This document shows, piece after piece, positions 1-64,000 of a DNA stretch of 64,000 nt (position 1 is the first letter of the stretch; every line of letters starts with the position of its first letter). Made by a program: the position numbers and the translations under genes. Below the pieces are notes generated by a model that did not search any database, was not told where the DNA came from, and saw nothing but the letters and a program-made list of their open reading frames with translations. The DNA lies in contig JAQGBZ010000214.1 of the NCBI GenBank assembly GCA_034687125.1, forward strand, positions 1-64,000. The letters are read 5' to 3'. This stretch comes from Neelides folsomi (taxonomy: Eukaryota > Arthropoda > Collembola > Neelipleona > Neelidae).

Positions 1-771
1 TTATTTGAATTTCTAATGACTTGTCAAGTAACATGATTCAATTCTCAATAATCTTCTCAAATGGAATAGAGTATAAAAGGCAAGAATATCGAATAAACTC
101 TTATACCTAATATAAAATAAACTGTAGTTGATTCTTTCTTAAGATTAAAATTAAAATGTAGAGGATGAAGACGAACGGAATGAACGGTTTTTGTGTACAG
201 TATTATAGCCGTATATTATATCAGCAGCTTACGCATTTTCAATGCTGCGACTGCGACCCCAAATCTCTCTACGCGCTAAAATTTTCCTCCATTTCGTTTT
301 CTCTCCTCTTTCGAGCATATTGCCAATTTCCTTTTTTATTTACCTGGTTAATTCAGTTTAACAGTACAAGTTTACCTGTTAGCAATTTACTTACACTCAT
401 TTAGTGTTCCATTATCACTAAAACTTAAACTACATAATTATAAGCTATTAAAGCAATAAGTGAAAACCAATAACAGCTATAATTGCGTGAGATTAGAAAA
501 AGGCTTTGACTTGAAGCAAATAACTTTCTGTTACTCTCACACGGAGCAACAAAGTGCAGTAAGTTTATATTATAATTTATAATAATCGATAATTGGTCAA
601 ATATTTAAGGATGAATACAAGTTATTTTAACTACGTTTGTATTGGGTATTATGTCGATAATGTCGAGATCTTATTTCGTTATTTCACAATATAAATTAAC
701 ATTTGGTGATTGGTGTCTTTATCGTTTCAGGAGTTGAAGACATTAAGTAATAGCAGAAACACGAGATAAAC
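1..771. other. Left flank and 5' leader of AIMP2
   Basis: AT-rich sequence with no coding region I can support; the open frame at 165-404 has no recognisable content or splice context. The right part looks like the AIMP2 leader. A donor (CA|GTAAGT) at 559 and an acceptor (TTTCAG) ending at 730 would define a 172-bp intron in the 5' untranslated region, leaving about 41 untranslated bases before the ATG at 772. The transcription start cannot be placed. Confidence 0.45.
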
Positions 772-2205
772 ATGTTTCAAGTTAAAAAAGCATACGAGCT
801 CCCAAGCACAATTCCTCTCCCCGATTGTATGTATAAAGTTAAACCCATTCAAACTGGGTCCGAAGGTTTCATTTCATCTAACGGAGAAGTGGAGTAAGAA
901 CTAAATTACATAATTAATTATTTAATTATAACAGTTTAGGATATAGGATTGTAAGTTGATTTATTTTATTTCAGACCCACTCCTAACTTGCCGTGTCACG
1001 AGGAAACCGTGTTGGAAACTCGATCATCAAATACTCTTGATACTCCAAAATCGTAAGTTTTTACCTTTCATCTAATTTGTGAAAAAATCGTTTTTTGTTT
1101 TGCCTAATCAATCCGATAAATAAATAGTGGGAAGAAAAACAAGAAGACGAAGCAAACACCTTCACCAGCTGCTAAGAAATTTAAAATGGACGAAACTTTG
1201 ACCGGAGAAGGTCTTAATATGCCGCTTCCGCCCATCTCTCCGGAAGTTTTTGAATCAATTCAAAATCGTCAACTAGCTATCATTGAGAAGCTCCAAACAC
1301 TTCGAGATACAATTACGGATATTCATTCGAGATGCTCAGCTCATAAAACTCGCTCAGAGTTAACGGACCCTTCTGCTGTTATCTCAAGCAATTATATTGT
1401 AAGTTGAAATTAACGTTATAAAATTTATATATATTATTTTACTTAAAACACGACGTAATAATTGAAAGAAATCTAACGAAATATGTATTTTTGAATAACC
1501 TATAGGATTTCGTTATTAAAGCGGACCCACGAAAACCTCCACTTTCTCTCCTTTTCTTGAGGAAATTCTTAGACGAATTGCAAACTAAAAATGTCGTCGT
1601 GAAAACTTTCATTCACTCTTCTTGCCGAGAAATGAATGGAAATTTCTTTGATCTGTTCAAATTCCGGGAGAATGAGAACATGAGCTCTGAAAACTGCCTG
1701 ACTATCAATCTTATTTGGAAGCAAAGTAAGATACTCTATATTTATATAAATTTTTTATGACAAAGGTAAAAACGATTGATTCTATTTTAATAACATTTAA
1801 AAATGTACATTTGTTTTAGATGATGCTGAAGAATCGGAATTGATCGTAAACCCCCTGAATAAAACGATTAAAGGTGAAGCTGATATGGCTCGGTTCATTT
1901 CTCGTCTCTATTCGTCAGTCTTCCCATTAAATTACGGCGTACTCGACTGGGACACTCTGGCAAAAGTCGACGAGATCTTGGAGGAAGCGAGCAAAGAAAT
2001 CAAGTTGGATAAAGTCGCTGAGCGACTCAAATCATCCAGTCCATTTTTGCAAGGGAAAGATGCCACTATTGGGGATTTTGTGTACTTTTCTGCTGTAGCG
2101 AACGACTTGCTTCGTAATAATAGCAAATCGATCAAGACCTTCAAAAAGGTGGAAGAATGGATTCATACTTGCCAGAAGCTTGGAGGATTTTCTGTATTCA
2201 AATGA
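772..2205 (+). CDS. AIMP2: AIMP2, aminoacyl-tRNA synthetase complex-interacting multifunctional protein 2
   Basis: Non-catalytic scaffold of the cytoplasmic multi-tRNA-synthetase complex; in known animals it bridges the lysyl- and other synthetases. Exons: 772-893, 975-1052, 1128-1398, 1506-1725, 1820-2205, all GT-AG with matching phases, giving 358 aa. The N-terminus has the family pattern (MFQVKKAYELP, then LPDCMYKV). Residues about 67-86 are a Lys-rich stretch. A probable leucine-zipper/coiled segment (QLAIIEKLQTLRDTI) follows in exon 3. The conserved PLSLLFLRKFLDEL and LTINLIWK blocks lie in exon 4, and exon 5 is the GST-C-like domain (GEADMARFISRLYS, FLQGKDATIGDFVYF). The human protein is about 320 aa, so this one is longer, mainly in the N-terminal linker. 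The start is the first ATG after the leader acceptor. The gene converges with URM1, whose stop lies 213 bp away. Confidence 0.93.
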
Positions 2206-2319
2206 TCAAATTCATGACTTGATGCAATTATCACGAATTTCACGTTACGTTTAATGGTATTATTTATTTAATTTATATTCAAAACATGTCACGATTATAA
2301 AAACATCCTCCTTTATCAC

Positions 2320-2325
2320 AATAAA
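2320..2325 (+). terminator. AIMP2 polyadenylation signal
   Basis: A canonical AATAAA lies 115 bp after the AIMP2 stop codon, in the short gap between the convergent AIMP2 and URM1 genes. No other exact hexamer was noticed on the plus strand between the stop and this site. Confidence 0.55.
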
Positions 2326-2417
2326 GAATTAATTGAGAACACATCTGTGAACATGAATTTTAATTTCGCATAAAAAGTATTAATTAAATACAAATCATTA
2401 AATATTAGCTCAGGTGA

Positions 2418-3103
2418 TCAGCCACCATGCAATGTTGAAATGAACGAGATGACGTCATTTTCTTTTAATTTGTAATCCAATTTATCCTGAATTTCAAAAA
2501 TTAAACATTATGTAAGTTTATTATTATTTAGCATTGAAACTGTATAATTTTTACCATTAGTTCCCAGTCAGTATCATTAATTAGAACAAGTACGCCTGGC
2601 CGTCTTTGACAAATACAAATTAGTACTCAAAGTCAAAATTTAATCATAAAATATAATATTCTAAAACAAATTTACAAGCAACTTACATATCGTTATCTTT
2701 TATTAAAAGTTCTGGTCTTTCGGTTAACATATTTCCTTTCATCCAGTCTAAAAGCCCAACCATATTCACTGAAAGAAACATTTTCAAAGGTTATTCATGA
2801 ATTATTTAAATGTAATATATGTTCGGGAAATATCAATAATTTATATTCAGATAAATATCCAAACATTGATCCGAATAAGGAATGTTGATGATTTTTTCTC
2901 GTACATCTCCAACTAATTTTTCAGCTCCTCCTCTATAAACCATTAAATCACACACATTTAAAATTAAAATCAAAAAGCATAAAAGGTCAATTATTAATTA
3001 TATAATGTAAGTATGTTACAATTTATAAAATCTATTTTGAATGTTATTCTATTTACCCAAATGATAATGTGATTGTCAACATTGACTTTCCTACCGTCTT
3101 CAT
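2418..3103 (-). CDS. URM1: URM1, ubiquitin-related modifier 1 (tRNA thiolation sulfur carrier)
   Basis: Ubiquitin-like protein that carries a C-terminal thiocarboxylate. It supplies sulfur for 2-thiolation of wobble U34 in tRNA Lys/Glu/Gln and can also be conjugated to proteins. Exons in coding order: 3103-3057, 2932-2865, 2768-2687, 2603-2555, 2486-2418; 104 aa (human 101). Family blocks are clear: LSFGGGAEKLV in exons 1-2, LLDWMKGNMLTERPELLI in exon 3, RPGVLVLINDTDWEL in exon 4 and FISTLHGG at the very end. The terminal Gly-Gly, required for thiocarboxylation, is exact. The exon 2 donor is a weak GTTTGG, but the phase and alignment support it. Two in-frame ATGs (3103 and 3082) could start the protein; I chose the outer one. 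The reading frame stays open upstream of the ATG to an acceptor at 3122-3123, so this may be the C-terminal half of a product joined to FTSJ1. Confidence 0.9.
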
Positions 3104-3147
3104 CTTTGCTTCCTTATTAGCCTGTATAAACATTAGATTCGATTAGT

Positions 3148-4291
3148 CTATAATTGTTTATAAAAATTTTGTAAAGTAAGTAAATGTAATTTAAAACATT
3201 TTAGTACATTCGAAGTTGCAAGAGTATTTGACTTTCTCATTGCGACTGCTTCAAGATATGGAGGATCAATTGGTCCCTGAACAGGTTGAAGAGATTTATA
3301 ATTTGGATCAGAAATGGAATAGGTCGTGTCAGAATCGAAACCATCAAGATCTCCACATGCGACATATCGAATAATGTTTTCATCTTTTTTATCCAGATTT
3401 TGAAAGAAAACTTCATTAGAAAAGGGGTCATATAGACGAGGTGTAAAGTTGTCAGGAAGTTTAAACTTTCTTGCGAGTACAAAACTAAATAAAAAAGTGA
3501 ACCACAATGTTAGACTCAATTACAAGATTACTGCTGTTATTGGTTAGTTATGAAAATAATTCTTCGTTACAATATTTACCATTCAATGCTTGATGCTCTA
3601 CTGCTCCTTGGCTTTGTGATTATCACGTCTTCAAAAAATATGCTCACTTTACTGAACATACTGTCAATTCCATCGGCTGAAGCTCGGAAGAACTTGGCTA
3701 AGAAAGTTCCTCCAGGTGAAAGAATGAGAGTTGAAATATTGAGAGCTGCAAGTAACAATTGGGCTTGTAAATATTCATCAAGTTGATGAAGTCCGGTCAC
3801 ATCGGGTGCTCCATCGCATACAACAATGTCGGCTTTTTTATCTCCAAGGCTTGAGATGATTTCGAGAGCAGTGGATTCTTTCGTGATGTCTCCTTGAATG
3901 CATTTGACTCCAGCAATTGGAGACATTGCTTGTAAATCAACAGCTACAATGAAATTTTGTCCTTGTTCTGCAGTGCTTTTTAGTGATTGAGCAAGAACTT
4001 GACTCCAACTTCCTGGAGCTGCACAAAGATCAACTGCTCGCGTAACTCCATTAAAAAGATCAAATTGATTCGCAATTTGAAGAAGCTTGAATGCACTTCT
4101 GGCTCTCCAACCTTCTTCCTTCGCCAATCTGAAAAAATGTTTTAATGTTTTATAAAAATATTAAATCCATATACTATTTAAAATGAATTCACTGTTGAAA
4201 TTTATATTTAAGTTAACTTTAACTCGTATACAGGTATTTAAGTGCTTTACCTGTAAAATATGTCTCTCTTATCTTTTGATGATCTTCCCAT
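3148..4291 (-). CDS. FTSJ1: FTSJ1/TRM7, tRNA 2'-O-ribose methyltransferase (positions 32/34)
   Basis: SAM-dependent RrmJ/FtsJ-family enzyme that 2'-O-methylates the anticodon loop of cytosolic tRNAs. Exons in coding order: 4291-4251, 4128-3580, 3484-3208. The protein starts [20 protein letters not shown]. The SAM site ([14 protein letters not shown]) spans residues about 46-59. The catalytic K-D-K-E tetrad reads K28, D119 (VVCDGAPD), K159 (FLAKFFR) and E196 (SSIEC, at the exon 2/3 junction). Two ends are possible. Reading on through exon 3 adds 19 unconserved residues to a stop at 3148-3150 (308 aa). Splicing at 3207 (AAT|GTACTA) leads in frame into the URM1 exon at 3121. Human FTSJ1 is about 329 aa, so the core is complete by residue 289. 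The gene is in tandem with SERF upstream and URM1 downstream. Confidence 0.92.
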
Positions 4292-4921
4292 TATTTTAAG
4301 TTTAGTCTCGATTTACAAATTTTCACTCTTTCGATATTATGAAAGGAATAGCAAATTAGCAAAATTTTGGATATTATTACTGTAATTTTATAATTTATTT
4401 TGTAATAATATAATACCGGATATCATCCATGTGCAAATTCACTTTCGTTTCGATTCCTAAAATTCCTATGATTCCTATCAATGCAATGTAAAAGTTTCAA
4501 ATGAGAAAGATGAATCGCAGACGATAGAAGAATTCTAATCATTGCACACAAATGACACAATTGTTTTGCTTTTATTGCTCAATTTTATTACATTCCATTT
4601 GCCTTATTATCTCATCAGCATTAAAAAAATTGTTTTAAATAATATTGCAATTAACTAATCGTTTATAAAAGTAGTCAAATGAGAATACAAAGTAAAAATC
4701 ATTGTTTGCTTCAAATTGTATCTCGCATCGAATAAAAGAATTGCGATTTTACAAATACTTTTTGTATTTGATTTATGATCAGAATATTATTTCTTGTATA
4801 AAAATTATAATTTAATTATACCCTTCCCATAAGCTTACTATATTATATTGTATTAATTCATATGAAGTAGATTTAATTATTTTAAAAAAGTTAAAATGTG
4901 CAGATTTTCCATGATTGGATC
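4292..4921. other. Gap between SERF and FTSJ1
   Basis: About 630 bp of very AT-rich sequence between two minus-strand genes. It should hold the 3' untranslated region of SERF (a minus-strand ATTAAA at 4872-4877 is a candidate polyadenylation signal) and the promoter and short leader of FTSJ1. I see no coding frame or RNA gene. Confidence 0.5.
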
Positions 4922-5346
4922 TTATTTCTTCTCATCTCCCCCGGCCCCAGAAGTTCCTGGCGTTTCTTTTTGTGCTTGCTTTTCTCTCATACGATCAGCG
5001 TCTCTAAATTCCACAATTTTAATGAGTCAATATCATTAAAGTAATTTATTACATTGGTTTAATTAAAATTATTAGCTTTATTCATACCGCTGTTTACGCT
5101 GTTCCAAGGTGAGCCCAGCATTGGATCCTTTGACATCGGACCCTTTTTTCTTATTAATCTCCTCTTGCTTTTTCGCATTTTTGGCACGAGCAAGATCACG
5201 TTGATTGCCCCCTTTGATTAAATAATTAATATTTAAAATCTCCCAAGTTTTAGACCTGATTAAAGTTATTTTTTATAAAGTTATAAATAAGCTAAAACAA
5301 AATGGAATTATTATTTATCCGAAATAAAATAATACTTACTTGTCAT
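4922..5346 (-). CDS. SERF: SERF family protein (small EDRK-rich factor)
   Basis: Small, highly charged, largely disordered protein. SERF proteins (MOAG-4 in worms) bind amyloid-prone proteins and RNA and influence aggregation. Exons in coding order: 5346-5340, 5211-5088, 5003-4922; 70 aa. The diagnostic N-terminus MTRGNQRDLARAKNAKKQ is assembled across the first intron: ATG ACA A|, then GG GGC AAT. A Lys-rich middle follows (EINKKKGSDVKG, LTLEQRKQRDADRMREKQ), and the end is Gly/Glu/Lys-rich. The first coding exon holds only 7 bp, too small to detect without the family pattern. The gene is divergent from SUB1, 571 bp away. Confidence 0.88.
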
Positions 5347-5917
5347 TTTTATCAAGACTTCTTTGAACTTTACAATTTGGATCTTACGACCAGCTCAACT
5401 TCTTTACACCCAATTACGCCTAAAATATAAAGTTAAAATTAGTAAAATATTGGAATTGATGATAAAAATTAATTTTTAAAATTTAACTTCTGGAGATCTT
5501 GAAGATGAAATCATTTGAATCGTTTTCCTTTGAGTTAACTTTAACTTACCTGACCTAAATCCCTCTTTGAATAAAATTTAACGTCTCAATTCCGTCTACA
5601 CTCCCTAATTGCCTTTCGCGAAATGAGCAAACGGCGAAGATAATTTTGAGTGCAATGGTGCAATTGTTCAAATATTATGTTCGGTGTCTGCGCAAGGAGC
5701 TCTTGTTTGGAATGGCCTTTTTCATAGGAAACGAAAATCACGCGTCACCGACAGGCGCCTAGGCAAATAACTATTCAGACATCTTTATATTTCTCCCGTC
5801 TTTTCGGTCATTTGTACCTGAAATAAACCGTCAAACACCGCAACTTTAACCTTAATCGTAAGTGTTTATATCATTAACTTTAATCCGATCATTTATTCAT
5901 TTAATTTTATAAAGGAG
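5347..5917. promoter_or_regulatory. Divergent SERF/SUB1 intergenic region, likely shared promoter
   Basis: The start codons of the two genes are 571 bp apart on opposite strands, so the promoters must lie in this segment. The stretch 5690-5800 is distinctly less AT-rich than its surroundings. On the SUB1 side, a donor at 5858 (CG|GTAAGTG form) and an acceptor ending at 5914 would make a 57-bp leader intron just before the ATG. No TATA element is clear enough to call. Confidence 0.45.
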
Positions 5918-6689
5918 ATGCCGAAAAATAAGCGTCAACTTGAGAGCAGCGAGAGCGAATCTTCATCGGATTCCGGTCCGGAAGACGTAAGTTTACGTGT
6001 CCATTTTCTTTCAATATTATTAGCATAAATGCGAATTTTGCAATGTATGCGTGGTAGAAAATATTGGGGATTCAACTAGATTCATTTTAAAAATTGTCAA
6101 TACTAAATTCGCTGCTTATTTAAAAATAAGAGTCTAATAATTTTGTCATAATTGGTAGAAAACGCCGGTGAAGAAATCAAAGCCAGAAAGCAGTTCGGCT
6201 AAGAAAAGCAAGAAGGAAGCGGCTGAGGATGGCTGGGCTCTTGATAAATATAAGTTTGTCAAAGTTAGGGAATTTAAAGGAAAGACCTTCGTTGACATCC
6301 GGGAGTTTTATCTCGATAAAAACAGTGGTGACTTGAAACCCGGCAAAAAGGGTATGAATAATTATTAGGAAATAAAATAATTTTGTAATAACATATTTGT
6401 AAAAAATTCTAAAGTATTTCAACATGTATAATGCATGCTTTGTATTAAATTACACGTGATGACCATTTAGCATTACATTTGTAGTTTTTGTAGTACCTTA
6501 CATTATTTATGTTAAAATTATTATAAATATAAAATTATTATTTCGTATACGTGTAGTACTACTTTACGCCAACTAAATAAAAAGTTAATGAACTTTTGTT
6601 ATTCATTAGGAATTGCTCTGCAATTGGCACAATGGGAAAAGTTGAAAGAGATCATCCCCGAAGTCGATGAAGCCATGAAGGACCATTGA
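5918..6689 (+). CDS. SUB1: SUB1/PC4, RNA polymerase II transcriptional coactivator p15
   Basis: Single-stranded-DNA-binding coactivator that links activators to the general Pol II machinery and also acts in DNA repair. Exons 5918-5986, 6159-6351 and 6610-6689, with phases 0 and 1; 113 aa (human 127). An acidic Ser-rich N-terminus (ESSESESSSDSGPED) and a Lys/Ser-rich segment, the usual regulatory region, precede the PC4 fold (YKFVKVREFKGKTFVDIREFY, LKPGKKGIALQLAQWEKL, ending near IPEVDEAMKDH). The start is the only ATG after the leader acceptor and gives the expected MPK-type beginning. Confidence 0.94.
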
Positions 6690-8112
6690 AGAACCATTTA
6701 ATTCTCTTTAATTCTTTATTAGAATTTACGATCCCTTATATAAGAATTTTTTATAACTTAATTTCTTTCAGTTCATTTAAACTATTTCTATCATTCAATT
6801 CTTCTGAACCGCCTTATGAATTCTTAATGGAATGATTTAAAATCGAATGTTTAATTTCGAATCGAATTTAACCGTGTATTAAAATTATAATAATACTATT
6901 AAAATAGATCCAGTCCGTAATTTTATTGTCTGATTGAAAGCAACACTAAATACAAAACTTTACTTATATTGATTTTCTTAACTTTTATTGCTTGAAGGCT
7001 TTTATTGTATTATTGGATATTATACTCCTTGTATCTCAACCTTAAATATTATTATTATTAATCTAAAATGTAATTCTCGTGTTCACATTGTTCACAACAT
7101 AAATGCTGATTCGGAAAGTTTAAAGTCTCTTTATTATTTCCACCAATACAATATTTTAACCTAAATAATATCATTAAATTAAAAATTATCGATTTATTTG
7201 TAAATAGCACAGGGTTAATCGATTGAGGTTTAATTAGATCGTGCACATTCACTCAAAAATCTTTAGGCAAGAAACCATAACAAGAGTTGATTACCGATGT
7301 TCTTATGATTAACTCGCCCATTATTTTCTTTGTCATTACACTAAAAGAGGGGAAACCATACATGTTAAGATGAATTGTAAATAATGGCTTGGTGTATTAG
7401 GCAGATAGTTCAATCATAGTAAAATCAAATAGGTATATTAAAAAGATAGAGAAATGCATAGACAGTTCCTTATACAAATTACCCTTTCTTATTCCAAGCC
7501 CACAACAAAGTTTCAAATTGCTCAATGATCTTTAATGAAGGACGAGTGTATGGTGTGAGATAGGAAGAGGGTGATTTTCCTTCAAAATTCGAGATGGAGA
7601 ATTGAAGGGTGTTGTAACCTGTGAGATGGATCCATGAGGGTAATAAAGGGAGCGAGGGTGGCTGGGGAGAATAAAAAGTAATGAAGGGGAGGAGACGGAG
7701 TCCGTAATTCATGAGCCCATTAGGGTGGCGGGTGAGTGGCTGCTGCTGCTCCAGGGGCTCCCGGTCAATCCGGAAAGGTGCTACGGAGAGGGATCCGAGG
7801 GGCGACGAGATCCACCACCAAAACTTTACTTCTCTTCTCACTCTCCTCCCAGTCGCCGTCTCAACAGCTTCCTTTGTCACAAGGATCCCTCAACATTTCT
7901 CTCTTCTTCCCTTTAGGAAGACTTGAGCAAGAGAAAGTTCAAAAATTATTGGAGTTAAACTCAGCAATTAGTTAATTAAAGGAGAAAGTTTTAACTTTTG
8001 GACAATTAAAAACTTGGGGAAAGAGAAGGAGAAAGTGGAGAGAGTCGAACGAGTGGGATTTTGATATGCGTTGAAGATTTCGAAGAACCGCCGGGATCGT
8101 TCATCTTCCGGA
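6690..8112. other. Intergenic region between SUB1 and the Wnt gene
   Basis: Contains the SUB1 3' region (ATTAAA at about 6878), AT-rich spacer, and from about 7.5 kb a less AT-rich stretch running into the Wnt 5' leader. The overlapping open frames at 7479-7926 on both strands show no family content and look like by-products of the higher GC. The Wnt promoter and leader must lie here, but I cannot place the transcription start. Confidence 0.4.
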
Positions 8113-11100
8113 ATGGGTTCAATTAGCTGGGTCATCTCTGCCACTGTCGTCCTTGTCATGCACTGGATGAGTGTGACTCAAGCCACTTGGTGGTAAGCAA
8201 ACTTAGACATTCGATACTAAACAGACCTTCAATTATTACTGAGGGATCTATCAAGAATTGAGGATTGTGGACCAACTCTAAACTTATCCTCCATGAAATT
8301 AAACAGTTGGCCGACCTCTTCCCAACATCTCTCCACCTTCATTCATTCATACCTATTAATTATTCGCTGTCTTACATCTATTTTCTATACGTCTTTTCCT
8401 CCTCAACATCCCTCTTTATCCTTATAACTTTAGAACCATGTAACGTTTCCTCCCTTAAATTCTACTGTTACAAGTTACCAAAAGTTGCCTACCTTGTGAT
8501 AATGATACCTAAACAAATCGAGAAGCACTTATTTTAACTTTTTAAACAAAGCCGAAATTACGCTACAAAATGGTTGTACAAATAGAACGAAAAGAGACGC
8601 TACTTCATTTTTATATTTTGAACTAATCCAAGGATAAATACTAACATGGGAAGGAAAAACGGAGGAAGTCAGGAGTCTTTGCCTTCATTCAGAGTAAAGA
8701 AAAAAAACCTCATGATCTTCCTCTAGTTCAATTTAGAATATCTCTATGTAATATATGTAGGTCTGAAATTGTAAATAGCTATCAGTAGAAATGAACATAG
8801 ATGCTTTTCTTGCATAATCCTTTCATCCTTTTAAATCGACTTTCCTATCTTTTTATTTAGGAGTCATAAAACTTTCTGTTTATCCTCCACGGTGCTTCCT
8901 ATACATACAATCATGCATCTAAACAGTCAAATACCATAGCCAAAGATTTATCATAAAATCTACCTTAAGAACATTTCTTACCGAGTTCTCCTTTCTCGTG
9001 AACCTTATGAAACTTACTTACAAACTTACTTACTAGGTACGATAAATAAAATTCAGGTAAATGAGATGGAAGAAAAAGTGATCACAAACAACTTCTTTAA
9101 TAGAATTCCGCCTAACAAAAAATGACCGTAATAATTTTAGGGTTAGGAAATTGAATGAATAAGAATTAGATAATAAGAACCCTGGACGGAAGTTGAAGAA
9201 TTATGATACACCTCCGTCGGTTTTACCCACTTTACTCATTCATAAAAAATAATACAAAAAGGTAGTATTGTTATTCATAATGTAAGAAGCAAAATGTACA
9301 AAATGTATCGTATATTAAAATCAGAAAAAAATGAATGTATAAAAACTGCTCTCTTTTCCGTGAATTATATTGTACAGGATGATTATATTCCTACTCAACT
9401 CATATAAAATGCTCATATAAATACATATAAGGAATGATAAGGGAAATAGTAAGTATTATGCGGGTGAATGGGTAATGATGAGGGACGGGATTAAGGAGGT
9501 TAAATGACTCTGGTTGGACAAAGGGTTGAGTAATGGAAGATTTTTCCCTTGAGGAATAAAGAGGGGGTCAAGGAATAAAAGATGGGTTATGAGACTTGGT
9601 CCGCATGAAAGGAGGCGGCGATTACATGAGAGACAAAGAAGGAGGAGAAAAACTCCCAATTGCTTCACTCACACCTTTCGGGGTAGCTGGGAAGGGTCGG
9701 TCGTAAACTACACGTCCCCCCTTAATAAAAATGTCAAGGCGGAGAGGGCAGCGTGGTAAATAAGCAACAAATTCCTGAGAAGTCGTCTCTTTACAAACTC
9801 CATGCTGAGAGAATCTCATCCACTTTCACGGGCATTTGGATCATCTCATTGATGAGGAAGCCCAGCGTGCATTTCAATTCTCCCAATTTCCCCTTTCAAA
9901 AACATCCCCTTCCCAACTCACCTTCGCAAATGAGCCCAAAAATCGAAATCACTCTCTTCTTTCCTGCTCCAGTGGAAATCATATTATCCTAATGGACAAA
10001 TCCACTCTGGTCTAATTGAACAACCCCTCTGTCCAATTGGAGCCTTTTTATTAAATTTAATCCATTAATGAAAATCGTTCTTGATGCACTCGAGTTTGTT
10101 TATTTATTTATTTCCCCTGTGTCCTGTTATCCTGTTGCAATGTTCGACTTGTTTGGGTGCTAATGAGTACACGACGTTGGTTTGAAATTTGAGTGTTTTG
10201 AAGAATTCGATGTTGAGATTGATGTACCAATCATAGTATTATACACAGATATTTACTAGTGAAGCTTAAACGCAGAGTGTTGACATGAAAAATCATAGAA
10301 TTCTTCTGTGCAGCTCTGCAGTTTGCATAAGTTGAAGAGATACACACCAAGTTACATGTAAATGTATGAATGTGTATAGTTACAGTTGGATGAGTTTTCA
10401 TTTGGAGTAAGTATTTAATGTTGAGTGAGTTTCTCCGAGTGAGAATTAATATTTGGGCCGTAAATAACGCCTGGGAGTTTGTTTAGCTTGTATGATATTT
10501 GGAGTAATCGAAGGGAGTCTTGTCACTCTTCTCCTCCTGTTGACCATAAAAAGCAGAGGTGGCGAGTGAGGGGCGGTTGACTGAACTACGTCTGTCAGCC
10601 CTCCCCCCACTCTTTGTTGCCTCAACAATTATGTTAAAGATGCGAATACCTCCACGAGGGACCATAAACCAAGGCTCTCCTAGCTTTTACTGTTCCAAAA
10701 GCTCCCACGGAGCCACGAAGGAGAAAGAAGGGAGATGAGATCTGTGGGGATGTGTGGGACGAATCCATCGAAGAGATTTGAGAAAGCAAACACATGGGAT
10801 TTTACAGCCGAATCTCTGGGCGGCGAAGGCGGAGTCACCCCGGATTTTACGACAAAGTTCCGGTCCATTCTCTTACGGGGAATATATTACTCAATGAAGA
10901 ATTTGGGTACAGGAGGAGACTAATAAAAGAGATGAACCCATGTGGAAAAAGAGTATATAAACGGAGAGATCCCAGGAAGACTGCAAAGGAGTCGCAAAAG
11001 GTTTCCCTTTTTATGGCCTCGTGGCGACTCCCACGATCCAACCAGCCATCCCAAATGAAACCTCACTGGCGGGACACGCGGCCGAGATCCTCTTTTTTAA

Positions 11101-14100
11101 TTTAAGAGCTAATAAACCATTTTTAAAACCTCAGCCTCCTTCGTTTGCCTAATGCAGTTAAATGCACTTCATTTTAAAAATAATTCATTTTCATTATCAC
11201 TTGAGCCCTTGCCAAATGACTTTAAAAATATAAAAAAATAATTAAATTTAATAGGGAGGGAGAGGGACGAGAGATGAGAGAGAAATGCGCTGTAAAGTTG
11301 TTGATCTTTGAGGAGAAGGGAAAAGTTTGAGGGTCGACGGAGGAAGTTGAGGGCAATTAATATCAGATTTCATTTCCGAGAGGACGAAGAGAAAGAATGA
11401 AGAAGGGGGACGAGGAAAGGGATCTTTATTATGGCCATACTTCTATTTATCGTATTATGCGTGTAATTGGTCTCTTGTGTTCCGTCTAATCGCTTTCCCC
11501 CCTCCTCAATTACGTGAAGGACCGCAAGGAGCTATTAAATACCCGATGGGCCAGAGGGAGATCACAAAGACAAGATCTCAATTTCATAAAAAACTTACAT
11601 ACATACGACTTATGCTTAAGAGGATCATTTCATGTCATGGATTATTTTTGTACAACTACACATTACATTGTATTTGGAATATTTGTAAACGGGAAAGATA
11701 CACAGATTACAAATATGACAGAGTATGAAAGTATCTTAAGTACAAGCAATTTATAGATCCAAATCATCCCACTTGCATGGTTTTTCAAATTGTAAGACAA
11801 TTCTTATCCTTTGATGTCATTTTTTATCAATAGTACTACATCTTATAGTACGGACTACGGATAGTAGTGATAAACATTGAAGTTAAAAGATCTAATAAAA
11901 CGTTAGATAATACTTATTTAAAAAGTTTAAATAAGGAAAATAAAGCAATTACATAACAATAGTTCAATGGAATGTTCTACCACTTATTTAAAACCTTTAA
12001 AATGTCTAAATCTTTGTAACTTTGTATTCCTCAGGTTGTTGGGGACTGATTACAAACATTTCGATATGAGCGACATGGCTCCCGGAACGCATTTAAACCA
12101 TTGTCACACTTTCCCGTATTTTGTCGAACGGCAAAAATTTCTTTGCCTCAAATCACTACGGGTTTGGCCTGTGAGTTCTATTCGTTTTTAAGAACATTTC
12201 AAATTGATTGGTGAAAACTGAGTTTAAATGAAACAAATATGGATTTAGACGGTGACAGCCGGAGCCAAGCTTGGGATCGAAGAATGTCAATTTCAGCTCC
12301 AATCTCACCGATGGAATTGCTCCGTCATCCATGAAGCAGAGAATGTGTTCGGGCAAGTCCTGGGCATCCGTAAGATTCTTTTTATTATCTGCAAATCCTG
12401 CTGATTCACTACATTTTGAGTATAATGGGAATTCCCTAAACAGACCCTATCAACAACTTGTTCATTCTTTCCCGTCCAATGGATCAGATCCCATTTTCTC
12501 GTTATTAAACCAAGCGGATCCGGAAATCAAATCAAATCACGTTTTCAGCATTTCCCTAATATTTCAAAAGAAGCCTCAATATTCCAAATGATGATTGATT
12601 CCTCTTTGCTTCATTTACCACAATACTTGAGATTTCATAAATTCGTATAACGCACTATGCGAACAATTTCGGGCTGCGTACTTGGAATATTTCTCACTAG
12701 AAATTAAATGATACAATTAGGAAATTGGAGATATGTAGTACTATATTGGGTGGAATATAATATTTATATATTTGTTATAAGGATATAGACAGATATTTTC
12801 CCTCTATTCTCCCCGGGCCACCCATCCAATTAACTATGGCTCCTCTAATTACTTCCACTCCCAAAGAGAGGATGAATGAGGAAGGGGAATCTTCGTTAAA
12901 AAGAATCCGCGTTCTCCTCATTATTTCCTTATTGATGAAGAGATCCAGTGGAGTGGGATGGGAGGTTAGGCAGGGAATTAATTAGCTTTTGAAAGGAAAG
13001 AGCCGAAACTCATCGTCTCCTCTACATTTTCAATTAACAAACTCCTCCTAATTATTATTACGGGGAGAAAATTGATGGGAAAGATGGAAGGTATTAAAAG
13101 GTTACATGCTCCACGAACCACCTTTGACTCATTTGGTTGTACATCAGACGTAAATTGATTATAGGGAGTCGTGAGAAGGCGTATGTGCATGCCATTTCTT
13201 CTGCTGGACTCGCGTACCAAGTGACCAAGGCCTGTGCAAAGGGTGAACTCGACGACTGCTCCTGCGATGAACAAGTGAGGTCGAGGAACACGAAGGGAAA
13301 TTGGCAGTGGGGAGGTTGCTCTGAGGTATTTGACGACTCTTATCGTTAAAACAAAAATATTTCCTAAGCAAAATTGGTAATCTGTTGTTAAATTGTCAGT
13401 CAATTTTTTTTCAATCTTATGAACTTGAGTTCAGAGATTGAAGTTGAAGATTTATCCAAAGTAAATGTATAGATTTGCCTATACTTAAAGGATTATAGTT
13501 ATTTATTATGTTATTTGAAGGTGAAATATTGTTTTTTACTAGGATGTAAAATACGGAACGCTTTTCAGTAAGGAATTCGTCGACTCAACAGAAAATCCAG
13601 AAACGCCTGAGGGACTCATGAACCTTCATAATAATGAGGCTGGAAGAAGGGTACTATTTTTTATAGTTATTGATTAAAAGAAACTGAACTAACTTCAAAT
13701 AATTTGTATTTTTAATATTAAAACGCTAATTAAATAATTTATTTAGCTTCTAAAGTCCTCCATGAACTTGACATGTAAATGTCACGGAGTTTCCGGTTCA
13801 TGTACGACGAAAGTATGCTGGCGAGTTCTCGTCAACTTTCGGCGAGTCGGAGAGAAAATTCGAGACAATTTTGATGGAGCTATCCGGGTCATCGCTGCGA
13901 ATCGCGGAGTGAATAAAAAAGAAAAGGGACGCCTTCGACTCAAGCCCTTTGCCCTTGAGTCGAAGAAACCAACGAAGAGAGACCTCGTCTTTATCGACGA
14001 CTCACCAGACTATTGCGAATCGAACGATACGTACGAAGACTATTTTTTAATCTTATTAATCTTCGATAAATATTAATGAGGACATTAATGAAGCAATGAC

Positions 14101-14377
14101 ATCATTAGCTAACATTATTGTGAATGGGTCATGAATGTAATAATAAATTGCAATAAAAATGGATTGTTATTGCAGTCTTCATGTTCTCGGGACAAGAGGC
14201 CGTGTGTGCAACAGTACGAGTTTAGGCCCAGACGGCTGCGGAGTTCTCTGTTGCGGCCGCGGGTATCAAACGTACATTCGGGAAGGGACCGAACCGTGCA
14301 ACTGCAATTTCATCTGGTGCTGCAGAGTGAAGTGTGACACGTGTCCTTACTCAAGAAAAGAAAACGTCTGCAACTAA
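8113..14377 (+). CDS. Wnt family secreted ligand, probably Wnt4-like
   Basis: Secreted lipid-modified glycoprotein that signals through Frizzled. Exons 8113-8192, 12035-12170, 12249-12369, 13165-13325, 13543-13650, 13747-14030, 14176-14377; phases all agree, 363 aa, normal Wnt length. Residues 1-25 form a hydrophobic signal peptide ([13 protein letters not shown]). Typical blocks follow: [74 protein letters not shown] (palmitoleoylated Ser at about 218), [21 protein letters not shown] and the Cys-rich end [13 protein letters not shown] to VCN. Possible N-glycosylation sites are NCS, NLT and NST. FVD plus [18 protein letters not shown] and VLGTRGR resemble Wnt4, while FIWCC instead of FHWCC resembles Wnt16, so the subclass is uncertain. 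Confidence 0.92.
8193..12034 (+). other. Wnt intron 1 (3.8 kb)
   Basis: Runs from a GTAAGC donor to a TCCTCAG acceptor and splits a Trp codon (TG|G) just after the signal peptide. The open frames inside (for example 10446-11105, both strands) are short, overlap each other and match nothing I recognise. Parts at 9.4-9.9 and 10.4-11.1 kb are less AT-rich than the surroundings and could hold regulatory DNA, but nothing specific can be named. Confidence 0.6.
12370..13164 (+). other. Wnt intron 3 (795 bp)
   Basis: Donor GTAAGA follows ATC C|, and the acceptor is TTATAG at 13163-13164. An earlier AG at 13146-13147 is excluded because it would put a TGA in frame. The split codon C|GG gives Arg before [10 protein letters not shown]. 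No other feature seen. Confidence 0.7.
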
Positions 14378-16366
14378 TCGAATTCTCATCTTTAATTTGA
14401 ATATCATTCTCATTTGTGATTTTCCTCTTACTTTCTTTCCTTTCTGCTGCTCCATTTTTACCATTTTTATTTCTTGTCGTACTCCGGTCGACCTTCACTC
14501 CTAACCGTTTATTACTGTGTATTTACCTTGAGTTTTATTACTACGACTCTTTAGATTTACGAGGATATTCAAATATGTACAGGAATGTGGAAAAGTCTGA
14601 TCGCTCTACCAAATGATTTTATAAACTTTCTTATGGATAGCTAATACAAACAGATAAGTTTGTACATACTAAATATAAATTTACTTAAATAAGTATTTTA
14701 CTTATATTAGGGTTAATACGTTAATAAGTTTCGCATGCTAATTCTTATTAGAAAAATAAGCATTTGGGCTTTCGTGTTCTTCTAAAGATAATAATTTTTT
14801 GTAATAACATTAATACCAATATTTTACGCTTACAATAGTAGTGTTTGTAAATATTTATGTTTTGTTATATATAGAAAAGTTTTAAACACTATATTGTTAG
14901 AATGCATTAAAATTTCCTATACATAGCATAACTCTTTTAAGACTACAGCGTCCCGAGTGTTCTTTTAAATAGAGTGGTTAGTATTAATTAGTTTGTTGTA
15001 ATTTTCTCATGAAAAATTAACTTTTAAAAGGTAAAAAAGTACAATATAAATGAATGCTTGGGCATTTGATGAACTATCAAAATATCACCGAAGAAGTCCC
15101 TTTATGTAGATTTTTATATTAACGTTAGTTAAAACTGTATTGATTAGTGAAGGTTGCATTTTCTCATCTTTAAAGGTAAAGTGAAATTAACAAAAGAGGA
15201 AATGGTCAATTTTTTAGCAACACAGTTAAATGCGTATGGTAGCCATAAGTCAATTTGTAAATGAATGTTTCATAAATAAGCTTAGGATTTGTGGAGTTGA
15301 TTGTTTACATTTTTCATTGATGTGGAATGGAAGGTTCGTTTTAATGCATGACATCATGCCAAAGATTTGAAGTATTAATATATTATCAAGTAGGTTCTCG
15401 TAAGAAGAAAACCTATTTATTTATCTTATAAGTAAGTTAAATAAACATTTACGAGATCATGCTTAATAGGAGTTCTGTGGTATTTATGTAAAGTAAGCAC
15501 TTCCGAAGTAGGAATTTAATACCAGTGGTAATGTTGTAATTTTTGTAATACCATTAATACCTTGTAAATAAAGTTGGTAGTAGAGTAGTGATAATGGCGT
15601 TATTAACTCCTTCGTCTTCGTCCCTTTAATCAGAATTAATTTTAAGAAAAGTCAAAACAAAAAATCTAAAAGAGTTCGTACATTTATAATCTGCTACAAA
15701 CCAAGAAGATTCGTAAATATGCAAATTATAAATAATACAATAGTTTGTTTAAGCGTTTTTTATAAGTCTTATGGTCTCGACTTGTTGTAATAAACATAAT
15801 TTGTTCCGTGGTATAATGATTCAAGAATTTGATAAGAATTGATTTAATTTTTTACCACCACCTTTTAACTTATACATAAACATGCTCGATCTACCTATAA
15901 AGTAATAATTCTATTAATCTATGTAGGAATTACATTATGGATGTTTTTGACTTATCAATGTAAATGTTTGTCTATTGTAAATGTTGTGTTCTTTCTCTTA
16001 ATTTGATAATAATTACAGATTGGATTACACGTTTGTATAAGTTTCGATTCATAAGAATAATTAAAGAACTGGGTTGTAAATATTAATTTTGGCCCTGCTG
16101 AAATGAAGAGTAATGGAAGAGAAAGCAAAGCACCAAAAGCTTACAAACATTGTAAAACTACATCATAAACAAGTTTTAAATAAACTAAAATTGATATTTG
16201 GATTTTGGAAACATCATTTTATTCTTGTGATTTCAGCATTCAAATTATGCATAAATGCATATGACCAAAAATTAAATTAAAGTTGAAATTAATAAACGTT
16301 ACATTGCATTGCTGGACATTAAAGTAGCATACGTTTATAGCATGCGAAACAGACCGGTTCTTTACA
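14378..16366. other. Intergenic region between Wnt and POLD1
   Basis: About 2 kb of strongly AT-rich DNA with no coding frame, RNA gene or repeat that I can support. The first few hundred bases must be the Wnt 3' untranslated region; no exact AATAAA stands out close to the stop. Confidence 0.5.
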
Positions 16367-16373
16367 TATAAAA
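16367..16373 (+). promoter_or_regulatory. Candidate TATA box of POLD1
   Basis: TATAAAA followed at once by a short GC-bearing stretch (TAGAGCGGG) and a pyrimidine-rich leader, 436 bp before the POLD1 ATG. It fits a leader exon ending at about 16663 (AAG|GTATGA) and a 119-bp leader intron ending in TTTAG at 16782. In such an AT-rich genome a TATA match is weak evidence. Confidence 0.3.
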
Positions 16374-16808
16374 TAGAGCGGGATATTATTCTTCTTTATC
16401 TTTCTTCAGTTTCTCTTCACTTTTCTAGTTTTCTATCTTGCTCTGTTTTCTTCACATTTCCACTCCACATTTTCTTCAATTGTAATTTAAATTAGAATGT
16501 TTAAACTTCAATAACATTAATTTATATTCCATTTTTGTTTAATTTATATTTTTGTTTCTTAATCTTACTACTTGTCTTAATTGATTTGGATTAATCATTT
16601 TAATGCTCCATTTTACTACACATTAAAAACGTTTTGCCATTTCATCTCATTTCTTCGAATAAGGTATGAAAATTATTCATTCAATAATCGCTATCATGTA
16701 TTATGAAAAATTTTTTAACTTAAATTAAGAAGTTTTATTGATAATTTTATCGTTATTTTTTATATTACGTATGTGAATTTAGCTTTTTTGACATAAATTT
16801 TCGTGACA

Positions 16809-19800
16809 ATGTCTGGAAACAAAAGAGGAGGATCAAATGCTGGATCCAACAATGGAAAATCAAATGGAAGCGGATTCAATAAAAAGTCGAAGTTTGAGAG
16901 TCAAGACGATGAAGACGAAATGATGATGATGGAAGTTGACGATCTCGAAGCGGCATATCAAGATGCTGACCATGAGCCTGTCTACGCTGAAGAAATTGAA
17001 GGAACAACTACGATGACTTATGCTAAATGGGAACGACCGGCGATTCCTCTCGACATTGACAACTCGACAGCACTTACATTTCAGCAATTGGATGTTGATA
17101 ATTACGTTTCAAAGGATCCTCTTAAAAACATGCCTGGTGCTACAATTGGACCCGTACCTGTTATAAGGCATTTATTTTATTATTCTACACCACAGAGCGA
17201 TCTTTAAATTATACTTTCAATAATTTATTAGCTGGTTTTAATTTATTAAAATTAATGTTGCAGAATGTACGGAGTGACTGAAGATGGCCGATCCATTTGT
17301 TGTCACGTTCATGGTTTCTCTCCCTATTTTTACGTCTCACTTCCATTAAACTTCGGTGGTTCAAACTGTGGAGATCTCAAAACGTCTTTGAACAAAGCAA
17401 TACTAGCAGATTTACGATCAAATAGGGAAGAAATCAGCGAACCAGTCCTTGCAGTTGAAATTGTCCAAAAGATGAATATTTTTGGCTTTCAGAAAAGTGG
17501 TTTGGCTCCATTTGCCAAAATCACGGTCGCCATTCACAGGTTTTTAAACAAAATTCATCATTTTCAATTTTTCATTATAAAATTATTCTTATATAGCGAA
17601 AATATTAAAATATTTTATTGTTCAAATCAGATTAATTGCTCCTGCAAAACGTCTTTTAGAAAAAGGTGAAGTTTCAATTCCAACTTTGGGAGCTTGCGCT
17701 TACCAAGCATTTGAATCGAATGTCGATTTTGAATCGAGATTTATGGTTGATCGAGATGTTGTTGGATGTAACTGGATTGAACTTCCAGCAAACAAATATA
17801 CTCTGAGAATTTCCAATGGTATGTGAAAAGAATGCTTAAATCTTAAATTAAGGAACTATCATTGTTATCCTTATAATTTTTTATCAATCCAATTTCCAAT
17901 AATGATATTATGCCAATTAACGACAACTTCCCAATCCCATATTATAGGCAATCGTGGAAACAATTGTGGTCAAATGACCAGAGCACAAATCGAAGCTGAC
18001 ATTTCCTTCGAGGATTTGATTTCTCATGCACCTGAAGGAGAATGGGCAAAAGTTGCCCCCTTCAGAATCCTCTCATTTGACATTGAATGTGCGAACAGGA
18101 AAGGAATTTTTCCAGAACCAGATAAAGACCCAGTAATTCAAATAGCAAATATGGTCATCTGTCAAGGGGAAAGTGGTAATTTTTATTTTGAGTTTATATT
18201 AAATTGATCAGTATTAAACTAATTTTTCACATATTGTGTACCTATATGGATATTTATAATTTAAGAGATCTTTATTCAATTGAAAATGTTTTTATCCAAT
18301 TTAGAACCATTCATAAAGACCATCTTCACCCTTAACACTTGTGCTCCAATAATGGAAGCTCAAGTTTTAAGCTACGATAATGAGTGCGAACTGCTCAAAG
18401 CTTGGTCTGACTTTGTCCGGAAAATTGATCCAGATCTCATTACCGGCTATAATATTCAAAATTTTGATTTTTATTATTTGCTGAACAGAGCAACTCATTT
18501 GAAAGTTCCCAATTTTCAGTAAGTTTACAGAAATAATTTAACCTTATTTAATAACGTTCAGGAAGTTGTTGAACGTTTTATTTTCACGATTAAATATTTG
18601 AAAAATGTCATAAATTGTATATTTTTTTAATGGAATTTAAACTATAAATCAATTGTTTATTTTTAGCTTCCTTGGTCGAGTAAAAAATGTAAAATCAGTA
18701 TGTCGGGATGTTGTGCTTCAAAGCAAGCAAATGGGAAGGAGGGAAAACAAATCAATTAATATTGAAGGGCGAATTATTTTCGATCTTCTTCTCGTCCTTG
18801 TGAGAGACTACAAACTTCGGTCTTATACACTTAACTCCGTCAGTTTCCACTTCTTGGGTGAACAAAAAGAAGACGTTCACCATTCAATTATCACCGATCT
18901 TCAAAATGGAACTGATGCTACCAGAAGGAGACTTGCCGTTTATTGTCTCAAAGATGCACTTTTACCTTTGCGCCTTCTAGACAAACTGATGTGTGTGATT
19001 AACTATATGGAAATGGCACGTGTGACAGGAGTTCCTTTGACTTATTTGTTGACTCGTGGGCAGCAAATTAAAGTTGTTTCTCAGCTTCTCAGAAAGGTAA
19101 ACAATTTTATTTTAATTTACAATCCATCAATTATCCACACAACTATGCATGTATATATTTTTAATGAATAATAAGATGTTTAACACAAATAAACAATGGC
19201 TTTTTAATTAGGCCAAGGCATTGGATTATGTAATGCCAACACATCAAGGAACTGGATCAGAAGATCAATTTGAAGGAGCCACTGTGATTGAGCCATTACG
19301 AGGATATTACGATGTTCCAATTGCAACTCTTGATTTCTCTTCCCTATATCCAAGTATTATGATGGCTCATAATCTCTGCTACACAACTCTTCTCAAATTT
19401 GGACATAAAATGGAACCAGACGAGTTCATCCGAACACCTTCAAATAATATGTTTGTTAAAGCGAGCGTTAGGAAAGGAATTTTGCCGATGATTCTTGAAG
19501 ATCTTCTTTCTGCAAGAAAGAAAGCTAAGGATGAATTGAAAAAGGAGAAAGATTCTTTCAGGTGCAAAGTTTTGGATGGGCGACAATTGGCATTGAAAAT
19601 CTCTGCTAATTCTGTGTATGGATTTACTGGAGCTCAAGTGGGGAAGTTACCTTGTTTGGAAATCAGTCAGAGTGTCACGGCTTTTGGGCGTATGATGATT
19701 GACCAAACGAAGAATGAAGTTGAGAAGAAATACACAATAGAAAATGGCTACGCTCACGATGCAAAAGTCATTTACGGAGATACTGATTCTGTGATGGTAA

Positions 19801-21312
19801 AATTCGGTGTGAAGACGGTGGCTGAAGCTATGGAACTTGGGAGAGAAGCTGCTGAATGCGTTAGTGCGAAATTCGTATCGCCGATCAAGCTCGAATTCGA
19901 AAAGGTTTGATTTTTTATTAATCATTGCAACTTATTTCAGTTCAAAAACAAAATATTTGTTTTCGTACAAAATTATTAAAAAATATTAATTTTAAAATTA
20001 TTTATAAGCAGTTTTTTTTAGTTTTTAAGATAAGAGTACGGTTATGCCATTGTACCTGGGTTGAACCTTTTAGTATAATAAATTTTGTTCCACTTAGGTC
20101 TACTTTCCGTACCTGCTGATTAATAAAAAGCGATACGCTGGATTGTATTTCACAAAGCCTGAAATTCATGACAAGATGGACTGCAAGGGATTAGAAACTG
20201 TTCGTAGAGACAATTGCCCTCTCGTCGCTACCGTTATGAACACTTGTCTTGAAAAAATCCTGGTTAAAAGGTAGCCAACATCAATGAGTTTAAGTTCAAT
20301 TTTTTAAATACATTTATACGCATTAATAAAGTAGTCCCATAACCCAACTTATCAGCAATATTTACTTACTTAATGTTATTTAATGAAATCTCTATTGATT
20401 TAAAGAGACCCCAATGGAGCAATTGAGTTTGCCAAAGGAATTATCGCCGACTTGCTGAGGAACAAGTTGGACATTTCTCAGCTTGTAATCACAAAGGAAC
20501 TGACCAAGACTGAAAAAGAATACGCTGCAAAACAAGCTCATGTTGAACTTGCGAATAAAATGAAGAAGCGCGATCCTGGAACTGCACCAAAGCTCGGTGA
20601 TCGTGTGCCATATGTAATTATCGCTGCTTCAAAGGGAACTCCAGCGTATCAAAAGGCTGAAGATCCGATCTTTGTATTAGAGAACAACATTCCGATTGAT
20701 GCACAATATTACCTGGAAAATCAACTGAGCAAGCCACTCACAAGAATCTTTGAGCCAATTCTAGGAGAAAAAACTGAATCTGTTCTTTTGAGTGAGTTAA
20801 TTTAAATTAATTTAAATTAATATTCTTAATTAATGTTATTAAATTATTTATATTAAAGGGGGAGACCATACAAGGCATAAAGTTTTAGTTACGTCGAAAG
20901 TCTCTGCTTTGTCTGCGTTCACGAAGAAGAAAGCTACATGCATCAATTGCCGATCCATTTTGAAAAATGAAACAGATGCAATTTGCGAGCATTGTAAAGG
21001 GAAAGAGTCTGAGATTTTCATGAAAGAAATGAGTATCATGTCAGAACTGGAAACGAAGTTCAATCGTCTTTGGACTCAATGTCAAAGATGTCAAGGTTCG
21101 CTCCATGAAGACATTTTATGTACCAGGTAATTTTTAATACCTTTTATATTTTTTACAATGAGCAATGAAGACATTCCATTTAAAATGTTTTGAAATTATT
21201 TAAATTGCTAATCTTATCTTATTTTAGTCGAGACTGTCCAATTTTCTATATGCGTAAAAAAGTTATCATGGATTTGGAAGTACAAGATGGACTTCTTCAA
21301 AGATTCAAATAA
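16809..21312 (+). CDS. POLD1: POLD1, DNA polymerase delta catalytic subunit
   Basis: Family B replicative polymerase with 3'-5' proofreading; nuclear lagging-strand synthesis and repair. Exons 16809-17167, 17264-17539, 17631-17818, 17948-18175, 18305-18518, 18667-19096, 19212-19904, 20098-20270, 20406-20791, 20859-21126, 21228-21312; 1099 aa (human 1107). A Gly/Asn/Ser-rich disordered N-terminus comes first. Exonuclease motifs are Exo I SFDIEC (Asp at about 319, Glu at about 321), Exo [10 protein letters not shown] and Exo III YCLKDA. Polymerase motifs are [30 protein letters not shown] and C YGDTDSVM. The C-terminal CysA finger (CINC to CEHC) and the CysB iron-sulfur motif ([18 protein letters not shown]) are complete. 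All key residues are present. The first intron appears to be GC-AG; the others are GT-AG. Confidence 0.97.
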
Positions 21313-23062
21313 TTTATTTCATTTTAATGGTTTTTGGTTTAAATTTTTACAGTTTTCCTCATTTTAAACTAATACAAGACTTTGCTGTGTAATTAATTAC
21401 TTTAATTTACAAAATTGTTTCAATTTAAATTATCCATTCTGTATCATTTTACGACATTTACACGAATAAAAAATTACCAATAACTTTCATTCCAAAATAA
21501 ACTATCTACATAGTTGAAGGTTAATTAAAAACTACATAATTAAAACTAAATTCTAAATTGTATCATAATAAATAGAAAATTGCAAATGAAACGAGCGAAA
21601 TAAGGTACTGTTTGTATTAATACAATAGGAATGTAAGCAATGATTGTATTATTTATTATGATTGGATAGAAACCAGTAGGACATTAAACAGTTCATGACA
21701 TTCTAAAAAGGCTCTCCACTCGTGGAATTATTTTATTCGACTATGGACTATTATTAAAACTACTATCAATTATTTAATCTCTCAAAGTGTATACTTTGTG
21801 CATTTAACTAATACTATCACAGTTTGTACAAGCAATACAATGTTTTGGTTTGTTAGAAAGTTAACCAATTTTAAAAGAATAACAATGTAATTGAACATAC
21901 TTGTTATTTCAATTCAAACTATGTATATTTGTGAAAAGATAATTATGTTTTATTATAAATAAAAGTTCCAATTCAAAAAGTGAAAAATTGTCAAAAGCAT
22001 GGTTCTATTACACATATTCCACATACCATATAATTCAATAATTCATATTCGAATACGGCTAAATAAATTTACTATATCAGTATATCTACAAACTAAACTG
22101 CATTGAGCCTTATAACCCTTTATGGTATGATAAAATTATTTTTATTATAAATTTTAGTAATTACAAACTTTACAATAATAACTAAAATATTAACGTAAAA
22201 TATCACAATTTTATTGGTAAAAGTTGGAATTGTAATGTCTATTCATCTAATATTTCCAATTAGAATTTAATTTTTAAGAGCTCTTTTACTATCTAAACAT
22301 AAATTATCATTACAAAGTATCTGTATCATATCTATAGTTGAATTGTGATTTGGCGTTATTATGTATTTAATACAATTGTTACAATATCTTCCAATAAGAT
22401 TGAATTTTCCATCATTACTTTCAAATCACATTTGAAAATGATAAAGGAGAGTAAGAAAGATCAATGAGGAACGATTCTTCTCACACACTCTTTTCATGTT
22501 GCATTCGTCCTGATATTGATCCGATTATGAAACCTCGTTCATTAATTTTCTTACTTATTTCCCATAACTCTCTGTGTAACTTTAATCCTTTTTTCACCCA
22601 TCTTATGTCAGGTACTTTTCATTCTTCTTGTAGTTATAAATTGTGTCTTAATTACATTTTTTGAGTTTTCAACTTACAAGCTCATTCTATTACATTATAA
22701 TTATTGCTTTGATATTCCAAGTACGAGTGGTAATAAATTAAACTAAAATTAGCGTATTGATTTAAAAGTGAGTCTTTTTATGCTTAGGAATTTAAAATCG
22801 GTAAATTAACTTTTGCTTCTACATATAATTAAAAGACTGCTACAATAAAATCTTTAAACTTACATTAAAAGCTTTAAAATTTTTGATTTCATAAGTATTA
22901 TTTCATAAATATTTAGCATCACTTTTCTAAACACTTCTTCAGAATTATTTGTATAAAAATGATTGACACGCTGATAGTCTAAATCTCTTTTATATCTAAA
23001 TTATTAATATAAAAATTAAAATAGGATTGGTCATTAGGACGTCCATGAAGAAATTGAATAGT
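21313..23062. other. Gap between convergent POLD1 and furin genes
   Basis: 1.75 kb of very AT-rich sequence holding both 3' untranslated regions. AATAAA at 21465-21470, about 153 bp past the POLD1 stop, is the best polyadenylation signal for that gene. The small open frame at 22464-22664 has no supporting feature. Nothing else seen. Confidence 0.5.
21465..21470 (+). terminator. POLD1 polyadenylation signal
   Basis: Exact AATAAA 153 bp after the POLD1 stop, within the AT-rich 3' region. Other A/T-rich near matches follow at about 21.57 kb, so alternative ends are possible. Confidence 0.45.
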
Positions 23063-23724
23063 CTACGTGTGTAGATCTTGGTTCCTCTCATTTAATTCTA
23101 ATAATTGAACAGGAGTTGTTACAATTGTATGAGGAAAGTTTTTAGGGTTCATCACTCGCTGTCCAGCTCCATGAGAGAAATGAAGCTTCACTTGGCCCTT
23201 GTGGAACTTGGGAACAACTTTAGAGGTTTCTTCATCTGACTCGACCTCTTCGCCCAATTGCCCTTTGTCGACTCCTTCTTCATCACTAATGGCAATTCGA
23301 CTGTAATCCCTCCGTGCCAACCAATTCTTCTGCCCTTCCCCTTCTCTCAAGCGCTCCTTCTTCTTGCACCTCACAAGGAGGAAAATGATGGTGAAAATGA
23401 CGAGATTAACAAGGAGGGCGTAGAGAACCACGCGGTACCAAAAGTCTTTGCTGTTGAGCGATTCAATGAGAACGACAGGGTAACAGTGGAATTGACCTTT
23501 GGTCACTTTTGAGGCCTGAAGCTCAGCGTCTCCGTGACAGGAATTGCATTCGTAGTCGTTGGGCCCTGAACAACTCCTGCAAGAGTAATGACACGGGAGA
23601 CAGACGAAGCTTCCTGCAAAGGCGGACTCATCAGGTGGGAGAGTTTTCTCTTGTTTGAACGTCCCTTCTGGGCAAATCGCAACACAGGTGTTCTTCGGCG
23701 TTAATGCAAGCCCCGGAACACATG
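23063..23724 (-). CDS. Fur1: Furin last exon: Cys-rich segment, transmembrane helix and cytoplasmic tail
   Basis: The acceptor TTTGCAG opens the exon in phase 1. The preceding exon ends TTA G|, so the joint reads [17 protein letters not shown], which fits a furin-like Cys-rich repeat. The repeat has CXXC pairs ([11 protein letters not shown]) over roughly 80 residues. A transmembrane helix follows at about 23431-23369 ([20 protein letters not shown]), then a basic stop-transfer stretch (RCKKKERLR) and a tail of about 100 residues. The tail holds DYSRI, a YXXphi-type endocytosis motif, and two acidic Ser clusters (SDEEG, ESDEET) like the casein-kinase-2 cluster that recycles furin to the trans-Golgi network. 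The stop is at 23063-23065. Confidence 0.88.
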
Positions 23725-26700
23725 CTGCAAATGAAGCAAAATAAAATAAATAAAATGCATTTTTTTAAAAAAAGCATCAAGAAAAATAAAAAGTTCATAA
23801 ACTGACACAAGATTCATAATGTCTATAGACAGTTTGCGATTTTTTACAATTTTTAAGTTCATTCATAAAAAAACTAAAACAATGCGAAAAATAATTAATA
23901 TGGACAGTTGCATGGTAATTATTAACATTTTTAGGTAAGATATATTAAAATGTTCATTGTTGATTTACCAAAACAAAGTTAAACAATTAGGTAATAATAT
24001 TTTAGGGTTGTGTTTAATACAAATTGTAGTTTTGTTATATACACAAAATTAATTTTGATTTAACGGTATGTATTTATAAAATGAAATTGAAGGATAATCA
24101 AGCGCTTAAACTTCAAGCTAAATAAGTATACAACAAGTAGTTTTACATCAAATAACTCAAGCTCAATTACTTTCAAGAACCACACGATTGGATACAGAAT
24201 AATAAATTATCTTATTACATCGGGATTACGATTGTATGATCGTTTAACAATGTCCCTCAATAGGCCATTTACATATATACCTATTAGCTCGAGCATAAGC
24301 TGAGTAGAATAGTAATATAAGCCCATAAAATAAATACTCATACATTTACTTAAAAACATTCAAACATACCAATACCATATACAATATACTTAATCTTAAA
24401 GATATGCTCGAAATCGATAATCTTGAAATTAATACTATTATAAATGTTATGTTACTTATAAGTGGATTTCATGTTCGCACAGGAGTATTATTTATAATGA
24501 TTATTACTACAAATATTACCAAATAGATATATTGAAGCAAACAAAAGCGGAGAACTCTGACTTGGACCATGGGACATGTATAGTTGTAGAGGGTTTTCTC
24601 TTTTTGTACGAAAAGAGGGACTAGTGGGCAATAAATCAGGAGGAGAGGAAAATCCTCTCATTTGTTATACTTATTAAAAAGGGAAAGAAGGAATAAGAAA
24701 ACAACAAAGAGGACAAATGTATAAATTATCTTCATTTCCCTCCGAAACCCCATTACTCCCTTTACACCAGGAACATAAATTAAAGAGGAAGCTCAAAATG
24801 GCACAAGAGGAGAATTGGACTGGAATAAAAGAGGATCAAATCAAATCATTTTCATATTATATATAATATAGCCAAAAAGTATTAAAAATGGTTTCTTTGC
24901 ATGTTTAAGTTGGAAATTCAAGATTTATGGCTTTTTATAAAAATGAAATATTGGAATGTTAATGCAACAGGGTCAGGGTTAAATCAATAGAAGCAGAGCC
25001 AAAATATTATATTATCTAGTTTAGCATAACCATAATTAAAGAATAAGAAAAACTATCTGTAAATACGTTTTCCATTTAATAGCTAATTTATAATTTTGCA
25101 ATACCTACATAAATAGCAAAACACGAAAATTAATCAATTATTCTTGAAATTGCTTTTTGTCTTAAGAATGAAAAATGAATGTAAGTTGATAAGTTGGCTA
25201 AATATTATCTGTTGCTATCTGGCTTAACCATTGTTAATAACGAACATTAAGTCTTATAGTGTTATAGTAGTGTAATGAAGACAATTTGTGACAGGACAAA
25301 ACAAATAAGAAAGAAAGAAGAAAAAACAAAAAGCGACGAGTTTCCACTCACCCAAAGAACAAGGCGGCGACCAAGTTCCCGAAATTCCAAGTCAGCACAG
25401 GAAGGAGAACACACGAGGCAAGAAGAGCCGCGAGACTCATCGAATCAACGAAGAAAAGAAAGGTGCAATTTTGGAGGAAAAATAATTAATTCCTGCTATT
25501 AAATAAATTAGGACATTCCGATCCCTCCAATCCTACATGGTTATTTTAGCAAATATGAATAAGAAGTGAATTGAATTAAAAGGATGATACAAAAAGCTAT
25601 CCCCTTTATCCCTGCGCTACACAAACACATAAAATGACATCCTGAAAGAAGCACATTACTATAAAACATAATTTTTCTTCAATTATTATAATTCTACTAT
25701 TTTTTGATTAAATATCTCATTAATTTCCTCAATATTTTAAATATAAATACTGTAGTAGTATGTATAAAAAACGTAAAATAATTAAACAAAAAATAAGGAA
25801 CCAAATAAACTCACATTTTTTTCATCGATTTTTCTACATTTTATTTTTTTCAACAACAGACTTTTTTATGCACGATCATCGAAACACTCGTTTATATAGG
25901 AGAGTAAATATAGTTTAGCATTATAATTTTAATGACAAGATATGTTATAGTTATATAATATATTACTTCATTAAAGTAGCATATTTAAATGTATCAAATA
26001 GGTAATTTAATAATTTAGTTCATAACATTTACGAACCTTTGTTTTACCCTAAGGTAGTTTCATCTTTCCAATAAAAATTAACTTTGCTTATAATGTTGTT
26101 TATATCATGATGAAACAATTCAAATAGATTTGAAATATGTTTTTAGTAAAATTAAATATTTGCAAATACATTCACATTTTCATATATTTTAAAAAAAGTT
26201 TTTGATTTCACATTTGAATAGTTAAAATTGAACGAGTTTCAAAAATCGCATATATTCACTCATTGTCAATACTTAATTTATAATATTATAGGAAACCCTC
26301 CTTTATCCTTTTAAAAATCATGATTGAAAAAATCGAGTTGTAAATATATCAGTATCACTAAATATAATTATTTACATAATAAAACATTAAAATGAAATTC
26401 TATTATAAATGTAACATTTTGCATATTTTGACCCTTGTCTCATTAATGTCACACAGTCTAAATATGTAAGTACTAAACTTTCGATTAACGTCGTTGACCA
26501 TTTCACTCTCAATTTAAATAATGTTGAAATGTAAGAAAGGATTTCAAAGTTTGTAATAACAACACACCACAAAATTATCCTCTCAAACCATCATACAAAT
26601 ACAAAATGGACATTTATGACATTTCTTTTTATCTTTTTAAAAACTTGTTTTTATATTTAATAGTTAGTTAATTACACTATAGACAACTTCACTTGTTTTC

Positions 26701-29700
26701 AAAACGGAAAAAGTACATTTATTTCCTTATTGAGTATTCATTGCCTTTAACTTAACCTATTGTATTTTTTAATATTGGAGGAAAAATGGAATTAATTAAT
26801 ATTTAACAGGATAGATCTCCAGAAAAGTTTCAAAAGATGATTCTAGGTTGATTATACATTATTTTAGGAACTATTAAAAATGAAAATCACGATACAAATA
26901 AAAAAATGGCAAAACTTATTTGAAAGGTTTTTTGTCTATCAATTAAAAAGAATTAAATGTCCCCACTTCGAATAAAATCATGTTCTATTAGATTCATTGT
27001 TGTGAACAAAAAATATTGATAAATATTTCAAATAGACCATAGGCAATTTGTTCCATGATTTGTTCAAGGTTACAATAATAATAAGATATCGATTAGCACC
27101 AACGTGTACAATGAGGTGAATAAAAACGTTAAAAAACAATATTGCTCATTAATAAAATTTCACTTAAATGATATGAGCAAGATCCGTTAAAATCATCTGG
27201 CAAGGAAGGAATTTAAATTCATCGAAAAATGTTTCCGGGGAGGGTAAATAAAATAGGAGATGATCACATTTAAAAATAAAAGTCTGTTCTCATATTAGGT
27301 ATTATTATAAATATTAAAAATCCATCCATAATGGCACATTTATATAAAAAAGTTTAGACTTAAACTGGCAAGAAGATAAAGACAATACGACACACTTGAG
27401 ACAAACAAACATTTAGTACAAATCTTATTGTATATAACGAGATTTAAAATGCAATCCTCGATTATTAATCGGTTCAGTTCAATAAGCACAAAAGTCCCTT
27501 CAGGAAACAAAACCTTAGCCCTTCTTGATCAACATAAAAAGAGATAAAAACATGATGTATAAATTTATCCTTACTTAACCAACTTATAATACAACTATAA
27601 TTCCTCTTCGTAATTATCAGCGTATATATTAATTAATGTGTATGATGATCACAACGAGAAAATTTTCCACTCCACTTTCTCCATAAATATCAACTCAAGT
27701 GAATGATCATTAAAACCTATTCTTCGTTTAGCAATTAATAATTAATCATAATCAAGAGTCTCGTAAATATGTTCACATATTACTTATATTTGATTGATTT
27801 TAAATGTATCACGTCGTAATAGTAGGAAATTTCTCTTTCAAAATAACTTGCTTTATGTACGAATCACCTTAATTAAACTTCATCTCTCTCTCCTTTCGTT
27901 GGACTCATAATTAATTAATTAGTAATCGGAGAAGATGCCTTTTGACGTATTGAAAAGTCTCCTCTGGGAGGTTTCGAGTTTCTTTAGCCCACTTCAGCTG
28001 CTCTGTGTAAACTCTGAGCCGAGGAGGTCTTTTGTATCCTCGACTGTCGAGGTTCGGTCTTGGCACACCTCGACCTTCCTCTCACGTGCGAAGAGTTAGA
28101 AACCTCACTTGTTGAATTGATCGTGAGGTGGAAAGATAAAAGTAGGAAAAGGCACCAACCTAAACACTTCCCAGACGCCTTGATGGCACAGTTCGGTGAG
28201 CCCCCGAGGCCGCCGATGGAGTCAGACACGTCGGCCGCCTCTTGGGCGTTCGCTGCCAACGGTGGACTGTGGACGTGGCTCGGCTGGATCACAATCGAGT
28301 TTTCGCTCCCGTCGAACTCGATATTGGGAGGAAGTTCACCCGGATTGGCAGCCGTCCCTGCAGCAGCCGTTTTCTTCTTGCCATCATCGCCCTTCACTTC
28401 ACTCCCGTTCAAATCTTCTTTGATACCGTGAGCGATGAGAGTCCAAGTCTGCAAACGACCTAAGTATTACATAACCAAAATTATTTACTTATTCTTTGTT
28501 GAATATAATCAGAAATCATTATTACATGCAGTGCTTCAAATATTAAAAGTCATCCGCAAATAATAAACTTAAAACGTTACATTATTTTTAAAAAAATACA
28601 CCATATCATATAAAATGATTTTATTAAACAATCTAAAAAATTTTAGGCAATAATCATACATACAGATATAATAACAAAATGCAATTGATCCAAAACGAGA
28701 AAGAAGCTAGTCGAGTTAATTCCAACTCTCGAGTGCGTCAATGGATGGAAACATTTCCTTGGCATGCCACATGCTCATAATAATAATAATAAGCGGAATC
28801 GGTGTTGGGTGCACAATAAAGGGAAATAGAATGGAGAAAGATAAATCGTGCAGGAGGTTGTTGAATAATAATGCTCGCATTCAACTTCGGGGAGTTTGGG
28901 GAGCGGATGTAAAATTGAAATCCATTCAGCTGAGTCAATTTCATATAAGATTGAGGCCGAACCTTCGGAACCATTCCCCACTTCAAGGAGAGGGTTGAGA
29001 GGGGTGGGGGAAGGGATTTGGGATGCCGCCGCCGTTGAGGCTCCCGCATCCCCCCCACTCGAGCTAACAGGTTGAACCGTCGTGGTGGTGGTTGGATCTG
29101 AAGAAGAATTCCCTCCGCTTTCCCCAGACAAAATTCCATTCCCTTCCTCTCTTCTCCCCTGAGGCACCTTCACACCTGGAGGAATTTCAAGAGACGAATT
29201 CCCCCCTTTGAAAACTTCTCCTCCTCCCGAACTCCCAACAATTGTCAATGGAGGAACTGAAGACGTATTGGTTTGGTGGACGGAAGGTCCTGGGGCGGGG
29301 GTTATGTCCACCGGCGGGCTTCCGACCTGTTTCTGCTTTTTAGAAACGATTTTGTACAACTTCGTCCGCTCTTTGTTCACCCTTGGTCGGAGGGGTTTCT
29401 TTCCATTTATACTCGGCGGGGACGGAGAGGTTTCAGTTTCCTTCACATCCCCACTGGTAGTAGTGTTATTTCTCAAGAGGCCGGAAATGTGTGCGGGATA
29501 GGATTTATCCCGGGTAGAACCCTCATTTCCCTTTCGTAGGGTCGAATTGGAAGACCGAGAGGGGATTTTGTAATAAGGAGTCAAAAGCCCATTTTCATTT
29601 CCTTCTTCCTCCGTTCCATAAACAATTAGAGACCATCGTTTGAGCACTGTGCGCCCTTCATTCCGAGAAAGAACCGTGAAATTAGCATAGATCTACAAAT

Positions 29701-32700
29701 TAAATTCCCCCGTTCTCCGTCCCCTAATCACACCGTATTTACGAAATTCCAGAAAACCCGAAAACCCCTTCTTCTAATTACCATCTAATTTAAGCAGAGA
29801 AAGTACAAGGCCTTACCGTTTTTGTGGTCTGTGCTCACATGAAACAGGAGCGGAAAAGCAGGAAAGAGAAAGAAACCCAATTATTCATTAATTATACAAC
29901 TAAACTACAGCTACTTACTTTCATCCTCCCCTATATATTCTCCCTTTCATTTCCAAATTCCAAATTGAATTGAAAAGGTAACAAAATTCCAAGAGAAATT
30001 CAACCAAACTTTCCCGCCCCCACATATCATACAAGGAACCTCAGACAAAATTGACAATCAAAGCAAAATTCCTTTGAACCCGGAAATCTCGTTATTTTGT
30101 AAAACTAAAGGAAAATACAATTTCCAAAATGTATTTGATTATACGCATGCTCGTGGGTTTTGCAATAAGTCTTTGATTTCACGAAAATTATCAATTGGAT
30201 CAAAACAAGTTATTTAATTAAATTGGAATCCAGTAAAGTAAGTAAGTCCTTTTGTTTGTAGGATCAAATTACCTTCCACATTTAATTGGAATTCGTAGTA
30301 TTACAATATTACAATCATTTTTTACAGAATAATAAAATATATTGGAAAAAAGATATCTCACCTGCGTACCGCCCCTCATTGTGGATTTCTAATGTCCATT
30401 TCCCCGACGGACTTTCTCCCCAATTGTGGACGGTCATGAAAGGCCAGTCGGTGAAACCTGATCGGTTGAGATCGTGTCGACGATGGGCGAGAAGGCAGGA
30501 ACGAGTTCCGGACGGAGACACAAGGAAGATTTGCAAATCCCCTCTCCGCCCAGATGTGAGTGTCACTTTGGCCTAATGAGAAACGGTGAAGTGAAGGCGA
30601 GAGTTGGAAGGACCGGATGAAAGGAACGCTAATTGAAACTAATCATCTCTATCCCTTCCATGTTTCCCATATTATATCCCTCGTTAAACCCATCATAAAT
30701 CATTTTCTAAGTTATAATATACAACCCTCAAAATAAATAAATCTTTACAATGGAGAAGTCAATCAAACATGGAAAGTTCAAAAAACTCTTGTTCAAATAA
30801 CAAATGTCTAAAAGTAAATACGAACCTGGACGTGTTCAAGGAAGTTGACTCCAGTGCAGTTCGTCACTTTGAGGTCGAGTGTGACTTTGGATTTAGCAGG
30901 AATATTCCTATATAGGAAATAAAAAAAGTTATTTCTCCATTAGAACTCGTAACTTTCAAAATAGCCTCCCGAAATACTTTTCCCATCCCTACACGAAGAA
31001 TATTAATGCTCGGGGTTAGGATTGAGATGTAAGGGGTTGAATCGGCAAGTAGGCTGATTTTATAATGTATAAAATTCAAAATTCTTTTCATCCTTGTCCA
31101 AAATCTCATGCTATGTATGTATTTAGTATATTAGATACATGTATAGGAATCATGTATTACTTCTCTGTGTAGGGAGCTCGAACTTCACACTTGTTCTGTT
31201 CAGGGACAGTCTTCCATTTCTTTGCCAATTTCACCATCGCTCCCGCATCCATGAGGCCGTAACCGAAGGAATGGCTCACTATAAAATGTAAAAGACCTTT
31301 ATGTCCACAACATCATAGGCAAACCGAGGACGAGAAGTCGTATTTAAATCATTCATGAGAGGAAGTCCAGTTTAATTATAATTCAAGTCCCGCGACGCCG
31401 TCATTCACTTTTCATTTCCTTCGTCTCCCCTCTCTGGGGTCAACCGAGTTGAGCACGTGTGTGATCCACAATGAAGATGCAATATTGAAAGGTTCATTTT
31501 GCCAACTCCATGGATGCAAAAGGATCTGTGAGTGTGTGAATAAAAAAAGGGAAATACCATTTCGACCGACGCCGTTTGTGGCCCAATCGGGAGCAATCAA
31601 ATTGGTTGGCCGGGCCGTTCGCACGACAATATGCTGCATATCTCGCCATGTGAGATTCGTGTTGGCTTGCAGGGCCAGGGCACAAATCCCAGCAGCGAGG
31701 GGCGCCGAGGCTGACGTCCCTGTGTGACTCGATGTGCACGAATGGTGGAGGTCAATCGTGACAATCTAATAAACGAAACACGTCGGTATGAGCACCAAAA
31801 TCCCTCCAAATGTCATGAAGAGGAAGTGAGGGGAAGAATCCGCAAAATACCCAACAATTCTCTTTTTTATCCTCCACAAGGGGAACCCTAATTTCACTCA
31901 ATCTCGCTCTACTATAAAACAAGGAAAACCTGGTAGGAAGCATTAAGAGATTATGACCATGTTGGAGCCCCCATCACTCATCACTTCATTGAGGGAGTAG
32001 AGGGAAAGCATTTGAGATATTTAACCCTTCAGAATCGTCTCCTTTGAGCCTCGTGGCGTGGAAGTTTTGGAGGAGAGAGAATTCATCTAAATATTGATTC
32101 CTGGCACTCGCCCAATTCCCTCAGCAGGATAATAAAACATTGTTAATTGGGGACATTCCACGATAAAAATCGTCGGAGAGAAACATAAACAGCATAAATA
32201 AGGATCCATTATCATTACTGACTTGGAAAAAGACCATAAAATTTCTAGAGGCAAATACACACGATTTGAACCTCATTCCCCGATCCCTCCCAAATTCCCA
32301 TGTAACGACATTGGCATGAATTTGCAAATAGAGCCTGCAATTAAAATGTCTAAAATTTTTAATTAAAACGTCGCTTTTCCGCACATTTAAACAACTTACG
32401 AAAAGTTGAGGTCCTCTTAATTAATTTTTTCCCGTCATAAATGAAGGATTGACCGTTATGGTGTTATGAGCCATTACATAATTCCATACTATAAATGCAA
32501 ATTTAACCATTTGCAATTTTTAATTGTACTAAAAACAATAAATTATGAATATAATGTATCTTTATTTTTATTATTTGACCTACATATATTTTTTGAACTT
32601 GTTTGTTAAAAATAAAGAGTGCAATCAAAATCATATATGTAAACTTACGGTACTAAATATACAAGTATACATAATATTATCTATTCATAACAAAGATATT

Positions 32701-35700
32701 TAGCTATTTTCTAAACTTCCAAATCTTCCCAAATTGGCATAAAACTCAATTGGGCGGAAGAGTTGGCTTTATATAAATTCTCATGGCATAATAGTTATTT
32801 TAACTCTTCTCATATCTTACAGGCAAAATCTTTGGCTTTCACCCCCAATAGATAAATATTAAGTACTGTGCTTAACTATCAATTCCCAGAAAACTTTCTC
32901 CACGCATTCTTCCTCATTATTCCGTAAGATAAAGCAATTAATGCTTCAGTTAATTGTCCTTATCTTATTTATTACATCAACAGACGGCGGTTCTCCAGGT
33001 CTTCACTTCCTCTCCATTTCCCGGAAGAAAAGGGTGGAAATTGGGTTGGCAATTAAAGGAAATTAAATCCTGATTGTTCGTACCTGTCTCTCCCCAGTTC
33101 CTCCTGATGAGTAGGTAGTGGCGAGGGTGGAGCTGCAAGCTTCTGAATACCACGGCACGAGACCGTTCTCAGTTGCGCTGCTGATCGAAAGCGTCCAAAT
33201 AGAGTTTGTGTAGCCATCACAGTTGCAATTGTCGTGGTCGCGCCCTCCATTTCCGGAAGCCCATACAAAAATGGAGCCTTTCCCTCCACGACCCTAAAAA
33301 TTACAAATCGATTATTTACATTTTCTCTAAAAACATCATGAATGTAATAGTTAAAAAAGATCTAAGCAATGGATTCAAAAGAAGAACCAATCTTGACATT
33401 CCTTTCAAATTCAATCATCCGATTATTTCTTTTACAAAATTATTATGGATCATATTCATAATGTAGTATAAAAACTCATATCAAACTTGCCCTATTTCCT
33501 TTCTCAGAAACTCAGAATAAATATGAAGCAATATCAAATGTTATTATTTTTAAATATTAGGTATACATACTAGTATAACTAGGATCTTATATTAAAAAAT
33601 TACATATTACTTACAAAGTCCTGACTCTTTCAATTTAAAAAATCTCTTTCAATAAAAAATTCCAATTTAAAAAAGATCCGAAAAGGGAAAAGCAAACTCG
33701 TTTTTCAAACTTTCATGAACATTATGTATAATATTATTATTGGAAAACATTTTCAATGCTCGGTTCTCCTAGATCACTTCAGTATCGAATATGGAGGAAA
33801 TAAATTAGAGCGATGAGATGAGCTCAAGTCAAAAAAGGAATAGCGAGAATTGTGTGCGAATCCTTATTTTACGCCTTCTATCTAATAAAGGAGACAGTTG
33901 GAGATGAGATTGAGCTATTCAAATAAAGCGGAACTTCTCTCTCTTTTTTCCCAAGCTAAGGCTCAAGGAAAACCCGTAAAAACCAAGGAGCTCCTCCTAT
34001 CAAATATAGAATCGAAGGGATCTTAAATTAAATCAAAAATTCTTGAGGACGACGAAGGCAAATGTAATGGATGAGCAAGTTGGGTTTTCTCCCTTATATT
34101 GGAACCCTCAATTGGAAGCCGTAGTCCAAATTCCCATTTGGAGTGAGCCGAGAGTTGGAATTAGAATTTCTACACTCATCCCTCCGGATGACTCCCAACG
34201 ACCCTTTCCCAAAATGAGTCTGGGGAGCCGAATGAGGAGAATTCGTTCAGGACCTTCTCGACCCATTCGCCTCCCCTACAAAAATCGGGCTCAATCGGAG
34301 AAAAGGAATGAAATTAAAAGGGGAAAAGAAATGATGAGTCGAAGAAGACGATAATTGAACCGAGTGTCAGATGTCAGAAAGAGACTTTCCTATAACCCAT
34401 CTCTCACAATTTACAATGAGAAAAGTAATCTCATCATTTTACTATATATTATATCCTCTCCATTTTAAAGCTTCTTTCCAATCTCATTTAATCTCTAATT
34501 TAAACCAACGAAGCCCATCTGAGATGATCCGCAAAATAAATTAAAAATATTCCTTTTCATCAAATAAGTAAGCTCTTATTTCAAAAACTCATCTCCCCTC
34601 GCATCAATTCTTGTCCATGTTGGTTACGCGTATTACGATAGTTAAACCCAACCACCCAACTACCCAATGCCATGCATGGAGAAATTTCATTCAAAAGTCC
34701 GACTCCTAATAAACGTTTTCATGTTTATTTAATGTTCAAAATTTAAATTACGATTTTGTGATCCAAAGCTCTACATAAAATACTCATAATGTAGGTTGAG
34801 TGGAGGAATTTTAGCAAATGTGATTTAAATTAATTTGAATCCTCCACATGTTCAGAACTTTAAAACGGCATTGTTTGCATAATAAATTCTTAATTAAAGT
34901 TGGAAATGAAAAAAAACATTCATGAAGGAAGAGGGTATGTAAGGTTAAGCCGAGTTCATGAGTTCCTTTTTCCTGCATAAATACTAATTTAATTATTTAC
35001 AAACTTGTAGAGAAATGAAATGAGTATTCAAAGAAATGAGAACCTTTGTCATATTAATTGAAATGGAGGCACATAATGGAATATAAATAATAAAGAAGGG
35101 AATGAGGGAATTGAACAAAAGCAAGCCGCCTTCACCGTTCCAAATCCCCACATCCGAATACAAAATGAGTTTTGAATATTGAGAAATAAATACAATCTGT
35201 TATGAAATGGATTTCATTCAACCCCGACTTTCCTTTCCCCTTTTTCCTCTGTCATTGGAAATTCCTCATGTGATGAAACGGTTGATTGTGGATTTATGAG
35301 GAGTTTGTTGAGAACTCTCCGCTCACCTTCAGTTCAGCCCTTCGTCATTTCAAAGTTAAGCAATTCAATTTCTATTCAAACTCCTGTTCATTCATTCATT
35401 TGGGAATGAAACGGTTGAGAAAGAACATAAAGTTCCAATTCCCTCCTCACCACCCATGCAAATACCGACTCAGATCCGACCATAAATCCGGGAAACAGAG
35501 GGCCCAAAAGAACAAATTTCCGAATGAAAGAGAGGAAGAAAGAAGTTTTAATAGTAGACCCTCCACCGATGCATCCACAAGTTTACGAGGAGAGTAAATT
35601 GAAAAAGAAAACTTTCAAGTTCACTCACTCGTTAGAGAACTCAGCTTAAGACCACACTGACTCACACACTCTCTTTGGTTCAGAACTAAATAGAAGGGGT

Positions 35701-38700
35701 CTGAATGGGTTGGGAGCGATGGTGGTTAAAAGGGCCCAAGCTCCATCCGCCTACTCATCCGAGAGATGAATCTGGCTAATGCACTCCCCCTCATCCTCCC
35801 ATTATCCCTTCCAAGAGGCGAGGGAAAGCAGGGAGCTTCCGACTAATGGACAACTTCGCCCATCCACGAGAGATCATCCGCGCTATTTAAAAGAAATGAA
35901 TGAGTGGGAAGAAGGGAGGAAAAAATTCGAAAACTCCACAAGGAGATTAAACTAAGAGCCTCCCCAAGTCCCGACCAACAATTCACTTTCGCCCTCAACG
36001 TCCAATTCATCCAACTTGAACATATTTTTTCTTCATTTTAACCAAATGAAATTTCCCCCCAAGTTTAGTTTTAATTAAAAACTAAAAACAAAGTAAAGAA
36101 AAACTACAAGTAAAAACAAATAAAAATACCAAAATGCTTACAATTTAAGCTACATTTAATAACTCAAACTTCCTGGTTGATTGATAAGAAAAAGTAGTAC
36201 AAAAGTTTACAATTTTTTTCATAAAGGGAAATAATGAAACAAGTTATGTAGTAGTATATAGGAAATTGATAAATGGGCCTCCCTTTCTTCTCAAATAACT
36301 AACAATGATGGGTCTACTTTTACTTAATCATCAACTGACTCGTCAGAAAATTGAATGAGTTCTTAGCTGTGCAAGGGAATGACTCATTCCCTTCAATACT
36401 CCTTCTCAAATGGGCCGAAGGGATTCAAAAGAGAATAATTATTGTTCACCCATGTGGAAAGGCAGATTGTGCCTTTGGTCTCCTCCACCCACAATAGAAT
36501 TATCGTACCCGAGCAAATTGAATCCAAAAAGTCTCATCTCCCTATACTATTACATTTATTATGATGCTTCTTTCCTTTCCCAGACTTTTCCCATTGCCGT
36601 TCAACAACCCAACTGAAACCAGAATTAGATTCGGTTTATTCTTCCTAATCAATTATTTATTTACAACCTTCATTTTATTAACTCCTCAAATACATTACCG
36701 CACCGGATTATAAAAGAAGTGCAATAAAAGCGAATTCTCACATGTAACGGAAAGTTTACGGCTGTCACGTTCGATATTGTTAGCATTAGCTCCCAGTCCC
36801 TGCCATGCTTCATTCTCAATTTCATTTAGCTCCCGATTTTGAATTAATGGTTTGCTCACATACGAGTTCTATCCATTTCCATTTGAAAGTAAATTTATTT
36901 GTAATGAAAATAATTACGGCCCTTTAATGCCCATCCTTTGACACGCCAAGTCGGAAGAGTGAGGAATGATTTCTCAATTAAAGGCAGAGGGTAGGCGAGT
37001 GCGACATTAACATTTGAGTAGTCTGGTGGTTGTAGTTAAGAATTCTCTCCTCGCTCCTTCCTGCCTTACTTGAAGAGTTGCCGAGAATTCGCCAGGGTCG
37101 GAGCATTTAAAATCTGTTTTAAACTATTTATGATCCCTCTTTCCCTATTTATTACGAACGAGAGTAGATTCTCTAATGAGATGTTCGTCTTTTAATTAAA
37201 CTCCTCTCTATTATTAATGCCGGAAAAATTCGACCATTAAGATGATCTATTGGAGACATTAAAGGTGCAATTAAATTTAAAAATCCCATTAGGGGCTCTG
37301 GAGGGTTTAACTACCTACGCCCCGCCTCTTCGGAAACCGGAAAAGTCATATGGATCCAAACATCCACCCGCCATACCCGGGTTACGCAAAGAGAAAGGCG
37401 GTGGCGAGGAGGAGCAGACAATGCATTTAATTTGGTATTCAAATTAGAAAGGTTGAAAGAGATGGGAAACCATTTTTCAATAAGAAGGATGAATAAGAAC
37501 AACACTTCTCCCAAAAAACGAACCGAGGAAAACAACAAAGACCACAATTTACAGCTTAGAAACTAAAGAACACTTTATTCTCTCACTCTCTCAATAATTC
37601 ATTCCTTTGAACGAGCAATTGCATTTATGCCCTGCATACAAAATATTTCATATTATGTTTCCTCATAAACAATAACAGAAGATTCAATACCTCCTTACTT
37701 TAAACAATCCTACTCTTATTTATGCATTTCTTCCTTCGGCTAGTAAATGTACGAGTGTAAAACCACATTTATTATCTATCCTAACCTTTGTGCCTATTTT
37801 CGCACCAAGTTAAAAATTGACAGAATCATAACTTAACGTAGTATCATTGTTATTTAGGAGACATCCTCCCATAATGTTCCAATTCCCACTGGACACCTCA
37901 AGTCATTCATATAATTCATAATGAGGAAAGGTTAAAATACTTGGTAATTGTACAAGTAAAGTGAAGATATTTCGTGAGGGTCCTACTTAAGTCGTAAATA
38001 AGATTAGGGGCAAACGATTCCCTTGTGGACTAAACTGTAGAAATAAATAATGAGGATCGTCGTTCTCCTCTCATACTTATTAGTTTGAACAAAAAGGGTG
38101 CATAAATTCATTTATGACTTACTTTTGTAACGCCTTCCATGAAAGCCCTCGTGGCCAATTCCCCCGGACCGTCGACAGTCTTCCCATCATCGTCAGGACC
38201 CCACGAGGCACTGTAGATGTCAATGTGTTGTGGGTTATGAGAGAGCGACCGAGCCTCGACGGCATCTGTTACGTCTCCGTCCAGCATCCGTACTCCTGGA
38301 AAATACATAAATACATCGCCGGGTTTACAAAAACTAGTCGATAAAAGTATCCAAAAGGAATGACACCTTCATTTTTTCCCAACCATTTCCCTTTCACAAA
38401 TCTTTTTCATCCATCCGATATACGAGTATCGTATCTAAATTTATCAATCACCTCCTCAATTCTTATTTCCTACCATAAGCCCTAAAAATAAAACCTCTCA
38501 AAACACACCGCTCAAATTGTCCCATAACTTGGTATAAACTTCAGCTTTCATTTATAATCACTTCATTTCCATTTAGATTAAATAAATAAATAAATACATT
38601 TCGCTATACGTTCAATAATACTCATCATATTAAATTTAGCATTATATTGTAGATACTTTGTACTCTCATAAGTAAAGGATTAACGATTTAAGCATATAGT

Positions 38701-41700
38701 ATAATGGTTTAAAGCTATGTAAGTACAAATGTTTCAAAACTACTAATATCAGTTGTCTGGAATTCAAACCAAATAAGACAATGAGCAGAAATGTCAACAG
38801 AAAATTTTAGACCATTTGGCCTTTCACCAGTCCTGAATCATTAGTACTATTAGCAGAGAACTCGCAAGAGAACGACAAGTCATCATAGCCCTTCCAATGC
38901 ATATGAGATTAAAGGGGAAGATCAAACGAGGGGGAGTTCAAAGGAGTACAAATACTCGTAAAGCGAATCTCCCTCAATGTTCCCTGAAAATGACGATGGA
39001 AAGAGGGAAATCTGACTTTTGTGAAGCAACAAATGCCATTTTCAACCCTCAGCCTTTTAACTCGGATTTGAGGAGAAGTTAGTAAATACACGCTAGGGAT
39101 TGAAGGTCAGCCACGACTTGAATCATTTGTTCCAAGCATAAGGATCATGTCACTTCTGAAGAAGAGGAAGTGGAGAGTCACATCCACCCGCTACATTTTT
39201 ATTTAATTTTCCACCCGCTTCCTCCCGCTTTATTAAACTCTTGACGACTTTCACTTCCGTTCTTTTGTTTCTCTTTTATTTATTTTGAAAGAAGAGATAC
39301 GGCCTTTCCCCCCAACCGACATTAAGTAGATACAGTGAGGGGAAAATCCCTTCGAGGAGAAGTTAAGTGAATAGCAACTCACCATTCGCCCATCCTTCTT
39401 CATCTCCAATTTCATCCATGAACCACGCGGGCCAACGGAATAGAAAAATCCCCCTCACTCCAATTTTCATATAAATGAAAAACAAATAAAAACTACTCAT
39501 TGGGAAAGCATCCCGGAGAGCCAAAATAATGAGAAAGAACATCTTTTCCGAATATCACTCAAGAGATCAAAGTCGAATCGAGCAGATCAGTAAAGGGGGA
39601 TCTCGTAATAAGTTTTCAAAACTGCACACGGCAAACAATATCTAAATGCATTCGTCAGCCATAATGTGCAATATTACAGCCATATAATGCCCCGAGCAAA
39701 TATTCTATTTTATAAACGCAGATCCAAACTTTCCTATTTGTATAATCTTTCAAAGTCAACAAAATGCTGAAAACTATATGCTTTTAAAAATACAATTTGT
39801 AACCTTTTATGCATATTTATATATTATATAGTCTTAAAATAAACATATTTTTATTAATTAAATTAGTTATCTGCGTCATCCAAAAGTAAATGTAATATTT
39901 TAAAGTACTCATTGGGTAATGGTTAAAATATTGTTTGTATAAAATCTTTTATTTTAAAGAAAATTACGTAGTGATTTTTAAACATTCAAAATTTCATAAT
40001 TAACATAATTATGAAATTTTAATTATGTTAATTATGAAGTTTAATAAAATCTTAAATGTTGGGCATTTAAGCTTTTAAAAAGACATTAAAAAGAAAGAAA
40101 AGTTTAAACAGCTTATAACTCGCAGTTTAAATAAAACAAGTAAGACCAAAGCGATTATTTGATCCTAATCTATGTGCATAAAGAAAGATGGAATTACTAG
40201 AGAGTCAGGATTAGCTCTTGAGAATTAGATAACTTATCGTTATCATTAACTTCAGTCTCAAGGGAGAAAGTGAAGAGACCTTTTTCGTAGGAAAAAGAGG
40301 AATCTCGAGAGTTTGTGACACCAAACTGGATCCAGCCACTCCACCCATCTTCCCACATGAGATGTAAAATGAGTGTGGAAAAGGGATACGGAAGCACACG
40401 AATACAAAGCCATGTCATCAAACCATCCCATCTGGCACTTCCCTTTGAGGTCATTTTTCCACGGATTTCTTGACACGTGGCAATTTCCGGCCCCGATGAA
40501 CCAACGTCTACCAATCCTCTCAACTTCCCAATTTCGAATCGACTGTCAAGGAAAGCTGAACAGCGTTTGAATATTCCCTTTCAACTCCCTCAAGATACAG
40601 TTAATAATAGGAAAATGCCAAAAGGCTCCCGAATTCAAGCTTCACTGCATGACTCTGAAAATATATCGTTGCATACATATGCACATATCGCCATTTCACT
40701 AGGAAGCTTTTATAAATTCCTTCGTAGGTATGTATAAGGATAAGATCATATGATTGTAAGTTGGTATATCCTCTCAAGTTGTAAAAGACAAAGTTGGTCT
40801 TATTATTATATCCATTATGGGAGTAATATGTCACATGAGACGGGAGACATAAACCCCTATGAGATATAGTTGACAATTAATCAGGGTGAAAGAACAAGCG
40901 GATTCCGTTCCTGTGGAAAGAAAAAGAGTCTCTAATGGTGGAAAATGGAACTTGGTCTTCAGCACCTTTGCCGAAGGGCGCGTGATGAAGAAGATCGACA
41001 GTCGCCCTCCTCTCATGAAGAGAATGAAGACAGACCGGAAGGGGAGATAAGTTCCGCCCGAAAAACCATACTTTCCTCAACAGCTTCAACGAGGCGAGGA
41101 GGGAGAAGAAAACCACTTATTACTCCGTCTATCACCAAATACCTCCAATTCCTATCACATCCTTCCTTCTGTCTCCTCTGTCTCCCTTCTTTTTTCCCTA
41201 TGATATTTACAGATAGGATCCTTCAAGTAAACACAAAGAATGGAAAGTCTCAATCAACTCATCATCCATTTTAAATACAATTTCTTAACTTTTCTCATCC
41301 TCCCTCATACATTTTTTCAATTAAATTTAAGCAAAAAGTTTTCTAAAAAAACTGAAGGAAATCCCTTTGAAAGATGAGGAATCATGAGAATTCTCCCCCA
41401 AACTTTTTTTGTTCTTTCTCAAAATAATGAACTCGGGAGAAATTTGAGCTGGGTCATTAGTACGAATCGTTGTCTATTATATAAGATAATAGGGCACCGA
41501 GGAAAACTTCTACATAATCCAATTTCTCATCCTAAATTTTCTCCGAGTTTCTAGATCATTATAGACTCACGACCGAGTGGAAGAATGAGCTGAAAGATAA
41601 GACCCACAACACACTTTATCCATGAGCAAAGGGTCAAAATAATAAGAAAAACGAACTCGCTTCCTCACTAATCACACTCGGCCAGAGTGGGCTTTTCTCC

Positions 41701-44700
41701 CTATCACGTTTCGCAAATTCGACTGGTGGATCTGTACATTAGCGGATGAAGAGAGGTCCATCTCCAGCCACATCCCCATTGTTTACAACTCTTTAGTCTT
41801 CGCCTCCGCGTCCTCGTCTTCGTGATAAGACTCTCTCAAGCTCTAGCGACACGAAAGGAGAGCCTTCGTTAGGAAGTTCCATTTCTCCTCTCCTAATCCC
41901 TAATTAGCAATTGCTCCCTGCTCCCTCATCCATAAAGTGAGCTCAACAGGAAGCTCGACGGAGTCCAAACAAATAAAACAATTATATGAGCTTTATTAAT
42001 GAGGAAGGGTGAATATGAATCACGATTATCTTCTTCATTCACCCTAATCATGACGTTCTCACGAATTACCCTTCTTCCAAACGAATAACTTCCAACGTCA
42101 TAAATCATTGAATTTTCTCAAATATACCATTCAAAATGATCTCAAGGCAAGTTTCATAAATCGGATAACACATGTTGTGATAACACATACTTACAAGCCA
42201 TAGTAGTACGCATTAAGACAAATCATATTGATTTCTCATCTCAACATGGAGCTAAAGAGTTAGAGATGTATAGCAAACTTTACAGATTTTAGAAAAGGAA
42301 AGTTGAAAAGTATTTTTTTATTAATGCGACGAAAATTCCTTATTCTCCAAATGGACCTTTGGAGAAAGTAGTGAAAATAATAAGGAAATGATTAAAGATC
42401 ACATGAAAAAACTTTGAGAAACTTTGCGAGTCTCAGAGAGATCGATGGAGAAATGAGGAGAAAAGTTGAATCTTACGCCTTCCCAACCCCCAGCTTCTAT
42501 AAATGTCGTAATTGAATATTTTGTTGTGATTGAAAAACTTTTATTTGTTATTTCCTCTCAATTCGAGTTTTAAAACTTGATTCATTCATCGAATAAGAGT
42601 TATTGTGAAAATGATTAAACTCTTTCCTCCTTAACATCTCCATCTATGTTATGTTCTCATTTTTAAAAATTAAAAAAACGTAAATTCAAATTCTTCAACC
42701 AACTCTTTTACTACTAATTTCCAAAGTGTTTTCAAGTATTAAAAAGAAATCTTCTTAAAAGGAATTATGTTTTAATATTTATGTAATGGAAAAATGTATG
42801 CGTAAGAGTAAGCATTACATGCATAAATGTATAGAACGAATGGAAGAATCTCGTGTAGATGAAATTTTTTATGTAAACTTTCTTCACCGTGAAAGTTCAA
42901 AGAGATCTTATCTTTGAAAACATCAGCAAAAACGGGAAACTAAAAACTTGTTTATATCATCCCTTTCCCATTCCTTCCCGCTTTATTATTTACTTTTATT
43001 CAGTTTTCTTATTAAATCTGCATTTTTTCATTCTAAACTTCCAGACAGACTCGACCAAGATAAATTGATTGAAATTCCTCAGGAAGGAACATGCATATTG
43101 TGCATAAATGGGAATTGAATAATTCCAAGATACGGGGAAATGAAAGGCTAAAATCGCCAGATCAATTTTAAAAAGTGATGGAATTTATAGAATTTATTAT
43201 ATTAAGTATCGATTAGAATCGGAAGAAATTCTTTACAAAAAGATACCCTGCTTATCGCTGGTGCTTGCTAATAAAGTTGAAGTCTCCAATGTCATTTGAA
43301 ACTCCTAAACTGTCGGTTCGGAGAGAATCTTACTTAGGAATTTAGTATTTCCAGGACCGGAGAATCTCAAGAGAACTCCCTTATCTCTATCAACAGTGAA
43401 GTCAAAAATTCTCCATTTTCAAGGGAGTGTGAGAGGGTGAGGACATAAATCACCATAATCACCTGTGTATGTGCCTCTTTCAATTTCACAAAATTCAAGC
43501 AGAATTTGAAGTGCGAGGTTCCTACTGATTCTATCTGCCTTTTCATCAGCTCAACTCAAAAATCTCATTCATCTCATATAAATACATACATGTTACTTTG
43601 AGTAGCATTTCAAAACATTTCACTACTTTTTCCAATTTCAATCACTCACGGCATTATAATAAACGCAATGTAAAAAATAAATGGAATATAAAGGTTGGGT
43701 TAAATTCATTCATCAATTGACATTTTCGATCATAGATTTATCATTTTTAATTTATACAGTGATTAAGTGTCAAAATATCAAAATACCTGAGTTTGCATTT
43801 AGTGATCAAACGAATCTTGAAATGTTATTATAAACTCTTAATTTGTAAACAAGAACTGCGACATTAGCATTAAAGAATATTACATTTATTAAATGGAAAA
43901 TGATCGAATATTAAATGGAAGATGAAAACAGTTAGCATAAATTGAAACGCTCAACCTTTTAGAGCAGAAACACCCACCGCAAACCACAAACAATTTGAAA
44001 AGGGTAAAGTTCAACAGTCTCAAAATTGGAAATCCGAATGTTCAATAGCCGTCAAACTCGAGGTTACCAGTCTATGAACAAAGGGAAAATGTAGGAGAAA
44101 TCAACCCATCTCTCTATAATACTACTATACTTATTTCCCATTCCGAGGAGTGTTGATCTTGTGAGAAAATAGTCAAGTTATGAAGAAATTAAATCACAAG
44201 AACCAAAACTTCCGCTCCCTTCTCTCAACTTTTCCTGGCAGATCAAAAGGAGTGGCGGTAGAGAAATGATTTTCAATTTCATGAGCGGAAGACCCAACAC
44301 GGCTACCCTTAATATAACCCTTCCGTTCCCCACAGAAGATATCGAATATTATTATTAGATAAACTCTTCTTCCTCAGAAGGAAATAAAAGGTTACTTTAT
44401 TACTTTTCTCCGGTCGAGGGTTAACTCTCTTATTATTCCTCACTCTTTTGCCCTCTCTCCCCCTTCCACATCATCGAATTCTCCTTCATTCAATGAACTT
44501 TACATCCTCCTTCATTTCATATATAACTATATTATAGATATAAAAACAAGCCTACCTCCAACGCTCGCTTCGAATGCAATTCCAACGGCACAGATGGAAT
44601 TATTCGCTTCGGCTGCCACTTCGCCTGCACACCTCGTTCCATGTCTGTTGCTGTCTGTGAGGTCATATGTCGGCATTGGATCTTGGTCCAGACTGTTCAC

Positions 44701-47700
44701 GTCATAGCTTGCCAACGGATCCTGGAAAACAATAATAAATAAAAAATGGAAAAGTCAGGAAATTCATTCTTCATTCATTCATTCTCCCTTTTTACGAGGC
44801 TCATTTGACAATTGAGGACTTCAAATGAAACCCAGGGAGCAATAAACTCCTTTGTCTCTTTATTCAGAAAGGAACATAAACCTCGTGAAGAGACACAGAC
44901 ACATAATAATAAAAAAATTTAAGTATGAGAGATGGATGAGGAAGGAAGCGACTTTCCAAAGGGTTGGAATAAAATGCCCCAAAAGGAGGTTTACAAAAAA
45001 TTCCTAACCATTTGCCCAATAAGTAAGTATAAAGAAAATAAAGATAGTTAAGGAATAAGTGAAGGTGACGCGGAACAAACCGCGATTGTTCCTTCACTAG
45101 AAGGAGATCTCCGCGAGCCTTCCGCTCTCCTCTCACTCAACCCATTCCCATTCCATATGGACGAAAGACTTCTTTTGTGAGGGCGAGGAAGGCCCATAAA
45201 GAGAACCTATAAACCCCAGAGATCCGACAAATTATGCTCCTTTCCCTACATTTTAGGAATGGCTATAAAGGCCAGAATGGCCTCTTTCACTCAAACCCCG
45301 ACTCCTGCTCAGAAACGAACATTAACCCGACCCAACAATCTCATCTCATTCCCAACATCTCGCCCCCATCACTGACACAATCTTGGGGATATCAACATAT
45401 AATGTCATTATTCTCAAACCTCATCCTCACCGCCCATTCCCTTTCTTCATCATGACTTATAACATTTTATATTACAAAATTAGAACATTGTTTCTTTCCC
45501 TTCTTCATAAAATTCTTCATCGATTTACCCTCTGCATAAACAAGCTTTAAAAAACAATGTGGAATTTAATTAAGTTTATTATCATACTAAAACAAGATTC
45601 AGAATTTGATAAGAATATATTAAATTCCCATTATAAATACTTGTGATTGTAATAAAAAAAGATCATAACTAAAAAGTTTGATAAAACATCACATTATGAA
45701 AGAAAAATAACTCATAAAAATAACATGAAAAATAACTCATAAAAATTGTAATTAAAGTTAAAAATAATTACCAAGCTATAACTAACCCGATTTTCAATTT
45801 TCGGCTTCTCATTCGGCTTCTCTCTCCCTCTCCTCGATGTAATAATTAATTACGCTCATAATAATACCTTTCTCAAATTGGTTATAAAGTGAAAGGAATA
45901 TTAAATCCATGAATCTCCTACAAGTGTAGATGTCAAAGGGAGGAGGTTGGAAGCAAATCGGAGAAAGCCCACAGAGAGGGCCAAAACCAGTGAAAAGTGA
46001 AGAACAAAGGACAGGATTTACAACTCGAGTGGGTGAGCAATAAAGGTGGGAGTAGAAAGTTCAATTACTCTTCTACGACCCGCCCCAGAATTCCTCTCCT
46101 TGGACAAAAGAAGGAATTGCTCCCAACCCTACAGAGACTCTCTGAGAAAGAGAGAACTGACTTCAAATTGAAGTATAAACTAACTTCTTCCTTTCCAAGA
46201 TGGACAGGCAACCTCGGGAGAAACTAACAATAAGAAATTGAGGAGATTGTCCATAAAAAAAGTAAAATCTCTCTCCTCAATCCCAAGACCCAATTCCTAT
46301 GTGTACACAGAGGCTTGAGAATTTAAACGGTAAAAGCTCTCTTTAAATTCCCTTTTCAATTCCCAGTCTTGTACCCAAAAGAAAGGAGCAAACAGTGCAA
46401 GTTCTTTATCCAATTTTCAACAAGTATTATTTACATTATATGTGTGTTGATCTATCCTCAAATTCCCTATTATCATATAGCAAAAATGCATTGAGGAGAT
46501 TGCTGAGAGTGAATAAAATGTCGTCGTTCCGCTATTCTGATTTTAAAGCGGCTCTTCTCCTTCTTCCACTAAACCTTTTTTTACTTTATTCAACAAAGGC
46601 TAAGGGCTTATCTCTTTCTCACTTCTTTAGGGAAATCCTCGAATAGTTTACATCTCCTCGGATATGTGGGTGAATCTCACCGGGTTCGAAATTGGATAAA
46701 AACGAGAGAACCACTAGGGAATTGATGGAAGAGGAGATCCTTCTTTGTTTTTCCTTCCATTTCCATTTAAATCGGTCATGTACCTGAGCCCTAATGCTCT
46801 TCTAACATTCACTTTATCCCAAGCTCAATCCTCTTATAAAAGCTATGAAAGTAACTTGTGGGTCCACACCTCAGCAAATCTCCATCATCGACTCAAATCA
46901 CTCTTATTCAAATTTACTGACTAGGGGAATTGGGGGAAAAGTCAGGCGGTGAAAAAAGACTTGACCCATCCAGAGGTCTTCACATCTCCACATCTCTCCC
47001 TCTCCAATTCCTCCGATTTCTTCAATCTGTAGAGAAGGCGTAAAAGGGAGAGAGAGGGCAAACCAATACATCCCGCACACCTGTCTCCTCCAAGAATTTC
47101 CATGGGATATTCCCTTCCAAATTAAATTCCCTTCTCCCTCCAACAAATCCAGTTTAGCGTCCAAATTCGAACGGAACTATCAAATATTCAGTTAGATCCG
47201 ATCCGATTAAAAATCTCGAGATGAAAGGAACGCTCGCGTCTCCCTATAGAATTTTAATCATCCCATCAGTCCTCCTTAGCTCCCCTTATCACGTAACTAG
47301 GAAAGTGAGGCAATAAGTCTTGTTCCGAAATGGATTTTCTCCTCATCCGAAACGCCGTTCACCTACCCTTTAAATCCACTTCACACACAAGGGACATGTG
47401 CATCTCCGGAACAAGTGAATGTTGAGTAAGGTACAGAAATCCCTAGTATACAATATAACATGCCACCTCTCCCTTCAACATTGTAGAGATGTCGAGGGAA
47501 ATTTGGGAGTTCCTCAAGGGGAAGGGAACAAATGAGCCTCCGCTTTCTCACGGCCCAAGAATCTTTCCCACAAAGAGATTGAATGTCGAAGAAGTATACA
47601 AACTCAAGAATTTAAAGTAAGAGGAATCGTCCCAGCCATTGGAAATTGTTGAGAAATTCATCTTTCTCTCCCCTTTAATTTAAATCGAAGACGCACACCA

Positions 47701-50700
47701 AACACACAAACATCCAATACCTGTCCCCTTAAAGTGAGAATGAAAATACCTCACCCACCTCATAAATTCCATTGCCGTAAGCATACGCATTCTACGTAAA
47801 GCTTTAAAGTTTAAACGTTTAGAGACTTTGGGCTTTGATGCATTTTATCAACAAATAGAGAACTCCATACATTCGCGCTTTTAACTCCAAATGGCTCCTT
47901 TTATTTTCCTTGCTTCTCAACTGATACTCTGAAACTAGTAAGTAAGATATTATAATTTCAAAAGAAATCCAAAGAATTCTTTCTAAAAAAACAAGCCCAC
48001 GAGGGAACGCCAAGGGACTCGTAAATTTAACCGTATTTCATTCAAAGCAACAAAACTAGATTATATTTACATTTCAACATTTCTATCATTCTCTCCAAAC
48101 TTTTACATCTTTAATGTTCTTTCCATGTTATTGCATCGTTTAAAGACATTAATGTAGCATTCGATATAACTTGAATGAGGATGTGAAACATTCTTCAACA
48201 AAAAGAATTTCTGGGACTAAAAGGAGGCTAAAATTTCCAAATTCTTTTGCAACTGGAGTAGAAAGAATGAGACCCGTGAAGTCGTGAAGTTTCTTAATAA
48301 TGTTTCTTTTTTAAAATTAAAAAATACTCTCTTAAGTGTATCCTTCAAGCTTCATTCCTTCTTCATTTAACCCAAACGAGTGTTAAAAACAAGGAATTCT
48401 GAATTGGAAGTTGAAAAATTGAATAATGAAGTTAGCTCATTTAATGCAAATTAATTCATCTGAAAACAAACAAGGAAAGTTGGGAAAGAATATTTTCAAG
48501 TCAGTGGAGTGAAGCTTTAATCATAGAATAATTTTCTTCTCGACTCCCATTTACCATAATTAAGATAAATTCCGCATATCAGGAATAGGACAAAGTAATC
48601 CGGTCAGGTTCAGCTGCTAAATTAATAAGTAGAGAAGAGTAAGTCTGGGATTAAGGAACCAGAGTCATTAACCACACAAACATACCCTTTAACAAATCCA
48701 CTAACGCCATTAATATCAACTATGAGCTATAAAAATAATGGGCAACTTTCGAGTCTACCTTCATCTCCTAATTATTTTTCCAAGATCCTCCCTGTCTCAT
48801 CTATTTCTATTCCCTTTATTATCAGTGGGCATGTTAAGGAGGCTTTAGGTCATTAGCCCCTAAAATACGACATCCCACCTACCATTCCTCCTATTAAACC
48901 TCCCACCTTTAATAAAAATAAAAAAAAGTTATTTCCGATTTAATGAATAATAAATTTCAATAAAAGGCTTGTGGGAAAAATAACACGCTGGTTGAATGGG
49001 TCGAAGACAATCGAGAAAATTGCCGTTGGACATCTCAAACTCTCCCTGACACTGACATGAAAGTCCGGGGGAAAGTTATTGAGGAATCCACTTTATTCCA
49101 CCCATCGGGACATGAATGGATCCATCAAAACAATATAGGAGAAGGAGAACTTCCTCCCCAGCTTCCTCTTCCTAAGTAATAATGAGTAAAGTCAGGTCGT
49201 TCCGGTCTCTTCCACTCCTATGGAAAACTTTCTCCAAAGATCACATTGCCGATGATGATTGAGGAGAATTGAGGAGTTTGGGCGATAAGTAGCTCAATTT
49301 AACTCCTTACAAATATGAGCAGGAGACCGTTCACCTTCATCCACACTTCCGAATTGTAAGTAAGAATAATTTCCCATTCCTTCCAGAACAGACGCAGGCG
49401 AGGGGAGTCGTAATCAAGATGAGTGGAATGACACTCGAGAAGAATGCCATAGGAAATGGGAGTTTACGCCTCACACTTCCCAAACCATTCACTCATCCTT
49501 AATATTACTTCTTCTCTATTTCATATTCTAGGAAGATGGTACTTATAATAGCATTGAATCCAACTCGACATTTTCACGAGCTTCATCTTAATGAGAGTGT
49601 CAAGATGTGATCCATATGAGATTATTATATGTATTTATATGATGTTACTCCACGTGCCTCATGTAATGATTTTCAATCATTGAATAGCACTTGGCATTAA
49701 CTATGAATGGGAAAAAAATCCCAAAATAAGTGATTATAAAAATATAGGTTTATACAAAAATGCTCTTAAATTATTAAAAGATTTAAAATCTGAGTTTAAT
49801 AACCTTTAAAAAACGAGATTTAAAAACCAAAATAGAATGAAAATGACAATAGGAAGAATCAACAATGATTACAAAAATTGACGCTTATTAAAAATGTAAC
49901 AGATAAGTGCCTGGATCTCATCTTTCAATTCCTCTCTTTCCTTGGCTGTAAATGATGAATGGGGAGAGGATGTCTCGATGTCTGTGTCTTTTCCTTCCTA
50001 TCTCAAAAATTCCTTCGAGACCCTCATGAATTATTCGTCAAGTCACCTTTTTAAAGGCAAGGACCGAGTGGTTCTTACTATGCTCTTTGAGGCCTTGTGG
50101 GAACCCAAGCGTATCCCAGTTAAAAATTGTCATTCACTCACAGTGGCTCGAGTTGAGTGGATCTGAGCCAAGCCTTGTCAGTCACTTCAACCTCCTATAT
50201 TCCAAGACTGTCAAAAGTGGAGAAGCCCACAAAAAGAAAGTAAAAGGAGGTTTCTTCTCCTTCGCCAAAATGACGGCATCTTCGCAGAGCTTTCACTCTC
50301 TTTAAACATTCATGATATTGGCATATTGAGACGCAGGATGAGAAACGTCCGAGTGGAGAGCCAAAGGAGAAAACAGCAATTCTTTTCTTCGACCCTCCTC
50401 TTAATGCCTCAATTCAACTACTCGGAAAAATCTTAAATAAAAGAAAATTTTAAATATTCTGATACTAGGGGAAAATCTAAAGGAGCCTCAGAGTACAAGT
50501 GTGAAGAAAACAAAATTTACAACACCCAGGCTCATAAATAATAGAAAAAGTATCTCCTGCGTAAATCTAACGAAAGTGCAAATCATTGCAAGTCGAGGGA
50601 TCATAGAACACATTACACACACCCATACACACAAACTCACCATCAGACACACGAACTCGTTGCACGTATAAGTTGGGGAGTCGCCGAAGTAGGAAATGAA

Positions 50701-53700
50701 TCCATTGGATATATATCAGAACTCATATATCTTCCTTCACCACTTTCCCCTATCCAATTTGATCTCTGACCCAAATTTTTATCTCTCTTCTCAGGTCCCC
50801 AAGTTTCCGAAAGACTTTTCTCCGGATTTACGGTCAGAAAACGGGTTTAATAACATTTCTAATGATCCAATAAACATGTCTAAAATCATTTCCGATATTT
50901 AAGGTTGATAAGCCCCTTCTCTTGAACCGAACCGGGTGATTCAAACTCTAAATTGAACCCAATGACAATTCAAAACTCCAATTCAACTCACTTATTAAGC
51001 TAATTATTCAAGCTGAATTGAGAAGGAGCTAGAGCTAAAACCACTACAGGAATATCTAGAAAGAGATATGGTTTAGAAATGAGTTTAAGCCGCTCCCAAC
51101 GTCCCTTGGCTTTGTAAGCGGCGAACATCTCTCTAGGAAACTATGTGTTACTCCACAAAATGAGTTAGGAAGTCAGACTTGCCGCGACTCGAAGCGAAGG
51201 CGAGCGAGAATCAGAGGAAATCGACCAAATTTCTCTTCCTCACGCCACCAGAATAATAATCTTCACTCCATGCTCATGATGCAGATTCCCATGGTAGGAT
51301 TTCTCTTATCTGAAACTCGTCCTCGGTCCTTCGTCCGCCCATACTTGTTCATCCAATGGACAGAGCCACAGAGTAGACCAAAAGGATCAAAGAAACACTC
51401 CCACCAATTTCTATATCTATACCTCTTCAATCTCGCCTTCCAATTTCGGAAAGTAAATCTTTAATCCCATCCTCCATCCCTTTCAAAACCATTGCTTTGG
51501 AATTCCACATGTTTCGCACTGGGAGAAAACACTTCTTATGAATCCAATTTACCTATGAGGGGTACAAAAACGAAAGGAAATAATCTCTTTATGCATCGCT
51601 TGTTGCGCTTCCACTGACGTGGAGGAATATTGAATGATTGAATTCCTGGAACACCTTATTGAGTGAGTCAATCAGACGGTTCATCCATCCATTAAGTTTA
51701 TGATATAAGGGAAGCAATCAAAACCGAGTCAGCAGAGAATTCCCCCTTTCACTCTACCATTTGGAGGGGAATTTCGTAATAATGTCAAGCCTCAATTTTC
51801 CTGCATGAGTGATGGGATGAAATTAAAGCAATAAACCATGAAGTTGAGAGGTTGACCACTTGCACTTTATAGCAATAAGTCAATTTTGACACAAGCTAAA
51901 TATATTACCCATTGCTATTAATAATATAAATGGAAAAGTGTCTACATTTTAATTGTAATTATTGTTTTCATAAAATCAACATAATTAGTTAAATATTTTA
52001 ATTATAAATCGACGTCATTAATCGACAAATATTCTTGTTAAATAATGTTAGTCATAATTTTCTCAATTACCTAAATATTATTTAGAATTTGATTGGCATT
52101 CGACTTTATATATCAAATATTTGAGCGTATTGTTAATTAGACTTGACAATTTAATAATAAAGTTACGCCCATCCCAAATGAATCAATAATTTAGCTAATA
52201 ATTGTCAAATCTGACACAACTTTGCTACCTTTACTATTTGTATATGCATTACTCACACAATAAGAAAGTGCAGAAAGTAAATTATAAAGTGTTGATTTAG
52301 ATATTTAAAACCACTTCATACTAATAGAAGCATCTTCAATAAACAAGGGAGTGTAATTAATTATAAAAAGGAGAGAACTCAATTACTCTTTGGCTAATAT
52401 TTATGTCAGTGAAAGAATGTGCATGCATAGAGAAGAAAAAGATCAAAGCCATTTTCTCGCATAATATGTTTGCGATCTTAAACAAACAGGAAGAAAAAGC
52501 TTTAAATTCTCGTATCTACTATACTACCTATGTAATATTGTAATACTACTTATGAAAAGGCGCTTAATTATATTCTTAAAATTCCTATCAAATTAAATAA
52601 AAAATGCGGTTCGTGATCCATTCTCACGTTATTTTTCGTTATTTGCTCAATTAGCATTTATGCATGTATAGTAATGTACTTAGTGAAGGATCAAAGTGGA
52701 GAGAAACAAACATTTCACTTTTTATCTACAGAAAAGAAAGTTTAGGAATTCTTGAATGAAATAGTCGGATAAATCAAGTAGTTTGAGCTCAACCTTCTCG
52801 AGCTGAATAATTCTACAATAAAACAAGAAGAGTGAAATCAAAGGAACCGTTGTAAATCTCAAATGACAAGGAATAACCCATCATAAAATTTGTTCCGTTT
52901 CCTTCGAGTGATTTTGAGTTTCATATCAGGGATTTTCCTCCTTTCTCTCTCTCTCAGTCAGCTTAACAAACTTTCCCATGAAGTTGTTCAAGCCTAGGAG
53001 CGTAGGAACTTTATGGTTAATGAAAAAGAGAAGGAAGGAGAGAAAGAAAATGAGCCTTACGTGCACAAACCATGAACATAGCATAAAATATAAAAGAGAC
53101 TCCTAAGTGAGTTTACTTTACGAATGAAATGAAAGATGTATGAGTAGGATTTGATTCACCATGACAAATCCTCTCCCTGTCCCGGCTAAGATAAGCACAC
53201 ACGAAATGAGTCAAATGAGAATCATGGGCTCCAAAAGGCCAAGAGACACATTCACAAGAGAGGGAGATGTGAAAGTCAAACATCTTGAGAATAAGAAATG
53301 CTCCTCCTTACTTCCCCATCATAATCAATGTCAACTTCCTGGGTCGTGGGAGAAGGAGACATGAAAGAGAGAATCCATCCCACATTTTTTCCTTCTCAAG
53401 ACCACAATTTAATGCGATGCATATGGAGTGACAGTACCGGGAAGAGTACAAGGGACGCGGAGTGTGTACAACTTTTATAGTACGTATATTTATGTTCTCT
53501 TTTTGGGTTCTCAATTTGCATCTTCCACAATCCAATATCTACCCCTCTTTTATCAAATCCGAAACAGGAAGAACAAGCCTTGAATCTGAATGTGGCTCAA
53601 AAGAGAAGATCCTTTACATCCTTAATATGGCCATATTCTCCTCTCCGAGATAGCAAAAATAGTAAGGTTACTCTTCTCCCCAGCTCACACGACTTCCTCC

Positions 53701-54816
53701 GCCGAACGTCATTTCAAGAGATATGTACATATGCATTCAGTTCCAGACCCCGGATTGGCTTCATTTCATCGAGAGGAAAGTTGTTCAACCCGTTCATCCG
53801 ACCAACATTCTACTCTTCCTATCTCTCCTGATATGGGAAGAATGTCCTTAGCTCCTTCTCTCCTTTGCATGTGAAAATGTCTTGGAGTTATTCAAGGGCT
53901 TTCTCTCTATCCAGTATATATCAGGGTGTTTTCCAGGTCCTATAAGCTCGTGGTTAGCTGTGACCAAAGTGAATGGATCGTCCTCTTGTCTCCCCCATCT
54001 TTCGATGAGTGGAGATGGAACCCACGAGGCTTTTAGCTTCGTTCGTGCCGCAGAACCTCTTAAACTTCCAGCTCTCACGCCGCCCTCAATTACACTCCTT
54101 ACTCCTTCTCGAGATATTTCCATACAGGAGAATCTCTTCAGTACGAGGAGAATTTGAGAATTCCTAAACAAAACAGCGGAAATAGTTACCATCTTAGACT
54201 CAAACTCACCGCCTATTTGCGAGAGATCAGAGGAAATGGCCCTAACTACATAATAGTTTTAAAGAGGATGGAGCCAGTGAGTTAAGGAGAATATTCGAAT
54301 TCAAAGGAAAATCACGTTCGTGTAATAAGTTTCATCAATGAAGTATCTCAAGAGCCATTGGAAGGGAAAGTTGGAGGAACGCATTTTAGGGAACACACTC
54401 TTTCCTTAAAGACAATTTAAGATGATATGCAGAATCGCTTATGGCATTCTCAACTCCTCTTTCCTACCTCCGTCGAGACACCGCATTTCCCACGGATTCC
54501 TCTTTCACATTCGAATAGTAATATAAACTTCGTCCGTTGGCATGTAGGGAAATAGAAGAAGTTTGTTCGGGAGTAGTGGTGCGTATGATGAGATCGTTGA
54601 GACCCGCGCTCACGATCGGCACACTTATATATTACTCTTCAACTTGAGAGAAATGTTCACATTAGGAGGAGGAGTAATTGGACTTACATAGTTTCGAATA
54701 ATATCCGGATGATCTTTCTCCAATCCATCATCAAGAATGGTGACCACAATCCCCTTCCCAGTAATTCCGTCTCCCCATGCTTCGTTCACGTTCATGTCCA
54801 GGGCTGCTCCTCGGTT
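23063..54816 (-). CDS. Fur1: Furin-type proprotein convertase (Fur1-like), 5' end missing
   Basis: Calcium-dependent subtilisin-family endoprotease that cleaves secretory precursors after dibasic sites in the trans-Golgi network or at the cell surface. Exons in coding order: 54816-54688, 44721-44556, 38295-38123, 33293-33084, 31765-31558, 31278-31161, 30907-30826, 30572-30362, then either 29646-28775 or 28459-28160 plus 23724-23063. The triad and oxyanion residues are all present: Asp in [15 protein letters not shown], His in [19 protein letters not shown], oxyanion Asn in [20 protein letters not shown], Ser in [16 protein letters not shown]. The P domain follows ([48 protein letters not shown]). 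Splice phases agree throughout. The first exon seen starts [14 protein letters not shown], so signal peptide and prodomain are missing; they should lie upstream, probably beyond 64 kb. The Cys-rich/transmembrane form from the first visible exon is 752 aa. Confidence 0.95.
23725..28159 (-). other. Furin last intron (4.4 kb)
   Basis: Very AT-rich, GTTGGT donor and TTTGCAG acceptor. No complete gene was found. One short, less AT-rich island at 25350-25440 looks like a first coding exon on the minus strand and is listed separately. Confidence 0.6.
25351..25440 (-). CDS. Possible orphan exon with a signal-peptide-like sequence
   Basis: From ATG at 25440 the frame reads [18 protein letters not shown], a hydrophobic stretch typical of a signal peptide or anchor. 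It runs 29 codons to a strong donor (TTTGG|GTGAGT) at 25351/25352. The segment is clearly richer in G/C than the flanking intron. Unspliced, it would stop after 30 residues. Its end phase (2) does not fit the furin last exon, which needs phase 1, so it is probably not an alternative furin exon. No partner exon was found. It could also be chance. Confidence 0.25.
28160..28459 (-). CDS. Fur1: Furin alternative exon B: end of P domain leading to the transmembrane form
   Basis: The acceptor ACTTAG leaves phase 2 bases GT, which complete the Gly codon begun by the previous exon. The exon then encodes [16 protein letters not shown], the last strand of the P domain (family pattern G-x-L-x-x-W-x-L-x-x-H/Y-G). 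A Lys/Ala/Gly linker follows, then [13 protein letters not shown], which begins the Cys-rich segment. The donor TTA G|GTTGGT matches the phase of the exon at 23724. If that donor is skipped, the frame runs on to a stop at 27984 with a hydrophobic stretch ([14 protein letters not shown]), a possible third C-terminus. Confidence 0.82.
28775..29646 (-). CDS. Fur1: Furin alternative exon A: end of P domain with long Ser/Pro/Gly-rich tail
   Basis: Encodes [15 protein letters not shown], the same P-domain strand as exon B, in the same phase (acceptor CACAG at 29647-29648; AAG at 29656-29657 is an alternative adding three residues). About 250 residues rich in Ser, Thr, Pro and Gly follow, then a hydrophobic end ([12 protein letters not shown], finishing in five Leu) before a stop at 28775-28777. 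The poly-Leu is encoded by a TTA repeat. No good donor was seen near the end, so I read this as a terminal exon. It makes a form without the Cys-rich/transmembrane exon. Confidence 0.75.
28778..28792 (-). repeat. TTA trinucleotide microsatellite encoding the poly-Leu end of furin form A
   Basis: Five perfect TTA units on the minus strand directly before the TGA stop. Read on the plus strand it is a TAA run, with further TAA-like units just upstream. Length variation here would change the number of terminal leucines. Confidence 0.7.
29656..30361 (-). other. Furin intron before alternative exon A
   Basis: About 700 bp from donor G|GTGAGA at 30361 to the exon A acceptor. The plus-strand frame at 30286-30576 is a shadow of the P-domain exon. 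Nothing else seen. Confidence 0.6.
31766..33083 (-). other. Furin intron between the oxyanion and Ser exons (1.3 kb)
   Basis: Donor CAG|GTACGA at 33083, acceptor TTATTAG at 31766. Mostly AT-rich; no further coding or RNA feature seen. Confidence 0.65.
33294..38122 (-). other. Furin intron (4.8 kb)
   Basis: Donor AAA|GTAAGT at 38122, acceptor TTTTTAG at 33294. Contains several open frames (34043-34354 and 35286-35597, plus strand; 37311-37547, minus strand). They lack recognisable domains and look random, helped by a lower stop-codon frequency where the intron is less AT-rich. Confidence 0.55.
38296..44555 (-). other. Furin intron (6.3 kb)
   Basis: Donor G|GTAGGC at 44555, acceptor TCCAG at 38296; the flanking exons join as [18 protein letters not shown]. 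It holds the fold-back repeat near 40.0 kb. The open frames at 40197-41274 on both strands overlap each other and match nothing. Confidence 0.6.
39993..40038. repeat. Perfect 18-bp inverted repeat (hairpin)
   Basis: The left arm TTCATAATTAACATAATT (39993-40010) and its exact reverse complement (40021-40038) flank a 10-base spacer. The pairing extends about four more bases outward with one mismatch. The left arm plus spacer also forms a second overlapping palindrome, so two alternative hairpins compete. It lies in a furin intron and is wholly AT-rich. Confidence 0.75.
44722..54687 (-). other. Furin intron (10 kb), largest in the window
   Basis: Donor TAT|GTAAGT at 54687, acceptor TTTCCAG at 44722; the flanking exons join as [16 protein letters not shown]. 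Less AT-rich than the left half of the window, with many purine- or pyrimidine-rich stretches. No nested gene could be supported; the pair of overlapping frames at 53848-54192 has no family content. Confidence 0.6.
45702..45745. repeat. Short direct repeat in a furin intron
   Basis: The unit GAAAAATAACTCATAAAAA occurs twice, separated by about 6 bases, in an A-rich stretch; probably a local slippage duplication. Confidence 0.5.
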
Positions 54817-57800
54817 CTGAAAGAAAGAAAAAAGAGATGTTGTAAGAAGATGAAGACAAATTGGAGAAATCTGCTCCTTCCACAGCTAAAGCGCTAAACC
54901 AATCATCTTTTCGACAGATCATCAATTCCCTCATTCCACCAGAATCCCGCCGTTGTGAAATGTGAATTCGTACAGCTTAGGAAATTTGGGATAAATTACT
55001 AGGCATTTTATGATAAGTGTGAACGGCATGACTCCTCCTGTCGAACCCTCATGCTTGCTTTCTCGCTCCATTTTATGACAAGGGATCGAGGTTATAATAA
55101 AATCCTACCTTTACACTCTTTATTCTTATAAATCTCATCCGATTAACCAAGTTGAGTATGATCCGTTCGCATAGTTATAAATCAACATTAAGTACCCTGC
55201 TCGAGTCCAAGGGATGTAATTTAAGTTTGTGCTCCAGTCATCACTTTCACTTCCCTTTCACATCTCCTCACTCATGGGGAAGTCAAAGGAAAAGTTTTGA
55301 AAACCACGCACACCGATTAGGAGCTTCTTCAAAACCTCGACAAAGAAGCGGAATGAATTTGAACACCAATCTCCTATCTCTCCCACCACATGAGTTATAG
55401 CCGGTTGAGTCAAAGGTATCAACTTATGACATAATGTATGGGCTCGGACGTGGTCGACGGAGACACGCCGACTCTCCATACAACAAAAACTCCCACACGA
55501 AAAGAAATTTATCAAAAGGAGCAGAATGGCGAAGGAGGAAAACCAGAAACTAACTCACTAAAAATGTCTCTCTCCACACGTCGACTAAATTCATTCCTCG
55601 AAGCTGACACTTTTACCCAACTTAACATTGTCCTGAGGAAAGCTGGGAAACTGAGACGAAGAGAGAGAAAATAAAAACATACACAGGTATTAAGCACCAG
55701 CTCCATCCTTCAATAATAAATAAAGTATCTATGTGTCAACTAACAAGCCTGTCTCGGATTATTTATGTTCTTGAGAGGTTAATAAAGGAGCGATAAATCC
55801 TAAACCCTTCATATTACAAAACATCCTAACAAATATCACTAAATACAGAGAGCATATGTGGAAAATCGTGATAAACTGGATAATATGAAATTATTCCATT
55901 TCACAAACAATTTCACGTTAAAAAACAAATACAATGGTCGAATTTTATTCCTAAATGTTACAATTTTATATCATAATGCTGCAATATTATTCCAAAATAC
56001 CTAAACTTTCCATTTCAAGGAATACAAATCCGCCTTTCATTGAAGTCTCTCGAGAGTCTTAAGAAAATAGAAACTTCTCCAGCCCAAAAAATGAGAATAG
56101 AAATAAATAAAAATCTTATCGTTTGACTCGAAGCGTAAGGGAAAGCCCTTGGGAGTCAAATTCTTCATTTCATCGTCTCTGGCTCTCCATAACTTTCACT
56201 CCTGTCTCAGATAATCTGCCAGGAGGGTTGAGAATTTGGCTGATAGGAAATCTGACTAGGGCGAGATAGAAGGAGTAAAACATGAATTGTCCCTAATCCT
56301 CCCCACTGATTCCCCAACACTCACTGAAAACAGATCTCCCAAAGTTCCTCCAACAAAATCCCAAAACAAAGAAGGAATTCATCAAAATACACGCACATGC
56401 TATATTTTCATATCTAATTTCCATCAGAAAGACCCAAACGTATCTTTATCATCCAGAGGAATATGTGAAAGTGGGAGTGGAAATATGAAGAACGATAGTT
56501 GAATGTGAATAAATTTCCAACGGAAGTCCCAACTTCCCCCTTCCTTCTCTTCCTTCCCCATATTCAAATAACTCAACCCTTGGCACTGTGCTCAACGTCT
56601 CAAGAGTATCAAAAAGGGAATAAAGCACCTCGGAGAAGTCCACCGACAATTTGCATTACCACATTCATCCTTTGACTCTCATCAGAGCGAAAAGGATTTA
56701 TTCTCCTGATTGTTCTGAATATGGCGAATATGCAAATATATTCTGAGATTATGCTTAATAACTATTATACTCAGTTCTCAAGTTCTTAATTCCCTTTCAC
56801 AAATCCCATTTTCACAGAAGAGAGACGTTAAGGCTCGAGAGCCAAATACACATTAAAAGCATTTCAAATTACGAAGCTTAGAAATACTACAGATGTCTTG
56901 TTTGTTTTGGTTTATGGAAAGAGATATCCTTTACATATCTCCTTCTCCAAACTGTTCATTATTTCTCAAGAAAATTGTTTAATACTCCCAAGCTTTAGGT
57001 AGTTTATGACAGGGCTGCTTAAGTAGGCTCATTACCCAAATTGTTTTCCTTTTCCCGCCTTCCCTTCTCTTGAACAATTAACGAGGTATCCTTAATGGTT
57101 CGACTTATCCAAACAGCCCCATGCCCCCAAATTGTAACAAGTTAAAGGATTGAATCTGTACTTGACAAAAGTAATCAGAGTTTAATAGTAAACCCTAATT
57201 ATCTTGTCCTGTAATTACCTTTAACTTACAACAAATTCCTCTCAATCTGGTGCATTAAAAGGTTCATTATTTAAACAAAATAATGGGCCCTGTCTCCCAA
57301 ACTTTAACCTTTATACTTATTTTAATGGTAAATTACGCTGAAAATTAAGAGTATCAATAAATATCAAAAGACTCATAACTATTAAAGAATGCAATTCCAG
57401 TAGTTTAATAATAAACCACCCATAAAATGTATTACAAGTATATACCAACTTATAAACTCCACTTTAGCCATTCCTTTATACTGAAAATACTGATAAATGA
57501 GTTAATAGTAAACAAATATAAATAATAAGATCAAGATAGATTCTTGTAAAGTGTATACAAAGATATATAAAGATATAAAACTAGACTGAAGTAAATAGAA
57601 ATATTAATAATGCTTCAAGAAAGAGCCAACTGAACCACATATAAGGTATATATTATCACGTAAATATTTGTAAGAGCTGAGAGGCTTCTCGAAAGACTCC
57701 TCAATCTTAAGAGTGGAGTTTGGATAAAAGGCCCGCTCCGTCTCATCCCCACATTATTCACACTCAAAATCTATTAATCGATTCCCATTCCTTTCTCCTA

Positions 57801-60800
57801 ACCCACACTTCATTTCCATATATCATTGTGGGAATCCTTAAAGCACATCTTCTTAAGCCCCACTATTATGCTCCCAACACAACCTCCAAGATTGGGGATA
57901 GAGCTTCCTTGTTCCCTCGTCCTCAATATTAATTTCATATTCAAATCTCTCCTTGTCAGACGCAGACAATGAGTCCTTTGAAAATCAAACAAACCGCGCT
58001 CTGAAACTTCGAACCGTCTCTCGTGATATTCGAGATCAATTCCCTTCGTCCCATTAAAAAATGAGAAATTAGTCCAAGTGGGTTTCTAGAAGCGAAAATG
58101 AAGTTCCGCAAGACGAAAGATGAATCCTTAAAAGATTAACAAAGACCTGAACCTCTCATCACTTTTCCTCCCAACCCGCCCAAATGTTCGATATGAAACG
58201 ACAAGACCGAAACTTCATAGAAAACCCCAAAACTCAATTTCCTCTCTTGAAGCACACAAGCTCAATATTCATAGTAAATACATAGTACGAAATTCACAAG
58301 CTCAATATTCACTTATTATAAGAATATTTACAACGCCTTTCATTAAGCTACTAACATACACGATGAAATGCTCACTTACACGATTCCATTCATCACGGTT
58401 CGTTTGTCCCGTGTAATTGAACGGAGTGAACTGAGTGGTATTATTAAGAAATCAGAGTGGAGTATCATATTGTATACATTTTCCTATAAATTCTCCAAAA
58501 TTTCCCGGGATCTGGTGTAAAACCACGATGTGAACTCCAACCCTACACCACTACCAATACCATCACGATGAGGATAAAAGTAAGAGCGGATGGGTTTCGT
58601 ACCCAAGTTTTCGCCTACAACACAATAAATCAAGTTCAAACGGCGGCTGCATCATTTTCTTCCTCGGAGCAGCAAATGACCCGTGAGTGTGATGCCATCA
58701 CCCAAATGAAATTGGGGCTCTGCCGTGGGTCGAACTCCATTCCCATATAGTTACTTACTCTCTCCCACAACCGCCATATAACTACATAGTAAGCAGAGAT
58801 CCAAAAGTGAGAGACCCAAACAACTTCCACTACCACCATCAGACCCAACTCTCACTTTCGTCCCATTTCCTTCACACGTCTCCTCCTCATTCACATTTTC
58901 CCCTCATTCACCCTTCACACTCAATTCAATACATTTCACTCCAAGACCTCAACCTCATCGAGAGTATAAAAGAAAGAATCGACTTCCATCAAAGGGAGAG
59001 AGCGAGAAGGAAGATCAGGCCCATGTAATTTCCCCAAACTGAAGGAGATGGAGTGGTGGAATGGCGATGCATTAGGGAAAACATTAGGATTACTTTGATA
59101 CTCTACCCGATACCCACTGTGGGAATTCTTCAGCTTGTTTCCATTGAGAGAAGATACGACCCTTTTCTTATTTAACTCCACAGTTCGATTTTCATTCTCA
59201 ACCAACTCAAACCACCTTCATTTAGAAAAACAAGAGAATGAAGGCCTTTTAAAATATATTGGATCACGCACTCTTGAGCTCAATACTCAAGGAACCTTTG
59301 GAATTGGTTTATTGGCTGGGCTCATCGGGTTAATAGGGAAAGATAGGATGAAAGCAGATTGAGCCCTTTTCCCCATCAAGGGATCTGTTGATGGGCGTAA
59401 AGAAATGGAATCTTTACTTTCTCTCTCCTTTCATGGTTTCATAGCAAACCATGCATAAGATAAAATGTTGTTTGTTGTTCACAATAATATCCTCATCGAT
59501 AGGGAATTTAGTGGGTGGAAATGAGCAGAACATGCCTTTCCACTCTCTTCCCTTCCTTCCTTGTCTACCTTAAAAAGGAGTTGATACTACAAATGGAAAT
59601 AATAGAATCGAAATTGGAATTATGGGAGAAAAAAGAAGCATTGAAAGCTCTCACGCCCCTTCTTTTTTCTCATCTCTCCTTGATGATGATAAATCCCAAT
59701 GCTTTCCCATTAACCTCACACACTCCACATTCCAAACATAAGTGGAGAACTTTTACTTATTTTCTCCCATCATTCAAATTGGAATATTCAAGAATGGGAA
59801 CGAGCTATGTTTAACTACTTGTTTTATGCCAACTCTTTCGATTCCCATATTCATTCGTCGTTTAAACTTCTTTTATAACCACGAACCCAGTCCTTTAACA
59901 TACCCTTAACAACTTTCCAAGAATCTTTAAATTGTCGAAACAAATGTTAAACCCAAATGTCTGGCTCAACTTTTACCTTTCACATTTCCTAAGAATTCTT
60001 TTACTACCATAGGGAAATGTAATTCGCTAAGAGCTCACTGAATCACAACTCGACCTACACTGTATAGATGAATTGGGAAATCTGTAAAAGTTTTAAAGAT
60101 AAAAAATAAGTTATTAAGATATTAACATTTCTCTTAGTTTGCGAGTTCTGTCTATACACGACCGTTTGAGAGCTAGGCGGGAAAAAATACACGGAGGAGT
60201 TTCCATAAAATTTAGCTAAATGTCTTGGGAGACCTTCAGGAAATAGCTCGGAAAGGGAAAAGAATCCCCTCCCTACAAGTATTATTAAGAGATAAATTCT
60301 AATAATATTTGAGTTGAATTGAGGGATGCGATAAATCAACACCTCCCTTCCCTTTATGAGGAGGACGGTGAGAGAAAAATCTTGTAAAATAGTAGGTTTA
60401 AGTAACCCCGGAAAATATTTCAAACGGATAAGAACCTTTTCTCTTCATTCTTTCAGAGTTTTTCCTCAACCCAGAGGCGGAGAGACAAGGGAAAGAGAGA
60501 AGCACTTAAATACTTGATTCATACTTCCGCTCCTCCAACAACCATCAGGCTTGGAAAAAATGTAGGAAAGCTCAGAATGGCTCTAAAAGAAAATAAACCT
60601 CAACAAGAAGAAGCCCCAGTGAAAAGCTTCCACCATAAAAACATTCAAGGCGGGTTAATGTAGGTAGGCAATTTAGCCTAACAAATGGGACCACAAAATA
60701 CGAGGAGAAAACCAACAAACGCCACATTGCAACTCTTGAACGACCACCCGAACAAAGGGGCTCTTCATTCAAGTAATTTACAAAGGGAGAACTCCACCAC

Positions 60801-62640
60801 TCCAAGTGCATATTATTAAAAAATCTCCAACTTTATGCATTTTCATCTGACTAAAAGAAGACTTAATGAACCAACTCTCTGAATCAATAATCTCCCTACT
60901 ACTTATTTGACAAGAATTTGACAAATATTTAGAAACAAATGTAAAACATTAAAATAGTGTCAGACTTTCTCTTAGCTCACCGACTCGAGAGATAAAGGGA
61001 AATGAAAGGCTCCCGCATCCTCAATGAATTGAAATTAAACGGATGAGTAAATAAGTGAATAAAAAGAACCATTCGAGCAGAGGAATCCACTCTTCACCAA
61101 CAGACCGTACCCCATTGGTTCTCAATTTTAACTCAAAGCCACCGAATCCAGTTCCAAGTCTTTTATATGAAAATGTCCTCGTGATTACTGAACAAGAAGC
61201 GATTTCCCCTCGAAATCCCTTATTGTGGGGATTGCTCAGAGTCAGGGTAGAAGCTCATTTAAAGCTAGGGTTTTTTCAAACGCAAAGACCTCCTGCCCTA
61301 AGGACTTGCTTGAGACGTCGAGATTCTGTTATTTTTTCAAAAGCTGAGGAAAGTGGGAGAAAAGACGCTCAAATGGATTCGTCCCATTCGAGACTCAACT
61401 GTGATTGACGCCATCGTTCGCTATTCCTCAATCAACCTCCTCCCATTCCCACTAGGATATGAACTACATGGAGTGAAGAACTATAGTTCTAGTCCAGCCA
61501 CTTAAATTGCTTTCTCTTCCCAACCCTCTTCCTATTCATTTCCCCAGAATTGATACTTCCCCATATTGGTTTATCTTGAAAAGAGAGCATTATAGGAAAG
61601 CAATTTGGTTCCCTATTCCATTGTCTAAAAGATAGGAATTAGGCGGAGTGTGTGGTTTGGAGCATAGGGGCAATGGATTACTCTTCCCCTTCCTCTTATT
61701 TAAGACGATCCCTGGATCCTGATGTGTTTTATTGCCCAAAGAAACAAAAGACGGAGATCGTATTATATTATTTTACTCTGCTGGCTCCTACTCCTCGTGT
61801 TAACAAAATAAGTTTATTGTTCCCTCCTTCCCCCAAAATGACAGTTAAGAAAGAGGGAGAAAGTTCCAAGAAGGCACTTTAATTGGCTGCATCGCTTTCA
61901 GCCTCCCTTCCTTCCCGACAAATAAACTACGAATGTCAGTCAGAAAGCAATCTCAAATCTATCGAATTACAAGTTCTTATCTGGAATTTATGGGCTAAAT
62001 AATTTAGTAGTCACTAATTTCTTCAGTAGATATTTTATTTATAAAATGCTCGAAACAACACCAAAGATCAACGATCAATGGAGTTGACCTACTAAACATT
62101 ATTTAATTTGCGCCTTTACTTTCTATCCCTGACCAAATTCGGACACTTATAAGATTTGGTAAATTCTAAATTCAATTCATAATATATAGTAGAGCATAAA
62201 CGATGCGACACGCGAAGGTATGTAGTATACTGTATTACATTTAAAAAATGTCTAACACTAAAATGATCTTGGATACAAGTGGATACGAAACTTTTTGCAA
62301 GTAAAATGAACAATTTAAATGAAAGTAGTAAAAATCACATAAATCCTTCTTATTTACATAAATTAAACATAAAGAAGTAAGTGAATCGTTAATGTTCAAA
62401 TGATAGCAATCATGAGTTGTACAAATCCATACTTGAACACGCGCTAGAAAAGAAATCGACTTTTCTCGAAATCCTCAACATTTACATCTTCATAAAATGA
62501 AAAAAATAGAACAAGGAGAAGACGTAAAATACAGTTATTTACATTATATTGACTCTTTGTCCTTTGGTTTTAGAGAAGAATAGTAAAGATAAAGTTTCCC
62601 TGTGTGGCGTGACAAGGAGCAATAAGGTGGAAGAGAAAAA
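54817..62640. other. Upstream region or 5' intron of the furin gene
   Basis: No exon was found for the furin signal peptide or prodomain, although one should end with a Trp-Tyr-Leu type sequence in phase 0. The open frames here (for example 55258-55515, 58936-59205, 60055-60423, 61055-61408) have no recognisable domain or splice context. Most likely this is a long 5' intron. Confidence 0.45.
58255..58311. repeat. 17-bp direct repeat
   Basis: CACAAGCTCAATATTCA occurs at 58255-58271 and again at 58295-58311, 23 bases apart. A small local duplication with no associated gene. Confidence 0.6.
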
Positions 62641-62913
62641 CTAGGCCTTAAACCGAGAAACGATTAGGTCATCCAAATAATCATTCCCTCGGCTTCTCCC
62701 CTTCAGACACAGTGGGTAGGGGCGGCCTTCAAACAAAAGTGGACGCTTCCCATCATCAACCTTCGTCTCAAACTTTTCATAACGGATGAAAACATTTTTG
62801 TCCTCCCGAATCAAATTCCTTGTTACATAACTTTTTCGTTCGTGCTCCGCAAAATTCTCGGACAATCTATCGTCAAAGGGACTAGCACACGGTGTCAGGA
62901 CATGAAGCGTGGG
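62641..62913 (-). CDS. Unidentified open frame, possible terminal exon
   Basis: A frame open for 90 codons up to a TAG stop at 62641, on the furin strand and upstream of its first visible exon. The product is hydrophilic and evenly mixed (ENFAEHERKSYVTRNLI, KNVFIRYEKFETKV, GRSRGNDYLDDLIVSRFKA) and looks more protein-like than other frames in the region. Possible acceptors are GATAG at about 62868 or GCTAG at about 62882. I do not recognise the family and it is not a furin prodomain. It may be the last exon of a nested or neighbouring gene, or chance. Confidence 0.3.
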   Translation of the reverse strand, partial: PTLHVLTPCASPFDDRLSENFAEHERKSYVTRNLIREDKNVFIRYEKFETKVDDGKRPLLFEGRPYPLCLKGRSRGNDYLDDLIVSRFKA

Positions 62914-63597
62914 TTAAGCCCCAACTCCACATACAACTCATGAAAGTAAAGAAAGTGAGAATTCCTCAGTGTCGTACTGCGTAAGATTGAATGGAAGCTT
63001 CTCATCCACGGGCGATAAAGATAGAGGTGATAGTTTGAGCTGTTGAGGATATCTATAGGAAGAATCCGTGAAAAGCTTTAAAGGAAAGTTCGGAGATTAG
63101 AACCCTTCTCACAACAGTTACCGCTTTTCTCAATTTCTCTCTTTCCTCCATATGAGGAGATAGCGACCTTTTAGTTAATCCTTACTCGCACTTTCCTTCC
63201 CACTTTCCTTCTAACGAGGATTTGGTACAATAACATGAAACCGTTTATTGTTCATTCTCTATCGTTTCTTTGAGTTCCAAAATCTTATTACACACCATAG
63301 GTTGTTTCTAATATCCTATCTTACCATTAATATGAAGTTAAACCATTTAATTTGTTAACTTTCTTAATATACATTTACTGTAATGTTAATATTATAATTG
63401 TCTTTTATCTTTAATTATAAAATGATTCAATTAATTACTTTACATGAATCTGAATCTTTAGGTGATTAAACATAATCCTATTCATTTTCTAAAACTCTAT
63501 AATTCCTCCATTAAATTTAATTCTAATAGATCTATAAATGTTAATGAATATTAATTAAATTAAAAAACTTTAAGCCTAAACTCAGGCAGACAGACTA

Positions 63598-63643
63598 TTA
63601 GAATCAAATCTCTGACTTTATTAGAATCAAATCTCTGACTTTA
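63598..63643. repeat. Perfect 23-bp tandem duplication
   Basis: TTAGAATCAAATCTCTGACTTTA is present twice, head to tail, at 63598-63620 and 63621-63643. It is exact, so it is recent or conserved. It lies in AT-rich non-coding DNA. Confidence 0.85.
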
Positions 63644-63904
63644 ATTAGACCATTCAATTTTAAACAAAACTTAATGGGAATAGAATAAGAATTTAAACGG
63701 AGAAATGAGCTTGGAAAATTGGAAGCGTGTAAGTTTCAATTCAAATGGATTAGCATTACAAGAAGTCGCTAGTCTGGGCGAAATTGGTTCTCAAGACATT
63801 AAGCATTATGCTAATAGAACAAGTCCCAAAGCTGAGGCAGAATTTGCTCAAGGAGCTCCAAGACTCATACTTTATCCTAAAGAAAGGATACAATTTTTCA
63901 TAAA

Positions 63905-63976
63905 TTAAATTACAGAAATTCCATTGTAGCCTTCCTTTCCGGCAACCCATAAAAATACGGGTCCCAGATGAGATAT
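63905..63976 (-). pseudogene. Possible relic of a furin catalytic exon
   Basis: The minus strand reads GPVFLWVAGKEG in a frame bounded by TGA and TAA. It lines up with [12 protein letters not shown] of the intact furin exon at 33293-33084; 26 of 36 bases match by my count. The oxyanion Asn is replaced by Lys, the similarity stops before the NCNCDGY block, and no acceptor precedes it. It could be a decayed exon duplicate, the edge of a paralogue beyond 64 kb, or coincidence. Confidence 0.3.
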
Positions 63977-64000
63977 TCATTACATTTAAAGCACTTTTTC

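Follow-up and report, generated by a model that had tools for sequence, protein, structure and literature searches.

A probable in-frame fusion of FTSJ1 and URM1, two genes of tRNA anticodon-loop modification, in the collembolan Neelides folsomi

Natural ubiquitin fusions, for example that of ubiquitin with a ribosomal protein, carry ubiquitin first in the chain, from which it is cut off after its Gly-Gly. To our knowledge, the two anticodon-loop modification pathways considered here, that of the methyltransferase FTSJ1 (Trm7 in yeast) and that of the ubiquitin-related modifier URM1, are known as separate proteins only. No literature was found in which FTSJ1, URM1 and fusion occur together as whole words, and no such fusion is present in the titles and abstract beginnings among the matches listed for Urm1 with FtsJ, Trm7, or gene fusion plus tRNA thiolation.

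The targets of the two pathways have been described in yeast, where, in a passage of one report, Urm1 serves tRNA-Lys, tRNA-Gln and tRNA-Glu (PMC6109124) and, in a passage of another, the methylation missing in trm7 mutants is that of tRNA-Phe (PMC7599136). Because the targets named in these passages differ, a shared substrate offers no obvious reason for a fusion. From a biochemical point of view, HA-Urm1 and TAP-Urm1 are described in part of a further report as still forming conjugates in yeast (PMC7016264), so that an N-terminal partner on URM1 should be tolerable in principle, the N-terminal position of the tags being taken from the names of the constructs.

The genome analysed here comprises 75.1 Mb in 840 contigs, and the window, that is, the whole stretch of 64,000 nucleotides under analysis, lies on contig C214. 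Its minus strand carries an FTSJ1/TRM7 gene of three exons and, directly downstream, a URM1 gene with a Gly-Gly end; both genes are complete and can be joined in one frame. The features of the locus are listed below, with the basis of each in brackets.

4251-4291, minus strand: FTSJ1 exon 1, with ATG at 4291-4289 (translation; human FTSJ1 match from residue 1)
3580-4128, minus strand: FTSJ1 exon 2, the FtsJ methyltransferase core (Pfam FtsJ at 21-204; identity to human and yeast 57% and 50%)
3208-3484, minus strand: FTSJ1 exon 3, the conserved C-terminal part to residue 288/289 (human and yeast chain alignment; coding score)
3122-3207, minus strand: proposed intron of 86 nt between FTSJ1 and URM1, GTACTA...ATACAG (GC 0.19)
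3148-3207, minus strand: alternative if unspliced, a 19-codon FTSJ1 tail with TAG stop (coding log-odds -19.9)
3133-3147, minus strand: alternative FTSJ1 terminal exon, ACT AAT CGA ATC TAA, or TNRI-stop (sequence)
3057-3121, minus strand: joint exon, with the linker ANKEAK, the URM1 ATG at 3103-3101 and then MKTVGKSMLTITLSF (translation; yeast Urm1 alignment)
2865-2932, minus strand: URM1 exon (Pfam Urm1; translation)
2687-2768, minus strand: URM1 exon (Pfam Urm1; translation)
2555-2603, minus strand: URM1 exon (Pfam Urm1; translation)
2418-2486, minus strand: last URM1 exon, ending STLHGG-TGA (Pfam Urm1; translation)

The last two URM1 exons were taken from homology, both being predicted wrongly by the gene finder, and polyadenylation words are found downstream of URM1 at 2364 (ATTAAA) and 2268 (AATAAA). 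As for the neighbourhood, a SERF-like gene (PF04419; 4922-5211, minus strand) lies upstream of FTSJ1 and a PC4/SUB1 coactivator gene (PF02229; 5918-6689, plus strand) is divergent from it. On the other side, a gene end at 1820-2205 on the plus strand is convergent with URM1, with a stop-to-stop distance of about 210 nt; this gene gave no Pfam match and presumably resembles AIMP2. In the same assembly the mitochondrial contig, C742 (15.2 kb), holds its protein genes in what we take to be the ancestral arthropod order, and ARAGORN found one tRNA on it. Its cox1 and cox2 frames are separated by only about 30 nt, which leaves no room for a tRNA gene, and we read this arrangement as evidence against insects and crustaceans.

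The identities of the two genes, their order, their phase and the free Gly-Gly end had been named correctly in an earlier sequence-only reading, as the Pfam domains and the translation confirm. The FtsJ domain (PF01728, E 1.7e-49) covers residues 21-204 of the 399-aa product, and the Urm1 domain, a beta-grasp (PF09138, E 6.4e-31), covers residues 306-399; the query of the Pfam and structure-chain searches differed from the spliced product at one URM1 residue, with M in place of I (DND[I]RPG). The FTSJ1 half is of TRM7 type and full length, and resembles FTSJ1 more closely than it does SPB1 or MRM2: its best match is human FTSJ1 (8y2o, E 3.4e-95; 57% identity), followed by yeast Trm7 (6jp6, 1.4e-77; 50% identity) and SPB1 (1.7e-40). 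The alignments with human FTSJ1 and yeast Trm7 reach query residue 288, which leaves a single residue ahead of the donor, and in the three-row alignment K28, D119, K159 and E196 are invariant, columns that we take to be the K-D-K-E catalytic tetrad. A THADA/Trm732-like partner is also encoded in the genome, with three matches to PF10350 on contig C221 (best 55.9 bits, cut-off 27).

The URM1 half ends in ...STLHGG-stop, with Gly-Gly free. Residue 1 of yeast Urm1 (2pko) aligns to fusion residue 303, and the matching Met is encoded at 3082. The Urm1 family has a single match in the genome, at the last exon of this gene, and the DNA of the locus holds no second one. A CTU1-like tRNA thiolase gene, with ATP_bind_3 and the zinc ribbon zn-ribbon_14, is found at C103:46990-47286 and its flanks, while CTU2 gave no match in a genome search in which no control matched either. 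As far as residues can tell, both halves retain what their families require, namely the FtsJ core residues and the free Gly-Gly.

When position 3208 is joined to 3121, translation yields a single frame of 399 amino acids (289 + ANKEAK + 104) without internal stop, which bears out the proposal that the frame of FTSJ1 exon 3 can run on through ANKEAK into the URM1 ATG. The intron so removed, of 86 nt, had been called typical for neighbouring genes, and the six other introns of the locus do measure 68-124 nt; the GC content is 0.19 in the spacer, 0.18-0.26 in the other introns and 0.36 in FTSJ1 exon 3. The open in-phase joint had also been offered as an argument for fusion, but this argument is weak, such a joint being close to what chance would give. 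In a control in which the 104-nt spacer was swapped for 4310 real noncoding sequences of the genome (2155 stretches, both strands), some in-frame GT-AG fusion splice was possible in 65.8%, and in 56.3% of the 1822 spacers with GC 0.15-0.32; an open frame across the joint, being this common, was set aside as proof.

What is unusual is the quality of the splice pair, since a donor-plus-acceptor score equal to or above that of the real pair occurs in 1.9% of the spacers in either set, and this is due to the acceptor at 3121 and not to the donor. The acceptor, ATACAG, beats 98.3% of the 10719 AG sites of contig C1. The donor, AAT/GTACTA, is weak: it stands at the 27th percentile among 157 introns when the locus is part of the training set and at the 14th among 111 when it is not, and about 20% of the 9137 GT sites on C1 score as high. 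Its weakness does not exclude it, because the URM1 donor AAT/GTTTGG, required by homology, is similarly weak (16th percentile with the locus in training, 21st without). The AAG at 3112 is also an in-frame acceptor and scores 2.98 against 5.5 for 3121. ATACAG is not, as had been stated, the next acceptor after 3208: ATTATAG comes earlier, and an exon from 3147 gives FTSJ1 a stop of its own. This stop overlaps an ATG in the URM1 frame as TAATG (3135-3131, minus strand; MFIQANKEAKMKTVGKS...), possibly a site of termination and reinitiation, or possibly chance.

The coding signal of FTSJ1 fades at the donor. Under the self-trained gene model, the coding score accumulated along exon 3 reaches its maximum at 3248, stays about flat until 3210 and falls steadily beyond. 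The unspliced frame continues for 19 more codons to the TAG at 3150-3148, 44 nt ahead of the URM1 ATG, and the 60 nt through this TAG score -19.9 nats for coding against noncoding. The lowest score among 283 coding windows used as control, -5.6, is far above that value, although high scores are favoured in this set, whose windows were picked by the same kind of model from gene structures of the model's own, in eight genes with Pfam hits, one of them (SMC_N) under the curated cut-off. The tail is likewise lower than all of 12 gene ends, some of them chosen by recognising the protein without a family search: ten score from -1.2 to +8.3, and two others, whose exons measure just 8 and 14 nt and had to be scaled up, score -13.2 and -9.5. 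Values at or below -18 are found in 1.3% of 2972 open noncoding windows, and since the tail is thus extreme even among noncoding DNA, simple AT-richness accounts for part of its score. The spacer is unlike coding sequence; the model cannot separate intron from intergenic DNA in it (-0.77, not more intron-like), and the ANKEAK linker shows no coding signal (+0.44 with the locus in training, -1.28 with the locus left out).

Entire gene structures were compared in the same model, for which about 270 kb had served as self-training data. The fused parse, scored after training without the locus, exceeds two unspliced genes by 21.7 nats, or by 13.65 without the gene-start penalty. Merging of neighbours is a usual error of gene models, and for this reason the locus was left out of training and a tandem control was made, while the model's raw preference for merging was set aside as proof. 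For the control, 9 gene ends were combined with 7 starts, URM1's own among them, into 63 artificial tandem pairs, which are therefore not independent; 47 of these permit a fused parse, with 2 above zero and a best value of 5.7. Among 18 gaps between same-strand neighbours in the model's own gene set, only one, of 71 bp, is shorter than 600 bp, so that a gap of 30-44 nt between independent genes would be unusual. No AATAAA or ATTAAA is found from the FTSJ1 end down to 2704, and an ATTAAA lies about 54 nt past the URM1 stop; this evidence is weak, such words being absent within 250 nt of the stop in 2 of 6 other predicted genes, and the missing word of FTSJ1 was set aside as proof of fusion.

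The strongest rival, which we nonetheless judge unlikely, consists of two adjacent genes, in which FTSJ1 would end through a 60-nt intron (3207-3148) and the TNRI-stop exon (3147-3133), and URM1 would use its own start or reinitiation at TAATG on the same mRNA. The required ATTATAG acceptor exists, its AG supplied by the TAG at 3150-3148, an in-frame stop follows after four codons, and 13 of the 111 predicted introns are of 60 nt or less. The start context of the URM1 ATG at 3103 is good (1.59, against -0.2 for that of FTSJ1 itself), which counts against fusion because it is expected of a real start. When the second gene start is free, that is, at zero gene-start penalty, this parse ties with the fusion in likelihood (-137.07 vs -145.23 + 8.01); once the chance of a gene start at each base is set between 1/10 and 1/3000, however, its share within the model is 8% to <0.1%. 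Moreover, its acceptor scores 3.04 against 5.77 for 3121 (5.2 against 5.5 with the locus in the model), and only about 30 nt would be left for both the 3' end of FTSJ1 and the start of URM1. If the two adjacent genes were instead unspliced, a 308-aa FTSJ1 would run to the TAG at 3150-3148, as far as which the frame is open, and URM1 would start 44 nt further on from its own promoter, for which the TATAAA at 3162 could serve; the URM1 start context suits this arrangement too, and the tail of human FTSJ1 is also unconserved (a chain of 347 residues, aligned to 307). The 19-codon tail, under every control window and gene end, speaks against it, and we regard it as quite improbable.

In nematode operons, downstream genes are released by spliced-leader trans-splicing, and a comparable arrangement here would consist of one precursor from which URM1 is released at 3121, an acceptor that precedes the URM1 ATG by 18 nt. 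Trans-splicing would be expected to show a strong acceptor before the downstream ATG and a weak donor, as is the case here, and the spacer is short. Yet among the acceptors lying up to 80 nt upstream of 7 other gene starts the best, 65 nt away, scores 5.6 and falls short of 5.77, so that trans-splicing is apparently not general in this genome, and the 26 nt from stop to acceptor would hardly accommodate a polyadenylation signal. The literature that names spliced leaders together with tardigrades is no guide, its titles and abstract beginnings describing no tardigrade spliced leader. For spliced-leader RNA genes, an Rfam search covering the window gave no match. Of the accounts weighed here, we give this one the lowest probability.

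We therefore hold, with somewhat better than even confidence, that one spliced message reads through FTSJ1 and URM1, and that its product is a probable, if unproven, fusion protein; the posteriors hold only within the model, and this overall estimate allows for the simplicity of the model. A single transcription unit would start at FTSJ1 and end past URM1, and removal of the intron at 3207-3122 would produce one mRNA for the 399-aa protein. In order, this would comprise the FTSJ1 tRNA 2'-O-methyltransferase at residues 1-289, then a short linker rich in lysine, about ANKEAKMKTVGKS, and finally URM1, whose Gly-Gly end would be left free for thiocarboxylation. We infer that the splice is used and that the fusion is a main product, in which URM1 would still act as a sulfur carrier despite the partner at its N-terminus. 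It is plausible that an isoform with FTSJ1 alone, from retention of the intron or use of acceptor 3147, occurs alongside the fusion, and the ATG of URM1 may in addition give rise to the free protein. It is conceivable, but rather unlikely in our estimate, that in a fixed fusion the handling of this intron (removed, kept, or ended at 3147) switches between a bifunctional protein and FTSJ1 alone, tying the supply of the sulfur carrier to the 2'-O-methyltransferase, so that both wobble modifications would be set by one splice decision.

The earlier proposal of a functional fusion, or of an operon on the way to one, is thus supported in part: the statistics of splicing and of coding speak for a fused message rather than for independent genes; a functional partnership, and with it any joint function of the two halves, is speculation, and an origin by co-expression or by drift is as likely. 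No related locus was confirmed by queries with FTSJ1, URM1 and the FTSJ1 alignment in a viral contig collection, or with the alignment in a prokaryotic one. Provided that it is real, the fusion would offer a natural case of URM1 joined to another protein with its Gly-Gly free, presenting a sulfur-carrier ubiquitin-like protein as the C-terminal domain of another enzyme, and two anticodon-loop modification pathways would be physically linked.

Compared with FTSJ1 and yeast TRM7, which methylate tRNA at C32 and N34, the first half is colinear up to the conserved C-terminus, but here the conserved part ends without a stop and may be spliced onward into URM1. As in the URM1 modifier, the second half has a full Urm1 domain and the C-terminal Gly-Gly, with the difference that an N-terminal partner of 295 residues would be attached. 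The ubiquitin-ribosomal protein fusions offer the closest likeness in architecture, a ubiquitin-fold protein in one chain with another protein; unlike in those, URM1 would stand last, with its Gly-Gly already free and no cutting required.
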